A DNA stretch of 64,000 bases from Spirochaetota bacterium (lineage in GTDB: Bacteria > Spirochaetota > Brachyspiria > Brachyspirales > JACRPF01). Where the stretch lies: contig JBBTBY010000054.1 in NCBI GenBank assembly GCA_038043445.1, positions 1 to 64,000 on the forward strand, written 5' to 3'. Position 1 is the stretch's first letter, and the number at the start of each line of letters is the position of its first letter. A program made the translations under genes and the position numbers. The notes beneath the pieces are model-generated. The model was not told the origin of the DNA and did not search any database. It was given only the letters and a program-made list of their open reading frames with translations. Shown here one piece after another: positions 1 through 64,000 of this stretch.

Positions 1-3000
1 AATTCCTCAAAACGGCCGCTGTCGATCAATGCTCCTGCGCATGAATGCGGCTGATCGGTGAAATTCGAGAGTACTTCGTCGAAGCGGCCGAGATTACGGG
101 CCGCCACGGACATATAGTAGCGATTGCCGAATGAATTCGTGAGCACTTCGTCGTACATTCCCATGCGAATTTGGGAGGCGAGGTAACTCACCTCTATCTC
201 GGGATATTGAGAGATGACCAGATCATAACGGCCGAGCGCGGAGAGCTTGCTGGCCGAGTATTGCAGGAATGAGCTGTTGGTGAGTGAAAACCCGAACACC
301 CGAGCCCATCGATGCATGCTCTCACGTCCGGCGGTGATGAGCGAGAGGAGCTCATTCGTCCCCCCTGAAATTCTTAATTGTTCGCCATACAGCACATCCC
401 CGATGCCTGTTATTGCGGTGAGTTTCCGATTCCAATAGGCATCGAGCGAGAAAAGCGCCGTCTGCGCAACGGTTTTGTCAGACGAATATTGCTCAGCTAA
501 CTTTTTGAACAGCGCATCGGCTCCCGTAGTGTCATCCACATCAAGACATATCTTCGCTCGTTCGATTTGAGCGTACGGTACAAGGACCTTCGAACGCCCC
601 TGCTTGACTATGTCCTCAAAGTACTTGTCGGCTTTCTTCGCATCACCCAGCCGAATGCAGATGCGTGCCGCTTTGAACAAGGCGTTCGCAATGAACGGTT
701 CACGCGGGTAGACATCAATGAGCTCGGTATATCGTGTGAGGGCATTCGAATAATCGCCGAGCGCATAAAGCGAATTCGCCACCGCCATCGGCGATATCTT
801 CCTCGCCGGCGGCTGATCATAGACGCGTACATTATCGATAGCGAGTATGTTCATGTTATTGTTCTCGAATCCGAACTGCCGGTGCTCATCTCCCGTGAGC
901 ATATCGTAATCGACAATATCGATGCATTTCTTCCCGTCGACAAAGAAACGAATATGTTCGCCCTCTTTTTCCATGCGGAATCGGTACGTCCTATTCGTTA
1001 CCAGTTTTGCCGGCAGGTAGGCATAGGCGATCTTGTCAATATTTTTGCCCTTTGTCATGGTAATAATATTGGCAAAACCCCAACCGCCCACATGGAACAT
1101 ATACGCATCGCGACGCGTCCTTCCGGCGATATAGGCATTGTAATCATTGTTCCGGAACAACCCGCGGACATCCCATTCGACACGCATGTCACCATGGAAT
1201 AGATGACGGAACGTAAGATTGTCGAAACGGATCTTGTTCGATCCGACGATACTGTTCGAGATGATGTGCCAATGTGTTGTATCCCCGAATGGGATAACTT
1301 CGGTAGTACTGTAATCAGATAAAAAATACGCCGTCCAATTGTTCGATAACTGCGATGTCGGGTATGAGAAATCATCCGTGTAGATAAGCCGCCAGGTGAC
1401 CGCTTCCTTCAAGCGTTCGCCGTAGAAAAAGAAAAGCGAAATGAACGCAAGCAGAACGGCGGCCGCGGAAGGAATGACTATCTTCCTGTGCTTCTGCACT
1501 TTCTTCGAGAGCACATACATGATGCTCGGCGGCCGCGCATGTATCGGCTCGTTCGCACGGTAGCGTGCTATATCCGCGCGGAATTCATTCACGTCCTGGT
1601 AGCGCCGTTCCGGCTCTTTCTCCAATGCCTTGAGCACTATCGTCTCAAGGTCTTTCGATATCCTGCCGTTCCACGTATGCGGAGCGATGACGTTCTTGTC
1701 GCGTATCGCCTCGACATCGGAGAGGAGATTGCCGCTCGATACGAACCACTTTTGCCCCGTAAGCATATAATATAGGATCGCACCGAGCGAGAAGATATCC
1801 GACCGTTCGTCGGCCTTTTTCGAGAGCGTTGCCTGCTCCGGCGCCATGAAATCGATGGTGCCCACCACCTGCTGCGTAACGGTGAGATCACCCTCGCTCT
1901 GTTCAAATCGCGCAAGCCCGAAATCCATGACGACAGGATCGCCGTTCCTTTTTATCATCACGTTCCCGGGCTTCAGATCGCGGTGAATGATTCCTTTTTC
2001 ATGCGCACAGGCAACACCTGCGAGTACGCCGTCAAAAAGTGCGAGCGCATGCGATTCGGATAGACCATGGACAGCTTTTACGCTCACCCCTCCCCCTCTC
2101 TCACTTCCCTGTGAGAGAGGGGGAGGGGCCGGGGGTGGGGGTGGGGGTGAGTGTCTTTTCGCCGCCACGCCCGCTTCCGCTATCGAAACAAGTTCATTGA
2201 TCGTATTGTCTTTCGTCGATACGCCGGATGCGGACATGAGGTCACCGAGCGTCACGCCGGGGAGCAGTTCCATCGCGATATAGCTTATGCCTTCGTACTG
2301 TCCCACATCCATGACGCGGCAGAGGTTGCGGTGATCGAGCATCTTCATCACTTCCGCCTCTCGCATGAAGCGGAGCAATTGCTCCGGAGTCGCGCCTTCG
2401 CCGGCGAGGAGCATTTTCACCGCGACATCGTTGCCGAAGTTGTCACGCGCACGATATACCTGCGCCATGCCGCCTTTGCCGAGGAGGCCGAACAGCCGAT
2501 AGCGGCCGAACACTTTTTCCTTCTCTCCGGTGTCCGTCGCGTCCGAGAGTATCGTCTTCGAGAGATCCCCCGCGGTGAACGCAAGCGCCTTCTCGTCCTC
2601 AATGCCGGACACTTCAATGACCGGGAGCGGCTCGTCGACGCCTTTCACTTTTATGGAATAGAGATAGGTGAATTTATACAGGGGGTTATCTTTCGGGCCG
2701 ACGCTCACGACAACGCCGCGCAGTTCTTCCGGCAGTTCAAAAATGCCTTCGGTTTTGCCGTGGAGGGGAACCCCTAACCCCCCAGCCCCCTTTCCCCTTT
2801 GTAAAGGGAAAGGGGGAGCGCTCCCTTCCCCTTCTTTGAGGGGGAAGGGCTGGGGTTGGGGGTTCTCTTTTTTCGATTCCCACCCTTCCGGCAGATTCTC
2901 CAGTATCTCCTTAAGCGTCGCCGGCGTGCAAATGACCTGCCCGCTCTGCGCAGCACCGCACAAACGCGCCGCGATGTTCACGCTCGAGCCGAGCACGGTA

Positions 3001-3764
3001 TAATTCATCCGAGTTTCGCTGCCGATATTCCCGACCACCATCTCTCCCGTATTGACGCCGATGCCGCATTCGGGCATCACTTTACCCTGCCTGCGGTATT
3101 CTTCCTGAAGTTTTCGGAGATTCATTTTCTGATCGAGCGCGGTCTTCACCGCACGCAACGCATGATCCTTGTAATGACGCGGTGCGCCGAACAAAGCCAT
3201 TACTTCATCGCCGACAATTTTATCGATGGTGCCGTTGTTGTCCTCCACCGCTTTCATCACCGCTTCGAGATATGCGTTTATCGTTTCGCGCACTTCCTCG
3301 GGGCGCATCTTCTCGCTCATGGCGGTGAACCCGCGGAGGTCGGTGAACGATACCGACATGAATCGCCTTTCGGGTATGGCGAACGTGGACTTCTCGTCAT
3401 CGGTGAGATCGTCCATGCCTTTGAGGATATATCTGCCGACATAGGCGCGAAGCTGCTCAAGCTCGGTCTTCTCGGTCATCGTTATATCAGCGCCGCCGCC
3501 GACCCCTACCGCCTTTATCTCGAATGTTCGGCCGGCGCTGTTCGTTCCGGAGAACTGTTTCTTTTCCTTCGGTCCCGGGAGTTCTACGTTTTTGAATATC
3601 TCACCGCCAGGAAGGCGTACTATCGACTCGAACGCAGCGCCGATCACCTGCTCTTTGGGAATGCCGACGAATTTTATGAACGCATTGTTGCAGTAATCGA
3701 CGAAGCCCTCGCGGCTGACGTGGAGCATCATCGTGTTGACAACGAATGATATCTCTTCCGGCAC
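1..3764 (-). CDS. Class III nucleotide cyclase / Ser-Thr kinase / TPR fusion protein (C-terminus off the left edge)
   Basis: Open on the minus strand from GTG at 3764 to the window edge, about 1254 codons. A short PAS-like N-terminus is followed by a class III cyclase domain (about residues 130-290) with FTDLRGF, DKIVGDEV and NIAAR, giving both metal Asp, the Lys and Asn-x3-Arg; Thr in YTVLG at the purine-specifying position fits adenylate cyclase. A Hanks-type kinase follows (about 425-700) with GKGGMAQVYRARD, VAVKM, HRDLKPGN, DFGLA and APE, then one membrane helix (about 758-780), a LamG-like beta-sandwich with LAIDNVRVYD, and TPR-like helices. An upstream in-frame TGA at 3798-3800 limits the start; the GGGGG before GTG 3764 suits a ribosome site. 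Two GC-rich repeats are inserted in frame. Probable membrane-anchored signalling protein coupling cAMP synthesis and phosphorylation; ligands and substrates unknown. Confidence 0.88.
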   Translation of the reverse strand, partial: MPEEISFVVNTMMLHVSREGFVDYCNNAFIKFVGIPKEQVIGAAFESIVRLPGGEIFKNVELPGPKEKKQFSGTNSAGRTFEIKAVGVGGGADITMTEKTELEQLRAYVGRYILKGMDDLTDDEKSTFAIPERRFMSVSFTDLRGFTAMSEKMRPEEVRETINAYLEAVMKAVEDNNGTIDKIVGDEVMALFGAPRHYKDHALRAVKTALDQKMNLRKLQEEYRRQGKVMPECGIGVNTGEMVVGNIGSETRMNYTVLGSSVNIAARLCGAAQSGQVICTPATLKEILENLPEGWESKKENPQPQPFPLKEGEGSAPPFPLQRGKGAGGLGVPLHGKTEGIFELPEELRGVVVSVGPKDNPLYKFTYLYSIKVKGVDEPLPVIEVSGIEDEKALAFTAGDLSKTILSDATDTGEKEKVFGRYRLFGLLGKGGMAQVYRARDNFGNDVAVKMLLAGEGATPEQLLRFMREAEVMKMLDHRNLCRVMDVGQYEGISYIAMELLPGVTLGDLMSASGVSTKDNTINELVSIAEAGVAAKRHSPPPPPPAPPPLSQGSERGGGVSVKAVHGLSESHALALFDGVLAGVACAHEKGIIHRDLKPGNVMIKRNGDPVVMDFGLARFEQSEGDLTVTQQVVGTIDFMAPEQATLSKKADERSDIFSLGAILYYMLTGQKWFVSSGNLLSDVEAIRDKNVIAPHTWNGRISKDLETIVLKALEKEPERRYQDVNEFRADIARYRANEPIHARPPSIMYVLSKKVQKHRKIVIPSAAAVLLAFISLFFFYGERLKEAVTWRLIYTDDFSYPTSQLSNNWTAYFLSDYSTTEVIPFGDTTHWHIISNSIVGSNKIRFDNLTFRHLFHGDMRVEWDVRGLFRNNDYNAYIAGRTRRDAYMFHVGGWGFANIITMTKGKNIDKIAYAYLPAKLVTNRTYRFRMEKEGEHIRFFVDGKKCIDIVDYDMLTGDEHRQFGFENNNMNILAIDNVRVYDQPPARKISPMAVANSLYALGDYSNALTRYTELIDVYPREPFIANALFKAARICIRLGDAKKADKYFEDIVKQGRSKVLVPYAQIERAKICLDVDDTTGADALFKKLAEQYSSDKTVAQTALFSLDAYWNRKLTAITGIGDVLYGEQLRISGGTNELLSLITAGRESMHRWARVFGFSLTNSSFLQYSASKLSALGRYDLVISQYPEIEVSYLASQIRMGMYDEVLTNSFGNRYYMSVAARNLGRFDEVLSNFTDQPHSCAGALIDSGRFEE
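2085..2152. repeat. GC-rich hairpin repeat inserted in frame in the kinase domain
   Basis: The core is CCCCTCTCTCACTTCCCTGT followed by GAGAGAGGGG, an almost perfect hairpin, then a run of GGGGGTG units ending in GTGAGTGTC. The same hairpin core recurs at about 31094-31125 in intergenic DNA. Here it is read through on the minus strand without a stop and adds a Pro/Gly-rich loop (SPPPPPPAPPPLSQGSERGG) between the kinase hinge region and the helix preceding HRDLKPGN. Confidence 0.8.
2768..2868. repeat. Tandem GC-rich hairpin repeat inserted in frame between cyclase and kinase domains
   Basis: Two back-to-back units: AACCCCTAACCCCCCAGCCC with a CTTTCCCCTTT/AAAGGGAAAGGG stem, then CCCTTCCCCTTCTTTGAGGG reading back to GGGGTTGGGGGTTC. 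The same sequence, in inverse orientation, lies at 31318-31370, and relatives border the element at 15583-15782. It is translated on the minus strand as a Pro/Gly/Lys-rich linker just after the cyclase domain, without breaking the frame. Confidence 0.8.
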
Positions 3765-3862
3765 GAAACGCCCCCGAATACATGTCCTTGTATATGGTCA
3801 CGGACGACATGGTCGTCTTTCAGTGAGGACAGTATATCTGCTTCGAGGGCAACGTCAAGAGA

Positions 3863-6718
3863 TTATTGCACTATCCGTACGTTCCCGCTGTCATTGATCG
3901 ATCCGTCGCTGTTCACGCGCACGGTGAATATCGACGATACGCCCTTCTGCGCCTGGGTGACGCCGTAATAGGTGTTCGCTATCGTCGCGGTTATCTCATT
4001 GTGGGTGATGATGAGGAATTGCGTCTTCTCGGAGAAGCGCGCGACCATTTCCTTGAAGCGTATCACGTTCGCTGCATCGAGGGCCGCGTCCACCTCGTCG
4101 AGTATGCAGAAGGGCGACGGGCGCGCCTTGAATATGGCGAAGATGAGGGCGAGGCCGATCATCGAGCGTTCGCCGCCGGAATTGGAGACGATGTTCTCCC
4201 GCTTCTTGCCGGTCTGCTGCACGAATATCTCTATGCCGGTCTCAAGGATGTTCTCCTCGTTGGTGAGCGTAAGCCCCGCACGTCCGCCGGCGAAGAGCAG
4301 ACCGAATATCTCCTCGAAATTGGCGTTTATCTCGTCGAACGCCTTTCGGAAAAGCGTCGTCGCTTCACGATTGCTTTCTTCTATTACTTTGACTATCTCC
4401 GCATGCGCCTTCTCGAGGTCGTCTTTCTGCGCCGTGAGGAATTCGAAACGTTCCTTTGATTCGTAGAACTCATCGAGCGCCATCTCATTGATGCTGCCGA
4501 GCTCTTTTATCTGCTCTTTGAGCTTCTCTATCTTCTCGCGCAGCTTCTCTTCGTCTATCTTTTTTTCCTGCGCCTGCTTCTCGAATTCGCGGAGATCGGT
4601 GGCATGATTCTCGTAGAAATTGGTGTAGATATTCTCGATGCGTCCCTGCGTGTCGATGAAGCGCTGCTGGAGGCGATTGCCCTGCTCCTTTATCTCTTCG
4701 AGCTTGGCGAATTGACGGGTGATGTTCTCCTCGAAACCGCTTATGTTCTCCTGCGCCTCTTTCTGCTCGCGGCTCTTCTGCTTGAATTCCTTCTCGAGCG
4801 CGCTGTGCCGTTCGCGGAGCTCCGTGAGCCGCGTATTGCCGGAGGTGTGTTCGGTCTCGATGTTCTTGAGGAAATGCTCGAGCTTCTCGATGCGGGCGGC
4901 GGACTGCGAAAGCTCCTGCTCCACCTCGGTGCGTTCGCCGGTCACCCGGAGTATGTTCGCTTCGATGCCCGAGAACTGCTCGGTGAGCCGCGCGCTTTCC
5001 ACGCTTATCGCGGCGATGCGGGCGTTCGCACGTTCGATGGCCTCGCGCGCCTCGGTTATCTCGCGGACGAGCGCCTCGACATCGCGGTTGAAACGGACGA
5101 TATCGAATTCGCAGACCGCTATTTCCTGGTCTATGGTCTCCTTCTGGCGATAGGTCCCTTCCTTCGCGAAGAGGAGCTCGAGGAACGGGTCCTTTATCTT
5201 GTTGTATTCCTCGAATATCTGCTTGAGGAAATTCGTCTCTTTGCGTTCGATATCGAGCTTTTCCCTGAGGAGCGCGACGAACTCCGTCAGCCGCTTGAAA
5301 TTGGTCTCGCTGTACGTAGTGAGCACACCGAGCGATTCGAACTCCGCGATGCGCCCCATTTTCCCGTCGAGCGATGACAGTATGTTCGAGAACCCTATCT
5401 CGATGTCGTTCTCAAGCTTGTCCCTGTTCTGATAGATCGAGAGCTTTTCCACATCGCGCTTTTTCGTGTCGATCTCGGATATTATCTTGTCGATGAGCTC
5501 TTTCTGCTTCACCCGTGCGCTTTGTATGCGCTCGTTGAGCGCTGCTATCGACGATCCGATCTCCGTGCGGCGCGCCGTTGCAGATTCGATGCGCCGCTTC
5601 TCCTCTTCGATGTGCACGATATGCGTGTCCTGCTCCGCGGAGAGCGTGTTGACGGTATCGTGTATGGTATTGCGTTCCTGCTCAAGGCGCGTAAGCTCGC
5701 CGTTGCAGGCGGCGAATTTCTCCTCGAATTTGCCTTTGCGCTGCTTGGCATCGGCAAGATCGGACGCGGTGTTGGCGCGCTGTCCGGAGAGTGAGTTGAC
5801 GTTCTGCTGTATATGCGTGATATCGGTATACGCCTGGAATACCTGTTTGTCCAGCCGCAGCACCTCGGCATTGACCTGTTCAAAACGCATGAGCTCGTCT
5901 TTCTTCCGTTCGCCGAGCGCAGCGAATTCGGATTCTATCATCGTGCGTTTTTCATTGAGCGCGGTGATGTCCGCAGCGAGCGACTTTTCCATCTCCCGGG
6001 CGCGGACGATGTGCCAGAGATTGATGTCTATCATCGCCTTCTTCATCTCGTCCTTCAGGCGATAGTACCGTTCCGTCCGTTCGGCCTGCTCCTTGAGGGA
6101 CCGGTACTGCTTTTCCACTTCGCGCAGCGTCGTACGCGTCGTCGTGAGATTATTGTCCGATTCCTCGAGCCTGTGGAGCGCTTCCTTGCGCTTCTCGATA
6201 TACTTGCTTATGCCCGCCGCCTCTTCGATGAGGTAGCGGCGCTCCTCGGGCGTCTGCTCGACTATCTTGTCGACCGTCCCCTGCTTGATGACGGAATAGG
6301 CGTTCTTGCCGAGGCCGGTGCCGAGAAACAGGTCGGTGAGGTCCTTGAGCCGTACCGGTGTATCGTTGATGAAGACATTGCTTTCGCCGGAACGGAAGAA
6401 CTCCCGCTTGACGCTCACATCGGGCGTATCATAGGGGAGCCAGTGATCCGCATTATCGAAGGTGAGTGCGACCGAAGCGTAGCCGGAACGTTTCTTCTCT
6501 TCGGTGCCCCGGAAGATGAGGCCTTCCATACCCTCATTGCGGTCGACGCGCAGGTTCGAGTGGCTCTGTTCGCCGAGTATCCAGAGGAACGCCTCGACGA
6601 TATTGCTTTTCCCGGTGCCGTTGGGACCGAGCACGACCGTGACGCCCTGCTCGAAATCGATGAGCGTTTCATCGGCAAAGGTCTTGAAGCCGAACATGTT
6701 GAGGCGCTGTATGAGCAT
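3863..6718 (-). CDS. smc: Chromosome segregation protein SMC, short form
   Basis: SMC ATPase of chromosome condensation and segregation. The N-terminal head has Walker A GPNGTGKS at residues 31-38 and the family opening MLIQRLNMFGFKTFADET; the C-terminal head has the signature SGGERS and Walker B FCILDEVDAALD. Between them are two long coiled coils. The protein is about 951 residues against the usual 1150-1200, and no typical SMC hinge (paired GxxG segments) is visible in the middle, only a short non-coiled stretch around residues 425-540. The start at 6718 is preferred over the upstream ATG at 6760 because it matches the family N-terminus and has AAGGA upstream. Short SMC proteins are known in some spirochaetes; that parallel is from memory. 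Confidence 0.93.
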   Translation of the reverse strand: MLIQRLNMFGFKTFADETLIDFEQGVTVVLGPNGTGKSNIVEAFLWILGEQSHSNLRVDRNEGMEGLIFRGTEEKKRSGYASVALTFDNADHWLPYDTPDVSVKREFFRSGESNVFINDTPVRLKDLTDLFLGTGLGKNAYSVIKQGTVDKIVEQTPEERRYLIEEAAGISKYIEKRKEALHRLEESDNNLTTTRTTLREVEKQYRSLKEQAERTERYYRLKDEMKKAMIDINLWHIVRAREMEKSLAADITALNEKRTMIESEFAALGERKKDELMRFEQVNAEVLRLDKQVFQAYTDITHIQQNVNSLSGQRANTASDLADAKQRKGKFEEKFAACNGELTRLEQERNTIHDTVNTLSAEQDTHIVHIEEEKRRIESATARRTEIGSSIAALNERIQSARVKQKELIDKIISEIDTKKRDVEKLSIYQNRDKLENDIEIGFSNILSSLDGKMGRIAEFESLGVLTTYSETNFKRLTEFVALLREKLDIERKETNFLKQIFEEYNKIKDPFLELLFAKEGTYRQKETIDQEIAVCEFDIVRFNRDVEALVREITEAREAIERANARIAAISVESARLTEQFSGIEANILRVTGERTEVEQELSQSAARIEKLEHFLKNIETEHTSGNTRLTELRERHSALEKEFKQKSREQKEAQENISGFEENITRQFAKLEEIKEQGNRLQQRFIDTQGRIENIYTNFYENHATDLREFEKQAQEKKIDEEKLREKIEKLKEQIKELGSINEMALDEFYESKERFEFLTAQKDDLEKAHAEIVKVIEESNREATTLFRKAFDEINANFEEIFGLLFAGGRAGLTLTNEENILETGIEIFVQQTGKKRENIVSNSGGERSMIGLALIFAIFKARPSPFCILDEVDAALDAANVIRFKEMVARFSEKTQFLIITHNEITATIANTYYGVTQAQKGVSSIFTVRVNSDGSINDSGNVRIVQ

Positions 6719-6824
6719 GATGAGAATCGTCCTTGATCGCTCTACGCCGCATGCGTTCATCTGCGGCTTCCTGCAAGGGGGCGTATTCTATCATACCGGG
6801 CAAAAAAGTAAATCATTCGGGGTA

Positions 6825-6853
6825 TTGACGCGATGATACTCTCCGTATAGAAT
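6825..6853 (+). promoter_or_regulatory. Sigma70-type promoter for the following gene
   Basis: TTGACG at 6825-6830 and TAGAAT at 6848-6853 with a 17-base spacer. The -10 box overlaps the first possible ATG (6852), so translation must start further down, which supports the ATG at 6891. Confidence 0.6.
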
Positions 6854-6890
6854 GTCCGTGAAAAGCAGGAATGCATCACAGGATCAAGCG

Positions 6891-7880
6891 ATGGGTGATT
6901 CGGAAAAATCAACGGCTGCGGGCGGCGACCCGATAGTCATTCTCAAGGTGCGCGTGCGCTCCATAGCGACGAGTACGTACGGCATCATCGGTATCATGAT
7001 AAACAAGCGGCTTCGGAAGTTCCAGTCCGACGTCTGCGCATTCTCCCACTATGCCTCGTTCTTTGACGATATCAATCCCCTCGCAGGGTGGTCCGAAATA
7101 GCGGCGCAGGCCGCCTCCAAGCGGTCGAAGAACGAGCTTAATACCACGCTGTCAAAGACGATAGAGAACAATCTTCTGCTGTCCATCGATGAGGATGCGG
7201 CGGATGAGATATTGACGAATGAAGAGAACAATGAGCCGTCGCAGCTCATCCCCCTCATTTCCGAGCATGTCACGCAGGCGGTCGGGGATAAGAACGTCCT
7301 CTTCGATGCCGCATTTGAGACAACGACGACGGCCGAGCTTTCAAGCGGTAGTGCTGCGGCACCTGTCGAGAATTTCGCCAGCCCCGGTGCCGGCGGCGGC
7401 GGGGCGACATCGCTCCTTTCCGACCTGAAAGCCCCCGAGGGAGAAGCCGCCTATGTTACGGCGTCGCTTGTGCTCGCACCGGTCAGCGGTGTGCCCGTAT
7501 ACGATGTCATGACGGGTAATGAGATAATGGTCAGAGTGAACAACAATACCGACCGGGAGAAGGCCGTCAATATGCGGCTGAACGCCATTGTCGACGGCAA
7601 GGTGCTTCCGGTGAGCGGACGGGTGGTAGAGAAACGCGTCGGCGAAAAGGGTGAATGCGCACTTCTGATAAAACTCGCGGAGAACATCTATACGAAGGTC
7701 CTCGAAACGGAAGCGGTTAAGATCAAGCGGGGCGACGCGCCCTCCGAACTCGGTACGCTCTCCCCGGTGAAAACACGCGACAAGGAAACACCCCTTGTCC
7801 GCATCATGATATGGGCGCTCGGTGGACTGCTTTTCCTTTCGGCGCTCGCCACGCTCCTCTATTTCATGATATTGAAATAA
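6891..7880 (+). CDS. Tail-anchored protein of unknown function
   Basis: I do not recognise this family. The product is about 329 residues. The start at 6891 (MGDSEKS) has AGGA seven bases upstream and lies below a promoter that excludes the ATG at 6852. The first 70 residues look globular (VILKVRVRSIATSTYGIIGI), followed by an acidic, helical stretch, a Gly/Ala/Ser-rich linker near residues 155-175, a beta-rich domain (about 185-290), and a single C-terminal membrane helix (IMIWALGGLLFLSALATLLY) with only ILK after it. This arrangement suggests a cytoplasmic protein held by a C-terminal anchor. It is monocistronic, between divergent smc and the catabolic block. Confidence 0.72.
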   Translation: MGDSEKSTAAGGDPIVILKVRVRSIATSTYGIIGIMINKRLRKFQSDVCAFSHYASFFDDINPLAGWSEIAAQAASKRSKNELNTTLSKTIENNLLLSIDEDAADEILTNEENNEPSQLIPLISEHVTQAVGDKNVLFDAAFETTTTAELSSGSAAAPVENFASPGAGGGGATSLLSDLKAPEGEAAYVTASLVLAPVSGVPVYDVMTGNEIMVRVNNNTDREKAVNMRLNAIVDGKVLPVSGRVVEKRVGEKGECALLIKLAENIYTKVLETEAVKIKRGDAPSELGTLSPVKTRDKETPLVRIMIWALGGLLFLSALATLLYFMILK

Positions 7881-7893
7881 GCGTTCTTCCCGA

Positions 7894-7933
7894 GGTCAAT
7901 CCGCTGTAAATTAATGTCAATCGGCATTATAGC
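7894..7933 (+). promoter_or_regulatory. Promoter/operator with GTCAAT repeats 21 bases apart
   Basis: Contains GGTCAATCCGCTGTAA (7894-7909) and a second GTCAAT at 7916-7921. The same 16 bases and the same 21-base spacing occur at 14536-14563, before another Gfo/Idh/MocA gene. A possible core promoter is TGTAAA (7905-7910), 17 bases, TATAGC (7928-7933). Direct repeats two helical turns apart suggest a regulator dimer; AraC proteins often bind such tandem sites, and an AraC gene lies at 18535-19365. Confidence 0.5.
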
Positions 7934-7985
7934 AGGAACGACCTTCCGTTCGTACACTATCTGCATCAACGCACGGAGGACGCCC

Positions 7986-8993
7986 ATGAACGAACCTATC
8001 TCTGTCGGACTTATCGGCTGCGGCATGTTCGCCCGCGTCATGCATGTACCCAATCTCCTCGCGAACCCGAAATACCGCATCCATGCCTGCACCGACATCA
8101 ATGCGAAGGCAGCGGACGATATGGCGGCAACGACGAAAGCTTCGTACGCCACAACGGATATCGCCCGGGTGATCAGCGACGGCGCCGTTGATGCCGTGTT
8201 CATCACGACACGCCACGATTCGCACGCCCCGCTCTCGATACAGGCGGCGAACGCCGGCAAGCATGTGTTCTGTGAAAAGCCCATGGCTATGAACGCCGCG
8301 GAATGCCGCGAGATAGCGGCCGCAGTAAAAGCGAACGGGGTCAAATACACGGTCGGATACAATCGCGGTATGGCGCCGCTTATCGTCAAGGCACGCGGCA
8401 TGCTCGATACGGTAAAGGGTAAAAAGCTCATCTATCACCGGATCCAGGGACCGTTCCCGGCAGCGCATTGGACGCATGATCCGTCGGTCGGCGGCGGACG
8501 TTTCGTCGGTGAAGGCTGTCACATCTTCGACCTCCTCTGCGAACTTGTCGAAGCCCCGCCCGTTTCGGTATTCGCATCCGGCGGTACGTTCCTCGATCCA
8601 TCCATCGTGAAAATACCCGACAGCGGCATCGTGACGATAACGTTCGCGGACGGCTCGGTCGGAACTACGCTCATCGCGAGCGACGGCTGTCCGGCATTCC
8701 CGAAGGAATCGACGGAGATCGTGTGTGCGGCAAAAGCAATCATGATACACGATTTCACCTCGATGGACCATTACGGGTTCAGCGGGCAGGGCAAACAGAC
8801 GGAGACGCTCCCCAAACAGGACAAGGGACAGGTCTCAGAGATCGATCAGCTTGCTGATGCGATACTGAATGACACACAAGCGCCCAACGGACCGATAAAA
8901 GCGGCGCGCGCTGCGGTGATAAGCTATAAAGTGAACGAGTCGATAGCGTCGGGAAAACCGGTGGCGATCGATGCACGGGAATATACGTTATGA
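7986..8993 (+). CDS. Gfo/Idh/MocA family oxidoreductase
   Basis: NAD(P)-dependent sugar or polyol dehydrogenase family, 335 residues. The N-terminal Rossmann motif is VGLIGCGMFARVMHV, the catalytic-lysine motif is FCEKP, and the C-terminal domain carries GEGCHIFDLL, the usual site of the second catalytic residue. The start at 7986 is set by GGAGG upstream (ggaggacgcccATG); an earlier ATG in frame has no ribosome site. The stop overlaps the start of the beta-helix gene by four bases, indicating translational coupling. The substrate cannot be read from the sequence; the neighbouring beta-helix glycosidase-like protein suggests a sugar released from a glycan. Confidence 0.9.
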   Translation: MNEPISVGLIGCGMFARVMHVPNLLANPKYRIHACTDINAKAADDMAATTKASYATTDIARVISDGAVDAVFITTRHDSHAPLSIQAANAGKHVFCEKPMAMNAAECREIAAAVKANGVKYTVGYNRGMAPLIVKARGMLDTVKGKKLIYHRIQGPFPAAHWTHDPSVGGGRFVGEGCHIFDLLCELVEAPPVSVFASGGTFLDPSIVKIPDSGIVTITFADGSVGTTLIASDGCPAFPKESTEIVCAAKAIMIHDFTSMDHYGFSGQGKQTETLPKQDKGQVSEIDQLADAILNDTQAPNGPIKAARAAVISYKVNESIASGKPVAIDAREYTL

Positions 8994-11227
8994 TGCACCG
9001 TACCCTCATGGTGCTCTGTACGGCTGCGGCATTTCTCGCCGGTGAAGGGGTGATGAACGTGAACGATCTCATACGTGATGCCTATGCTGCCGGCAAGAAG
9101 GAAGTGACCATCCCGAAGGGCGTATACCGCATGGCGTCGTCCCCGACAGCGCATCTGTCGATCATCGCTGTTTCGAACTTCACGGTCAATGCCGACGGCG
9201 TGACCATCATCGCTTTGGATTCTACGGACATCGTTCAGATGATAGACTGCAGCAATGTCACGATACGGGGACTTACCATCGATTGCGATCCGCTGAATTT
9301 CTCTCAGGGAACGGTGATCAATATCGATCCCGCAGGGGCGTGGTTCGAGTACGCCGTGCATGCAGGGTACCCCGTTCCGCAGGGCGGGGACATCCACGCT
9401 GATATACAGGTGTATGACAAAGAGACGCGGCTGTGGAAAACGAATATGCCGACGCACGGCATAGTGGTGACGTTCACCGGACCGAAGAGCGGCGTATGGC
9501 GCGGCACAAAGGTCAACTGGTCAAGCTTGAGCGGCATAGCACCCGGTGACCTCATTGCGTTCAGGCTGAGGACAAAAGGCGGCCATGGGTTCAGCCTCAA
9601 AGGCTCGCGCGGCTGCACGCTCGATTCTGTCACCATCTTCAACACCCACAACTTCGCCGTGCTCGATCATCAGGGCGGCGGCAACAGCTACCGCAACTGC
9701 CGTGTCACCTATGGACCTACACCCCCCGGCGCACAGGAATCGCGGCTCAAATCGATATGCAGGGACGGCATACATGTGTTCAACACCTCGCCGGGACCGC
9801 ATATAGAGAACTGTCGTATCGAAGGTATCGGCGATGACGGCATCGCACTGCACGGGTATTACTCACTCATCATGTCCGGGGGAGGGCGAACGGCCGTAGT
9901 CGCAGCGCAGCGGGAGCCCTATCCGTTCACCGCGGACAGCACCGTTGCATTCATGCGCGGGAGCGACGGCACTGAATACGCGCGCCTGAAGGTCACCGGT
10001 GTTACGCCGATGAGCGCCGATGAATGCACGACACTGCAGGGGGCCATCGATAAATTGCCGAATTATATTGTCCCCTACACGCGCGGTCAAATGAAAACGT
10101 TCTACACGCTGACCTTCGACCGTGACATTACGGTAACAGCAGGCGATCTCCTCGATGTGCCGGCGCTCAATGGTGATCATTTCACCATACGGGGCAATAC
10201 GATAAAGGATCACCGCGCACGCGGCATGCTCATCAAGGCATCCGAGGGTGTTATTGAGAACAATACCATCGATGGTTCCTCAATGGCGGCTATTGTCTTA
10301 AGCCCTGAGATAACCGGTTACCTCGAATCCGGAAGATCGCACAATGTGATGATACGCAATAATACCATACGCAACTGCGGGTATGAAAAGGCTACCCCCG
10401 GGTCATTCCAAGCAGGTATTATCAGCATAACCGCATACGGACAATCCTCATACGCCGCCGCCGGGACGCAGAGCGCTATCACAATAGAAGGGAATACGAT
10501 AGAGCGATGCCTTGGCGTGAATCTGCTCATCACATCCGCGAGCGACATATCGGTACGGGGCAATCATTTCCGGGACACGCATGCCGACCTCTGGCCGAGA
10601 GGTGAAAGCCGCGGCATCGATACTCGGTCGGTGGTCTGGCTTGACCGTGTGCGCTCTGTTCGATTTGATGCGAATACCGTCACGAGTATGGGCGAATTCG
10701 GATCATCATTCGTCAGCGGATCGACCGATATTTCGGATATTCAGGGTGTTTCGGTGACCCGCTCCATACGCCGAAGCGCATCATCCGCGTTCAGCGCCGA
10801 GCAGGGCAAAGGCGGCTGGCATTATCGATACCGCGGAGCCAGCGGGTCTTCCGACATGACCTATACCGCCGCGAAAAAGATGTGGGAAGGCCCCGAGCCC
10901 TACTGCGTTATCTATGCGACCGTGATGCACCCCGGGAGTACGCTCGATGCGGTACGCTCATATATGGCGGACGCTGCCGCGCGTCTTCGCATCACCGGGA
11001 CAGCGGCGATAGCAGGAAGCGGCAAGGGCAGCGACGGAGTGATCTGTTCCATACTGAAGAACGACACCGTCATCTGGACAGAGCAGGTCCCCGTCGGCAC
11101 CCCGGTCAAGCATGACATAGCATGCGACGTGTCACCCGGGGACATCATCAACTTTACAGTACACTGCGGAAAGAATAATGCGAGCGATGCGACCGAATGG
11201 GACCCGCTTATCGAAATACGGAAATAA
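8990..11227 (+). CDS. Secreted right-handed beta-helix protein, GH110-like
   Basis: About 745 residues with a hydrophobic N-terminus (MMHRTLMVLCTAAAFLAGEG) that looks like a signal peptide, although it is short. The body is a pectin-lyase-like beta-helix with repeated N-x-I/F rungs such as GNTIKDHRARGMLIKASEG and RNNTIRNCG. The RARG-containing rung is reminiscent of GH110 alpha-galactosidases, but I cannot fix the family. A C-terminal domain of about 140 residues (from GGWHYRYRGASG) looks like a carbohydrate-binding beta-sandwich. It is coupled to the upstream oxidoreductase by the ATGATG overlap, which suggests release of a sugar that this or the next dehydrogenase oxidises. Confidence 0.75.
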   Translation: MMHRTLMVLCTAAAFLAGEGVMNVNDLIRDAYAAGKKEVTIPKGVYRMASSPTAHLSIIAVSNFTVNADGVTIIALDSTDIVQMIDCSNVTIRGLTIDCDPLNFSQGTVINIDPAGAWFEYAVHAGYPVPQGGDIHADIQVYDKETRLWKTNMPTHGIVVTFTGPKSGVWRGTKVNWSSLSGIAPGDLIAFRLRTKGGHGFSLKGSRGCTLDSVTIFNTHNFAVLDHQGGGNSYRNCRVTYGPTPPGAQESRLKSICRDGIHVFNTSPGPHIENCRIEGIGDDGIALHGYYSLIMSGGGRTAVVAAQREPYPFTADSTVAFMRGSDGTEYARLKVTGVTPMSADECTTLQGAIDKLPNYIVPYTRGQMKTFYTLTFDRDITVTAGDLLDVPALNGDHFTIRGNTIKDHRARGMLIKASEGVIENNTIDGSSMAAIVLSPEITGYLESGRSHNVMIRNNTIRNCGYEKATPGSFQAGIISITAYGQSSYAAAGTQSAITIEGNTIERCLGVNLLITSASDISVRGNHFRDTHADLWPRGESRGIDTRSVVWLDRVRSVRFDANTVTSMGEFGSSFVSGSTDISDIQGVSVTRSIRRSASSAFSAEQGKGGWHYRYRGASGSSDMTYTAAKKMWEGPEPYCVIYATVMHPGSTLDAVRSYMADAAARLRITGTAAIAGSGKGSDGVICSILKNDTVIWTEQVPVGTPVKHDIACDVSPGDIINFTVHCGKNNASDATEWDPLIEIRK

Positions 11228-11249
11228 ATGGAACATCGGAGAACATGCC

Positions 11250-12386
11250 ATGAAAAAAGCAACATTCGGTCTCATCGGCACCGGCGGCATAGCGCAGTCG
11301 CAGCATCTGCCCAATCTCACCCGCGCGCCGAACATACGTCTCAAAACGATATGCGACCTGCGCAGGGATGTCGTCGAGGCGATGCAGAAGACATACGCTG
11401 TCGAGAACGCTGTCACGGAGCACAAGCGCATACTCGAAGATAAGGAGATCGATGCCGTCGTCATCGCATCAAAAGAGGATGCGCAGGTCCCGCTCACGAT
11501 AGAGGCACTGCGCGCGGGAAAACACGTCTATGTGGAAAAACCGCTCGCAGAATCACCGGAGCGATGCGCCGAGGTGGTCGCAGCTGAGCGCGAGACCGGC
11601 AGGCATGTCGTTGTCGGTTTCAACCGTCGCTTCGCGCCCGCATATCTGCAGGCAAAAAATCTCATCGATGCGCACGGCGGGGCGAAAAACATCTACTACC
11701 GCATCTCGGATGAATACTGGTCATGGGGAAAGAACAATCCCCCGGGTGTCCGCGTCATCCACGAAGTATGCCATGTGTTCGATATCCTGCGGTGGTTCAC
11801 CGGTAGCAATGTGGTATCACTATACACAGCGACCGCGCGTGCGGACGATGAAATATACACGCTCACATTCGCCAATGGTGCCGTTGCGACGATAATGAAC
11901 AGCGGCTACGCGACCATGGATATGCCAAAGGAGCATCTGGAGATCATCGCGGATAAGGGCGGGGTATTCATCGAGGATTTTTCCGAACTCACCGCGTACG
12001 GATTTTCCGATACCGACCATCGCTACACCTTCGCGGGGCATACGCACCCGTTGAAAGAGTATATGCACAAATTCCTGCTTGCCGCAGAGGGGGCGGATGC
12101 GCTCCGCGCGATACGCCGCATGGCATGGGAATTGCGCGAGAAAATAGCCGGCGGCAGTATGAACGAGCATGATCTCGCTGAAGCGAAAGCGTTCATGGAC
12201 CGTGCACCGAATTGGAATTATATGGTGGACAAGGGATGGCGCGCCTGTCTCGAACATTTCGCACGGTGCATCGTTGACGGGAAAAAACCGGATGGCGCGG
12301 CAACGGCGGCGGACGCGCTTACCGCGAGTGCGCTTGCGCAGGCGGCGATACGGAGCAGGACGGACGGGATCATCTCGCTGCGGTAG
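11250..12386 (+). CDS. Gfo/Idh/MocA family oxidoreductase
   Basis: About 378 residues, longer than its neighbour at 7986. Rossmann motif FGLIGTGGIAQSQHLPNL near the N-terminus, catalytic motif YVEKPLAES, and HEVCHVFDILRWF in the second domain. The start at 11250 follows GGAGA (ggagaacatgccATG), so the longer frame from 11178, which overlaps the beta-helix gene, is not used. It lies 22 bases after the beta-helix gene and 25 bases before the URO-D family gene, in one likely transcript. Confidence 0.9.
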   Translation: MKKATFGLIGTGGIAQSQHLPNLTRAPNIRLKTICDLRRDVVEAMQKTYAVENAVTEHKRILEDKEIDAVVIASKEDAQVPLTIEALRAGKHVYVEKPLAESPERCAEVVAAERETGRHVVVGFNRRFAPAYLQAKNLIDAHGGAKNIYYRISDEYWSWGKNNPPGVRVIHEVCHVFDILRWFTGSNVVSLYTATARADDEIYTLTFANGAVATIMNSGYATMDMPKEHLEIIADKGGVFIEDFSELTAYGFSDTDHRYTFAGHTHPLKEYMHKFLLAAEGADALRAIRRMAWELREKIAGGSMNEHDLAEAKAFMDRAPNWNYMVDKGWRACLEHFARCIVDGKKPDGAATAADALTASALAQAAIRSRTDGIISLR

Positions 12387-12411
12387 TTGTTTCGCACGCA
12401 AGGAGCAGTAC

Positions 12412-13488
12412 ATGACATCCCGTGAACGTATACTCGGAGCGATACACCGCACACCGATAGATCGAATTCCGATGGTAGACACATCATACTGGCCTGAGAC
12501 GATAGCACGCTGGGAGCACGAAGGTCTTGCCCCGGGATCCGATGTGCGGGCGCTGCTCGGGCTTGACCGCATCAAACACATCTATTTCGACTGCGGCTTC
12601 GGCTTCCCTGAAACGACCATTGAAGAGAATAACGAGCATAGGATATATACCGACAGCTGCGGAAGGACGATACAAGCATGGAAGAATTCATCGTCGACAC
12701 CGGTCACGCTTACGCATCCGATGAAGTCGATCGCCGACTGGAGCATCATCAGAAAGCACATAGTGGTCGATCACGCGAAACGACTCGGCAATGCGCTCAC
12801 AAGCGACTTTACTGCCGCAGTCACACGCGGCGACTTTGTGGCGCTTGTCCCTCGCGATCCGGCATGGGTGTTCATCGAATATCTGCTTGGATTCGAAGAA
12901 GGGCTTACTGCGCTCATGTGCGAACCGGAAGCCGCCGCACGTATCATGCACGAGTATGCCGACCTTATGCTCGCTGTGCTCAGCGACATCATGCGGATAG
13001 AAAAGCCGCACGCGGATGCGCTCTGGTTCTATTCCGATCTCTGCTTCAAGAACGGCATGCTTTTCTCGCCCGCTGTCTACCGCAGTATTGTTCAGCCCGT
13101 ACACCGCCGCTTCCGCGCATTCTGCGATGAGCACGGCCTTGCGATGATACTCCACTGCGACGGTGATGTCCGTGAATTCATCCCGCTCCTCATCGAGACC
13201 GGATTCGATGTGATACAGCCGCTCGAAGCGCGCGCAGGCAATGATGTACGCAAATTCAAAGCCGCATACGGCGGTGACATAACGTTCTTCGGTAATATCG
13301 ATGCCGACATTGTCGCAGCAGGCGACCACGCGGCCATCGAAGAGGAAGTCCGAACGAAAGTGACGACAGCTGCGGTTGGCGGCGGATATATCTATCATAT
13401 CGATCACTCGGTGCCGCCGACGGTATCGTTCAGCGATTATCGCTTTCTCATCGAATGTGTTATGAAATACGGCAGTCGATCCGCGTAA
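12412..13488 (+). CDS. Uroporphyrinogen decarboxylase (URO-D) family protein
   Basis: About 358 residues. The N-terminus SRERILGAIHRTPIDRIPM and the C-terminal ILHCDGDVREFIPLLIETG are typical of the URO-D/MtaA/CmuA superfamily. Members in sugar-catabolic clusters are usually not haem enzymes, and some are corrinoid-linked methyltransferases. The HCDGD motif may bind metal. Start chosen from AAGGAG at about 12400. As it is cotranscribed with dehydrogenases and a glycosidase-like protein, haem synthesis is unlikely; a demethylation or uncharacterised sugar reaction is possible, but that is inference. Confidence 0.85.
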   Translation: MTSRERILGAIHRTPIDRIPMVDTSYWPETIARWEHEGLAPGSDVRALLGLDRIKHIYFDCGFGFPETTIEENNEHRIYTDSCGRTIQAWKNSSSTPVTLTHPMKSIADWSIIRKHIVVDHAKRLGNALTSDFTAAVTRGDFVALVPRDPAWVFIEYLLGFEEGLTALMCEPEAAARIMHEYADLMLAVLSDIMRIEKPHADALWFYSDLCFKNGMLFSPAVYRSIVQPVHRRFRAFCDEHGLAMILHCDGDVREFIPLLIETGFDVIQPLEARAGNDVRKFKAAYGGDITFFGNIDADIVAAGDHAAIEEEVRTKVTTAAVGGGYIYHIDHSVPPTVSFSDYRFLIECVMKYGSRSA

Positions 13489-13525
13489 GGGCTGCCTTTC
13501 GGTCCTGCCCGCACCGGCATGTATC

Positions 13526-13553
13526 TGTAAAATCGGCACACATGATGTATAGT
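13526..13553 (+). promoter_or_regulatory. Possible promoter of the phosphatase-like gene
   Basis: TGTAAA (13526-13531), 16 bases, TATAGT (13548-13553). It resembles the TGTAAA/TATAGC pair at 7905-7933. The -35 is a weak match to TTGACA, so this rests mainly on the repeated pattern. Confidence 0.35.
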
Positions 13554-13570
13554 ATGGATAAGGAGTATCT

Positions 13571-14491
13571 ATGCTGTTGCGTTTTCTTTTTACCGTGCTC
13601 ATCTTCACGCTGCCGATATTCGGTGCGCTGAGAACAAAACACATCGTCATTCTCGTCATGGACGGTGCACGCTGGACGGAGACGTGGGGCGAGCCGGAGA
13701 AAAAATACATACCGCTGATCGCATCACAGATAGCCCCGAAGGGTGCGGTGCTCACCGCATGCAGCAATACCGGCTACACGGAAACGACCGCAGGTCATAC
13801 CGCGCTCTGCACCGGGACAGATCAGGTCATCAATAATGGCGGTAAAGAGCTCCCCGCGAATCCCGGCATATTCCATTACCTTAGAAAGCAGTATGCGTTA
13901 CCGAGAACAGCAGCATGGGTGATCACGAGCAAAGACAAGCTTCATGTGCTTTCTGGAACCACAGCTCCTGGATGGGATACGTTCAACCCGGCGATCGACT
14001 GCGGGAAGGACGGTGCCGGCGGCGGCGGGTATCGCGAAGATGCGATCACATTCAGCAACAGCTGCTTCGTGCTCACGAATCATCGCCCGGCAGCCATGAT
14101 CGTCAATTTCAAGGACCCTGATGCTTACGGCCACAAGAACAAGTGGGAAGACTATCTCGCTGCTATAATGATGATCGACCGCTATGCCGTGCATATCTGG
14201 GGTATAGTGCAGAAGGATAGCGTGCTTCGTGACACAACGACGCTCTTCATCGTGAATGACCATGGCAGACACCTCGACGGGGTCAAGAACGGGTACGTGA
14301 GCCACTCCTGTACCTGCGAAGGATGCCGCCATATCCTCTGCATCGCCGCAGGACCGGATATACGCCGCGGGATCGTGAGCGATACGCCGCATGATCAGAC
14401 CGATGTCACTGCGACCGCCGCGTATCTGCTTTCCGTCGCCATGCCGACCGGCACGGGCACCATAATGAAGGATATCCTCGCGGGGCAGTGA
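13571..14491 (+). CDS. Secreted alkaline-phosphatase-superfamily hydrolase
   Basis: 306 residues with a clear signal peptide (MLLRFLFTVLIFTLPIFGAL). Metal and catalytic motifs of the alkaline phosphatase/phosphopentomutase/sulfatase fold are in order: VILVMDGAR, the Thr-rich nucleophile segment YTETTAGHTALCTG, NFKDPDAYGH, and VNDHGRH. It therefore likely hydrolyses a phosphate or sulfate ester outside the cytoplasm; the sulfatase C-x-P/S-x-R modification motif is absent, arguing for phosphoester or phosphodiester chemistry. AAGGAG at 13559 gives the start. It is separated from the preceding operon by about 80 bases holding a possible promoter. Confidence 0.8.
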   Translation: MLLRFLFTVLIFTLPIFGALRTKHIVILVMDGARWTETWGEPEKKYIPLIASQIAPKGAVLTACSNTGYTETTAGHTALCTGTDQVINNGGKELPANPGIFHYLRKQYALPRTAAWVITSKDKLHVLSGTTAPGWDTFNPAIDCGKDGAGGGGYREDAITFSNSCFVLTNHRPAAMIVNFKDPDAYGHKNKWEDYLAAIMMIDRYAVHIWGIVQKDSVLRDTTTLFIVNDHGRHLDGVKNGYVSHSCTCEGCRHILCIAAGPDIRRGIVSDTPHDQTDVTATAAYLLSVAMPTGTGTIMKDILAGQ

Positions 14492-14535
14492 TCATGGCGC
14501 CGGCTATCCGGACAAGCGGGTGCGTATTTTGGACT

Positions 14536-14563
14536 GGTCAATCCGCTGTAAGAATTAGTCAAT
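14536..14563 (+). promoter_or_regulatory. Second copy of the GTCAAT operator
   Basis: GGTCAATCCGCTGTAA at 14536-14551 and GTCAAT at 14558-14563, identical in core and in 21-base spacing to 7894-7921. It lies about 70 bases before the ATG of the gene at 14630. A TATATT box at 14594-14599 could be the -10 but has no good -35. Confidence 0.5.
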
Positions 14564-14629
14564 TCCCGGTATGTTCAATACCGTCATTGTGCCTATATTA
14601 TTGTCATATCTCAGTCACAGGAGCACGAC

Positions 14630-15568
14630 ATGATACGCATCGGAGCATGCAACATAGACACCTCGCACCCCAAGGCGTTCGCGGAGTATCTCGCGAAAGG
14701 CGATGACGCACGCTACGTCGCCATCTTCAACGACGGTTTCCGCGGTGATGATGAAGTGGACGGCTTCGTCAAAAAGAACGGCCTTGAGAAGCGCTGCACT
14801 TCCATGGAAGAACTCGCTGACGCATGCGATATCGTATTCATACATGACTGCAACTGGGACAAACACCTTGTCCATGCGCTCCCCGTCATCAAAAAAGGGA
14901 AGCCGGTATTCATCGACAAGCCCATCGTGGGAAATCTGGCGGACTGCCGGAAGATAGAAGCGCTTGAGAAAGAAGGTGCCGTGATACTCGGCTCATCGTC
15001 AGCGCGGTACTGCGATGAAGTCGTCGAGTTCGCGGGGAAAAGCGAAGCCGACAAAGGAAAGGTGCTCAATGTGTTCGGCACATCCGGCGTTGATGAATTC
15101 AATTACGCGGTGCACATCGTGGAAGCGTTCGGCGGCATGCTCGGTACGGGCGCAGTATCGGCCAAATTCGTCGGGCGCTCGACATCCGAGGGGAAGGTGT
15201 GCGAAACGTTCTTCATCCGATTTTCGAGCGGGGTAACGGCCGCGTATAATACGTTCAGCGGCACCTGGCAGCCCTTCGATGTCGTGGTGCAGACGACAAA
15301 GACAACGCATCATTTCCGTGTCGATACGTCGAAGTTATATGCCGCGCTCCTTACGCGCATTATCGATTCCATGAAGACGAAAAAGAACGTCCTCTCGCCG
15401 ATGCCGGTCATCACCGAGTCAGTGAAGATAATGCTTGCCGCTCGCATTTCGCGGGAGAACGGCGGCAAAGAAGTTGCGCTCACCGACATTCCGGAGAACG
15501 ATCCCGGATACTCCGGTGCTCAATTCGAGAAGGAATACGCCGCAGCGGCGAAGAAGATGTATGTATGA
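14630..15568 (+). CDS. Gfo/Idh/MocA family oxidoreductase, divergent
   Basis: 312 residues. The N-terminus MIRIGACNIDTSHPKAFAEY lacks the usual GxGxxG and has GACNIDTSHP instead; the catalytic lysine motif is FIDKP rather than EKP. The middle carries a conserved-looking DEFNYAVHIVEAFGGML in place of the CHxFD motif. This variant subgroup is common in glycan-degrading bacteria but its substrates are not known to me. SD is AGGAG (caggagcacgacATG). It has its own copy of the GTCAAT operator and is followed by a 200-base repeat element before the dehydratase gene. Confidence 0.85.
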   Translation: MIRIGACNIDTSHPKAFAEYLAKGDDARYVAIFNDGFRGDDEVDGFVKKNGLEKRCTSMEELADACDIVFIHDCNWDKHLVHALPVIKKGKPVFIDKPIVGNLADCRKIEALEKEGAVILGSSSARYCDEVVEFAGKSEADKGKVLNVFGTSGVDEFNYAVHIVEAFGGMLGTGAVSAKFVGRSTSEGKVCETFFIRFSSGVTAAYNTFSGTWQPFDVVVQTTKTTHHFRVDTSKLYAALLTRIIDSMKTKKNVLSPMPVITESVKIMLAARISRENGGKEVALTDIPENDPGYSGAQFEKEYAAAAKKMYV

Positions 15569-15582
15569 AGGAACAAGGAACA

Positions 15583-15782
15583 ACCCCTATCCCCGACCCT
15601 TTTCCCTTTATAAGGGGAAAGGGAGTAAAATTGAATGCAACTGAATTCAAAAATTATTTATTCATTCCGCAAAATATTTTCTCCTCGGCAACAAGCGCTC
15701 CCCTTTCTCCTCTCAGACGTGCGCCTTTGGCGCAGCTGGCGGCAAAGCCGCCACGGGTGGAAAGGGGCTGGGGGATAGGGGT
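15583..15782. repeat. MITE-like element with inverted ends
   Basis: Left end ACCCCTATCCCC (15583-15594), right end GGGGATAGGGGT (15771-15782), which is its exact reverse complement. Internal hairpins include CCCTTTATAAGGGG near the left end and GGCGGCAAAGCCGCC near the right. No coding frame is evident inside. Related GC-rich units occur at 2768-2868 and 31318-31370. The right end supplies AGGGG about eight bases before the ATG at 15789, so the element may provide the ribosome site of the next gene. Confidence 0.65.
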
Positions 15783-15788
15783 GCGTTT

Positions 15789-17144
15789 ATGAAGCCCAAC
15801 TATATCACAGTCAAAGATGCATCGATCGAGTTCACCGACGAGAAACTCCGCACGCCGCTCATGTTCGGCGGGGGCGTAGTCACTGCGGTAACGAAAGCGA
15901 CCGCGAGCATCACTGTCGAGAACAAGGCCGGAAAGCGTGCGACGGGGCGCGGGCAGATACTCCTTTCCGATCTCTGGGCCTTCCCCGTACTCAGCATACC
16001 GCACGAGTTGAAAGACGCAGCCATGCGCGACATGTGCAGGAAGTATCTCTCCTATATCAAGGGCTATGTCGGTTACGGACATCCCGTTGATATGTACATG
16101 GAAAGCAAACCGCATCTCAAGCAGCTCTGTACTGAGATGACTGCCGAGCATTCGCTGAAAGAGGCATTCCCGTTCCTCGCTGCTCTCGTCTGCTCCTCGC
16201 CGATCGATATGGCGATGCATGATGCAATGGGTCTTGCCGCCGGCGTATCGTCGTACGATCTCTACGGCAAGGACGCCATGGACGATGACCTTTCCCGGTA
16301 TCTCGGCGCACCGCTCCGCGGACGATACATCGCCGATTTTCTGAAGAGGGATTATCTTCCGTCACTTCCGGTGTTCCATCTCGTCGGCGGCGTTGATAAG
16401 CTCTACCGGAGCGAAGTCACGAAGGATGATCCTTCGGACGGCTATCCCGTTTCTCTCGAAGAATGGATAGAACAGGACCGGCTTTTCTGCTTCAAGGTAA
16501 AGCTCAAAGGGAAAGCGGTGGAAGAGGATGTTGCGCGTACGCTTGCCGTCGCCGAATGCATAGAGAGAACGACGGCACGGCTCGGTATCAATGAGTACTA
16601 TCTCACCATCGATCAGAACGAGATGTGCGACACCCCTGCATTCGATATCGAGTACGCAAAGAAGCTCAAAGAAAAGAATGCGCGTGCGTTCGCGGCGCTT
16701 CTCTACATCGAACAACCGACATCGCGCGATATAGCGAAAGCAGCGCATGACATGCGGCCGCTCGCGAAGATAAAACCCGTCCTCGTCGACGAAGGCATGC
16801 TCGATATTGAAACGATGAATTGTGCGCTCGAACAGGGATGGAGCGGCTTTGCGCTTAAGGTGTGCAAAGGTCTTTCATCGGCGCTCATCTATGCCGCGAT
16901 GGCCGGATCGAAAAAACTCCCGTATGCGGTGCAGGACCTCACGAACCCGGGGTTATCGCTCATCGCAAGCGCCGGGTTTGCCGCCCGCATCAGTACGGTC
17001 AAGGGCGTGGAGTCGAACGCCTTCCAGTTCATTCCGCATACGAGCGCCGTCGATGCGAAGCGCCTGCCGGAATTATTTTCACGCAAAGACGGCGTGATAC
17101 GGACAGGATGCCTGCACGGGAAGAAAGGCTTGGCGTATGAATAA
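15789..17144 (+). CDS. Enolase-superfamily (mandelate racemase/muconate lactonizing type) protein
   Basis: 451 residues. The C-terminal barrel has the three metal ligands in order: TIDQNE (about residue 275), LYIEQP (about 308) and VDEGM (about 335), followed by KVCKG (about 357), a lysine on the next strand. The N-terminal 150 residues form the capping domain. Members are usually sugar-acid dehydratases, racemases or cycloisomerases, which fits between Gfo/Idh/MocA dehydrogenases. It is larger than most family members (350-400) through an insertion around residues 150-230. The 5' end directly abuts the 200-base repeat. Confidence 0.85.
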   Translation: MKPNYITVKDASIEFTDEKLRTPLMFGGGVVTAVTKATASITVENKAGKRATGRGQILLSDLWAFPVLSIPHELKDAAMRDMCRKYLSYIKGYVGYGHPVDMYMESKPHLKQLCTEMTAEHSLKEAFPFLAALVCSSPIDMAMHDAMGLAAGVSSYDLYGKDAMDDDLSRYLGAPLRGRYIADFLKRDYLPSLPVFHLVGGVDKLYRSEVTKDDPSDGYPVSLEEWIEQDRLFCFKVKLKGKAVEEDVARTLAVAECIERTTARLGINEYYLTIDQNEMCDTPAFDIEYAKKLKEKNARAFAALLYIEQPTSRDIAKAAHDMRPLAKIKPVLVDEGMLDIETMNCALEQGWSGFALKVCKGLSSALIYAAMAGSKKLPYAVQDLTNPGLSLIASAGFAARISTVKGVESNAFQFIPHTSAVDAKRLPELFSRKDGVIRTGCLHGKKGLAYE

Positions 17145-17204
17145 CGATTTCCAGCCCCTTTCCGCGACAATGTGATCAATAGGAACAGCCAAAGGAGAGA
17201 GGAT

Positions 17205-18356
17205 ATGGCATCACAGAAAATACATCGCGTTGCCGTGGTCGGCTGCGGAGCGCTCGCGCAGGGGGCACATCTTCCCAGCGCAAAGAAGAACCCGCGAATG
17301 CAGCTCGCCGCTGTCTGCGATGTGGACGCTGACACGGCGGACTTCTGCAGAAAGGAATTCGGCGCCGAGCGTTCGGAAACGGACTGGCGGAAAATAGTCG
17401 ATGCCGACGATATCGATATCTGCATTCTCTGCACGCACACCAATCTCCGCGGCGATTTCATCGTTCCGGCGCTCGAGAAGGGGAAAGCGGTGTACACGGA
17501 AAAACCGCTCGCGCCCAGCCGCGCCGATATGCACCGCATCATCGATGCCGTTCGGAAGACAAAGCGCCCCGTCTGTGTCGGGCATAATCGCCGGTCAAGC
17601 CCCGCCATGCTCGAGTTCAAGCGTCTCATCGATAAAGCAAAGCGGACACCGGAAGGCGCCGCGCCGTCGGTAAGCCGCCGGGCGGAACGCGAGCTCATCC
17701 CCGAAGAACATGCGATGCAGCTCCTCATGCGCGTGAACGACGACAGCAGGAGCTGGAAGCCGTGGGTGTTCCGCGACGAAGAGGGGATACTGCATGCCGA
17801 GATGGTGCATTTCATGGACATTGCGCTCTGGCTGAACGACTCGAAGCCGGTGCGCGTATATGCGGAAGGCTCACCGCGCGGGAATTTCACGATACTCGTG
17901 CGCTTCCAGGACGGGTCGCTCACCACGATGAAGCATACCATGGTCGGCAATTTCGATTACCCCAAGGAGCTTTTCGAGGCATCGAAGAATTTCATCACGG
18001 TGGCGATGGAGCAGCACATCGAGGTGCGCCAGATAGGCATGGCCGATGAAGCAGTACAGAAGTTCTTCCCCTACGCGGAAGGGAGCGAATGGGGCGGTGA
18101 AGGCATTGGCGGATATTATCGTGCGTCCGCGGAAGAGCAGAAGAGAGCGGCGGGCGGTCCGCGAAAATGGCTCAATGTGATCAAAGGTCATTACGATCAT
18201 CTCGACCGCTTCCTCACCCACGTGGAAGGCAAGGGCGAGAATCCCTGCGATGTGGAAAGCGCGGTCGCCGTCAATCAGATGATACTGAAGACGCTCGATT
18301 CAGCACGGCTGGGATTACCGGTAGCGGTGAGCCCGCAGGACTGGCATATTCCGTAA
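17205..18356 (+). CDS. Gfo/Idh/MocA family oxidoreductase
   Basis: About 383 residues. Rossmann motif VAVVGCGALAQGAHLPSA, catalytic motif YTEKPLAPS, NRR segment GHNRRSSPAM and AEMVHFMDIALWL in the second domain. The strong ribosome site GGAGAGAGG just before 17205 sets the start rather than ATG 17172. It is 60 bases after the enolase-superfamily gene and closes the dehydrogenase block; the enzyme probably oxidises or reduces a sugar or inositol-like compound handled by that neighbour. Confidence 0.9.
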   Translation: MASQKIHRVAVVGCGALAQGAHLPSAKKNPRMQLAAVCDVDADTADFCRKEFGAERSETDWRKIVDADDIDICILCTHTNLRGDFIVPALEKGKAVYTEKPLAPSRADMHRIIDAVRKTKRPVCVGHNRRSSPAMLEFKRLIDKAKRTPEGAAPSVSRRAERELIPEEHAMQLLMRVNDDSRSWKPWVFRDEEGILHAEMVHFMDIALWLNDSKPVRVYAEGSPRGNFTILVRFQDGSLTTMKHTMVGNFDYPKELFEASKNFITVAMEQHIEVRQIGMADEAVQKFFPYAEGSEWGGEGIGGYYRASAEEQKRAAGGPRKWLNVIKGHYDHLDRFLTHVEGKGENPCDVESAVAVNQMILKTLDSARLGLPVAVSPQDWHIP

Positions 18357-18381
18357 GGCGCCGCATCATCGATCCTCTCGG

Positions 18382-18409
18382 TTGCGAATTCGAACGAAGC
18401 TGGTATAGT
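18382..18409 (+). promoter_or_regulatory. Promoter candidate for the AraC gene
   Basis: TTGCGA (18382-18387), 16 bases, TATAGT (18404-18409). The same hexamers with the same spacing precede the transporter gene at 59811. The remaining DNA between 18357 and 18534 shows nothing else obvious. Confidence 0.45.
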
Positions 18410-18534
18410 ACGCTGGAAAGTGCGATCCCTATCGATCGTAACGGCATTGTCATGAAGCGGATGATAACAAAGACATCATAGTATGCGCCGCTCTTCGCGC
18501 GGTATTTTCTCCGCTCAGGATCGAAGGAACGAAC

Positions 18535-19365
18535 ATGATCTCGCATCGTCATCGCGACCTTCCATTCTTCGCGTATGCGTCTGAAAAGAGCGTACGTATC
18601 GATGCGCATTCGCATGATTTCTTTGAGTTCACCTATATCGTCGCCGGGAGCGGCAGGTATTGCACCGGTCTCGGCGGCGGCCGATTCACATCCAACGATA
18701 TCATCGTTACGCCGCCCGCCGATGTTCATTCATTCGTGAGCGACCGCGGCATCACGCATCGGCAGATAAGCATTGCGGTGTATCCCGACCTTATCGCGTC
18801 ATTGCGTATCGGGATAACACCCTCCCGCATCGCGCAGCTGCTCGGGTCCTGCAGCCGCATCTCTATCCCGGATGCAAAGACATTGTTCCTTCCGCTCTTC
18901 AATTCCCTGCACGCGGAATTCAGCTGCCGTGCGAAGCATGCCGCTTCGGTGATACGCCTTGATGTCGGAAAACTCCTGCTCCTCATTGACAGGGCGAACG
19001 CATCGCCGACGGACATTACCGGGCGATTGTGTACTATTGATGATGTCGCGGTCAAACAGGCGATTGTGTTCATCGAGGAACACAGGGCCGAGCGCAATGT
19101 CATGCAGGCGCTTGCCGCAGCGTCCGGATTGCCGAAACGCTCGCTCGCCGCGCGGTTCAAGAAGGCGACAGGGCTTTCCATACGGGAACATCTGCTCCAT
19201 GTCCGGCTCGAGAAAAGCCGCGAACTCCTCACACGTACGGATATGCCCATCGGTCATGCCGCCTATGAATCCGGCTTCAGCGATATTGGGCTCTTCAATC
19301 GTCAGTTCAAACGGCATACGGGGATGTCGCCGCGGGAGTATCGCAGGAGGCATGCGGTGAAATGA
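18535..19365 (+). CDS. AraC family transcriptional regulator
   Basis: 276 residues. N-terminal cupin-like sensor domain with SHDFFEFTYIVAGSGRY and DIIVTPPADVHSF; C-terminal double helix-turn-helix (about residues 180-276) with LAAASGLPKRSLAARFKKATG and the family signature AYESGFSDIGLFNRQFKRHTGMSPREYRR. It most likely senses a sugar and activates the adjacent plus-strand catabolic genes. It lies tail to tail with the minus-strand glycosidase-like gene, about 22 bases apart. Confidence 0.93.
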   Translation: MISHRHRDLPFFAYASEKSVRIDAHSHDFFEFTYIVAGSGRYCTGLGGGRFTSNDIIVTPPADVHSFVSDRGITHRQISIAVYPDLIASLRIGITPSRIAQLLGSCSRISIPDAKTLFLPLFNSLHAEFSCRAKHAASVIRLDVGKLLLLIDRANASPTDITGRLCTIDDVAVKQAIVFIEEHRAERNVMQALAAASGLPKRSLAARFKKATGLSIREHLLHVRLEKSRELLTRTDMPIGHAAYESGFSDIGLFNRQFKRHTGMSPREYRRRHAVK

Positions 19366-19387
19366 GTGCTTACTGCTCCTTGCCGCA

Positions 19388-22263
19388 TCACTCCCTGGCG
19401 ATGAAAAACAGCTGTACGGAATCTTTTTCACTGCCGCTGAAGTGTATCGTCATGCCCCCGCTTTCGATCGGGACCGGTGTTCCGATCATCGTCTGCGCAT
19501 GTGCACCGGCAAAGAGGGGTGATGAGATGCTCGCGGCAGAGTTTCCCTCCGTATAACGTGCGATGAGCATGAGCATTCTTTTGCCGCGCGTCCACAACGC
19601 TGTTTCTACCCCATCAGGTGCGATCACATTTGTTCCCTCACGAAGTATCCCATCGGTCAAAATATCCTCATACGGGCGCAGCGACCGAATGACCTCGTTC
19701 ATCACCTGATATTCACGCGCATCCACACCGCGTGCGCTCCAGAATATCACCCCGCGCGCTCCGGAGAGGAATGCGACAGCAAGTCGATTCCTCAGATCCT
19801 CAGGGGTGCGTTCGAACGTTACCGTTCCGCCGCCGCATGTCATCCAGGGGATCATTGGAATGCCTTCCGGCATCGCTTTGTATATCTTCCGCAATTCCTG
19901 TCCGAGCGCATCGGTCGGGATATGATACAGCGTCGGATTGGCGAACGCGGCAATATTCGAGCGGGAGAGCGGCATGAACGGCGTCCTGTTCCCGAAATCC
20001 GGTTTGCCGCCGGGGGCAACACCGTACCATCCGAGCCGTGTCGCGGGGGCTTGCGACTTGAAGCGTGCCCAAAGCGATACATAGAACTCATCCCAGAAAC
20101 CCTGATAGGCTGCTTTGGCAGCATCATCAGCGGATGGTAATTCAGTTGATGCCCGAAAGGTGATGTTCCTTTGTCCGCAGTATGTTTTCCATGCCGCTTC
20201 GCATACCGAGCATGAACAGATATCGCCGCCCCAGCTGGGTTCGGAATCGAGGAAGAGAAAGTCAAGCTTTGCTTCTGCAGCGACACGGACACTGTTGAGG
20301 TCCTGGTTCTCCGCATCCGCAAGGTATTCGTCGCGGTATACGCGCGGACATCCTACCGCGCTCGGCTTTCCGTTCGCCAGATACAATGCCTTGCGCCCGT
20401 TCTTTACCGTGTTTATCTGCACGTTGCAGTACGGGCTGTAATTGCCGCCCACGACAAGCCCGGCATTCCGGGCAGCGTCAAGCATGTTCGTCACCGCAAG
20501 GTCGGTTCTTTTCCAGAGACGGTAATAGTAGTCATTGCCGGATAATGGGGTGAAAAGATTCAATCCGATGCGCCGGTAATTATTGACGACATCGGGCCAT
20601 CGCTGCCAGAAAGCAAAATCGACGAATGATGATGACAGTAAAAGGTCTTTGAACGGTTCAACAGCGGGTATCGATATCGTTTCAACAATAAGCCGCTGTT
20701 CGGTGCCTGCGCGCAAAGATGATGCGCCGCCGACGATGCGGATATCGGAAACGGTCCCGGGAGCAGATGTCGACACGAGAAACACTTCCTCCGCATTCTT
20801 CACTTCGACCGGAGTGATGCGACGGCCGTTCTCGACTATCGCATCGTTCGTCCGTGCGTACGGGGCAACGATCGCTATACCCTCCGGAAGATAGAAGAGC
20901 AGATGCTGCCCGCCTTTCTTCTCCTCGTTCAATACGAGAGGGGTCAGCACTTCGCGGGCGATGTATGCACGCGGCTGCCGGTAGAACGGGGTGATATCCG
21001 GTGATGTGTATGCGATCCTTTGGTCCGCGGCGGATATGCCGTTCGTCCCCGCGTACACGCAGATCTCATCAAGATATAACGTGGATGCGATAAGTGATAC
21101 GGTGAGGAATCTGCCTTTGCCGCGAAGACCGCTGAGCGTGATCCAGCCGTGAGGGTTATTGTCCTGCATGCCGATGCTGTCGCGCATGCGCCACTGGGAT
21201 AATGCCTGTGCCTTGTTGAGTTCACCGATGAGACGGAATTCATTTGTTGTGTTGCCGATGAACACCCTGCATAAGGCGGGCACACGTATTCCCGATGCCT
21301 CGCTCGAGAGATGCACGGCGACCGTGTCAACCGGCATGTTCCCGTCGAGATCGATGGAGATATTGACATAGCGTGCCTCCTGCCACCAGCCGACGGTACG
21401 CGGGTCCCACCAGCACCGCTCGGCGAGCTCTCCGTCGGTGAGCTGTACCGCGTCGTTCGCATCGCGGCACATCGGATTTCCCTGATAGCCGTCCTTGAAC
21501 GCGTCAGGTGCGATGTTCCATGTGTACGAACGACCGAACGCGATATTTTTCTCGCCGCGGCCGCTTTCCGCCATGTTGTTGTACAAGCTGAGATCATCGA
21601 TAAAAAGATCAACCGTCTCTCCGGAAGGCGGATCATTGACAAGCACGGCATATCCCGTCACAACGGCGGTGTCGGGGTCGCATTTCATTTCCCGGCATGA
21701 CTTCAGCGCTTCGCCATACAGCGAGACGCTGATGGCATACCAGTCCTCTTTTGACTGCTTTGCGAGACCGCCGAATACCGCGTAGCCGCCGGGCCGAAGT
21801 TCGAATTCTTTTGTCGTATCGCTTGCGAGGAGTTTCGCGCGCAGGCGCGGTGCTATTTTTACCAGCATTTTTTCATTACCGGAACGCCTGAGGAAACCGC
21901 CGAACTTCATACCAGGCTCAATCGCCATGTCGGCGGGGAAGCGCTCGTAAAAATAGACGAATGTGGATGCGCCGTTGTTCCGGAACGACAGGCGGAGCGC
22001 CTTTTTCCCTTCGAAATAATTTACGGAAGACAGGCCTTTATAGATGATCGATATTCCGGGGTCGCCGAATTTTTTTCGGCGGTAATCTCACCGGCGCAGT
22101 TGGCGCTTGCGTACGCGGGGCCGTAGGCGAAAGAGTTCAGCGATCCCTCATTTTCGAAATTATTCTGCCAATAAGTTTTTGATGCCTCAACGGACAGAGA
22201 GCAGCAAAGAATGACGGCAACGAGACTAAGCGTTCTTTGTGTGCCTGCTGATAGTGTGAACAT
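19388..22263 (-). CDS. Secreted glycoside-hydrolase-like protein, reading frame broken at an A7 run
   Basis: The start ATG at 22263 follows AGGAGA and encodes a signal peptide (MFTLSAGTQRTLSLVAVILC). That frame reads to about 22077 and ends at 22021, while the rest of the protein (846 residues from ATG 21928, and open upstream to 22088) is in another frame. The two frames join at seven A residues (22070-22076 on the complement); a -1 slip there gives GEITAEKKFGDPGIS and restores the whole. The mature protein has a beta-sandwich with F5/8-like LTDGELAERCWWDPRTVGWW, then a barrel-like region with LDSEPSWGGDICSCSVCEAAW, where Glu is a candidate catalytic acid. Family not recognised. It is cause for either slippage, mutation or sequencing error. 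Confidence 0.72.
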
Positions 22264-22409
22264 GCGTACTCTCCTTTCCCATCCTGTCAAACAGTATGAT
22301 ACACTGCAATAACGCTCCCGGCAAATGGGAAAAAAACCCAACTTCCGTCCATACGTGTATCCATAGCCTCTCCGCGACGGCTGGAATACCCAGACCATTC
22401 GCCGTATTT

Positions 22410-23639
22410 CTATTCAGAGAACAATGTTTCCCCTGTCACCGAAAAAAGGAAGGCCAGCATGATCGGTGCATTCGTCCATCCCGAGTATATACTGCCCGCA
22501 CCCCCTTCATAGTGGTCGCCGCCACCCCATGTTCTTTTCTGAATGTCGTACATCCCGCGCCAGCATCCGTTGAAATGTTTTGAAGTGCTTGTATCCTGTA
22601 TCCTCGCAAGGAGTTCAAGCGACTTCTCTGCCGCGGTTTTATACCGGTCATCGTTGAACAGTATCGCCGCGTGCAAGAGCCCGAGTGTGGCCCAGTTCTG
22701 CGTATAGATAAGATCGACAAGATGTTCACCGGCGGGCGATTCGCCGTGTTCCGCGGGAAAGTTCCCTGCCTCCTGCTGCGCGCCGATGAGAATATCCGCC
22801 GCTGTCCGTGCAACTGAACGTATGCGGTCGCTCTTGAAATGCTTTGCGCATATCGACGCGGTGAGCGTGAGATAGGCATATTCCGAAAGCGACCACGGGA
22901 GCCCGCGGCGCGAGAGACCCGCATAGCGGTCATCCTTCGGCGGACCGGCGAGCGCGTATCGTTCATAATAGGTCTCGACAAAACCGGCATAATCGGTCTG
23001 CGGATCGACCGCCGCCGCATGCGCAAATGCCATCGTGACAAGTCCCATCCAGTGCGGGTTCGTGCTCAATCCTGATAGTATCTTTCCGGAATCCGGGAAT
23101 AGGCGTACGCCGTTCGTGCGGAGGAATTCGGTATAAGGCCCCAGCAGCAGCAGGAGCTTTCGCGCTGCGGCTATTCCCATCTCCCGATACGCCGGCACTG
23201 TGCGGCCGAGGAGCAGCAGGAAGGTGATGACCCATGAATTGTCGTCGATATAGAACGTCGGTTTTCTGACCGGCTGATAGAATTCCCAGAGATCTTTCTG
23301 CGGGATATCATCGGTGCAGCGAAGACCGCTGCGTTTCGTGCAGAAATCCACTATGGCATGTGCGGCCGATGAGAGGCTTTGATCGCCAAGATAACGCGAG
23401 GCGAGCGATAAGGCATATGCCGTTTCGAAATTGCAGTCGGGCCGGCGATGCTCGAGCACGGTAACGCCGCCGCCGAGCTCCGTCTGGAACGGGAAGGAGC
23501 GGTTCACCTGCGCGCGAGCATCCGGGGAAAGACCGGTGATGATGCGTTCAGCGACACCCCAGTATCCGTCGGCGGGGTGCATGATGCCGGAATCCCTGAA
23601 CCAGCCGATGTTCTTCCGCACTACGCTCATTGTGTCCAT
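22410..23639 (-). CDS. Probable (alpha/alpha)6-barrel glycosidase-like protein
   Basis: 409 residues, no signal peptide. Helix-rich with repeated aromatic and Asp/Glu segments: DNSWVITFLLLLGRTVPAY, NPHWMGLVTMAFAHAAA, and TQNWATLGLLHAAILF, giving the periodicity expected of a six-hairpin barrel. The WGGGDHYEGGAGSIYSGW segment near the C-terminus resembles substrate clefts of GH88/GH105-type or heparinase-like enzymes, but no diagnostic catalytic pair can be named. It sits between the frameshifted secreted protein and the DUF4838 protein on the same strand and may be cotranscribed with either. Confidence 0.6.
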   Translation of the reverse strand: MDTMSVVRKNIGWFRDSGIMHPADGYWGVAERIITGLSPDARAQVNRSFPFQTELGGGVTVLEHRRPDCNFETAYALSLASRYLGDQSLSSAAHAIVDFCTKRSGLRCTDDIPQKDLWEFYQPVRKPTFYIDDNSWVITFLLLLGRTVPAYREMGIAAARKLLLLLGPYTEFLRTNGVRLFPDSGKILSGLSTNPHWMGLVTMAFAHAAAVDPQTDYAGFVETYYERYALAGPPKDDRYAGLSRRGLPWSLSEYAYLTLTASICAKHFKSDRIRSVARTAADILIGAQQEAGNFPAEHGESPAGEHLVDLIYTQNWATLGLLHAAILFNDDRYKTAAEKSLELLARIQDTSTSKHFNGCWRGMYDIQKRTWGGGDHYEGGAGSIYSGWTNAPIMLAFLFSVTGETLFSE

Positions 23640-23756
23640 GTTCTACCTCTCATCATGAAAGGTATGTATGGATAGATGATCGACTATGACCGAATGACGT
23701 ATAAATTCATACTGTTTTTGGGGCTCATGTGCGCGCAGATGAGCCCGTACCGGCGA

Positions 23757-26753
23757 TCATCTGTCCGTCGCTCCCGCCGACTTCGCATCGTACGCCCTGA
23801 CATGGTCGACGATGAGCGTGAAATCTGCACCGGCAAGCGGGAGCATACCGACGGCGAAATATGTCACCGCTCGCAGCGTTTTTTTATCCTTCGTGAACTC
23901 GTGCCGCACGGTGATGGGTACGCCGCCGTCATTCGCGCCGAATTCCCTGGTGATATTCTCAAGGGTGAGCTTCGCCTTCGTGTCGGCTCCGTAGGAGCGT
24001 ATTCGCTTGAGCCCGCTGCCCTGGCATTCATACTTCCATTCGACGACGGCGTGACCCTCCGCGGCGCGGTCGGGTATGTCCTTAAGTACGATCTTGAATT
24101 CCTTCTGCACGGTGCCCGGTGATGTTGTCACATGGATAAAACATCTCCCGTCACGGTTATCGATGCGGACCTCCGCGTTCGCCGGCGTGCTTTCAACGAC
24201 GAAGGTATCCGCGGCCGCAGTGAATTGTTTTTCCCAGAGCTTTCGCTTCGGGAAGGAAAGGATGCCGAATTTCTCCGGCTGATGGAAACCGCTGAGTGTC
24301 GCCGACCAGCCGTATGCACGGCTCTCCTCGGGCCTGTCGCCGATCCTGGTGCGGTAGAAATTCACGGCCCATTCGGTGCCCGCCGACGGTGTGATGGCCC
24401 CGAGCGATGTGAACGGTATGCGCATCTCAAAGTCGAATCTGCCGTCCGAACGTTTCGTTCTCAGCTCATGCTCGATATCGACCTTTTTATCCTCGCTTTT
24501 CTGCGATATGCCGCGATAGGCATCGTACACCGCACCAGACGTGTCGATGACAAGATGATGATACTGCGCGGTGACCGACATGCCCGCCTCCTTGATACCC
24601 TCGCGATCGGCTGAAATGAATATCTCGATGGAATCATTGTTCCAGAGCGATGCATCGCGCGCGCCCGGTACGATCGTCTTGAACGGCGTCTTCTGGAACG
24701 CGCTCCCGGCGATATAGAGCGCCGCATCATCATGGGCGGTGTAGATGAGCGTACGTTCATCGGCCGCCTTTCCGGTGCGATTATCAACGAGCGATATCGG
24801 TTCATTCCATTCGCCGAGGTCGCCGTCGATGACCGGCGTAGAACGCGGACAGTCCGTGCTGAACACGACATTCGCGTCATGGCGCACGCCCTGCTCAAAG
24901 AACGGCTCATATCCTTTCTTCATGTACTCCGCACGCGCGGCATATATCGTACCCGCTTTCGTCTTCGCCAGCGCCGCATCGAGGAGCGAGAGAAGACGCG
25001 CACGCACGTCCTTCGTATAGGTGCGTTCCCAGACGACGGAGCGCGGCATATTGAAATTGAATTCTTTGGGTGCCGGTATGTTCTCCCACTTCACGTTCTC
25101 CCAGCGGTCGATAAGGAGCTTGTGGAATTCCTTCATCTCGCCGGCAGCCGGTCCCCAGAGGAGCGAGAATTCATCGACAAGCGCATCGACATCGATGTCG
25201 GGATTCCAGAGGAGCTTTTGCCAGAGATAGACCATAAGCCCGTCGAACGCGTAGGAAGACATGGAGTGTCCGTTGAGATAGAGCCCGGATATCTTCTCGC
25301 GGTTAAGCATCATGAACTTCTGCATATAATGCGGTACTGGATACGGTATCATTACCGAGTCCCTGATGCGCGGGCTGTGCGGGTAATGCACCCATATCCA
25401 TAATTTCTGCTTCGAGCGTTTGTTGAGCGCATCTATCTCTTCAACGGCATCATTCCAATAATCGGGTTCCTTGAGGTAGGCGGCAGGCGCCCGCCCGGTG
25501 CCGAACTTCACGATATTAAGCGCAATGTTCTCGGGTACGACCACGCCCTCGGGGATGGCGCCATAGTACGGATAAATGGGCACCTTGAGCACCTTATCCG
25601 GCCACTTCGCTGCAACAGCGCGAGAGAGGCGCAGTGCGTAATCCCATATTATCTTCGAATAGATCGCATACGGCGGCGCGTTCAAGTCGGTGCGTTTCAT
25701 ACATCCGTCGCAGGCGCATCCTTTATAGCCGTCATTCGGCCACCAGTAAATATATTTCCCGTTGGGGGCATACCAGGAGGCGTTGAAAAGCCGCGCATTA
25801 CTTTCGCCGGCAAGCGAACGCTCTATCTGCCGCACATGTTCCCTGAGGCCCTCCTCGCTCGCATAACAGCGCTGCGAGGAATGCGTGCCGCGATCGCCCG
25901 TTGCCCGCGTGCCGTCATCGCGGAGAGCGAAGTATTCCGGATGTTCGTTCGCATAGAATTCATGCCAATACACATCGGTATGTCCGAAATTCTCATAGAG
26001 CACGTCGCCTGAGCGGAGCATCCTGTCCCAGAGCACCCGTCTTTTCGCGTCCACCTTCAGGAGCGGCGCATCGAGCGTCTCATACCCGGGGTATGACGAT
26101 TTCCTCAGTGCAAAGACCGGACGATCGTTATACGCTACTGCGGGAACGATCACTGTTGCCCCGGTGAGATCGGGGATATGCATGCCCATATCGCCGGGAA
26201 AATAGAAACGGAAACCCAGCATGCGCTCAAGGAAATCGGCGACAGCGAAGAACGTCCCGCGGCTGTGATACTGCGAATCGCGCGCTAGTATTCCTGCATC
26301 CTTTACCGGCGAAGGTCCATCCCTACCGGCGAGCACGATGCCGTTCTCAAAACTCACGATGGAAAGCGATTCCAGCGGGAGCGCATCGCATTTCGCATAC
26401 ACGGCTTTGACGAATTCATGCTCCGACGGTCCGATATAGATGGCCTTGCGCAATGACCGGTCAGTGATGATGGGGACATCGGCTCCTATCGCTTTATCAA
26501 GGAAATATTTCAGACGTTCTGCTACCTCTTTATAATAGGACGATCTCTCCCCCGATGACGGTATGACGATGTCGCAGGCGGCTTTACCATCGGCACACAG
26601 CGTAAGCGGCGGTATGTCCTTTTTCAGTTCGAGCGATACGGGCGAAAGCGCCTTCGATGTCCATGGATCTGCAACGCCAGTCGCTGCTTCCGCAGAGAAT
26701 ACGCCAAGCGTCATCAGCAGGAAGAACTGTAAGGATTTTGCTGCATGCATCAT
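23757..26753 (-). CDS. Secreted DUF4838 protein with C-terminal CBM9-like domain
   Basis: 998 residues with a signal peptide (AKSLQFFLLMTLGVFSAEAA). Residues about 50-200 form the GH20-N-like domain (AIYIGPSE, ADFLERMLGFRFYFPGD). The DUF4838 core follows with HTDVYWHEFYANEHPEYFAL, YWWPNDGYKGCACDGCMKR and YLNGHSMSSYAFDGLMVYLWQKLLW. From about residue 640 a CBM9-like domain starts (TPVIDGDLGEWNEP, DSIEIFISADREG). DUF4838 proteins are glycosidase-like and abundant in Lentisphaerota and Bacteroidota; their reaction is generally not established. Likely acts on extracellular or periplasmic polysaccharide. Confidence 0.88.
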   Translation of the reverse strand: MMHAAKSLQFFLLMTLGVFSAEAATGVADPWTSKALSPVSLELKKDIPPLTLCADGKAACDIVIPSSGERSSYYKEVAERLKYFLDKAIGADVPIITDRSLRKAIYIGPSEHEFVKAVYAKCDALPLESLSIVSFENGIVLAGRDGPSPVKDAGILARDSQYHSRGTFFAVADFLERMLGFRFYFPGDMGMHIPDLTGATVIVPAVAYNDRPVFALRKSSYPGYETLDAPLLKVDAKRRVLWDRMLRSGDVLYENFGHTDVYWHEFYANEHPEYFALRDDGTRATGDRGTHSSQRCYASEEGLREHVRQIERSLAGESNARLFNASWYAPNGKYIYWWPNDGYKGCACDGCMKRTDLNAPPYAIYSKIIWDYALRLSRAVAAKWPDKVLKVPIYPYYGAIPEGVVVPENIALNIVKFGTGRAPAAYLKEPDYWNDAVEEIDALNKRSKQKLWIWVHYPHSPRIRDSVMIPYPVPHYMQKFMMLNREKISGLYLNGHSMSSYAFDGLMVYLWQKLLWNPDIDVDALVDEFSLLWGPAAGEMKEFHKLLIDRWENVKWENIPAPKEFNFNMPRSVVWERTYTKDVRARLLSLLDAALAKTKAGTIYAARAEYMKKGYEPFFEQGVRHDANVVFSTDCPRSTPVIDGDLGEWNEPISLVDNRTGKAADERTLIYTAHDDAALYIAGSAFQKTPFKTIVPGARDASLWNNDSIEIFISADREGIKEAGMSVTAQYHHLVIDTSGAVYDAYRGISQKSEDKKVDIEHELRTKRSDGRFDFEMRIPFTSLGAITPSAGTEWAVNFYRTRIGDRPEESRAYGWSATLSGFHQPEKFGILSFPKRKLWEKQFTAAADTFVVESTPANAEVRIDNRDGRCFIHVTTSPGTVQKEFKIVLKDIPDRAAEGHAVVEWKYECQGSGLKRIRSYGADTKAKLTLENITREFGANDGGVPITVRHEFTKDKKTLRAVTYFAVGMLPLAGADFTLIVDHVRAYDAKSAGATDR

Positions 26754-26848
26754 ACCATCACTCCGCGGCAGGGGATATCGTTCTCAATACCATCGCTTTC
26801 CATTGTACTCAATCCGAGGTGTTTTGTATATGCACTGAACTGACATTG

Positions 26849-28273
26849 CTATACAGCGGATAGACATACGGCAGCATCTGCGGTCCTTCGTTCGTCCGCA
26901 GACGCAGCAAGGGCGCGTATATTCTCTTCCCCGAGCACTGCAAGTCGGGCAAGGGAGCGTTCAATATCTGCCGCACACGCATCGAGCGACCCGCTGATAT
27001 CCATGGCAGCATGGAAAAGCGCGTAGGGCGTTGTATGGTCGATATCGAAGAGCCATCGTCCGAGCCCGAGCTCAGTGAGCATTGACGCCTTGCGCCCCGC
27101 TTCCGCGAACTGCGGATGCAGTACCGGCGTGCCGGCGGCAAGGGCAAGGATCACCGAATGCATCTCCATGCTCACGACAATGCGCGATGCGCGGTACACT
27201 GCTTTTGCCTGCGCTGTGCTCCAGAACTTGTCCATGAACACACAGCGTTCACGTACCGCTTCCGGGAGTTTCGCGTAGACCTCATTGCGCATGACGTCTA
27301 TCTCGATGCGCACCTCGGGACAGAGCAGCACGGGCATATCGGCCGCAGTCACCCACTGCGTGATGAAGTCGCGGAGGAGCGAGAGATGCGACTGTTCACG
27401 CTGGACGGTGATATATCCCTGCACGCTCGTACGGATGATAAGCGAGATGAACCCCTTATCGGCGAGCGAGTGTACGGCAAGGAATCGCTTTGCCCAGGCA
27501 GTATCTTCACCTGGATAGAAGAATGTGCTGTCGGGGCCGAATCGCAGTTTACCGGTACCGATCCCCTTCCCGGAAAGATAATCGACGGAATCCGGATCAC
27601 GCACGGAGACGAACTGTGCATCGGTGAACAGCGTACGAAAGAAGCAGTCGGAGGGATGATCAAGCGCTTCGAATGATTGCCCGTTCACTGCGTAGGGCAT
27701 GCCGTGCTTTCGAGCAAGAACGAGCGGCATGGATCGGACCAATGTTATATCCCAGAATTTCCGCTTATCGGCAGCGTCTTCACCGGGCTTCGGCGGGAAC
27801 GGTTCACCGCGCCCGAAATTGAACGTGGTGCCCGAGTTGTACATCACCGCATCGACCGTATCGAGGCATGCATAGAAGTCCGCGTGATACGTTCCGAGCT
27901 CAGCTTCAACAGCATCCGCAAAGGCATCGATTATCCAATGGGTGATCTCATCCGAACGCTCGAACGGCAGTACGCCGCGCTCGTACGCGGAGGCGTCCTT
28001 TCCCCACGTCTTTGCGGCAATGGCCGATAGATACGGTGCATCGGTGCCGGCAGGAGGAACGAACGGGTTCGGGAACACGGCAATATCGGGATAATGGCCG
28101 GCATACCAGGCTTTTGCCGTCAGAAAATCATCCGAGCCTGCGGTGAGGTTCGAAAGCAGACTGATCCGGGTGCCCGGGTACAGGCGCTTTACGGATGAGA
28201 TGAGCCCCGGGGTAATGGCCATATCGCCGATATTATTGACGCTCCATGAATACGCGATAAGCAAGTGTTCCAT
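26849..28273 (-). CDS. Polysaccharide pyruvyl transferase family protein
   Basis: 474 residues. The N-terminus LLIAYSWSVNNIGDMAITPG matches the family's NxGDxAI opening; the C-terminal SMEMHSVILALAAGTPVLHP matches the R/S-x-H-x3-A-x4-P motif of CsaB/WcaK-like enzymes. These transfer pyruvyl groups to exopolysaccharide or cell-wall polymers, with the active site between two Rossmann-like domains. No signal peptide, so cytoplasmic. It is followed downstream by the DUF4838 gene and preceded by an AraC gene on the same strand. Family placement is good; the exact polymer is unknown. Confidence 0.82.
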   Translation of the reverse strand: MEHLLIAYSWSVNNIGDMAITPGLISSVKRLYPGTRISLLSNLTAGSDDFLTAKAWYAGHYPDIAVFPNPFVPPAGTDAPYLSAIAAKTWGKDASAYERGVLPFERSDEITHWIIDAFADAVEAELGTYHADFYACLDTVDAVMYNSGTTFNFGRGEPFPPKPGEDAADKRKFWDITLVRSMPLVLARKHGMPYAVNGQSFEALDHPSDCFFRTLFTDAQFVSVRDPDSVDYLSGKGIGTGKLRFGPDSTFFYPGEDTAWAKRFLAVHSLADKGFISLIIRTSVQGYITVQREQSHLSLLRDFITQWVTAADMPVLLCPEVRIEIDVMRNEVYAKLPEAVRERCVFMDKFWSTAQAKAVYRASRIVVSMEMHSVILALAAGTPVLHPQFAEAGRKASMLTELGLGRWLFDIDHTTPYALFHAAMDISGSLDACAADIERSLARLAVLGEENIRALAASADERRTADAAVCLSAV

Positions 28274-28361
28274 CGCTGTCCTCCGTGCGGGCTTTTATTA
28301 TGAAATGAATATACGTATGACTTGACGGCTGTTCTTTGCGGAATTTCAGCTGCCGCGGAAT

Positions 28362-29222
28362 TTAGCCGTGTTTTTCCGTGCGGTATTCGCCGGGTGAGAT
28401 GCGGCAATGGCGCTTGAATACACGGTAGAAATTCGAAAGGTCGCCGAAGCCGCAGTCGAACGATACGCCGGTGAGCGGGATGTCGGTCTCCGTGAGAAGG
28501 CGGCAGGCACGCTCGATGCGCAATGCCGAAAGATGTTCGATGAATGTTTTGCCGGTGCGTCTCTTTATCGCCCTGCTGAGCGCGTTGTATTGCATGCCTG
28601 TTTCATCGGCGAGCGCGCGGAGCGAGAGCTCCGGGTGGAAAAAGTTCTCTTTGATGTAACGGACTATCTCGTCTTCGACAGTATGCTGCGGAGGGTCATC
28701 GGCAAGCGTCATGAGAATATCGAACACTGCCATGCGTACACGCGTGAGCGACCGTCCGTCATCCTTCGGCTCGTTGAGTATCGCACGTATCCCCGCTTCG
28801 ATGCGGTGACGTCGTACGTCGCCGGCAAGATCGATATGCCGTCGGTCGAACACTTTCACAAGCGAGAAATCCCCGGCTGCCTCGGCAATTGCGTTCTCGA
28901 TGTAGCGCTCATCGAAGAGAATGGAACAGCGCTCGCCGTCGGAATCATCGTAGCGGTGACGTACGCCGCGTCCGATAAGCACAACACTGTTCGTCGACGC
29001 ATGCAGCGTTTCACCGGTATCGGGAAATTCCCAGCGGTTAGCACCGGAGAGATAATAATTGACCTCATGGAGGTCATGCGAAACAGGTCCATCGGGCGCT
29101 TTCATACGCGTCCGGGTGAAGTAGACGCGCAGGCTTTCGGTGCGGAATATCTCGATATCGCTCACGATCATTTGCCCATTGTATGATGATGCAAGATAGT
29201 CCGCAAGCGCATCAATAATCAA
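28362..29222 (-). CDS. AraC family transcriptional regulator
   Basis: 286 residues. N-terminal cupin-like sensing domain with HDLHEVNYYLSGANRWEF and NSVVLIGRGVRHRY; C-terminal HTH domain (from about residue 190) with LRALADETGMQYNALSRAIK and VSFDCGFGDLSNFYRVFKRHCRISPGEYR. It is placed upstream of, and in the same direction as, the pyruvyl-transferase-like and DUF4838 genes, which it probably controls. Upstream of its start lies repeat-rich DNA and the IS91-type element. Confidence 0.92.
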   Translation of the reverse strand: MIIDALADYLASSYNGQMIVSDIEIFRTESLRVYFTRTRMKAPDGPVSHDLHEVNYYLSGANRWEFPDTGETLHASTNSVVLIGRGVRHRYDDSDGERCSILFDERYIENAIAEAAGDFSLVKVFDRRHIDLAGDVRRHRIEAGIRAILNEPKDDGRSLTRVRMAVFDILMTLADDPPQHTVEDEIVRYIKENFFHPELSLRALADETGMQYNALSRAIKRRTGKTFIEHLSALRIERACRLLTETDIPLTGVSFDCGFGDLSNFYRVFKRHCRISPGEYRTEKHG

Positions 29223-29639
29223 AACAGCCGCTGGTTTTTAGCCGTAAGAACCGGAGATACGAGACGCAGTTCACCGTAATGGATAAGTAGTTTTCATTTG
29301 CCACCATCGCCGCCTCCGTAGCGGCCACGCCGCCAGGCAGCGCCTTACACGCGCACGCTTACACAGCCCAGTATACCACGATGAAAGCACCGGTCGTTTA
29401 CCTGCTTACGTCGACATCAGCACTAAGAGAGGAATAGGAGTTTTCATTAGCCGCCATCGCCTCCTCCGCTTATATGCAGTATACCACCCGGCGTTCTCCT
29501 GTCAAATCCAACCCTGTTCAGCGGTATCACATCTCCTACCCCGTTCTAACCCAGCCCCACCCCCATCGCTCATTGTCATTTCACGCGAATTCACCGATAT
29601 TTTATTTCTTGCGACAACAGCTCTCCTATGCCGCTTGTC
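29223..29639. other. Non-coding stretch with a duplicated segment next to the IS element
   Basis: No gene seen in 417 bases. AGTTTTCATTTGCCACCATC (about 29289) and AGTTTTCATTAGCCGCCATC (about 29440) are near-identical, and CAGTATACCAC follows each at about 29369 and 29475, so an approximately 90-base unit appears duplicated with divergence. A truncated piece of the GC-rich repeat (CTAACCCAGCCCCACCCCC) lies near 29546-29565. The stretch probably represents insertion debris between the AraC gene and the transposase. Confidence 0.5.
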
Positions 29640-31035
29640 TCAGGCATCGGCAAATTCGTCCACGTAGTGTGCATCTTCCGAGATTGGGCAGTATGTTAAC
29701 GGCAATTCCTCCTGTTTTACCGGCGGAGCGCGCGGCGGTTCAAGGTGCCAAGCATCTATAGAAACGAGCCATTGCTTATACAGGAACGTATATCCTTCAC
29801 GGATATATTCAACGATCTGCATCTCTTTCCCACACTTCGGGCATTTTAAGGGATCGACCTCATACACTTTGCGGATCAGCATCGCCCAACGTTTCCTATA
29901 CTCTCGCTGCTCTACCGTCGCGCCTTCTCTTGGCATCTCGTCATACTCTTTTTCTTTCGCTCTCGCGCGGCTCGAGTACTCGCCGTAATAATTGATATAC
30001 CTTTGTCTATATTTCGGTATATGAGATGTTACTGCAGCAAGAAAATCATTCGCTTCGAATATCTCAAAGTTTCGCCGCTTTCCTTTGTTCATAGTTCCGT
30101 GATACAGAACCTTCCCGGTCTGCGGCACGTACTCCATAGATTCAAGCGAAAAGTGCGGCTTTACAATATATCGTGCTAATTGCTCGAACTCAGCTACACT
30201 CCGTTCATCGGATTTCTTGAATTCAACACGCCGCCGAGCGTATACAGAGAACCCGTTATGCCGATAACCGGAAACCTTGGCGATCGTCTCCTCGGTAACA
30301 AATCCCTTTTCAAGCACGTAATTAGTGATCGCCACCTCCCAAAGAGAACGCAGATATTTCTCAGCAAGATCCCCGTATCGAGGCATGAAGTAGAATGAAC
30401 CGGATGGCGTAAAGATGCCGTCTGTCGTGATCAAATGAATATGCGGGTTTGGGTCCTGATATTCCCCTGCGGTTTCTATAGATATCACTCCGCCCGGACG
30501 TCCGTACGCAGGGACGCGTGAGCGAGCGCGAGACATGGATGTCGATTTGCGCGAGCCGTCCCGCTGAAGCGTGTTGCACATGAAGGCATGTATACAATCC
30601 CAAGCCATCCGTGAAAGGTCATTGAGCGCCGGTCTATGCCAATAGAAATTTTTACGCATAAGCTTCGGAATGGTAAAGACTATATGACGGTGTGGAACTT
30701 CAAGCGCTATTGTTTCGGTTATGAATGCTCCAGTTTCCAGCATGTGCTTCTGCATGCAAGAAGGGCACGCACATCGCGATTTACAAGAAAACGGCAGAAT
30801 ATACTCGTGCTCGCAGTCATTGTCTTGGCATTGTATTCGAGCAAATCCATATTTAGGAATACCGTATTTGCGGTACTTCTGTATTTCCCCGGTCTATCTC
30901 CGGGCGGAAAAAGCCATACTGCTCACCATAGACGACATTATACTCTTCACGGAAAGCATCATAATGCGCTTCCATGATCTTATAGAGCGGAGATCTCCCC
31001 GGTCTGCGTTGACGATATACCCCTTGCGCCTGCAC
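29640..31035 (-). pseudogene. IS91-type (Y2) transposase, frameshifted
   Basis: The N-terminal part reads from a GTG at 31035 (QAQGVYRQRRPGRSPLYKIM) to about 30890, and the rest continues one frame over, from about 30893 to the stop at 29640. A single extra C near 30889-30892 explains the switch. Features of IS91/IS801 transposases: zinc-binding segment CQDNDCEHEY...CKSRCACPSC just before residue M of 30755, HIVFTIPKLMRKNFYWHRP, the HUH-like NPHIHLITTDG motif, LARYIVKP with candidate Tyr, and a C-terminal CPKCG zinc ribbon. IS91 elements move by rolling-circle transposition. An in-frame palindrome at about 30496-30552 interrupts the region before the NPHIH motif. Confidence 0.8.
30496..30552. 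repeat. Palindromic insert inside the transposase
   Basis: The arms GGGACGCGTGAGCGAGCGCG and CGCGAGCCGTCCC, separated by GACATGGATGTC, form an imperfect inverted repeat. The insert is translated as an Arg/Ser-rich segment (RDGSRKSTSMSRARSRVPA) between two parts of the transposase that otherwise join normally. No second copy was found in this window. Confidence 0.5.
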
Positions 31036-31089
31036 ATATAGTATTGAACACAGTAAATATTAAAATTCAGCCTGATACATTTCCGCATA

Positions 31090-31428
31090 CAGGTATGTTC
31101 TCCCCTCTCTCACTTCCCTGTGAGAGAGGGGAGCGGCATATACGCCTTCTCCTGCGCAACGCAATAATAGCCGAGGGGTGAGTGTTTGTCTTCGCGACGA
31201 AAAATAGAATATCAGCCTGATGCTTTTGTATGAAATGCATCACGAGCCCCGTGATATGTTTTTCTTAAACCCCTATTCCCGTCAAAATATTTTTTCTCAC
31301 TCCAAGTATTTTATCAGCCTCCCCTTTCCCCTTTTGAAGGGGAAAGGGGCTGGGGGTTAGGGGTTATTTCGGAGCGGCGTATATGTTCCCACCTGCACGA
31401 CATAATAAATGCCGAGGGGTGAGTGTCC
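31090..31428. repeat. Cluster of GC-rich hairpin repeats
   Basis: No gene in the 395 bases between 31036 and 31430. It holds the CCCCTCTCTCACTTCCCTGT hairpin (about 31094-31125), the CCCCTTTCCCCTTTTGAAGG hairpin running into GGGGTTAGGGG (31318-31370), and a diverged direct repeat: GGAGCGGCATATAC...CCGAGGGGTGAGTGT at about 31132-31187 and GGAGCGGCGTATAT...CCGAGGGGTGAGTGT at about 31374-31428. The same pieces occur inside the kinase gene. Confidence 0.7.
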
Positions 31429-31430
31429 CC

Positions 31431-32222
31431 TCACTGCAGTACACGCTCAATAAATCGCATGAGATCATGCTCGAACAGCAGCACCATCGGTTCGATGTTC
31501 TTCCCGTCATTGGTCGTCTCGCGGAGCGTATGCGGCAGACCCGCCGCCTCAAGATATATCGGCGAATGCCCTTTCGCGCGGAGCACTTGCGCCATGGCGC
31601 GCGACTGATCGACCGGCACCACGGTATCGCCCGAACCGTGAGCCATCCACACCGGCGCCATAGCGGCATGCACATGTGCTATCGGCGATGCATCGCGGTA
31701 GAGTGATACATCGGCGGACGGCGTCGTTCCCATGAACGTCGTCACCATGGTGCCGTTGCGTTTCGCTTCGTGATCGTACTGCGCGTTCATATCGGTGATG
31801 CCGCAATTGCAGACGACACCGCAGAGCTTCGGCATGGCGTGTTTCTCAGCGGTCGCGCGTGCGCCGATCAGCATCGCCAAATGCCCGCCGGCAGAAGAGC
31901 CGTATATCATACACCGTTCATTATCAAGCCCGTGCTGTCCGTTATTATTGCGGAGCCACGCAAGCGATACGAGCATGTCCTCGTATGGCGCAGGAAAGCG
32001 GTGCGCTGGCGCAAGGCGGTAGCTTACGAGCACAAGCGCAATGCCGCGCTGCTTCAGATGCGGCCAGAGGAAAGCGTACGATGACTGGTCGCCGTTCTGC
32101 CACCCGCCGCCATGAATGCCGAGCACATAGGGATGCGGCCCTTTCCCCTCGGGCAGATAGATATGAACATTCCCGCGTTCTGCGATGGCAGGATTTGCCT
32201 GGACTATCACCGGTGTCGACAT
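31431..32222 (-). CDS. Alpha/beta-hydrolase fold esterase (BD-FAE/carboxylesterase type)
   Basis: 263 residues, no signal peptide. Oxyanion-hole motif GIHGGGWQNGDQ, nucleophile elbow YGSSAGGHLA, acid segment HGSGDTVVPVDQ and the histidine in AAGLPHTLRE form a complete catalytic set. Related enzymes remove acetyl or feruloyl groups from polysaccharides. The start at 32222 has AGGAGCGAAC upstream, so the longer frame from 32240 is not used. It is the last gene of the minus-strand operon, 24 bases after the GH36 gene. Confidence 0.88.
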   Translation of the reverse strand: MSTPVIVQANPAIAERGNVHIYLPEGKGPHPYVLGIHGGGWQNGDQSSYAFLWPHLKQRGIALVLVSYRLAPAHRFPAPYEDMLVSLAWLRNNNGQHGLDNERCMIYGSSAGGHLAMLIGARATAEKHAMPKLCGVVCNCGITDMNAQYDHEAKRNGTMVTTFMGTTPSADVSLYRDASPIAHVHAAMAPVWMAHGSGDTVVPVDQSRAMAQVLRAKGHSPIYLEAAGLPHTLRETTNDGKNIEPMVLLFEHDLMRFIERVLQ

Positions 32223-32246
32223 GTTCGCTCCTCGCTCCATGCAACT

Positions 32247-34163
32247 TCAATAAGATTCAATGAAAAGACATGCGTGACGGGATATCGTTTTCGACGTTCC
32301 CTTCGCAGGGAACAGCAGTGCTTCGCCGGTCCAGAAATCCCGGTAGCGCAGCGATGTATCGATATCCGTTCCCCGTATGGCGAACTTTTTCGGTCTATCG
32401 GCATAATTGACGAAAAGATATCTCCTGCCGTGCTCGTTCATCTGTACCCAGCGCTCGGGGTGTACATGCTCGAAAAGATCGATAGGCACGCCGCGCCCGC
32501 GGTCCAGAGCGGCAACGGTCCTTCGCACGAGATCAAGCCCGCGCTCATTAAGCCGAGAAAGTTTGTCGGAAAGAGCTATGACGCCGCCGGTCACCACAGC
32601 AAGCGACATGAGCACGCATGCTTCATCATACGTTACGAAATTCTCCCACATCATCTTCCATTCGATATTCTGGTCCTTCATGTTCTGGAACACGTTGAGC
32701 GGGTTCATGCGGCGCAGGTCCGCATCCGTGCTCGTATCATCGCCGCGGCAGACAGCGAAATCCGGGTCGCTCCACCAGAGCACGCGGTTCATCCAGTAGC
32801 GTGCGGCCATCGACTTCACATTGCTCATGACATTATGCCAGCGCGGGGCCACATCGGACGACACGCGCGTGCTGTTGACGATGCCGTCGCCGATCTCAAA
32901 GGGAAAATTGCAGCCGAGTATATGCGCATCCTTCCCCGCGGCATCCCTGATGAGCGAGAGCGCATCGCGCATGAGCTTTCCCTTCGCCGCCTTCACCCCG
33001 TTGTGATGTACCGCGTTCTGCAGATGACGGAGGAAATCGAGCTTGAAATACTCATAGCCCATGGCGCGGTAGCGGGAGAACAGTTCCGAAAGGAATTTCC
33101 TGCTCTTCTCCGCGGCGGCATCGAGAATGAACCCCATGCGTTTCATGCACTGGAAGGGAAGACCGGGCAATTTCTTATCGCCGGTCGCGAGCATGTCGGC
33201 ATGCCAGTCTGCTATCATGCTGTGTTCCTCAACGATGAATGGCGCGAACCACAGCCCCGGCTTCATCCCTTTTTCCTTTATCTTCCGCGCGAGACCATCC
33301 ATACCGGACGGGAATTTATAGTTCACTTCCCAGTCGCCGTAGGCGTGCTGCCAGCCGTCATCGACGACGATGTATTCGATATGTTTTGACAGCACCGGAT
33401 CGTTCGCGATGAGATCGACATTATCCATGACCTCGGATTCCGTGATGCTCCAGCGGTAGTAATCCCAGCTGTTCCACATGATGGGCCGTTTCGAGAAATC
33501 CTTTTTTCCGGAAGACTGGCGTTCGCCGTAGCGTTCGAGGAGCGCATGCCCGCTTTTTCCGGAAACAATAGTAAGCGGTGTAAGAGCGATGCGATCACCC
33601 TTCTTTACATCGACCTCGGTACGCATCGATGCGGTCAGTCGCGATACGCCCTTCGCCGTCGGTGTGCCGGTAATGAGCGAGGGGAAATCTTCTTTCAGAT
33701 CAAAAGCCATGAGCGCGAAGCCATCGTCCAGTTTCAGCGCGGTGAAATGCCAGCTCTCGAAGGGCTTGCCTGCCTGCTTCATCGGGAAGCGAACGAGCTC
33801 GCAGCCGCCCATGACATGACCGTGAACAAGGAGAGACCGCGGGGCAATAACGCCTGGTCCGATCGGGTGAAGGATATCGATGCGTTCACAGCAGGCCGCC
33901 TTGGTGAACTGCACATCGCCGCTGAGCGTTATGCCGTCACTAGCACCGTCATGATGCACTGCGACCGCGATCGAGACGATGATGCCTTTGCCCGTGCCGA
34001 TATGATGTGCGGTGCCGCCGCTATTCTGCGTGCGCCAGCGAAGATCGGTGCCGCGGACAAGAGCGCTTCCTGTTGCGACCGCGATGGAGTATCGCGCAAG
34101 ATGAAGACCGCCGATAGTCGCTGTGAAACACCCGCTCTTCGGGTCAAAATGAAAAGCATGCAT
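32247..34163 (-). CDS. Glycoside hydrolase family 36-type alpha-galactosidase
   Basis: 638 residues, no signal peptide. The N-terminal beta-sandwich precedes a TIM barrel with EYIVVDDGWQHAYGDWEVN, MKPGLWFAPFIVEEHS, YEYFKLDFL (nucleophile Asp at about residue 372) and RVSSDVAPRWHN (acid/base Asp at about 434), the clan GH-D pattern. It should release alpha-linked galactose, or a related sugar, from oligosaccharides in the cytoplasm. GGAGG eight bases before 34163 sets the start; the longer frame from 34181 overlaps it. The preceding gene in the operon is the eroded glycosidase at 34229-35840. Confidence 0.87.
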   Translation of the reverse strand: MHAFHFDPKSGCFTATIGGLHLARYSIAVATGSALVRGTDLRWRTQNSGGTAHHIGTGKGIIVSIAVAVHHDGASDGITLSGDVQFTKAACCERIDILHPIGPGVIAPRSLLVHGHVMGGCELVRFPMKQAGKPFESWHFTALKLDDGFALMAFDLKEDFPSLITGTPTAKGVSRLTASMRTEVDVKKGDRIALTPLTIVSGKSGHALLERYGERQSSGKKDFSKRPIMWNSWDYYRWSITESEVMDNVDLIANDPVLSKHIEYIVVDDGWQHAYGDWEVNYKFPSGMDGLARKIKEKGMKPGLWFAPFIVEEHSMIADWHADMLATGDKKLPGLPFQCMKRMGFILDAAAEKSRKFLSELFSRYRAMGYEYFKLDFLRHLQNAVHHNGVKAAKGKLMRDALSLIRDAAGKDAHILGCNFPFEIGDGIVNSTRVSSDVAPRWHNVMSNVKSMAARYWMNRVLWWSDPDFAVCRGDDTSTDADLRRMNPLNVFQNMKDQNIEWKMMWENFVTYDEACVLMSLAVVTGGVIALSDKLSRLNERGLDLVRRTVAALDRGRGVPIDLFEHVHPERWVQMNEHGRRYLFVNYADRPKKFAIRGTDIDTSLRYRDFWTGEALLFPAKGTSKTISRHACLFIESY

Positions 34164-34228
34164 CGATAGGACCTCCGGCATGGCGACATTCTATCGCAGT
34201 ATTGCGTTCATGCAATGGTGCCGGGGCA

Positions 34229-35840
34229 TTATTGAATATCGGAAAGCAATGCGTTCAATCGCGGCAAGCTATCGTGCAGCTGTTTCGCTGTCATGCTTTT
34301 TGTCATGGGCTCGAACTCGCCGATCTCTGATGGACGTATCGTGAACGCCGCCCATTCCTTTCCGTCAATGCGGATGAGAACGCCGGCAGCAAGCTCGGCA
34401 GGCGAATAGCCGCTCCCGTCATCCTTCTGGTAGACGCGTTTCCCTATCGAATCATAGAGACGATACTTCCCCGCAGCAATGCCCTGTATCATGCAATTGA
34501 GATACATCGGATACGGATAATCGTTCGCAACGGCAACAAGCATGTTCCCTTTGTACAGGAACGAACGTGTGATCGACAGCGTCACTTCTTTTCCGCCGAT
34601 GGTCTTCGGTACAGGCGAGACGATGACCGCGTTCGCGGCATCGGTCCTCTGTCCGTCGAGCACCGCATCTTCGAGCGCACTGATGATCCCGTTCGCTCTC
34701 GCCTTCAGTGCGATATACCGTCCATCCTGCATGAAATGATACTGCCATGTCCCGTATCCTTCCAACCCGTCAAAGAAACACAGGAGCGCCGTCATATAGA
34801 AATCACGCGGCAATACCGCCTGCTCATCGAAATATTCTGTCGCCATAAAAAGCGTCCGCGGCATCCGAGGCCCCCCGGCATGTCCCGACTCGCGTCGCAC
34901 GCGGTTGATGTTCGCGAAGTCTGCAATGAGCGGCGTGAGCGTATTGCCGATGATACCCGCGCGGCTGAACGATGTGAGATACACCGTGTTCGGATACGAC
35001 CATGCGATCGCTGATTCGATATCCTTGTAGAACGCCTGATGGTCATGCGCACGCGCCCAGGAATGGCCCGGTGTCACATAGCTCGGTTCATAGGCGATGA
35101 CGAAGTCCGGCTTGTAGTCGAGCTTCATCTCATCGCCTGCCTCGCGCGTGAGCGACTGAATGCGGCGTATGATGTTCGCGTACTGATATGATGAAAAGCG
35201 GTTATGCTCATCGCTCTCTTTATTCGTAACGGCATCCGTCCAGTTCACCATCTCGCTTTCGCTCTTCTTCGTGAACGCTTTGTATTCCTCACGGCAGCGG
35301 TCGCAGACACAGCCGAGCTTCTGGAACATGTAGGGCTCCCAGTTCGCATAGATATGATGCGCCTCGGCAAGCGTCTTCGTAATGCGTTCCTTGAGCACGG
35401 TGCGGCCTGAACGTTCCCTTCGCAACATCGGCATTGTAAAGCCCCGCGGGATCCATGGCATTGCTGTATTCGCCCGCTTTGAAGAAGACGACGCCGTCAT
35501 CGCTCACGAAATATTCCTCACGGCTCGGGTAGAACACGCCGGATGCAGTGCGCGCCCCGTGATTCGCCGCAATCTCGCCGATCGGCTCTATCGAACCGAG
35601 ATCGACAACAATATCCATGAATTGTACGCCGATGAAATTCGCGCACTTCGATGACACCCAGAAGAATGCGCCGCTTTCCGTTTCACCGTCGGTGAGTATC
35701 GTATCGTAGTCGGGTATCGCCTTGAGACTCTTCTCCCAGGTCTTTGCCGGGAGCGCGCTCATCGTGTACTTCTTCCCGCGCGCGATATTATCCGCCGACA
35801 ATACCCCCGCGGCGAGTACGGCCAATAGTAGGTGCTTCAT
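34229..35840 (-). pseudogene. Secreted F5/8-type/glycosidase protein with its middle deleted
   Basis: The 5' frame starts at 35840 after AAGGAG and encodes a signal peptide (MKHLLLAVLAAGVLSA) and about half of an F5/8-like domain (NIARGKKYTMS, TLTDGE-like ILTDGETESGAFFW, VDLGSIEPIGEIAANHG). Near 35400-35420 sense passes to another frame, which begins RTVLKERITKTLAEAHHIYANWE and reads through YMFQKLGCVCDRCREEY to 34229. In the related proteins at 37842-40748 and 19388-22263 the F5/8 domain continues and a barrel of roughly 200 residues precedes the EP..CxC segment. So a block appears lost at the junction, and the reading frame is not maintained. Confidence 0.72.
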
Positions 35841-35854
35841 GCGTGCATCTCCTT

Positions 35855-36904
35855 TCACAGCGTATCGCGGATAATGAGCTCTTCCGGCAGGATGATGCGC
35901 ATGCCCGGACGGTAGCCAAAGCGTATCTGCGCGGCGAGCTCGGTAACAAGCGAACGCCCGATATCGGCATAGGGAACGCGGATAGCGGATACGGCGGGGG
36001 TCATGCGCGCAAGGTCGGGATGGTCCTCGCAGGAGAGGAACGATATCTCCTTCGGCGTCCGGTGCATGATGGTCGGCTGTACGGCACGTGCAAGTTCCGA
36101 TGTCGATACGATGACGCCGTCGTATGCATTCGACGCGATCGCATCACGCGCACGGTCGGGTACTGTACCGTCGCTCCCGCAGCTTATGACGGAGGTATCA
36201 TCGAATATGACTTTTCCTTCAGTACAGGCAGTCCGCAGCGCTTCTATCATCGGCCACGCCCATGCCGACGCACTGTCCTCGGTGAGGAAAAGGATGCGCT
36301 TGTGCGAACGAAGCATGATGGTCGCTGCTTTATGAACGCTCGCCCGTGCATCGGTAGCCACACTATTCATGTCCGTGTCGGCAGGCGCATGAACCATGTG
36401 CGGGAACTGCTCGGAGGCGAGCGCTTGTATGATATCCTCCATGCCCGAGCTTGAGAATATGAGCACGCCGCCGCCCTCGGCTACTATCTTCTTCACTTTC
36501 TGCGAGAGCGTATCCTCATTGCGCACAAGCGTTATCGACACTGAACGCTCGGCAGCCCCCGGGGCACCGATGACGCCGTCCATGATGCCGTAGAATTTAT
36601 GCCTAAGCGTGATCGAGGCTGATGAGCGGAAGAAGTTCTCATTGACGAGCACCTGCACGCGCATGACCGAAGCCTCGCTTTTGTGCATGAGCACGGTGCC
36701 ACGCCCGCGTATGCGCCGGGCGAAACCTTCACGTTCGAGGAGATCGAGCGCCTTGCGCGCTGTATCGCGGCTCACATCGAATTCTTCCATTATCGATGTC
36801 TCGCTCACATTCACATCGCCGCTGTCCGCACGGGAGGTAAGGGATTCAAAGATCGTACGGTATGCTGGCGCAGCATTCTTCTTTTTCGCATGCGGTGTTC
36901 TCAT
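35855..36904 (-). CDS. GntR/LacI-hybrid transcriptional regulator, AraR-like
   Basis: 349 residues. N-terminal winged helix of the GntR family (YRTIFESLTSRADSGDVNVS, IMEEFDVSRDTARKALDLLE, RRIRGRGTVL) and a C-terminal LacI/periplasmic-binding-type sensor (GVLIFSSSGMEDII, AYDGVIVSTSELARAVQP). This is the architecture of B. subtilis AraR. It lies third in the operon that starts at 40748, and that operon's promoter overlaps TGTACGTACA, the core of the AraR operator, so autogenous sugar-responsive repression is likely. Four-base overlap with the GH32-like gene upstream. Confidence 0.88.
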   Translation of the reverse strand: MRTPHAKKKNAAPAYRTIFESLTSRADSGDVNVSETSIMEEFDVSRDTARKALDLLEREGFARRIRGRGTVLMHKSEASVMRVQVLVNENFFRSSASITLRHKFYGIMDGVIGAPGAAERSVSITLVRNEDTLSQKVKKIVAEGGGVLIFSSSGMEDIIQALASEQFPHMVHAPADTDMNSVATDARASVHKAATIMLRSHKRILFLTEDSASAWAWPMIEALRTACTEGKVIFDDTSVISCGSDGTVPDRARDAIASNAYDGVIVSTSELARAVQPTIMHRTPKEISFLSCEDHPDLARMTPAVSAIRVPYADIGRSLVTELAAQIRFGYRPGMRIILPEELIIRDTL

Positions 36905-37839
36905 CGATGCTCTCCCGCCGGGCGCGTATGGATGCCGTTCTCATCGGCCTCCACCGGTATCGGATCGGATACCGTATCTTTCTTGTCGCTGCACGTACCC
37001 ATGAGATATATCCCGCCTTTCCACGCGACGATCTGTCCTGCATAGACCGGCGATGGTGACCGTTCTATCATGCCGCAGAAGCGGTACGGACCGAACGGGG
37101 AATCCGACACCATCGCGTATGTCCCCGATCGGAGATCGCGTTCACTTATTTTTGAACGCCATGCCGGCGCAATGAGGTGTCGATGCGTCGAGAATATGAG
37201 ATACCATCGTCCGCTGAGCATGATGATGGATGGGCATTCAAGCTCCTCCGCGAACGGCTCGATCTCGAGTGGCGGAAGTACTTCCCAGGAGATCATATCA
37301 CTCGTCCGTGCGACCCCGACGCTTCCCCGTGATGCAGTGTCGCCGTCATGTTTTCGCGCGCACACAACGTGATAGACCGCTCCATCTGCTGTGAACATCG
37401 CGGGATCGCGCCAATGCATGAACGGACGCTGGCCGCTCGTGGTTCGTTCATAGTAGCGTTCGTCAACTTCGGTAACTGGATTACCCGCATGCTTTTCCCA
37501 TACATGCAGATCGTCGGAAACCGCGAGGCCGACACGCTGTATCGTCGATTCCTCATTGCGCGGATGACCGGTATAGGCCATCCAGAATCGGTCTTTATAA
37601 CGGATGATCGACCCGGTGGCAAGATGATGACCGTCCCAATCGCCCGGCCCCGCTCTGAGAACGATGCCTTCATACGTCCATGACCGCAGATCTCCGCTCA
37701 CCGCATGACCGATATCCCAATTCATATGCCGCGCGGCAGGCGGATTATCGCTCGATGCGGTCAGGAAAAAACAATGCGCGCGCGCGCCATCGATGAAGAA
37801 CCACGGGTCGCCGATCCATTGTCCTGGTATGCTCAGCAA
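36901..37839 (-). CDS. GH32/GH68-clan (GH-J) five-bladed beta-propeller enzyme
   Basis: 312 residues, cytoplasmic. Catalytic triad of clan GH-J: Asp11 in WIGDPWF (nucleophile), Asp145 in HWRDPAM (RDP motif) and Glu201 in ELECPSI (EC motif, acid/base). Blades are marked by DLRSWTYEG, DLHVWEKHAGNP and MISWEVLPP. Clan members hydrolyse or transfer beta-fructosides; the non-standard spacing leaves the substrate open. TTG start at 37839, three bases after the upstream stop with GGGGAAA before it. It should act in the cytoplasm on a sugar imported for this operon. Confidence 0.83.
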   Translation of the reverse strand: MLSIPGQWIGDPWFFIDGARAHCFFLTASSDNPPAARHMNWDIGHAVSGDLRSWTYEGIVLRAGPGDWDGHHLATGSIIRYKDRFWMAYTGHPRNEESTIQRVGLAVSDDLHVWEKHAGNPVTEVDERYYERTTSGQRPFMHWRDPAMFTADGAVYHVVCARKHDGDTASRGSVGVARTSDMISWEVLPPLEIEPFAEELECPSIIMLSGRWYLIFSTHRHLIAPAWRSKISERDLRSGTYAMVSDSPFGPYRFCGMIERSPSPVYAGQIVAWKGGIYLMGTCSDKKDTVSDPIPVEADENGIHTRPAGEHR

Positions 37840-37841
37840 CG

Positions 37842-40748
37842 CTATTTCCCCAAAGCCGCTATCGTCTCAAGCACGGTCCTGTGCGCCGATGCGAACGCGC
37901 CGGTATCCTTTGTCTGCGATATGATGACATCGACCGTGTTCTTGAGCACCTTTTCCGCGGAAACGGCAGCCGCTTCTTTTCCCGCTCGGCGAGCTTTGAC
38001 TATTGATTCCTTGAGGAGCCAGAGATATGCGTATTCTTCCACGCCGTCGCGCCAGGCTTCCCAGCGGCGGCTCGGTATCTGAACCTCTTTTTTCGTCACA
38101 TGCGCCGGTGCGGTCGCTGCATCGTAAATGATGGAAAAGTCGATGCGTGCGCCGTCAAAATCCGTCCATGCGCTGTTCTCTCCTTTCGTCCAGCCGGTAT
38201 CCGCGTAATCCCAATGGCCGGCACCGGTGATGCCATACTGCCATGACTGCCAGAGCATACGACGGTAATGCCCGAGGGGATGGAATGTCTTGTCCGGTCC
38301 TTCGCAGTTATAGGTATAAAACTGCTTGCCTGCGTTCTTTTCTTCGGTGAAGAACCGGATGCGTTCCTCATCGAGGCGTCCGGCGACAAGATGCGGGCAC
38401 CAGACGTCGACGAGCGGCGCGATCGATCTGCTCGCCGCCACCGTGGTCGCCTGCGTCGGATCAACGAAGATACGCAGGTTCGGATCGGCCTCTTTGAACA
38501 TCGCCCATATTTCTCGGCCGCCGGCATTGATGAGCTTGTCATTCGGCTCATCGATGGGGTACATCGCATAATCCGCATAGGTAAGCCCGAGCGATGCGCA
38601 ATGCGAGACCACCTGTGCCGTAAGCGACTTCATTGCCGATTTCCATTCCGCCGAGCCGAGCTTGAACGTCTTTCCGGCAGTGAAATCACCGAGCGGTTTA
38701 TTGATACCGTTCCCGATATCGCCGAAATAGCAGAAGAAAAAGAATTTTTTTATCCCGGCATCGCGATGAAGTTTTATCACGTCATCCAGCTTTGAGAAAT
38801 CGACCGCCGTGACATTCCCGCCGTCATCAAAGGTGAATTTCGGCATCTGTGCCGGATGAATGACCGCCGTATCGATGTAATGCGCGGCTAGATCGGCCAC
38901 CGCTGCCTTCACATCCGCGGCTACCGGAGCAAAATTGATATATGCCCAGTTATAGGTCGAGACCGGTATCGGCCGCGGGAGCATGACAGGGAGCACTTTC
39001 ACCGAAAGGGCTATCGTATACGCGCCCTTCCCGGTCGAGAGCGATAGTGTCCCGCTGTACTCCCCCGCCGGCGTATTATCGGTCTTCACCTGCACCCAGA
39101 ACGCACGATTGTTGCCCGGCGCTATCGGCACAGTTCCGTCCGCAAGCGGAAGCGCATCGGGGCGGAGGAGCCCGTCATTACATTCAACGTTCTCAGCGAA
39201 CCGCAGTACAATGTTCTTTTTCGGTATCGATGCGCCCGTGCCGGCCAGATCGGTCGCGTTGATCATAACGTTCCGGACACTATCACCGGCATTGAACACG
39301 GCGAACGATATCGACTCATATTCATCGGCGCCCATGACAAGTGAAAGTGACTTGCAATCGGATGCCCCTTCCGGCGGAAGATCGAATGCGCCGAAATCGT
39401 TCCATCCGCTCCCCGCATGCACGACCATCGATTTTCCCGGGAAACGTATCGCCGCCGCCTTTGCATTGACGATGCCCGCTTTGTCGCGAAGCGCCGTGAG
39501 CGCTCCCCGATCGGCTGCGTTCTGTGCTTCCTTTTCGATACCGCCGATCTCTTCGGCGAGTGCGGCATCGTTCTTTGCAAGGAATTCCTTGAGCGGCCTG
39601 AGTTCACCGAGCAGCGCCGCTTTCTCGCGCGCTGATTTGCGCATATCGAATATCGCCGAACCGAGCATGTCGGTCGTATACGTCGTGCCGGTAAGCGCTA
39701 CCGACGAAGGAGGGAAATCGCCCTTGATGACCTCAATCTCATCGGCGAACATATAGCTGCCGTTCGCGACAAGCGAAACGGCGATATAGCGTCCTTTCGT
39801 CCTCAAGTCGTTGAGATGATACCGTGCCGCATACCACTCGCCGTTCTTATCAGGCATGAGCGTTCCGAACCGGCGTCCCGCGTGATAGAAATTCTTTCCG
39901 TCCTCGCTCACGAAAAATACCGCGTCGGGAAAATTTACCGATGCCGCTTTCGCGCCGCCCGCAGTGTTGACCGCAAGCTCGCGTATCGGCTGTGTGGTAC
40001 CGAGATCGACGATGATCTCCACCCGCCCGGCATTCACCCAGCCGACCGTCGACTTCTGTGTCCAGAAATATCCCTCCGTGAACGCGCCGTCGGTAAGCTG
40101 CTTGTCGTCGTCGGCGTCCATGCACAGCGAATAGTTCGGTTTTTTCGACATCGTATATTTTTTTTCGAGCGCGAGGTTCACTCCGGAAAGGGCTTTTGTT
40201 CCCGTCGGCGCTGCGGTGGCAACGGGAACTTCTTTCCCCTCGCGCACCTCCACATCATCGAACCACACGGTACCCGATCCCTGGTGGAGATACAATATCA
40301 CCGTTGTCATCGTCTGCGATCCGGAGTTGAACGGGAGTGATATCCGCTTCCATGCGAACGTGCCCTTCAGTGTTTCCGATGCCTTCAGAGTACCGCCGTC
40401 CTTACGCCCGAGGTAGAGCTTAACGCCGAGGCCTTTTTCCGAAAGCACTACGGTATCGCCTTTGACCCAGACACTGGCGATATAATCGGTATCCGGCTTC
40501 AGCTCGATGTTCTGCCGTATCTGTGAATAGCTGGAAGTGTTCTTATGGGCGATACGCACGCCGTTCTTTCCGGTGCGGAATTGCGCATTGTCGGCCAGAA
40601 CCGCGGCTTCTTCGCCGGACGCCTCGGTGTACTGCCAGCCGGCCGGTTTACCGCCATCAAGTGCTTCAAAACCGGGGTTTTTCAACATATTCGCCTGCGG
40701 AAATACCGTTGCTGCTGCAAAGATCAGGATGGTGATGCACTGTTTCAT
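37842..40748 (-). CDS. Large secreted carbohydrate-active protein: CBM, F5/8-type and DUF4091-like domains
   Basis: 968 residues with signal peptide (MKQCITILIFAAATVFPQA). Residues about 22-170 form a CBM4/9-like sandwich (NMLKNPGFEAL, TVWFDDVEVREG); about 190-345 an F5/8-type domain (NLALEKKYTMS, VEIIVDLGTTQPIRELAVN); about 350-430 a helical spacer; then a beta-sandwich and a barrel (DYAMYPIDEPNDKLINAG, MLWQSWQYGITGAGHWDYAD) typical of DUF4091/GH123-like proteins, with IDEPN as a likely catalytic segment. First gene of the operon. Probably hydrolyses a glycan at the cell surface or in the periplasm; linkage unknown. Confidence 0.85.
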   Translation of the reverse strand: MKQCITILIFAAATVFPQANMLKNPGFEALDGGKPAGWQYTEASGEEAAVLADNAQFRTGKNGVRIAHKNTSSYSQIRQNIELKPDTDYIASVWVKGDTVVLSEKGLGVKLYLGRKDGGTLKASETLKGTFAWKRISLPFNSGSQTMTTVILYLHQGSGTVWFDDVEVREGKEVPVATAAPTGTKALSGVNLALEKKYTMSKKPNYSLCMDADDDKQLTDGAFTEGYFWTQKSTVGWVNAGRVEIIVDLGTTQPIRELAVNTAGGAKAASVNFPDAVFFVSEDGKNFYHAGRRFGTLMPDKNGEWYAARYHLNDLRTKGRYIAVSLVANGSYMFADEIEVIKGDFPPSSVALTGTTYTTDMLGSAIFDMRKSAREKAALLGELRPLKEFLAKNDAALAEEIGGIEKEAQNAADRGALTALRDKAGIVNAKAAAIRFPGKSMVVHAGSGWNDFGAFDLPPEGASDCKSLSLVMGADEYESISFAVFNAGDSVRNVMINATDLAGTGASIPKKNIVLRFAENVECNDGLLRPDALPLADGTVPIAPGNNRAFWVQVKTDNTPAGEYSGTLSLSTGKGAYTIALSVKVLPVMLPRPIPVSTYNWAYINFAPVAADVKAAVADLAAHYIDTAVIHPAQMPKFTFDDGGNVTAVDFSKLDDVIKLHRDAGIKKFFFFCYFGDIGNGINKPLGDFTAGKTFKLGSAEWKSAMKSLTAQVVSHCASLGLTYADYAMYPIDEPNDKLINAGGREIWAMFKEADPNLRIFVDPTQATTVAASRSIAPLVDVWCPHLVAGRLDEERIRFFTEEKNAGKQFYTYNCEGPDKTFHPLGHYRRMLWQSWQYGITGAGHWDYADTGWTKGENSAWTDFDGARIDFSIIYDAATAPAHVTKKEVQIPSRRWEAWRDGVEEYAYLWLLKESIVKARRAGKEAAAVSAEKVLKNTVDVIISQTKDTGAFASAHRTVLETIAALGK

Positions 40749-40772
40749 ATGACAACCTCGTATCGGGGAAAT

Positions 40773-40838
40773 ATCAAGTTATACGTATAACTTGATTATA
40801 TGTACGTACAATATAATCGATTCTCCGTTGTTTGTCAA
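40773..40838 (-). promoter_or_regulatory. Consensus promoter with two palindromic operators
   Basis: On the minus strand TTGACA (40833-40838), 17 bases, TATATT (40810-40815), in front of the gene at 40748. TGTACGTACA (40801-40810) overlaps the -10 and matches the core of the AraR operator. Just downstream a perfect 24-base palindrome (40773-40796; half-site ATCAAGTTATAC) would lie over the start of the transcript. Both are AT-rich in otherwise GC-balanced DNA. A plus-strand TATAAT (40812-40817) shares the same bases and may serve the divergent HD-GYP gene. Confidence 0.72.
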
Positions 40839-40935
40839 GGAAGCAGAAATAACCGCGGACGATCCCTGTAAGATTTTTCCCTTCTGTGCGTTCCATAGAT
40901 GTAGTTCAAATGACACAAGACAAGGAGAGCGGCCA

Positions 40936-41565
40936 ATGATCGAGACGAAAGACCCGCATGATGCGATATCCGACAACAGCATCAAAGCGATGATAAAACA
41001 CATAAGCGCACATAATACGGATATCATGCGCCATTCCATGCGCGTAGCGACCTATGCGGTCAATATCGGGAAGACGATGGGCGTTGCCGCGAATCAATGC
41101 AAGTCATTGCTCCATGGCTGCCTTATCCACGATATCGGCTATCTCTGGGTGCCAAAAGCGATATTCCAGTCGCCCCGAACGCTCGCGCTGCACGAAAAAG
41201 TGAAGATACACCGCCATGTGGATTTCGGGCACTACTTCGTTTCCCGGCACATCGAGAACCCCGATGTCATCGATATCGTGAAATATCATCACGAACGTAT
41301 CGATGGAAAAGGATATCCGTACCGTATCGGGGGCACGAGCATTCCGCTCCTGCCGCGCATCGCTGCAGTGGCGGACGCCTACGAGGCGCTCACCGAGAAG
41401 CGCGCATATCGCCCCGCGTTCAAGCCCGAGATAGCGCTTAATCAGATACACCGGTCGAGCGGCAGACAGTTCGACGAGGATGTCGTGGGGGCCCTGCATG
41501 AGTACGTCGCATCGACGAATACCGACAGCGGGAGCAGGCCTTCTTTCGATTTCGATGCGCCATGA
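40936..41565 (+). CDS. HD-GYP domain protein (putative cyclic-di-GMP phosphodiesterase)
   Basis: 209 residues. Metal-binding HD at H65-D66 in LIHDIGYL, later HRHVDFGHYF and the GYP motif HHERIDGKGYP at residues 118-128, then IAAVADAYEALTEKRAYRP. HDIG is followed by Tyr where Lys is common, while the main ligands are kept. It should hydrolyse cyclic di-GMP, or a related dinucleotide, in the cytosol; no sensor domain is present. The start at 40936 has AAGGAG nine bases upstream; the longer frame runs into the promoter of the divergent operon. Confidence 0.88.
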   Translation: MIETKDPHDAISDNSIKAMIKHISAHNTDIMRHSMRVATYAVNIGKTMGVAANQCKSLLHGCLIHDIGYLWVPKAIFQSPRTLALHEKVKIHRHVDFGHYFVSRHIENPDVIDIVKYHHERIDGKGYPYRIGGTSIPLLPRIAAVADAYEALTEKRAYRPAFKPEIALNQIHRSSGRQFDEDVVGALHEYVASTNTDSGSRPSFDFDAP

Positions 41566-41578
41566 CCGCGTACCGATG

Positions 41579-41606
41579 TTGACAGGAGGGGTGCTATGCG
41601 TATACT
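41579..41606 (+). promoter_or_regulatory. Promoter of the ECF sigma operon
   Basis: TTGACA (41579-41584), 16 bases, TATACT (41601-41606), about 60 bases before the ATG at 41666. Looks like a housekeeping-sigma promoter rather than an ECF-type one. Confidence 0.6.
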
Positions 41607-41665
41607 GACGAAGGTATGATCGTCGTATCGCATCATAAGCGAAGCATGTGAGAGAATGAGGAGCT

Positions 41666-42172
41666 ATGGACCGTACTGAGGCAGTATTCGCACAGCTGAC
41701 CGGAAAATTCGGCCCGATGGTGTTCCGTGTAGCGGCGAATTATCTCGGCAATGACGATGACGCAAAGGATGTTATGCAGGAAGTGTTCATCAAATTCTTC
41801 AGGCGCTACCGCGATGCCGAGCCATCAGGGGCGTACTCTTCATTGTTCTACCGCATGACGATAAACGCATCATGCGATCATTGGAGAAAGAACCGCAAAC
41901 GCCGGCATGAGCAGATGGACGACGCGTCCGCGGCGGATACGGAAAGTCCCGAGGCGGCGGAGACGCGCCGTGAGGTACAGACGGCGATAGCCTCTTTGCC
42001 GGAACAGTATCGCGCGCCGGTGATACTGCGGTACATGGAGGGCAAGTCGAGCAAAGAAATATCGGAAGTTCTGCATGTCAGTGTATCAGCGCTCGACGTC
42101 CGTCTCTATCGCGCCCGTGAAATGCTCTCGAAAACGCTGTCGCATATATTCCCCGCGGGAGGTGCCGTATGA
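41666..42172 (+). CDS. ECF-type RNA polymerase sigma factor
   Basis: 168 residues. Region 2 is VFRVAANYLGNDDDAKDVMQEVFIKFFR (in part), region 4 is LPEQYRAPVILRYMEGKSSKEIS and ISEVLHVSVSALDVRLYRARE. No extra C-terminal domain. GAGGAG precedes the ATG. It overlaps the anti-sigma gene by four bases, so the pair is translationally coupled. The promoter it recognises cannot be deduced here; the third gene of the operon suggests an envelope or surface process. Confidence 0.92.
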   Translation: MDRTEAVFAQLTGKFGPMVFRVAANYLGNDDDAKDVMQEVFIKFFRRYRDAEPSGAYSSLFYRMTINASCDHWRKNRKRRHEQMDDASAADTESPEAAETRREVQTAIASLPEQYRAPVILRYMEGKSSKEISEVLHVSVSALDVRLYRAREMLSKTLSHIFPAGGAV

Positions 42173-42987
42173 CATGCCGAAAGACCGCTCTTCTCCTCGA
42201 CCGGTACGCAACGGATGAGCTCGCCGTAAAAGAGCGTTCGCTCGTAGAGGCACACCTCAACGGATGCGCCGAATGTTCAAAGAGGCTTGCAGGCATACAT
42301 GCGCTTCGCGGCGTCATCTCCTCGGCACGCACCGATGCGGCCCCGTCCATACTGCCTGAGCTTCGAACATCTATGGCCGAGCCGTTGCAGCAAAAGAAGC
42401 CGCGTGTACCGTTCGATACGATACGCACACGGCTTGCAACGCTCCGTATGCCGCAGTACCTGACCGCAGCTGCTGCAGTCGCGGCGGCGGTCATCGCGAT
42501 AGCAGTGCTCCCGTCCCGCATCGGCGATCGCTCGCTGCCGCGGCTCTCGGACGCGACACGCATCAAGGGAACGAATGCGATATTCATCTACCGAAAGAAC
42601 GGTGATTCACAGAGCCGTCTTACGAACGGATCGCTCGCGCAGAAAGGCGATATTTTTCAGATATGCTACATCGCCAACAATGGTTCCCACGGCGTACTTT
42701 TCTCGGTCGATGGTCGCGGCGGTGTAACGCTCCATCATCCGTCGAGGGCGGACGGATCGACCGAGCTCATCAGGAACAGAGAGACCTGCCTTGACCGTGC
42801 GAATGAGCTCGATGATGCGCCCCGGTATGAAAAGTTCTTCCTTGCCGTTGCGCCACGGGCGATGGATAGCGCATCGGTCATCAATGCTGCGAAAATAGCG
42901 GCTCGCCGCACGCATGATATCGATGCATCGGTACTGTCCGTGCTCAGTAATTATTCCGTTACAACGTTCACACTGAGGAAGCAATAA
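42169..42987 (+). CDS. Zinc anti-sigma factor with extracytoplasmic DUF4384-like domain
   Basis: 272 residues. The ZAS motif H29-x3-C33-x2-C36 (AHLNGCAECSKRL) binds zinc and sequesters the ECF sigma factor. One membrane helix near residues 105-122 (YLTAAAAVAAAVIAIAVL) places residues 130-272 outside. That part (RKNGDSQSRLTNGSLAQKGD, FSVDGRGGVTLHHPS) resembles DUF4384-type domains often seen with caspase-like proteins. Coupled by overlap to the sigma gene and two bases ahead of the caspase-like gene, so the outer domain may sense or bind that secreted partner; the last point is inference. Confidence 0.82.
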   Translation: MTCRKTALLLDRYATDELAVKERSLVEAHLNGCAECSKRLAGIHALRGVISSARTDAAPSILPELRTSMAEPLQQKKPRVPFDTIRTRLATLRMPQYLTAAAAVAAAVIAIAVLPSRIGDRSLPRLSDATRIKGTNAIFIYRKNGDSQSRLTNGSLAQKGDIFQICYIANNGSHGVLFSVDGRGGVTLHHPSRADGSTELIRNRETCLDRANELDDAPRYEKFFLAVAPRAMDSASVINAAKIAARRTHDIDASVLSVLSNYSVTTFTLRKQ

Positions 42988-42989
42988 CC

Positions 42990-45359
42990 ATGAACATGAA
43001 AAAAGCCCTCGCATTGACCGTCATTGTGTACGCATGCTTCGCTCAGGCCGAGAGCGGTATGCGGCGATTCGGCATATTCGCCGGCGCAAGCCGCGGGGGC
43101 ACGCTCCCTGAGCTCATCTATCCATTGAGCGATGCAAAGTCGCTTTCCGAGGTGTTCGTCACGCTCGGCGGATTCGATGAGCGTGATACGACCGTGCTTG
43201 CCAATCCCACACTCGCCGATCTCAGGAACGATATAGCTGCGCTCAAGGCAAAAGTGGCCGCCGCGAAGAAAGAGAAATTCCGTGTTGAGATGATATTCTA
43301 TTATTCGGGGCATTCCGATAAGACGGGCCTTCTCCTCGGTGACGAGGTCTATCGCTATGAGGACCTCAAAAAGGACACCGAAGGGATAGCGGCCGATATG
43401 CGCATCCTTATTCTCGATTCCTGCATGTCGGGTACGCTTACGACGCTCAAAGGATCGAGCGCGCGACCGCCATTCCTTTTTGACAGCACCATCGATATGG
43501 AAGGCTATGCCTTTCTCACCTCCTCTCGTTCTACCGAGTATTCGCAGGAGTCGGACACGCTCGGTGGTTCGTTCTTCACGCATGCGCTTATTTCGGGACT
43601 TCGCGGGGCAGCGGATACCGTCGCCGACGGACGGGTGACGCTTGATGAACTTCGGCAGTTCGCATCGCAGGAAACACGCAAAAAGACCGAGCATACCACC
43701 GGCGGCGTGCAGCATCCAAGCTACAGCATGCGTGTCAAAGGCTCCGGTGATGTGGTCATGACCGCGCTCGGCAAGCTTTCATCGTCCATTTCGCTTGCGG
43801 ATAATGTTGCAGGCCATGCCTATGTCCGCGGTGAGAACAGCAGGCTCATCGCGGAGATGACGAAGCAGGAAGGAAAAGCAATGACAATAGCCGTTCCCGA
43901 CGGGAAGTATGTCATTACCCTGGAAAAGGACGGCCGCTGGTACGAGGCGAGGTCCGAGGTGTCGAAAGCGAAGGCGTCGACGCTCGGGCGAAATGCGTTC
44001 AGGCAGATACGAGTGCGCACGGCTGCGGCGAAGGGCGGACCGGCAGTGTACCGTGTAGCGGTGCTCGATTTTGTATCGAAAGGGAATGCCGCACGTGCCG
44101 ATGCGAACGTGATAACGGAACTGTTCCGGACGGAACTGGTGAACGGTAAGCGCTATGATGTCCTTGACCGCAACAATATGGATATGATACTCAAGGAGCA
44201 GGAATTCGTGAAAAGCGGCTGCACGGAGAATACCTGCGCCGTGCAGATAGGGAAGATACTGAACGTTGATTACATGTTCTTCGGCAATCTCATGAAGATG
44301 GGTAATCTCTACTATGTAAGCGCCGGTATTATCGATGTTGAAACATCACGCATCGTGAAAAGCGAACGCGTGAGCATGAAGTCGCTCGATGAGAGCACGA
44401 CCGTGCTCGCCGATCTGTTGAAGCGGCTTGCGGTCGATGCCGAAAGTACGACAGCGGTCGCCGCGGTGCAGCCGGCGTGGGCGGCCGCACGGGAGAACGC
44501 TCCGTTCTCGGCACGAAGCGGCTTCACCGCACTTGCATGGAACGGAAGGATTTGGCTCTTCGGCGGATACGAGCCTGCGACGAAGAAAACGCTCCGTGAT
44601 GTCTGGTCGACATCGGACGGGACCAATTGGCAGCTCGCGAACCGGAAAGCGAATTTCTGGGACCGCAACCGCCATGCGTCAGCGGTGTTCAATAGTGCGC
44701 TCTGGATAGTCGGCGGTTTCCAGGCGAACTCCGGCGGCTTCAACGGCTCGATGAACGATGTGTGGCGTTCGACCGACGGTACGAACTGGAGCCAATTCAT
44801 GCGCAGTACCGGATTTACCGTTCGCGAAGGGCACACGCTTGTGCCGTTCAAAAATGCGCTCTGGGTTATCGGCGGTTTCGCCTTCCGCGAGAACGTCAAT
44901 GATGTGATACGCTCGGACAGCGGCAGCAATTGGCTGACCGTAAACAGCAACGCGCCGTTCTCGGCACGCAATGAACACACCTCGTTCGTCCTGGGCGATT
45001 CGCTCTATATCGCCGGTGGTATCGGAGAAGATGGAAATGCGATGAACGATATATGGAAGACGAGGGACGGGAAGCAATGGACGCGAGGGACGGGGCCGTT
45101 CTCACCGCGCTTCGGGGCGCGCACGGTGGTCATCGGCACAGCCGTGTATCTCATCGGCGGATGCGACGGGAAGAACGGCATGAACGATATCTGGCGGTCT
45201 GTCGACGGCGTTACCTGGACCGCGGAAGCGGCGCCTCCGTTCACCGGGAGATTCCTGCATGAAGCCGTCGCATTCAATGGAAGTATATGGGTCATCGGCG
45301 GCGTCACCGACGATTCGTACGAGGAAGCGCTCAATGATGTCTGGTCTTTGTCGAAGTAA
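42990..45359 (+). CDS. Secreted caspase-like (C14) / CsgG-like / kelch-repeat protein
   Basis: 789 residues, signal peptide MNMKKALALTVIVYACFAQA. Residues about 25-250 form a caspase-fold domain with catalytic His108 (FYYSGHSDK) and Cys145 (LDSCMSGTL). About 355-490 resemble CsgG/TolB-like lipoprotein-assembly domains (VAVLDFVSKGNAARADANVI, YDVLDRNNMDMILKEQEF, DYMFFGNLMKMGNLYYV). About 500-789 consist of six kelch-type repeats marked LFGGY/IVGGF/IGGV and DVWxSxDGxNW, giving a beta-propeller. AGGAAG lies upstream. The operon context suggests regulated surface proteolysis or a sensing platform. Confidence 0.85.
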   Translation: MNMKKALALTVIVYACFAQAESGMRRFGIFAGASRGGTLPELIYPLSDAKSLSEVFVTLGGFDERDTTVLANPTLADLRNDIAALKAKVAAAKKEKFRVEMIFYYSGHSDKTGLLLGDEVYRYEDLKKDTEGIAADMRILILDSCMSGTLTTLKGSSARPPFLFDSTIDMEGYAFLTSSRSTEYSQESDTLGGSFFTHALISGLRGAADTVADGRVTLDELRQFASQETRKKTEHTTGGVQHPSYSMRVKGSGDVVMTALGKLSSSISLADNVAGHAYVRGENSRLIAEMTKQEGKAMTIAVPDGKYVITLEKDGRWYEARSEVSKAKASTLGRNAFRQIRVRTAAAKGGPAVYRVAVLDFVSKGNAARADANVITELFRTELVNGKRYDVLDRNNMDMILKEQEFVKSGCTENTCAVQIGKILNVDYMFFGNLMKMGNLYYVSAGIIDVETSRIVKSERVSMKSLDESTTVLADLLKRLAVDAESTTAVAAVQPAWAAARENAPFSARSGFTALAWNGRIWLFGGYEPATKKTLRDVWSTSDGTNWQLANRKANFWDRNRHASAVFNSALWIVGGFQANSGGFNGSMNDVWRSTDGTNWSQFMRSTGFTVREGHTLVPFKNALWVIGGFAFRENVNDVIRSDSGSNWLTVNSNAPFSARNEHTSFVLGDSLYIAGGIGEDGNAMNDIWKTRDGKQWTRGTGPFSPRFGARTVVIGTAVYLIGGCDGKNGMNDIWRSVDGVTWTAEAAPPFTGRFLHEAVAFNGSIWVIGGVTDDSYEEALNDVWSLSK

Positions 45360-45464
45360 AACGCGGTTGAACACGGCAGTGATCGGACAATGCGGAATAT
45401 CACCGCAGGATATACGGCGCCTCGCGCATCGGTGCTGAAAGCGAAATAAGCGAGAGTATGAATC

Positions 45465-45587
45465 AAAACCGCCGCTCACACCGACGACAATGCCGGTCCT
45501 GCCGAGCCTTTTCATTGTCTGCCGGATAAAGACTTCGATGCGCGCACATTCCTTCTTCGGGTTTGCTGCCGGAATATCGAGTTTCAT
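45465..45587 (-). pseudogene. nadE: nadE remnant: N-terminal stub of NAD synthetase
   Basis: ATG at 45587 reads MKLDIPAANPKKECARIE, then VFIRQTMKRLGRTGIVVGVSGGFDS, which matches the start of NH3-dependent NAD synthetase (FIR...G..GVVVGxSGGxDS, the P-loop of the ATP pyrophosphatase fold). Immediately after SGGFDS the family sequence is lost. The rest of the gene (about 200 residues) is not present in the window. The remaining bases 45360-45464 show no other gene. Confidence 0.65.
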
Positions 45588-45665
45588 GCTCCACCACCAG
45601 GTTACGGTCAGTATAACGCCTTCGATGATGCCGTCAATCAAAGGAATGCTGCGTTTCTCGGGTAT

Positions 45666-45694
45666 TTGACAATATGTTCATATTGTATTATAAT
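45666..45694 (+). promoter_or_regulatory. Consensus promoter with operator in the spacer
   Basis: TTGACA (45666-45671), 17 bases, TATAAT (45689-45694), both perfect. Inverted repeat ACAATATG-TT-CATATTGT (45669-45686) lies between and over the -35. The predicted transcript start is only about 14 bases before the ATG at 45715, where no ribosome site is seen, so the gene may be read from an almost leaderless message. Confidence 0.78.
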
Positions 45695-45714
45695 TGTTGT
45701 ATCATATTTGTATT

Positions 45715-46770
45715 ATGAAATATAAAGACCTTGAAAAAACGATAACCGCGGCCATTTCCTCGGGGAAATATCATACCGATGATGTACTTCCCACGGAAGA
45801 GGAATTGTGCGGGAAATACGATATCTCACGCTCTACCGTGCGGCTTGCCTATAACAGCCTTGAGAAAAGCGGAATCATCTACCGCGAGAAAGGACGCGGG
45901 ACTTTCGTGAAAGGAAGCAGAAGAAAGCGCTCAATCTACACGATCGGTCTTATATTCGACAGACCGAGGGATGCGCCGTTCATCGGTACCAATGTATACA
46001 TCAATGCACGCATGGAAGGAATGCGGAGCGTGCTGTCGAAAGCGGGGCATACAGCATCGCTCATCGTCGTCGACAGCGAGCATGATGATTACTGCGACCT
46101 GGAGCGCATGACTCCGGACGGCGTGCTCGATCTCGGCAATACGATATCGCCGCGGTTGAAGCGCCTGCTTACGGAGAAAGGCATCCCGCTCATCGGCGTA
46201 AGCGGCGGAGCAACGCCTCGTTATGACGATATCCCCTATGTACTTACCGACGAAGCCCCCGGCGCAAAAGAAGCCGTGGAATACTGCATCGCGAAAGGGT
46301 ACGATTCGTTCGGCTTCATCGGCACCTATCCTGAGCGCTATCTGCGCTTCAACGAACTCCTCGCGGAACACGGACGGTCGATATCGGAAGAGCACACCTT
46401 CATGCTGCCGCCGATGCCCTGGTACAATGTATCCCATATCAAACCGGCAATGAACGTCCTTGATCATCTCAAGGCGAAGGCATCGCATCCCTCGCTCTAT
46501 TTCTTCTCTACCGATGAGGTCGCGTATCATTTCACGGTGCTCCGCGAGGCTTCGGAAAAGAGAACGGCGGAATACGGCATTATCGGTTTCGGCAATGTCG
46601 AGGAGAAAATGGGCATACCGGAGCATGAGCGCATGGTGAGCACGATCAACTCACCGGCATTCGAAAGCGGCGCGGCGGCGGCCGAAATGGTCGTCGGGCT
46701 TATCTCCGGGAACGACGTTATAACAAGAACGGTATCATCGTCATTCATACCAAGAAAGACCACGCGATAA
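45715..46770 (+). CDS. GntR/LacI-hybrid transcriptional regulator
   Basis: 351 residues. N-terminal GntR winged helix (LPTEEELCGKYDISRSTVRL, YREKGRGTFV) and C-terminal LacI-type ligand domain (TIGLIFDRPRDAPFIGTN, YDSFGFIGTYPERYLRF, YGIIGFGNVEEKMG). The start at 45715 follows a consensus promoter; the frame extends upstream into the -10 box and cannot start there. The gene is separated from the preceding operon by the nadE stub and leads the group of secreted glycosidase-like genes, ten bases before the first, so it is probably their sugar-responsive repressor. Confidence 0.9.
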   Translation: MKYKDLEKTITAAISSGKYHTDDVLPTEEELCGKYDISRSTVRLAYNSLEKSGIIYREKGRGTFVKGSRRKRSIYTIGLIFDRPRDAPFIGTNVYINARMEGMRSVLSKAGHTASLIVVDSEHDDYCDLERMTPDGVLDLGNTISPRLKRLLTEKGIPLIGVSGGATPRYDDIPYVLTDEAPGAKEAVEYCIAKGYDSFGFIGTYPERYLRFNELLAEHGRSISEEHTFMLPPMPWYNVSHIKPAMNVLDHLKAKASHPSLYFFSTDEVAYHFTVLREASEKRTAEYGIIGFGNVEEKMGIPEHERMVSTINSPAFESGAAAAEMVVGLISGNDVITRTVSSSFIPRKTTR

Positions 46771-46780
46771 CGGAGGAAGC

Positions 46781-48358
46781 ATGTATCGAAATGCCATTCT
46801 CGCAGGTATGTTCGTCGTTTCGACGATATTCGGTGCCGGCAAGCACTGGGATTCACACTTCCCGGTCGGCTGCTATCTCTACACCTATGTGTGGGAGCAG
46901 AATACCAATGCGCAGGTGCAGGACCTTTCTATCGCCGTCAAAAAGCTCGCATCGCTCGGATTCACCTACGTGTATCTCGGCGGCGTGAAGGATAATGCTC
47001 TTTGGAATACCATGCTGGAAATATGTGATGCCCACAGGATATCCATTATCCCGCAGCTTGACTTCGCATATATATCGTCTCCGGATGTGAGCAAAGTGCC
47101 TGCACGTGCAGCATTGGCCGCAGAATTCATCAAAAAATACAAGGATCATCCGTCTGTCGCTGCATTCAGCGTGAAGGAAGAGCCCTCGCCGGACTATCTT
47201 CCCGCTATCAAAGAGTACTATACGATTGTACTTCGCGAAGTGCCCGATGCTCCCCTCATGCTCCTGCACAACTCCCTTCCTGCGATACAGCAGATGAAGC
47301 CGCCGTATCCGCGCATCTCGGGAACCGACCGCTACTGCTTCTGGTGGGAATGGGGTACGGCAGGCAACCGCGCCACGCCCCGCTCAGCGCTTCGGTGGTT
47401 CCATACGCAGATGGATGCGTTCTACCAGAGCAGCGCCCAACAGAACGCGGAATTCCACGCGGTATTCACGGCAAATACGCTTGAAGGATTCCGAACGACG
47501 AACAAGGTCCGTACGATGTTCTATCCGTCATCCATCGCAGAGGACACGAGACAGACTTTGTTCGAACGGGTACTGAAATTGGCGAATTCGACGGATCAGG
47601 GCTTTTATCGGATAAGCGAAGATATCGTCGGGTACTGGAAATACTATCGCCCGCCGGAGAACTGTGTTCGTGCCATGGCATGGCTCTCCGTAATGGAAGG
47701 TGCACGCTCGATATCGTCGTGGTCCTACGGTCCGCTGCGCGAGGATATGCGGAATTTTGCGCACCGGAGCTCGAACGCATCACAGCAGCGTGAGTATATT
47801 ACACCCATCTCAGGATGGGATATGTCCGGCACTTCCGCGCTCAATGAGTACAGTGCATTTGCCCGCGAGATACAACGCTACGCACCGCTGTTACGTGCCT
47901 TGAAAAAGGAAACGACGCGCATCATCGGTACGCCTGCGGGGCATGAAACGGTGACCACGGAACGACCGACGTCCCCGGTCATCACGGTGCAGGAAACCGA
48001 TGTCGTATGGCGTTCTTTCACCGTGAGCGGATACACCGGAAAGGTCATTATTATCGTGAATACCGCGGTCGGGACCTGGTGCAGCGGGCGTTCTCCCGAC
48101 CAATTGTCAGCAGCCGATACATTCCGGATCGACGAGAAGGGGGAAGTTATTGACTATACGCCGAATACTGCAGCACGGACCATCCGCGCTGCCGCTGCCG
48201 ACAGCTTTGGCTGTGTTGACCTTCGCACGGGGGAGATCGTCTCGGACAGTAACGGCGCACTGACACTTTCCGTCGAACCGGGAGGTGCCGATCTGCTCTT
48301 CATTTCGCCGCGCTCGAATGATGAAGATAAACGTTTGCGCAAGCAGTTCGGTCTATAG
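46781..48358 (+). CDS. Secreted TIM-barrel glycosidase-like protein
   Basis: 525 residues with signal peptide (MYRNAILAGMFVVSTIFGAG). The barrel reads HWDSHFPVGCYLYTYVWEQN, KKLASLGFTYVYLGGV, YKDHPSVAAFSVKEEPSPDY and LLHNSLPAI, so the Glu of VKEEPSP is a likely acid/base, as in GH5/GH2-type barrels. After about residue 400 the sequence is a C-terminal beta domain (VIIIVNTAVGTW, LTLSVEPGGADLLFI). GGAGG precedes the start. Exact family not determined. Confidence 0.68.
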   Translation: MYRNAILAGMFVVSTIFGAGKHWDSHFPVGCYLYTYVWEQNTNAQVQDLSIAVKKLASLGFTYVYLGGVKDNALWNTMLEICDAHRISIIPQLDFAYISSPDVSKVPARAALAAEFIKKYKDHPSVAAFSVKEEPSPDYLPAIKEYYTIVLREVPDAPLMLLHNSLPAIQQMKPPYPRISGTDRYCFWWEWGTAGNRATPRSALRWFHTQMDAFYQSSAQQNAEFHAVFTANTLEGFRTTNKVRTMFYPSSIAEDTRQTLFERVLKLANSTDQGFYRISEDIVGYWKYYRPPENCVRAMAWLSVMEGARSISSWSYGPLREDMRNFAHRSSNASQQREYITPISGWDMSGTSALNEYSAFAREIQRYAPLLRALKKETTRIIGTPAGHETVTTERPTSPVITVQETDVVWRSFTVSGYTGKVIIIVNTAVGTWCSGRSPDQLSAADTFRIDEKGEVIDYTPNTAARTIRAAAADSFGCVDLRTGEIVSDSNGALTLSVEPGGADLLFISPRSNDEDKRLRKQFGL

Positions 48359-48382
48359 AAAATAAATTCACGGGAGTCAGCA

Positions 48383-51007
48383 ATGAGAAACGTATTTCTG
48401 ATGATGCTTCTGTCAGCAATGTGTTTCGGGCTTGAAGAGAAAAAGCCCGCGGCGAAAGAAGGCTTCATCCATTACCGCTACTACAACGGTTTCGAGGAAG
48501 CGGAAGATGCATCGTTCAAACAATGGGCGAAGAACAGCGATGTCACCGTGAATTTCATGGGCGTGACCGATGAAAGATCAGCGGGCGGAAAAAAAAGCTT
48601 TAAGATCGATATCACGTTCAATTCCGGCTCATATTACTACGTATCGCTGCCGCTCAATGTTCCCTGCGAAGGCGACATCGTCTTCAAATGCTCACTATAC
48701 ATCGATAAAGCGAGCACGGTACGCGCCATACCCGGCCTCGATTTCCAATTCCCGCCGACGAAGGATTCCGGCGTGTACCGCTGCCAGGAAAAGGATACGG
48801 TGAATGCATGGATGCATTATCGCGACGAGGGGGCAGTCAGTGGGGCAAAAAAAAGCTCGCTCTCGTTCTTCCGCAAGGCGAATACGCCCGGGCTTAACCC
48901 TGATACCGGCGGCAAAGTGATAGACCTCATCGGCATCATGATAACCGGCGGGGCACCCGGAAAACGCATCATCGCGTACATCGACGAGGTGGAGCTGCAT
49001 GGTACCGTGCCCGACCCAGCGGCATACAAGAAGATCTATGAATCACGTATCGCCTCAGGGAAAGTGGAATCGCGCGAACGTGCCGCGCGCTGGCAGTCCG
49101 ATCTTACTGCGCTTAAGCCGCTCTTCGATGTTCCGGTCAAACCGGGATACGGCGAATCGTATAAGGCTGCCGTGCTCAGCGAGCTTGCCGCGGTGTCAGG
49201 CATCGTTGCCGATATGATCGCGCGCGATACGGTATCGTTCGATATTGAACCGCGCATCCGTTTTCTCATGACCGCCGCACCGGAGATAAAGGAAAATCTC
49301 AGGCGGCTTTCCGCGAAAGAGGCATCCGGCATGGTGATACACATGGTCGATCCTGCCGGCCAATACATGGTACTTCCGGACACGAAGATCATTCACGGCA
49401 CGATAAGCGCACAGGTAAGCGCTGTCATGTGCAAAAATGAATTTGAATCGGCGAGTTTCGTCGTTACTGCGCTCGATGAGCTTTCTGACCTGAGTGTATC
49501 ACTATCCGATCTCAACGGACCTGCGGTGTATCCCGCATCGAAGGCGGATATCAAGCTCGTGAAATGCTGGTATCAGGTGGCCTATGACCCGCTCTCGCCG
49601 ATAAGTGCCCGCCCGAAGACAGCGGCGCTCTATCCCGAGCTTCTCCTCAACGACGATGCGCTCGTAAAGGTCGATACCGTATCATCGAACAATCACCTGC
49701 GCATAGGAAGTGACTATCAGCTCGTGTCGACACGGAAATTCGGCGCGCTCGGGAGATGGACGCCGTCGGTCGATGAGTACCCGGTTCGCGACAGCGCCGT
49801 GCTGAAACCGGTGACCATTCCACAGGGAAAGAATCAGCAATTCATCATCACCTTCCGCCCGGCCGATACTCCTGCGGGCATGTACAAAGGAACACTCACG
49901 CTCTCGGCGGGAAGCGTGAAGAAAGTACTGAACGTAGCATTGACCATGCTCGACTTTTCGCTCGTGAAGCAGGAGAACTTTATCTCTTCCGCTTACTATG
50001 TCGCACGGCTCGATCCGACGGACAAGGGGACAGTGTCCTCCGAGAGTAAAAGCGAGCAGCAGTACTTCATCGATATGAGCAATATGGCCGCGTACGGCAT
50101 CGATAACCCCACCGTGTACGAGAAATTCATGCCCGATCCCGCGCCATTCGAGAAGGCGCTCATGCTCCGCGCCAAGGCCGGCATCGACAACTCCGTGATA
50201 TTCTCGCTCGGTGTGACGACAGGCGCTGCGGGCACCGAAGCGGGCGACAAGTCCATCATCGAGGGGGCGATACGCGGACGGGAAATAGCCGCTAAGTACG
50301 GATGCAAAGAATTCTTTGTGTACGGCATTGATGAAGCCGTCGGCGATCGCGTGATGAAACAGCTTAAGGTATGGGAAGAGCTAAATAAGCTCGGGATAAA
50401 AGTGTTCGTCGCCGGATACCCGGGCGGCATGAAGGGCGTCGCGCATGCATTGAATGTCTGCGTGAGCGCGTTCGCTGCCGGCGCGGGCATTGACCGCGAT
50501 GAGGTGTCGCTTTTCCACAAGAACGGCAATCGACTTGTGTCGTACAATGACCCGCAGATAGGCGTCGAAGACCCGTATATCTATCGGAAGAATTACGGCA
50601 TCATGCTCGCTGCGTACGGCATCGACGGAGCGATGGACTATGCGTATCAGCATTCTTTCGGGAATATCTGGGATGATTTCGACGATTTTACGTACAAGGA
50701 CCATGTGTTCGCGTATCCGACCGCCGACGGTGTGGTGAACACCGTACCGTTCATCGGCTATCGCGAGGGGATGGATGACATGCGTTATGTCGCAACGCTC
50801 AGAAAAGCCATTGTTGCGGCAAATGCAAAAGACGATGCAAAAGCTGCTGCCGCGCAAAGTGTGCTCGACGGCATCCTCAAAGCCTTCAACGATTCCGGCA
50901 ACGGCGATGAGTACGTCACAAGCCGCTTCGGCAATGGCGCATACATCGATCTCGGTGCACAGCGCACGGCTATCATTCAGGCGATACGATCGCTCAATTA
51001 CCGCTGA
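48383..51007 (+). CDS. Secreted DUF4091-like carbohydrate-active protein
   Basis: 874 residues, signal peptide (MRNVFLMMLLSAMCFGLEE). An N-terminal beta-sandwich (about 25-210, ending IIAYIDEVELHG) resembles carbohydrate-binding domains. A helical part follows, then a beta-sandwich (AVMCKNEFESASFVVTALDE, FIITFRPADTPAGMYKGTLTL) and a barrel with FFVYGIDEAVGDRVMKQL and YREGMDDMRYVATLRKAI, matching the DUF4091/GH123-like arrangement of the 37842-40748 protein. IDEAV takes the place of IDEPN. 24 bases after the previous gene; acts outside the cytoplasm on an unknown glycan. Confidence 0.75.
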   Translation: MRNVFLMMLLSAMCFGLEEKKPAAKEGFIHYRYYNGFEEAEDASFKQWAKNSDVTVNFMGVTDERSAGGKKSFKIDITFNSGSYYYVSLPLNVPCEGDIVFKCSLYIDKASTVRAIPGLDFQFPPTKDSGVYRCQEKDTVNAWMHYRDEGAVSGAKKSSLSFFRKANTPGLNPDTGGKVIDLIGIMITGGAPGKRIIAYIDEVELHGTVPDPAAYKKIYESRIASGKVESRERAARWQSDLTALKPLFDVPVKPGYGESYKAAVLSELAAVSGIVADMIARDTVSFDIEPRIRFLMTAAPEIKENLRRLSAKEASGMVIHMVDPAGQYMVLPDTKIIHGTISAQVSAVMCKNEFESASFVVTALDELSDLSVSLSDLNGPAVYPASKADIKLVKCWYQVAYDPLSPISARPKTAALYPELLLNDDALVKVDTVSSNNHLRIGSDYQLVSTRKFGALGRWTPSVDEYPVRDSAVLKPVTIPQGKNQQFIITFRPADTPAGMYKGTLTLSAGSVKKVLNVALTMLDFSLVKQENFISSAYYVARLDPTDKGTVSSESKSEQQYFIDMSNMAAYGIDNPTVYEKFMPDPAPFEKALMLRAKAGIDNSVIFSLGVTTGAAGTEAGDKSIIEGAIRGREIAAKYGCKEFFVYGIDEAVGDRVMKQLKVWEELNKLGIKVFVAGYPGGMKGVAHALNVCVSAFAAGAGIDRDEVSLFHKNGNRLVSYNDPQIGVEDPYIYRKNYGIMLAAYGIDGAMDYAYQHSFGNIWDDFDDFTYKDHVFAYPTADGVVNTVPFIGYREGMDDMRYVATLRKAIVAANAKDDAKAAAAQSVLDGILKAFNDSGNGDEYVTSRFGNGAYIDLGAQRTAIIQAIRSLNYR

Positions 51008-51014
51008 GGGAACG

Positions 51015-51818
51015 ATGCCGTACCCGTTCACCTCGATCTATTTCGACGACCCGATAGAGCCCTTGCGCGCGATCGATGTGTTCATGCCGAAGAAGGTGTC
51101 GCGGAATGCCGCGCTCTTCTTCGTGCACGGCGGCGGCTGGCGCGCGGGTTCGCGCTCCGGGTATCACGCGATCATGCGTGCGTTCAACGCCGAAGGCTTC
51201 ATCTGCGCGGGTACGGATTATCGATTGTCCGGCGTGACGCTCATCGATCAGCTCACCGATATCCGTCACGGCTATGATGTTTTCGTGAGCGAATTGAAGC
51301 GAATGAACATCGCTCCGTGCATCATCACCTATGGCGGTTCGGCAGGTGCGCATCTTGCGGCACTGCTCTCGTTCGCCAAGCCGGGAGCATGCGGGGAATC
51401 ACTCTCGTTCCGGGGCTATTCTCCCGTCAATGCATGGACACCTCCCGCCGCGACAATGCTTTCCGCGTTCACGCCGTTCTTTACGCCGTGGGACGATATT
51501 TTCCCCGGCATATGGGCGAGCATGCAGGACATCGCCGGTGCTTCATTCGCAGATGACCCCGCGCGGTACGAACGCTTCTCGCCGATAATGTATGTCGGTG
51601 CAGATACGCCGCCGGTGTTCGTGTCGCATGCACAGAACGAGCATATGTTCCCGTACGAGAATCTCATGCGCTTCGAAGAAAAGATGACATCGTTCGGAAA
51701 GCATGTCGAAATAAGAACGTATGCGAATACGGAACACGGGTTCTTCTATGATGTGACGCGCCGCCAGCAGAAAGAGGTGTTCCATGATATGCTTGGCTAC
51801 ATCGGAGGCTTATCATGA
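51015..51818 (+). CDS. Alpha/beta-hydrolase fold esterase
   Basis: 267 residues, no signal peptide. HGGGWRAGS gives the oxyanion hole, YGGSAGAHLAAL the nucleophile, and NTEHGFF the catalytic His, with Asp likely in the preceding VSHAQNEHMFPYENLM region. It is a second member of the HSL/carboxylesterase type in the window (compare 31431-32222). GAGGGAACG before ATG 51015 sets the start; the frame from 50775 would overlap the DUF4091-like gene. Overlaps the next gene by four bases. Confidence 0.86.
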   Translation: MPYPFTSIYFDDPIEPLRAIDVFMPKKVSRNAALFFVHGGGWRAGSRSGYHAIMRAFNAEGFICAGTDYRLSGVTLIDQLTDIRHGYDVFVSELKRMNIAPCIITYGGSAGAHLAALLSFAKPGACGESLSFRGYSPVNAWTPPAATMLSAFTPFFTPWDDIFPGIWASMQDIAGASFADDPARYERFSPIMYVGADTPPVFVSHAQNEHMFPYENLMRFEEKMTSFGKHVEIRTYANTEHGFFYDVTRRQQKEVFHDMLGYIGGLS

Positions 51819-52867
51819 GACATGTCATAGTCGCAGCGTTGACGGCCGTTTTCACCTTGTGTGCCGAGGTCCCCGCACACCGCCTTCACGGCATCATCTG
51901 GCTTGCCGGTTTCACCGACCGGTTCGGCGATGCAACGTCCCTTGAGCGGCATCTGCCGTTCGTTACCGGGACGCTCGCATCGAACACGTACATCGACGGC
52001 GTGTACATCGCATTGCGCTGGGATGACTTTGAGCCGACGAAGGGTGACTACAAATGGGACCGCCTGGACAGCGTGATCGACTGTGTACGGAAAGCGGACC
52101 GTTTCTACAAACTTGTCCTCGATCCGGGCGTCGATACCCCCGACTATGTGTATGACGAGGGGGCTACCGCGTTCGTCATATCCGACGAGGAACAATCGAA
52201 GCAGCCGGGAAAGAAGCAGAACCGCGAAGACCGCATACCCCTCCCCTGGGACCCGATATTCCGGACCAATTTCGTTCGCGTGCTCAGTGCGATCGCTGAC
52301 CGCTATGGAAGCGATGAGAAATTCGCAGCAACTGCGATAACCGGTGTTTCGCATCGCTACAGCGAGACGCATCTGCCCAAGAACGTCGCGCAGTGGAAAA
52401 AATACGATAATGTCGAAGCGAAGGTGCGCGAGTCGCTCATCTATTACGTGGACCTTTTCGCGACGCTGTTCCCGCGGCAGGCGCTCTGCTACGAGATCGC
52501 CGTGCCCTTCAGCGGCATGGAACAGGCCCTCAGGGATTCAATTGCACATGCGGTAACGCGGTATCCGTCATCGATATCCCTGCAGAACAATCAGCTGAGC
52601 GGTAAGAACGACAATACGCGCAATCCGACGTATCGCATCATCTGCGAATACAAGGACGTGAAGAACGGTTTTCAGAACGTATCCTGTCTCACGCCGCCGT
52701 GTTCGACAGCGGATGGACGTCAGGGGGATATGATGCAGACGATAAGCAATTACGTGAACGCCGAAGCGGAATATCTTGAGGTCTGGTACATAGACGGGGC
52801 TACGACGGCTACGACACGATCGCTCCGCGATGCCATTGATGCAGCGTATGCTCAGAAAAAACGATAA
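51815..52867 (+). CDS. Secreted TIM-barrel protein, GH42-like in part
   Basis: 350 residues, signal peptide (MRHVIVAALTAVFTLCAEV). Opening strands HGIIWLAGFTDRFG and YIDGVYIALRWDDFEPTKGDYKWDRLDSVID are like the N-terminal part of GH42/GH5-type barrels. GVSHRYSETHLPKN holds a Glu that could be the acid/base, and a conserved second Glu may be that in YLEVWYIDG. Translationally coupled to the esterase. Family not firmly assigned. Confidence 0.65.
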   Translation: MRHVIVAALTAVFTLCAEVPAHRLHGIIWLAGFTDRFGDATSLERHLPFVTGTLASNTYIDGVYIALRWDDFEPTKGDYKWDRLDSVIDCVRKADRFYKLVLDPGVDTPDYVYDEGATAFVISDEEQSKQPGKKQNREDRIPLPWDPIFRTNFVRVLSAIADRYGSDEKFAATAITGVSHRYSETHLPKNVAQWKKYDNVEAKVRESLIYYVDLFATLFPRQALCYEIAVPFSGMEQALRDSIAHAVTRYPSSISLQNNQLSGKNDNTRNPTYRIICEYKDVKNGFQNVSCLTPPCSTADGRQGDMMQTISNYVNAEAEYLEVWYIDGATTATTRSLRDAIDAAYAQKKR

Positions 52868-52880
52868 GGAGCGCTCATAC

Positions 52881-55688
52881 ATGTTCCGGAACTATATCGC
52901 CTTTCTGATCTTTGCATTTTGCTCCCTGGCAGCCGACATACCGTCATATCTATCGGAAGCATCGGTCAGGAACGGCGGATTCGACAACGGCGTCAAGGAG
53001 TGGACGGCTGTCTACAGCGAACGCGGCGAGATGACGACGGTAGAGGACGGCGGGCCATGTCTTTCAGTGAAGACGACAGCGGCGAACTATTTTTTCTATA
53101 ACAACACCGAGATACCGCTCACGCATCGGCGTCTTGTCGTCACGTTCCGAGCGAAGGGAAAGGGACCGCTCAATTTCTATCAGCTCCTTTTCGACGCAGC
53201 AAAAAAAGGCGTGAACACGCCGGGCATCATGACGATAGCACCGCTCTCTATCACGCTTACGCCCGAATGGAAAGAATATTCCATCGCGCTTTCCGTCGGA
53301 AGCATGGGCGTGATGATGAAGCCGTATTTTTTGCTCTCGCAGGCGCAGAGCGAACTCGTTCTTGATAACGTCTCCGTATACTATGACACGAGGAGCGACG
53401 ACGATGTGCACCGCGAAGCGCTGAAAGCGCATGCAACGAAATATGTCGATGCCCCTGCGGTACGAACACCGAGATTTTCCGGTGACATCATCGACAACGA
53501 CGGGCTCCTCTACCGGATCACGCTCACGAAGAACGGCGATATCGCCGGGCGTTTCGCCGTCGAGGGCGGCATCGCGGGGATGACAGGCGGGCGGCGGAAA
53601 CATGCGGAAGCGGAAGTGGCCGTACGCATACGCACAAACGGCGATGATGTTTCATATGAGATAAAGGTAACGCCGAATGCCGGATACGGCGTCTTCGAAG
53701 TGGAATATCCTCTGCTCGTGCTGAAACCGATATCCGGTGCAGCGCATGATCGTCTCATCGTGCCCAATCAGTCCGGCGTCATCATCGATGATCCGTTCAG
53801 TGCCGAAAAGAGCGGACGCGGATCGCCGCATCGGTTCGGGAAATATATCTGGTACGGGACCTACGGAACGACGGCGCAGTCGATGCAGTGCGTGCTCTAT
53901 GAGAACGGCTCCGACGGCATCATGCTTTGGGCGAAGGACGGCGAGGGATACATAAAGGATTTTGAAGTATCGTTGAACATCGCCGCATCATATCCCGGGG
54001 ACGGCATACGCGCATCCGTGCACCACTATCCCGCCAACACCGGAGCCGCGAGGACATCGTGGACGTCGCCGTATCCGGTAGTGACAACACGCTATCATAA
54101 CGGCTGGCAGCGGGCCGCAAAGATATACCGCGACTGGGCCCTCACGCAGACGTGGTGCGCGGGCGGCGGCATTCTCGATCGTGTAAAACGCGGCGAACTT
54201 TCCGCGTGGCTCGCGAATAATCCGTTCTGGCTCATCGCCATCAATGAGAACACCTATGACATGCTCGCGAAATACACGGAGCTTTTCCCTGGTGTCGAAT
54301 TCTCCGTATTTCTCACGCAGTGGCAGCGCTGGCCTTTCGATACCGGCAACCCCGATTACTTCCCGCCGAAGAACGAGGAGGGGTATCGCCGACTCATCTC
54401 GCTTCAGAAGAACAGGATGCATTTCTTCCCGTACATGAACATGATCGCGTTCGATAATTCGTTCGATCATGACGCCAATAACAATGCGCTCTCGAAATTC
54501 AAGGCGTCGTTCGCACAGCCGTGTTCAGCCGTGCTGATGTCGAGCGAATCGGCGGCGTCGGTGCCCCATTACGTGAACTATCAGGAGTTCTGGGGACGCG
54601 ATGGAAAGAAGACCGAGGAGCTCAAACAGATGCTCCGTACCGCGTGGAATGGCCCTGTGGACGAGAGCATCATTACGCAGATACGCTCGGACTGGATGAC
54701 GATATACTCGTATGAGAAAGAAGCGCTCGTGAAAAAGCTCACCCATGCGTGGGGCAGGGATGCGTCTGTCATCGATGCGATACGGGTGAAGAACGAATTC
54801 AAACCGCTCTGCCGCGCCGATGTGCGCTGGCGTGAATACTTCATCGGACTTGCGTCGCAGAACCTCACGGGTTACGGTACGGACGGACAGTATCTCGATC
54901 AGTCATCGGTGGGCGGCATGTTCGCCTGCTGGTCGACCGATCACGGGCATGCGCCGGGTTTCGGTACGAACCATCTCAATGGTACACGCGCTTTCTTCAC
55001 GGGCATTCATGAGAAGAACCGCGGCAAGGCGCTCAAGGGCGAAGCGATCTGCGAATATTTTATCGGTGCCGTCGAGGAAGCGCATTGTCAGATGCCGGAA
55101 TTCCACCGCGCGAAGCTCATACCGCTCTTCCAGACGGTGTATCACGGTTACATTTCGCACATGGCGTGGGATATAACGCCGCCCTCGTTCGCGAACATGA
55201 ACGATCTGACCGCGGCGGTATCGCTCATGCTGCACTACGGATATAAGATCGGCTTTGCGACGCTCGAACCGTATCTGAAGCTCATCTCGCCCGAGCAGGA
55301 GCGGTTCGCGCTGCCGTATTTCAAACAGGCGGTGAAGATCATGCTCGCCACCATGGATACGTTCTGCTACGGCGAACGCCTCGCCGACCCTGTCGTCACA
55401 GGAAGCCCCTGGCATGAAGTATCTTATTATCAGGACGCGTCGGGGACGAAGACGGTGAAGGCGGTTCGCCCTGTCGTTGAAGCATCGTGCTGGCGTTCGC
55501 TCGACGGGAAAAAGGCGATGTTTTTCGTTTCGAACAGCGGCGACAAAGCGGTCACCGTAACACTGGCGTCCGCTGATATCCAAGGCGGAACGCTCGCCGA
55601 CATCGACGGGGGAACGGTACCGTACAGCGGTCAATGCACGGTCACGATGAGGCCGTTCTCTCTGCGCGCGTTCATTGCGGGAAAATAG
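52881..55688 (+). CDS. Large secreted glycosidase-like protein (possibly DUF6259 family)
   Basis: 935 residues with signal peptide (MFRNYIAFLIFAFCSLAADI). A CBM-like sandwich (SVRNGGFDNGVKEWTAVY, SELVLDNVSVYYD) occupies the first 190 residues. The core has SVFLTQWQRWPFDTGNPDYF, RMHFFPYMNMIAFD, GYGTDGQYLDQSSVGG and GHAPGFGTNHLNG, typical of large uncharacterised proteins in PVC bacteria; from memory this resembles DUF6259. TDGQYLDQ could hold catalytic Asp residues. AAGGAG sets the start at 52881. Substrate unknown. Confidence 0.7.
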   Translation: MFRNYIAFLIFAFCSLAADIPSYLSEASVRNGGFDNGVKEWTAVYSERGEMTTVEDGGPCLSVKTTAANYFFYNNTEIPLTHRRLVVTFRAKGKGPLNFYQLLFDAAKKGVNTPGIMTIAPLSITLTPEWKEYSIALSVGSMGVMMKPYFLLSQAQSELVLDNVSVYYDTRSDDDVHREALKAHATKYVDAPAVRTPRFSGDIIDNDGLLYRITLTKNGDIAGRFAVEGGIAGMTGGRRKHAEAEVAVRIRTNGDDVSYEIKVTPNAGYGVFEVEYPLLVLKPISGAAHDRLIVPNQSGVIIDDPFSAEKSGRGSPHRFGKYIWYGTYGTTAQSMQCVLYENGSDGIMLWAKDGEGYIKDFEVSLNIAASYPGDGIRASVHHYPANTGAARTSWTSPYPVVTTRYHNGWQRAAKIYRDWALTQTWCAGGGILDRVKRGELSAWLANNPFWLIAINENTYDMLAKYTELFPGVEFSVFLTQWQRWPFDTGNPDYFPPKNEEGYRRLISLQKNRMHFFPYMNMIAFDNSFDHDANNNALSKFKASFAQPCSAVLMSSESAASVPHYVNYQEFWGRDGKKTEELKQMLRTAWNGPVDESIITQIRSDWMTIYSYEKEALVKKLTHAWGRDASVIDAIRVKNEFKPLCRADVRWREYFIGLASQNLTGYGTDGQYLDQSSVGGMFACWSTDHGHAPGFGTNHLNGTRAFFTGIHEKNRGKALKGEAICEYFIGAVEEAHCQMPEFHRAKLIPLFQTVYHGYISHMAWDITPPSFANMNDLTAAVSLMLHYGYKIGFATLEPYLKLISPEQERFALPYFKQAVKIMLATMDTFCYGERLADPVVTGSPWHEVSYYQDASGTKTVKAVRPVVEASCWRSLDGKKAMFFVSNSGDKAVTVTLASADIQGGTLADIDGGTVPYSGQCTVTMRPFSLRAFIAGK

Positions 55689-55738
55689 GGATCCCAGCTG
55701 AAGGGAATGCCGGTCGCTGTAATGCAACGGAGCTCAAC

Positions 55739-55951
55739 ATGAAAGCACAGCCGAACATACTCTGGATATGCGCCGAGCATCACGGCATGCCGATGGGAGA
55801 GCTCTATGATCTTGAACATGATCCCGGCGAATTCGAGAACCGCTGGGACGACCCCTCGTTCGCCGACGTTCGCTACGACATGATCAGACGCTGTTTCGAT
55901 GCGCGCATCTTCACCATGGACCCATTGCCCGGCCGACAGGGGCCGTTTTGA
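55739..55951 (+). pseudogene. Type I sulfatase reduced to its N- and C-terminal ends
   Basis: A 70-residue frame. MKAQPNILWICAEHHG is the opening of a formylglycine sulfatase, and MGELYDLEHDPGEFENRWDD followed by RYDMIRRCFDARIF is its C-terminal end. In a full enzyme about 400 residues, including the C-x-P/S-x-R modification site and metal ligands, would lie between. The two ends are joined in frame near 55785-55795. Without the active site this cannot be functional. Confidence 0.72.
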
Positions 55952-56135
55952 TGGGACGCAGGCGTGCCATACTGGAAGCGCCGATGTGCTTCCGCACCTG
56001 TCTGCGGCGCTGGATCGGACAAGCAGAGCATTATTTCGGCATGCTGAAATATCCAGTATTTTTGCAGGAAAGTACATTCACTTTCCGCCGCCTGTCGCTA
56101 TCATATTCGCATACTTCAAGCACCTCGGAGGACTT

Positions 56136-57449
56136 GTGAAAAAGTCGACAGCCGTCATCATCGGGGCGGGGCATCGCTCGCTCCTCTACGCCGAACACGC
56201 TTTGGTAAAGCCGGATGAACTTGCGATAGTCGGCGTTGCCGAGCCCGATGACGAAAAGCGCGCGCATGCGGCGAAGGTCCACTCGGTGCCCGCCGACCGA
56301 TGCTACCGCACCGCGGAGGAATTAGCCGCTGTCCCGAAATTCGCCGACTTCGCGATAAACGGGACCATGGACAAGCTCCATGTGCCGACATCCATGGCGC
56401 TCCTGAAAGCGGGGTACGATATACTCCTCGAGAAGCCGTTCGCCACGAACGAGAAAGAGATGCTCGAACTGGTGAAGACAGCGAAGAAGCTCGGGCGGCG
56501 CATCGCGATATGCCATGTGCTTCGCTATGCGCCGTTCTATGCCGGGATAAAGAAGACGATACTCGACGGCGCCATCGGCGATATCATGAACATGCAGACG
56601 ACGGAGAACGTGAGCTATCATCACGTCGCCGCGGCGTTCATACGCGGAAAATGGGGGACAAAGAAGTACGGGGGATCGTCCTTCCTCATGGCGAAATGCT
56701 GCCACGATCTCGATATGATAACGTGGCTGAAGAGCGGCATACCGCCCGTTCGCGTGTCCAGCATGGGAAGCCGCATGTATTTCAAACCGGAAAAGGCCCC
56801 TGCCGGATCCGGCACACACTGCATGATAGACTGCCCCGCGGCGGTCGAATCGAATTGCCTTTACTCGGCGAAAAAGCATTACATCGATCACAACTGGTGG
56901 CTGTTCTACGTCTGGGACATCAACGATAAATTCCAGGGACAGAAACTGCCCGATGCCGCTGAGCGCGAAAAGAAGCTCAAGGACCCGTCATTCCCCTACG
57001 GACGCTGCGTATGGAAAACGGAAGCGGATATCATCGATCATCAGTCCGTCGTCGTCGAATTCGCCGACGGCGCGACCGCGACCCACAACCTCGTTTCCGG
57101 CGCCGCGAAGGGCGGACGGAGCATACAGATCATCGGGACGAAGGGCGAGATACGCGGTGATTTCGAGTCGGGAAAATTCGAGATCAACCGCATCGATCCG
57201 CGTTCCGATAAGGAATATTCGCAGGAACTCGTCGATACGAACATCGCCGGCGATTTCAGCGGCATTGCCGGTGCGCACGGCGGCGGTGACGCGCGGCTCA
57301 TCATGGACTTCGTCCGCGTCATGAACGGCGAAAAGCCGAGTTACTCGTATACCGGCATCGAGGATTCCGTCAACGGACATCTCACGGGTTTTTACGCAGA
57401 TAGATCGATGGAAGAGAAGCGACAGCTAGCCATGCCGCCGCTACGGTAA
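56136..57449 (+). CDS. Gfo/Idh/MocA family oxidoreductase
   Basis: 437 residues. Rossmann-like segment STAVIIGAGHRSLLYAEHAL, catalytic motif ILLEKPFATNEKE and AKCCHDLDMITWL in the second domain, which is longer than usual (insert around residues 225-300). GTG start at 56136 with GGAGG upstream. The pattern fits the myo-inositol/glycoside dehydrogenase-like group common in Lentisphaerota. Followed three bases later by the M55 aminopeptidase gene. Confidence 0.88.
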   Translation: MKKSTAVIIGAGHRSLLYAEHALVKPDELAIVGVAEPDDEKRAHAAKVHSVPADRCYRTAEELAAVPKFADFAINGTMDKLHVPTSMALLKAGYDILLEKPFATNEKEMLELVKTAKKLGRRIAICHVLRYAPFYAGIKKTILDGAIGDIMNMQTTENVSYHHVAAAFIRGKWGTKKYGGSSFLMAKCCHDLDMITWLKSGIPPVRVSSMGSRMYFKPEKAPAGSGTHCMIDCPAAVESNCLYSAKKHYIDHNWWLFYVWDINDKFQGQKLPDAAEREKKLKDPSFPYGRCVWKTEADIIDHQSVVVEFADGATATHNLVSGAAKGGRSIQIIGTKGEIRGDFESGKFEINRIDPRSDKEYSQELVDTNIAGDFSGIAGAHGGGDARLIMDFVRVMNGEKPSYSYTGIEDSVNGHLTGFYADRSMEEKRQLAMPPLR

Positions 57450-57451
57450 GC

Positions 57452-58252
57452 ATGAAAGCATACATACAGTTCGATTTTGAAGGCATTGCCGGCTTTGTTA
57501 TTCGCGATACAGAGGACAGAAACATACCTACGGTGCTTGAACGTACCCACAGAATGATGAAAATAGCCAGTGCCGAGGTTTCCGCCGCTGCGAACGGGGC
57601 ATTTGCCGCCGGGGCGGATGAAGTGGTCATTTGGGATTCTCACGGGAAAGGGAACACGCTACTCATCGAGGAGCTTCCCGAGAAGGCCGAGCTTATTACC
57701 GGAGACTATGACCGCGGGCCGTGGCTGCCGTTCTTTGAAGGCACGGATGTCGGGATATATATCGGCGGTCACGCAATGACCGGGACGCCCAGGGCCGTTA
57801 CCCCGCACACGCGTATTGAGGTCAATGGAAGGTCATACGGTGAAGTCGGCATGTTCATCCTTGAATGCGGAGCGCGCGATGTGCCGGTGGTGCTCGTGAG
57901 CGGGGATACGGCGGTTGAACGTGAGATCGCGGACATGATACCGAAAAGTAATTTTGTAGCGACAAAAGATGCCGTCGGCCCCACACTGGCAAAAAGCATT
58001 ACCCCGGCACTTTCATGCAAACGTATTTTTTCTGCGGCGCGCCGAGGCGTACGATCGCGGGCGCATATCCCGCCCTGCAGGATAACCCCGCCGTATACGT
58101 TCGGATATACCGGGTCCGGTGCGCCTCTATCGTATACGGATCCCGGCGATGATCTGCTTACCGGCTACCGCCGTTTCCTGAAAAAGCATCTCGGCTATAC
58201 CAAAGGGTGGCCCGAGTATGATCTTCAGAACGAAGATTACGGCGTTGATTGA
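57452..58252 (+). CDS. M55 family D-aminopeptidase (DppA-like)
   Basis: 266 residues. Metal ligands of DppA are all present: Asp8 and Glu10 in IQFDFEG, His64 in WDSHG, His107 in GGHAM, and Glu131 in YGEVG, with His119 near the active site. DppA cuts D-amino acid peptides, such as D-Ala-D-Ala, and forms decameric rings. Lack of a transporter nearby leaves the peptide source open. It is the last gene of the coupled pair with the Gfo/Idh/MocA gene. Confidence 0.9.
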   Translation: MKAYIQFDFEGIAGFVIRDTEDRNIPTVLERTHRMMKIASAEVSAAANGAFAAGADEVVIWDSHGKGNTLLIEELPEKAELITGDYDRGPWLPFFEGTDVGIYIGGHAMTGTPRAVTPHTRIEVNGRSYGEVGMFILECGARDVPVVLVSGDTAVEREIADMIPKSNFVATKDAVGPTLAKSITPALSCKRIFSAARRGVRSRAHIPPCRITPPYTFGYTGSGAPLSYTDPGDDLLTGYRRFLKKHLGYTKGWPEYDLQNEDYGVD

Positions 58253-58292
58253 ACGCTGAATAACATACCGTCATTAATGACAGGAGTCGTGC

Positions 58293-58643
58293 ATGTCCGA
58301 ACCGCTTAAACTCGTCCTCACCTTCCTCATCGGGGGATCGGTGGTCACGCTCGCAACGTATTTCGGTTCGAAAGGCAGCGGCATTCTTGCAGCATTCATC
58401 ACACAGTTCCCGTCGATAAGCGTGCTTGCGTTCTATATCATCTATAAGAACGGCGGCTCGCCCGCGGTGATGAATTATGTCGAAGGATTCCTCCTCGTCG
58501 TCCCTCCGTGGATACTCTATGCCGTCATCATGTATTTTTTCACTCCGCGCATCGGCGTCATCTACAGCCTTATCATCGGTGTGGGCAGTTATATGATCAC
58601 GGCGGTCGGCCTTACGAAGCTTAAGGATATTTTCTTCAAGTAG
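58293..58643 (+). CDS. Small four-helix membrane protein (DUF3147/GlpM-like)
   Basis: 116 residues with about four hydrophobic helices: LKLVLTFLIGGSVVTLATYF, GILAAFITQFPSISVLAFYI, VEGFLLVVPPWILYAVIMYF and IGVIYSLIIGVGSYMITAVG. The start has AGGAG upstream (acaggagtcgtgcATG). The pattern KGSGILAAFITQFPS is like the DUF3147/GlpM family. Function unknown. It is 40 bases after the M55 gene and 10 before the nitrilase-family gene. Confidence 0.72.
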   Translation: MSEPLKLVLTFLIGGSVVTLATYFGSKGSGILAAFITQFPSISVLAFYIIYKNGGSPAVMNYVEGFLLVVPPWILYAVIMYFFTPRIGVIYSLIIGVGSYMITAVGLTKLKDIFFK

Positions 58644-58653
58644 GGGGTTGCTC

Positions 58654-59562
58654 ATGGCTCGTTATGTCAATGTTTCGTCGATATTGTTCTCCACCCGCGC
58701 TGTACGCGGGGCGAAAGACGCCGGGGGCATCGTGCTCAAAGAGACGAGCGATGCGCTCAACAATATGCGCGGCTACAGGTTCGATCTCATCGTGCTCTCC
58801 GAGGGAGTGGAAGCGTTCGGGCAGACCAACGATACGGCGGAGGAAATTGCGAATCCCGGGCCGTTCCTTTCGCTCTATCTCGACTTTGCCGCAAAGGAGC
58901 AATGTACCATTGCCGGCTCGGTGAAGATACGCGAGAACGGACGTGCGCACAATTCCATAGCCTTCGTCACGCCGGACGGCATTGCCGGTGTCTATCACAA
59001 GACATTCCTTACCGAGGGAGAACGGGAAAGCGGTCTCGCATCGGGGAAAGGCGCCGTCGTCGTCGACACTCCGGCGGGTTCGCTCGGCGGCGCAATATGT
59101 TTCGATCTGAATTTCGATATGATACGTCAAGGATACATCGCGAACAAACCCGAGATACTCTGCTTCGCATCGATGTATCACGGCGGACTCATGCAGGGGC
59201 TCTGGGCGTATCAAAGCCGCGCGTATTTCATTTCAGCGCTCCCGTTCCTGGGCGGCGGCATCATCGATCCTTTCGGCCGTCCGGTGGCCATATCCGACTG
59301 CTATACGCCGCATCCGAGGGCGCGCATCAACCTTGACTATGTCATGGTGCATCTCGATAAAAATCGCGATCATTTCCCCGCGATAGAGAAGAAATATCGT
59401 GAAGAAGTGAGCGTCGATATCCCGGCGAACGTGGGGCCTGCACTCATCGTGAGCAATACAGAAAAGCGCACGGCCGAGGATATCGTCAGGGAGTTCGGTC
59501 TTGAAACGCTCGATGAATACATGGAGCGGTCGGTGAAGGCGAACGAGGGGAATAGGGGGTAG
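58654..59562 (+). CDS. Carbon-nitrogen hydrolase (nitrilase superfamily)
   Basis: 302 residues. The catalytic triad is Glu50 (VLSEGVEAF), Lys116 (YHKTFLTEGE) and Cys149 (GAICFDLNFD). The superfamily hydrolyses amides, ureides or nitriles in the cytoplasm; the exact group is not fixed by sequence. ATG 58654 has GGGGG upstream. The stop is followed directly, in the same frame, by a fragment of 6-phosphogluconate dehydrogenase, so the C-terminal residues may be partly accidental. Confidence 0.88.
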   Translation: MARYVNVSSILFSTRAVRGAKDAGGIVLKETSDALNNMRGYRFDLIVLSEGVEAFGQTNDTAEEIANPGPFLSLYLDFAAKEQCTIAGSVKIRENGRAHNSIAFVTPDGIAGVYHKTFLTEGERESGLASGKGAVVVDTPAGSLGGAICFDLNFDMIRQGYIANKPEILCFASMYHGGLMQGLWAYQSRAYFISALPFLGGGIIDPFGRPVAISDCYTPHPRARINLDYVMVHLDKNRDHFPAIEKKYREEVSVDIPANVGPALIVSNTEKRTAEDIVREFGLETLDEYMERSVKANEGNRG

Positions 59563-59685
59563 GCGCAGCGCGATTATTTCGGCGCGCATACGTACGAGCG
59601 CACCGACAGGAAGCGCGGCGAGTTCTTCCACACGAACTGGACGGGCCGCGGCGGGAATACGAGCGCTTCGACCTGCGTCGTGTAA
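59563..59685 (+). pseudogene. gnd: gnd remnant: C-terminus of 6-phosphogluconate dehydrogenase
   Basis: Read in the frame just after the stop at 59560-59562: [20 protein letters not shown], then [20 protein letters not shown] and TAA. This is the hallmark C-terminal tail of decarboxylating 6-phosphogluconate dehydrogenase (Gnd). The rest of the gene is not in the window. A strong terminator follows, which may originally have ended the gnd message. Confidence 0.78.
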
Positions 59686-59701
59686 AATATTCTTTGGATG
59701 T

Positions 59702-59747
59702 AAAAGACCGTCATTCTCCTTCACGGGAGGGTGGCGGTCTTTTTTTT
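59702..59747 (+). terminator. Rho-independent terminator
   Basis: AAAAGACCG (59702-59710) pairs with CGGTCTTTT (59735-59743), with inner TCTCC/GGGAG pairing, followed by a T run to about 59747. Confidence 0.88.
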
Positions 59748-59756
59748 ATACGCCCC

Positions 59757-59784
59757 TTGCGAAAACATCGCTCCATAGTATAGT
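59757..59784 (+). promoter_or_regulatory. Promoter of the VIT1-like gene
   Basis: TTGCGA (59757-59762), 16 bases, TATAGT (59779-59784), about 27 bases before ATG 59811 and just after the terminator. The same boxes and spacing precede the AraC gene at 18535. Confidence 0.55.
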
Positions 59785-59810
59785 TCGCTATCACCGTGCC
59801 GGAGGGAACA

Positions 59811-60602
59811 ATGCTCACTCGAAGTCTCGACAAAGCGCGCGATGCGTATAAGAAGAAAAGCGTCGAAGCGACAAAACAGGCGCATTCCGCCGGGGCGTGT
59901 GCGAACGAGCATCACAGCACGGGCGGGCAGTACATCAAGAGCATCATCTACGGCGGCCTTGACGGTACGATAACCACGTTCGCTGCGGTGGCGGGCGTGG
60001 CGGGTGCTTCGCTCTCGCCGGCCATAGTGCTTATCATCGGCTTCGCCAATCTCATCGCCGACGGGCTTTCCATGGCGATAGGCGACTATCTCTCCACGAA
60101 AGCGGAAAAGGAATACGAGGCCGCTGAAAAGAAGCGCGAGGAATGGGAGATCGAGCATTATCCCGAAGGCGAAAAACAGGAGCTCGTTGAGATATACGTC
60201 TCCAAAGGGATGCCGGAGAAGGATGCAACGTCGGTCGTCACTACGATATCAAAACACAAGCGTGCGTGGTCGGATATCATGATGGTCGAAGAGCTCGGCA
60301 TAGTCCCCAGTGCCGAATCGCCGCTCAAGAACGCGTTCGCCACATTCGCATCGTTCTCTGTCTTCGGATTTATCCCCATCATCGCCTATGTCTTCGCACG
60401 CGCGATACCGTTCTTCGCAGCGAACACCTTTCTCACGTCATGCGTCCTGACGGGCGCAACGCTCTTTCTCCTCGGCGCGCTCAAGACGCGCATCACCGGG
60501 CGCAACTGGTTCCTCTCGGGTCTCGAAATGTTCCTCGTGGGAAGCATAGCCGCGTCCGCAGCATATGGGATAGGGTTCCTGCTTTCGGGGCTTGCAAAGT
60601 AG
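59811..60602 (+). CDS. VIT1/CCC1-type iron/manganese transporter family protein
   Basis: 263 residues. Helices 1-2 are IKSIIYGGLDGTITTFAAVA and PAIVLIIGFANLIADGLSMAIGDYLS, with the family motif GGLDGxxTTF and NLIADGLSMAIGDYLS. Then a charged helical stretch with KAEKEYEAAEKKREEWEIEHY and three helices in the C-terminal half (ending IAASAAYGIGFLLSGLAK). It probably exports or sequesters ferrous iron or manganese across the membrane. GGAGGG before ATG 59811 sets the start rather than 59796. Confidence 0.85.
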   Translation: MLTRSLDKARDAYKKKSVEATKQAHSAGACANEHHSTGGQYIKSIIYGGLDGTITTFAAVAGVAGASLSPAIVLIIGFANLIADGLSMAIGDYLSTKAEKEYEAAEKKREEWEIEHYPEGEKQELVEIYVSKGMPEKDATSVVTTISKHKRAWSDIMMVEELGIVPSAESPLKNAFATFASFSVFGFIPIIAYVFARAIPFFAANTFLTSCVLTGATLFLLGALKTRITGRNWFLSGLEMFLVGSIAASAAYGIGFLLSGLAK

Positions 60603-60716
60603 CATCGGCGTCATCCGTGATGTCGCTTTTTCCCGTCGGCAGATGTCGTTTTCTTCCAAGACCGCACGCTCTCGCACGATTACCTTTTGCCGTATCACCT
60701 GTGCCTCAGGAATACC

Positions 60717-62558
60717 ATGTTCGAACGATCGAATGATATCATCGCGGATTCGCTCATATCCTGCGATGCCTATCACCCGTTCCCGACATATGATGAGCGT
60801 GCGCTCTGGTCGAACCCCGCTTTCGCGTGGGCCATCGCCGAGGGTGTTCGGTACGCAGGACGTTCCCGGCCCATCCTGCCTGCCGTACGCTATATGGACT
60901 TCGCCCGCGACGGCAACCGCTCCCGCTACGAGGCGATATACTTCGAACGGCGCAGCGCGCTCGCTTCGCTCCTTATCGCGGAATGCGTCGAACATAACGG
61001 CCGCTTCATCGATGACATCATCGATCTTGCCTGGGCCGTCTGCGAGGAGACGAGCTGGGTCATTCCCGCACATAACGGCCACGATGCGAAAGCCCCGCGT
61101 GCGCTCCCCGACATCGAGGCGGACATCTACATCGATCTTTTCTCCGCGGCGACAGGATCGCTCCTCTCCTGGCTCTGGTATTTCATGCACGATATCCTCG
61201 ACACGAAAAGCCCCCTCATCGCCCGGCGCATCGAGCTCGAAGTGAAGCGGCGCATACTCGACCCGTACCTCACCGGGCGTTTTCAATGGACGGGGCTCTT
61301 CGGCGGTTTTGTGAACAACTGGAACCCGTGGATCAATTCGAACGTACTCCCGGCATTCCTCCTGCTTGAACATGACAGCGCGCGAAGAACGGCGGGCATT
61401 GCGCGGACGCTTCAAAGCGTCGATCGTTTCATTGCAGGCTATCACCCCGACGGGGGCTGCGACGAAGGCCCCGGCTACTGGAACGCCGCGGGTGCATCGC
61501 TCTTCGATCATCTCGATATGCTCCGCGGTGCGGCGAAGGGCATCGATGCGTTCTCCGATCCCCTCATCGCCAATATCGGCAGATACATCATGCGCATGCA
61601 TATCGCAGATGACTATTTCGTCAACTTCGCGGATTCCGGGACGAAGCTCTCCGTCTCTTCCGATCTCATACACCGTTACGGAAAGGCCGTCGGGGATGAT
61701 GGACTCGCCCAGTTCGGCGCATCGTTCTTCGGGTCCGAAACGCAGAAGAGATCGGATTCATGGATGTTCTACCGCACGCTCTGTGCACTGTTCAATTCGC
61801 CTGAGAACGCGACGGTGCGTGCAAAACCGCCGCTCCTCCTTCATTCCTGGATGGACGGCATAGAGGTCATGACGGCCCGCGAGCATGAAGGCTCACGCGA
61901 CGGGCTCTTCGTCGCCGCAAAGGGCGGTCACAATGCGGAAAGCCATAATCACAACGACGTGGGCTCTTTCATCGTCTACGCGGACGGAAAGCCCGTGCTC
62001 ATCGATGTGGGAGTGGAGACCTACACGCGCAAAACCTTCAGCAAAGAGCGCTATGAGATATGGACGATGCGTTCGCCGTACCATAATCTGCCCGTGGTGA
62101 ACGGCATCGAACAGTCGGCGGGGAGAAGTTTCGCCGCACGGGACGTGCACTGCACACAGGATGCATCGCGCTCATCGCTTTCCATGGACATTGCTTCGGC
62201 ATATCCGCCGTCAGCCGGCATAGAACGCTGGCATCGCACGGTAACGCTTGACCGCACGGAACGCGCCGTCATCATGAGCGATGAACTTTCCCTCGCATCG
62301 CCGGGCACCATCGCTTTTTCGCTCATGACATCGCGAACGGTGCGTATCGAGGGGAACGATATCCTCCTCACGGCAGCGGGCGAGCGGACGGTTTGCATAC
62401 GCGCCGAAGGCCTTGCGTACGACATTGTCATCGAACCGATATCGCTTGCCGATGATAAGCTTCGCGAATCCTGGGGCGAAAGCGTATCACGGATACTGCT
62501 CCGCATACACGGTGCGCTCAAAAATGGCGTATTCACCATGCGGATATCCATCGTATGA
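60717..62558 (+). CDS. Heparinase II/III-like polysaccharide lyase family protein
   Basis: 614 residues, no signal peptide. The N-terminal half is an alpha/alpha toroid (VNNWNPWINSNVLPAFLL, YHPDGGCDEGPGYWNAAG); the C-terminal half has the heparinase II/III signature GGHNAESHNHNDVGSFIVYAD at about residue 400 and a beta-sandwich (VTLDRTERAVIMSDEL). Family members cleave uronic-acid glycosaminoglycans or alginate by beta-elimination. The N-terminal GCDEGPGYWN is a further conserved-looking segment. AGGAATACC precedes ATG 60717. Lacking a signal peptide, it may act on internalised oligosaccharides. Confidence 0.85.
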   Translation: MFERSNDIIADSLISCDAYHPFPTYDERALWSNPAFAWAIAEGVRYAGRSRPILPAVRYMDFARDGNRSRYEAIYFERRSALASLLIAECVEHNGRFIDDIIDLAWAVCEETSWVIPAHNGHDAKAPRALPDIEADIYIDLFSAATGSLLSWLWYFMHDILDTKSPLIARRIELEVKRRILDPYLTGRFQWTGLFGGFVNNWNPWINSNVLPAFLLLEHDSARRTAGIARTLQSVDRFIAGYHPDGGCDEGPGYWNAAGASLFDHLDMLRGAAKGIDAFSDPLIANIGRYIMRMHIADDYFVNFADSGTKLSVSSDLIHRYGKAVGDDGLAQFGASFFGSETQKRSDSWMFYRTLCALFNSPENATVRAKPPLLLHSWMDGIEVMTAREHEGSRDGLFVAAKGGHNAESHNHNDVGSFIVYADGKPVLIDVGVETYTRKTFSKERYEIWTMRSPYHNLPVVNGIEQSAGRSFAARDVHCTQDASRSSLSMDIASAYPPSAGIERWHRTVTLDRTERAVIMSDELSLASPGTIAFSLMTSRTVRIEGNDILLTAAGERTVCIRAEGLAYDIVIEPISLADDKLRESWGESVSRILLRIHGALKNGVFTMRISIV

Positions 62559-62578
62559 TGCCCTGTCATGGAGAACGC

Positions 62579-63025
62579 TTACCGGTGTTCCGCTATCAGT
62601 GTAAGGACCTTTTCTGCTGATGCGTGAACGTCCAGTCCCTTCCCGAGCGGTCCTGTCACACCGATGAGAAGCGTCTTCGCCCCCATGGTTGTCTCGATAT
62701 AATCAAGAAATACCGTGAGCGGGAGCGCGTGCGTGGAGAACGATATGCCGCCGACACTGTCACGGTCGATGACGCGTACCGCCTGAGCACCCTCCGGCAC
62801 CTGCACATCGCCCGATGCTGGCGATACCGCATCGATGATGACGACGAGTTCTGGCGAGAGCTCGCGCAAAAGCCCTGAAAAATTCTCGGGAACGACACCG
62901 CATTCGATGAAGGCGATATCATCATGATCTTTTGCAAGACGTTTAAGCGCGCGGAGCACACGCATGCCGTGAACATCATGGGGTATCGTTTCGTCGCCGA
63001 CGCCGAGTATCGCTACGCGTACCAT
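62579..63025 (-). CDS. Hydrogenase maturation protease (HycI/HyaD type)
   Basis: 148 residues. MVRVAILGVGDETIPHDVHG replaces the usual GxGNxLxxDDGxG; the metal-type positions Asp/Glu and His (DETIPHD, VVIIDAVSPASGDV, FSTHALPLTVFLDYI) are recognisable. It cuts the C-terminal tail of the large [NiFe]-hydrogenase subunit after Ni insertion. Its place right after the hydrogenase-type ferredoxin and membrane subunit genes on the same strand supports this role. Confidence 0.84.
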   Translation of the reverse strand: MVRVAILGVGDETIPHDVHGMRVLRALKRLAKDHDDIAFIECGVVPENFSGLLRELSPELVVIIDAVSPASGDVQVPEGAQAVRVIDRDSVGGISFSTHALPLTVFLDYIETTMGAKTLLIGVTGPLGKGLDVHASAEKVLTLIAEHR

Positions 63026-63036
63026 CGGCGTTCAGA

Positions 63037-63387
63037 TCATTTCTGGACGGTAAAAAGCGATTTCTTATCGAGCGCGGCAAGCTCGTAATCGTTCGAAATG
63101 GCGAGTGCGTCCTTCGGGCAGGACTCCACGCATTGCGCGCAGTAGATGCAGCGGTCAAGCCAATTATCGAGCTCGTATTTCTTCTCGCCGATGGTCTTCA
63201 CTTCAAGCGCGAACGACGGGCATACGCGCACGCATATCTTGCAGCCGATGCACTTCTCAGGGATGAATTTGATGCGCCCGCGGTAATTCTCGGGGAGCGC
63301 GGGTTTTTCGAACGGATACATCTCGGTGGCGGCCTTCTTTGAAAGCCGGCTTATCATCTCGCCCAGTACTTTTCCCGGTAATTTCAT
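63037..63387 (-). CDS. Two-cluster 4Fe-4S ferredoxin-type hydrogenase/complex I subunit (NuoI/EchF-like)
   Basis: 116 residues from ATG 63387. Two classic cluster motifs: CIGCKICVRVCP and CIYCAQCVESCP. N-terminus LPGKVLGEMISRLSKKAATEMYPFEKP matches the membrane-associated helix and Y-P-F/E motif of NuoI, EchF and related subunits. It relays electrons in a group 4 [NiFe] hydrogenase or complex-I-like enzyme. Overlaps the membrane subunit gene by four bases. Confidence 0.87.
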   Translation of the reverse strand: MKLPGKVLGEMISRLSKKAATEMYPFEKPALPENYRGRIKFIPEKCIGCKICVRVCPSFALEVKTIGEKKYELDNWLDRCIYCAQCVESCPKDALAISNDYELAALDKKSLFTVQK

Positions 63388-64000
63388 TGTATGAACCCCC
63401 GCACGATGATGCTCACGAAGAGCTGTGCTATGCCCACCGGCGCGAGGTATTTCCAACAGAACGCTATCATCTGTTCGATGCGTACGCGGCCGAGCGCCGT
63501 TTTCATGAGTACGAGGAACATCAGTACGAAAAGCGTCTTTGCGAAGAAGAGCGGTATGCTCGCAAGGAGGGGAAGGCCGAAATCGCCGCCCATGAACACC
63601 GCGCCGAGGAGCGCTGCGCCTGCAACGAGCTCTATGTCCGTGGTAAGCTTGAAGAAACCGAAGAGACGTCCGCCGTATTCGGCGAACGTACCGCTCGCCA
63701 GTTCCGTTTCCGCCTCGGGAATATCGAACGGTATGCGCTCAAGCTTGCCCTGGAGCGCAACGACGGCGACGAAGAAACCAGGGATGTTCACGAGAAGAAG
63801 GAGCGGGTTATGCGAATAGAACGCGCTTATCTCGGAGATGCTCCATGACCCGGCGAGTACCGCGGGACTTATGACGGCTACCATGAGCGGCACTTCGTAC
63901 GCGAAGAGCTGCGTTATGACGCGAACCGCGCCCACCGCAGGATACGGACTTCCCGAGCTCCAGCCGCCGAGAAAGAACGCGAGCGTGGGAAGCGTAAGGA
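63384..64000 (-). CDS. NuoH/EchB-like membrane subunit of a group 4 hydrogenase (N-terminus beyond the window)
   Basis: Runs through the right edge; at least 205 residues visible. Hydrophobic helices and the NuoH landmark FDIPEAETELASGTFAEYGG (in loop 3, the quinone-site region of complex I), followed by MKTALGRVRIEQMIAFCWKYL and LFVSIIVRGFIQ at the end. ATG/GTG at 63935 is not the true start because the frame continues upstream with FFLGGWSSGSPYPAVG. Encodes the subunit homologous to NuoH that holds the hydrophilic and membrane parts together. Confidence 0.88.
   Translation of the reverse strand, partial: LTLPTLAFFLGGWSSGSPYPAVGAVRVITQLFAYEVPLMVAVISPAVLAGSWSISEISAFYSHNPLLLLVNIPGFFVAVVALQGKLERIPFDIPEAETELASGTFAEYGGRLFGFFKLTTDIELVAGAALLGAVFMGGDFGLPLLASIPLFFAKTLFVLMFLVLMKTALGRVRIEQMIAFCWKYLAPVGIAQLFVSIIVRGFIQ

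Follow-up and report, generated by a model that had tools for sequence, protein, structure and literature searches.

Palindromic repeats in frame in a spirochaete cyclase-kinase gene are probable non-autonomous copies of a triplex-type repeat family with DUF559 as candidate mobiliser

Introduction

Two palindromic repeats lie within the codons of a signalling kinase gene in the DNA studied here, which raises the question of how they came to be there and what spreads repeats of this kind. The window, meaning the whole 64,000-nucleotide stretch that was analyzed, is contig C54 of a Spirochaetota draft genome (5.13 Mb, 178 contigs, 97% complete). Palindromes placed in frame at tolerated positions of protein genes are known from Rickettsia (Rickettsia palindromic elements, RPEs; PMC2229807), and a first-pass annotation of the window had proposed a comparable repeat family tolerated in coding sequence. 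Another class of dispersed palindrome is the intrastrand triplex motif (TM), formerly known as the BoxC and PIT elements and the subject of a paper by Holder et al. 2015 (PMC4666352). By 2015 the motif was present in more than 260 genomes, an oligonucleotide of the E. coli motif forms a triplex in vitro, and motif sites vary strongly between E. coli strains, their spread being left unexplained (PMC4666352). The text of that paper contains no mention of an endonuclease.

Results

Two triplex-type elements lie in frame in a cyclase-kinase gene

Both repeats were found inside one long open frame that encodes a cyclase-kinase-TPR protein (Table 1). The frame extends past window position 1 and is open at that edge, and its start is probably the GTG at 3762-3764. 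In the protein the cyclase domain occupies residues 147-300 and the kinase domain residues 439-733 (a profile match in two pieces), and TPR repeats are also present. The repeat units first placed at 2085-2152 and 2768-2868 are indeed there, with limits now refined from their terminal inverted motifs. As had been claimed, the frame passes through both without a stop, and since both lengths are also divisible by three the protein persists with both inserts.

Insert A is bounded by ACGCTCACCCC...GGGGTGAGTGT and contributes ..HSPPPPPPAPPPLSQGSERGGGVSV to the protein. It keeps both end motifs, ACACTCACCCC / GGGGTGAGCGT; on the coding strand CACTCACCCC comes first, followed by the hairpin CCCCTCCCCCTCTCTCAC..GTGAGAGAGGGGGAGGGG, with GGGGTGAGCGT last. 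It occupies the kinase loop between helices aD and aE; the position ahead of HRDLKPGN is that given in the first-pass annotation, and the kinase domain retains its K, HRD, DFG and APE motifs despite the insertion. Insert B is bounded by AACCCCTAACC...GGGGGTT, its two inverted hairpins are joined by AGCGCT, and its translated stretch is NPQPQPFPLKEGEGSAPPFPLQRGKGAGGLGV. It lies in a loop near the end of the cyclase domain.

Table 1. Positions of the host gene, its domains and the palindromic elements in the window
Feature	Position	Strand	Remarks
Cyclase-kinase-TPR host gene	3..3797	-	1265-codon open frame, both inserts inside
Protein kinase domain of host gene	1599..2483	-	PF00069; interrupted by insert A
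Insert A, triplex-type palindromic element	2080..2154	-	75 bp = 25 codons; limits from terminal inverted motifs
Insert B, two triplex-type hairpins, inverted	2769..2864	-	96 bp = 32 codons; limits from terminal inverted motifs
Class III adenylate/guanylate cyclase domain of host gene	2898..3359	-	PF00211
Type B inverted pair	15584..15781	.	~100 bp between hairpins; right hairpin broken by nested palindrome
Type A intergenic hairpin	31102..31131	+	30 nt at 100% identity to insert A core; no third block
Type B intergenic solo element	31321..31365	+	third block GGGGCTGGGGGTTAGGGGTT

The elements of the window have the design of triplex repeats, in which the stem arms are accompanied by a third block, the mirror of one arm. 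A three-block triplex detector run over the 64 kb found only 2087-2128, 2786-2849, 15597-15623 and 31320-31350, and it found no motif in the shuffled window. The window copies do not match the exact E. coli consensus CCCTCNCCCN3-6GGGNGAGGGN3GGGNGAGGG; their arms are CCCCTTCCCCTCTCTCAC and CCCCTTTCCCC, and what they have in common with the E. coli motif is the general design, not the subtype. No Rfam family matched within the window. In the type A consensus four of the six frames are free of stops, which means that in-frame tolerance requires no special design.

The elements are dispersed through the genome

BLAST of both elements against the genome returned many further copies, in about 43 places for insert A and about 30 for insert B. 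The relatives reported between genes at 31094-31125 and 31318-31370 are intergenic as stated and were found at 31102-31131 and 31321-31365. Genomic copies occur singly, as ends, or paired in inverted orientation. Only six of the roughly 70 places are within real coding sequence. Three paralogous cyclase-kinases account for all six, with two apiece, and many of the remaining copies are intergenic. One copy (C81) sits immediately ahead of a penicillin-binding-protein-like gene. Copies that cross open frames on C41, C13, C88, C21 and C31 were rejected as coding cases, being in shadow frames or intergenic.

Two side observations concern the surroundings of these copies. Each of the two intergenic palindromes in Table 1 is followed by one of a pair of 56-nt direct repeats (31130-31185 and 31371-31426, 77% alike), which terminate in GGGGTGAGTGT, the outer end motif of the elements; they are probably leftovers of two-ended units. 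Extra palindromes, for example GACGTGCGCCTTTGGCGCAGCTGGCGGCAAAGCCGCCACGGGTGG, are also nested at the hairpin loop of unrelated copies, as seen at window positions 15717-15760, inside insert B of locus L090, in the flanks of L134 and in insert A of L091. The one in the right hairpin of the 15584-15781 pair recurs in the kinase paralogue on C124. These nested palindromes make up a further layer of repeats, one that targets the hairpin loop or takes its place.

Three kinase paralogues carry elements in the same two loops

The comparison genomes were one other from the same family, 29 from the same order and the remainder of Spirochaetota. A search for orthologues of the kinase gene in relatives turned up only domain homologues in 60 genomes, and paralogues and domain homologues were used in their place. 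Both loops are missing from these homologues, which are not strict orthologues, in other Spirochaetota (29/29 for the cyclase domain, 7/7 for the kinase domain).

The insert-bearing paralogues are those on C54 (the window), C99 and C124, and the same two loops are occupied in each. The kinase-domain site holds a type A element in all three, in identical orientation and frame. The cyclase-domain site holds a B dimer in C54 and C124, the only two places with a dimer of exactly that kind, and a type A element in C99. At least one site in these genes has swapped element type. Between C54 and C124, four-fold sites are identical at 27 of 30 positions in the inserts vs 102 of 186 in the rest of the gene (p 1e-4). 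Because the inserts are thus more alike than the host DNA around them, they either postdate the gene duplication or were homogenized afterwards. A different history, which we hold to be somewhat less probable, is that the elements were already in the ancestor of the three paralogues and that gene conversion or element exchange mimics youth. The two sites shared by all three genes and the confinement of that exact B dimer to C54 and C124 suit such an ancestral insertion. The four-fold agreement and the type A element at site B of C99 speak against it; a fresh insertion later than the duplication would account for these as well. An ancestral insertion concerns the kinase genes only and agrees with the explanation of the elements given below. 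The inserts are best seen as tolerated passengers in two loops where insertion, conversion or exchange took place once the gene had duplicated, and they presumably add nothing essential to the kinase.

Two further kinase sequences were noticed. The C124 paralogue (L090, just above position 21965 of G000:C124) has a single in-frame TAG within the kinase domain (..FSLGAVL*LLITGEKW..) and is a young pseudogene or contains a sequence error. A short frame at G000:C22:41788-42093 (L092) resembles the kinase at 84% over its N-terminal 112 residues, then diverges and reaches a stop, and is an additional, truncated kinase copy.

A DUF559 gene lies between inverted copies of the repeat

A RAYT or IS200-type mobilizer was ruled out, as a search for the RAYT transposase domain (Y1_Tnp, PF01797) gave zero matches in the genome. 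A search with PF04480 (DUF559) gave six loci with matches above the cut-off, and all six are flanked on both sides by hairpins with the ACACTCACCCC motifs outward. The strict triplex detector found motifs on both sides at two of the six, and at five when a motif on one side was enough; the locus scored negative is L134, where the hairpins are split by nested palindromes. Four of the five full-length DUF559 copies fall in one clade with 99/98 support, which indicates recent amplification. The fifth groups with the copy from a related genus (G001), whose single DUF559 gene has CTCACTCACCCCC ends on both sides. Four copies without a gene (C3, C40, C45 and C47) carry the left-end sequence of the DUF559 units of this genome, as expected of deletion derivatives of such a unit. 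At the 3' ends of the DUF559 genes of L132, L133, L131 and L134 the frame enters the right-hand palindrome, so that the repeat supplies the codons for the C-terminal tail SPLPLSHFPVREGKGLGDGVSV.

DUF559 has invariant E, D, ExDG and H columns, which are predicted catalytic residues. Two PDB entries are matched by the profile, 3HRL and 3R3P; the latter is a mobile-intron endonuclease, which we take to be I-Bth0305I. By sequence, DUF559 is a Vsr-like nuclease of the PD-(D/E)XK / EDxHD type and a relative of the homing endonuclease I-Bth0305I. Earlier work put YcjD, the E. coli member, close to Vsr within the PD-(D/E)XK superfamily (PMC1189080), and DUF559 has been classed among the EDxHD homing endonucleases (PMC9403480). 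A DUF559 protein of Caulobacter, VsrA, is described as provoking a DNA damage response when a methylase is missing (PMC12907096). Literature linking DUF559 to palindromic repeats was not found in a search of mainly open-access sources.

Triplex motifs flank DUF559 genes in Spirochaetota and other phyla

DUF559 is present in 67 of 247 Spirochaetota genomes, and most of 30 Spirochaetota loci have C-rich inverted palindromes around the gene. At the 24 loci from other Spirochaetota the strict detector found motifs on both sides at 10 and on at least one side at 17. Fifteen Spirochaetota genomes are rich in CCCTCCC-N3-9-GGGAGGG palindromes, and DUF559 occurs in 12 of these vs 55 of the 232 others (p 1.6e-5). 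Three Spirochaetota genomes (G147, G080 and G152) have 60, 13 and 7 CCCTCCC..GGGAGGG palindromes and no detected DUF559 gene; in these the mobilizer may have been lost, may have diverged, or may be another enzyme.

GTDB genomes were scanned with DUF559 alignment A2, which returned 80 loci from many phyla (alignment A1 was dropped as too divergent). DUF559 genes had inverted repeats, and strong hairpins on either side, far more often than control genes of the same loci. The third block of the flanking hairpins mirrors the arm over 0.81 of the arm length vs 0.51 in shuffled flanks (p 2e-23). Orientation could be judged at 41 loci, and at 32 of them one flank is inverted relative to the other. 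When the strict three-block detector was applied to 78 DUF559 loci, which share ancestry, motifs were found on both sides of 58 and on at least one side of 76. The corresponding numbers were 1/70 and 8/70 for control ORFs, and 0/507 and 17/507 for random segments. The two ends of one DUF559 unit resemble each other, and ends differ between DUF559 lineages. The third strand points outward in this genome and inward in most other DUF559 loci. A single query for DUF559 in phages found none. On Azospirillum plasmids the DUF559 unit lies at one place in every well-matching strain, with no empty site among them.

The E. coli DUF559 gene is ycjD, and its stop codon lies within a degenerate BoxC-like motif. 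TM no. 9 of Holder et al. follows ycjD within ~200 bp, and E. coli strains have a median of 3 relatives of this motif when ycjD is present vs 2 when it is not (p 2e-6), a difference confounded by phylogroup. At pstB-pstA of K-12 (L265; NC_000913.3, 3908000-3909200) 8-bp direct repeats AACCGTGT enclose a 92-bp segment that holds one BoxC; in other strains (L269, L270) the segment is missing and one repeat remains. The BoxC locus lldD-trmL presents a series of partial deletions among strains. No clean empty site showing an exact target duplication was obtained at either locus, and presence or absence at both can be explained by insertion or by slippage deletion.

Discussion

The data of this study suggest, with good though not full confidence, that the inserts in the kinase belong to a REPIN-like family of triplex repeats, of which they are non-autonomous copies, and that the mobilizer of the family is DUF559, acting on the folded end of the element. 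For RAYT and REP sequences it was reasoned that when a dispersed palindrome always occurs as an inverted pair around one gene, that gene is likely to mobilize it (PMC2817692). The DUF559 gene is placed in this way, and by the same logic it is likely to be the mobilizer of the repeats on its two sides, for which it is the best candidate. The element end, made up of a C-rich mirror block, a stem, a loop and the complementary stem, could fold as a hairpin with a third strand. The autonomous unit would consist of two such ends, inverted relative to each other, and the DUF559 gene that they enclose. DUF559 may recognize the folded end in single-stranded DNA and nick or cut there, after which strand transfer or break repair would place a copy of the whole unit, of a pair of ends or of one end elsewhere in the genome. 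On this model two copies would have landed in loops of the cyclase-kinase in the window with the protein frame preserved.

Several findings cast doubt on DUF559 as the mobilizer. Some palindrome-rich genomes (G147, G080 and G152) have no detected DUF559, and the strict test was two-sided at only 2 of 6 loci of this genome and 10 of 24 from other Spirochaetota. The third strand is outward here, in contrast to its inward direction in most others. Phylogroup confounds the comparison of E. coli strains, the 78 loci have shared ancestry, and a clean empty site with a target duplication was lacking where it was sought.

The main rival explanation is that the motifs are targets, with DUF559 a free-standing homing endonuclease that enters pre-existing motif pairs, and with the motifs themselves spread by replication slippage, gene conversion or another transposase. 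Inverted pairs without a gene do exist, DUF559 is missing from some motif-rich genomes and is related to a homing endonuclease, and REP sequences are targeted by some IS elements (PMC1525189). However, sequence specific to the left end of the unit lies beside the gene-less C3, C40, C45 and C47 copies, like deletion derivatives, and the two ends of a unit are alike yet different between DUF559 lineages. We regard motifs as mere targets as unlikely, though worth keeping in mind.

The view of the first-pass annotation, a lineage-specific, RPE-like family that is generally tolerated in coding sequence and is unconnected to DUF559, is very improbable as a whole. Part of it stands, in that the inserts are in-frame loop copies of a dispersed, intergenic repeat and are absent from homologues. 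General coding tolerance does not, because the coding copies (6 of ~70) are restricted to the three paralogues of one gene family. The same design adjoins DUF559 in many phyla, and triplex design and DUF559 ends go beyond the RPE comparison. It is scarcely credible that the palindromes beside DUF559 merely serve small genes as common terminators or regulatory hairpins, with unrelated dispersal: gene-adjacent hairpins are common and many copies are intergenic, but control genes of the same loci were two-sided in only 1 of 70, and the motifs also lie upstream of the gene, inverted, and within kinase codons.

With these findings a very common and unexplained bacterial repeat gains a candidate enzyme and a testable mechanism, and a role is suggested for a large uncharacterized nuclease family that includes E. 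coli YcjD. We lean slightly towards a broader reading, in which the BoxC/triplex repeats, orphans since the 1990s, are footprints of mobile elements that span phyla, DUF559 reads their triplex-folded end, and the elements are able to insert in frame within genes and to strike identical loops of paralogues more than once. DUF559 would cleave the folded element end, and if it does act on a folded three-strand end, this would be a new mode of transposon-end recognition. The kinase inserts illustrate how such repeats turn into protein sequence, but the in-frame insertion is of less interest than the finding of a candidate enzyme for a repeat that has long been an orphan.

Among known systems, RPEs share with the inserts in-frame insertion in protein genes and absence from homologues (here not strict orthologues). 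They differ in that RPEs are 105-146 bp long and have hit many different genes, and neither a bracketing nuclease gene nor a three-block triplex design has been reported for them. Since the inserts match the TM design, membership in the RPE sequence family seems unlikely. The EDxHD homing endonucleases such as I-Bth0305I, and Vsr/YcjD, have a homologous nuclease core (PMC1189080, PMC9403480), but unlike the homing endonucleases DUF559 lies outside any intron or intein, between repeats rather than inside one conserved gene. The TM, BoxC and PIT elements have the same succession of C-rich mirror block, stem, loop and complementary stem and are likewise dispersed, mainly intergenic, single or in inverted pairs, and variable between strains. 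No mobilizer or nuclease gene has been described for them, whereas here the motifs flank DUF559 and enter codons. The REP/REPIN and RAYT systems (PMC2817692, PMC3116915) also consist of one gene between inverted palindromes and many non-autonomous copies. There the enzyme is a Y1 HUH transposase and here it is DUF559 (PD-(D/E)XK/EDxHD), and in place of a GTAG or CGTC tag the ends found here are ACACTCACCCC or AACCCCTAACCCC. The arrangement in this genome is nevertheless of the REPIN type, a gene between inverted palindromes together with dispersed copies, in which DUF559 replaces RAYT.
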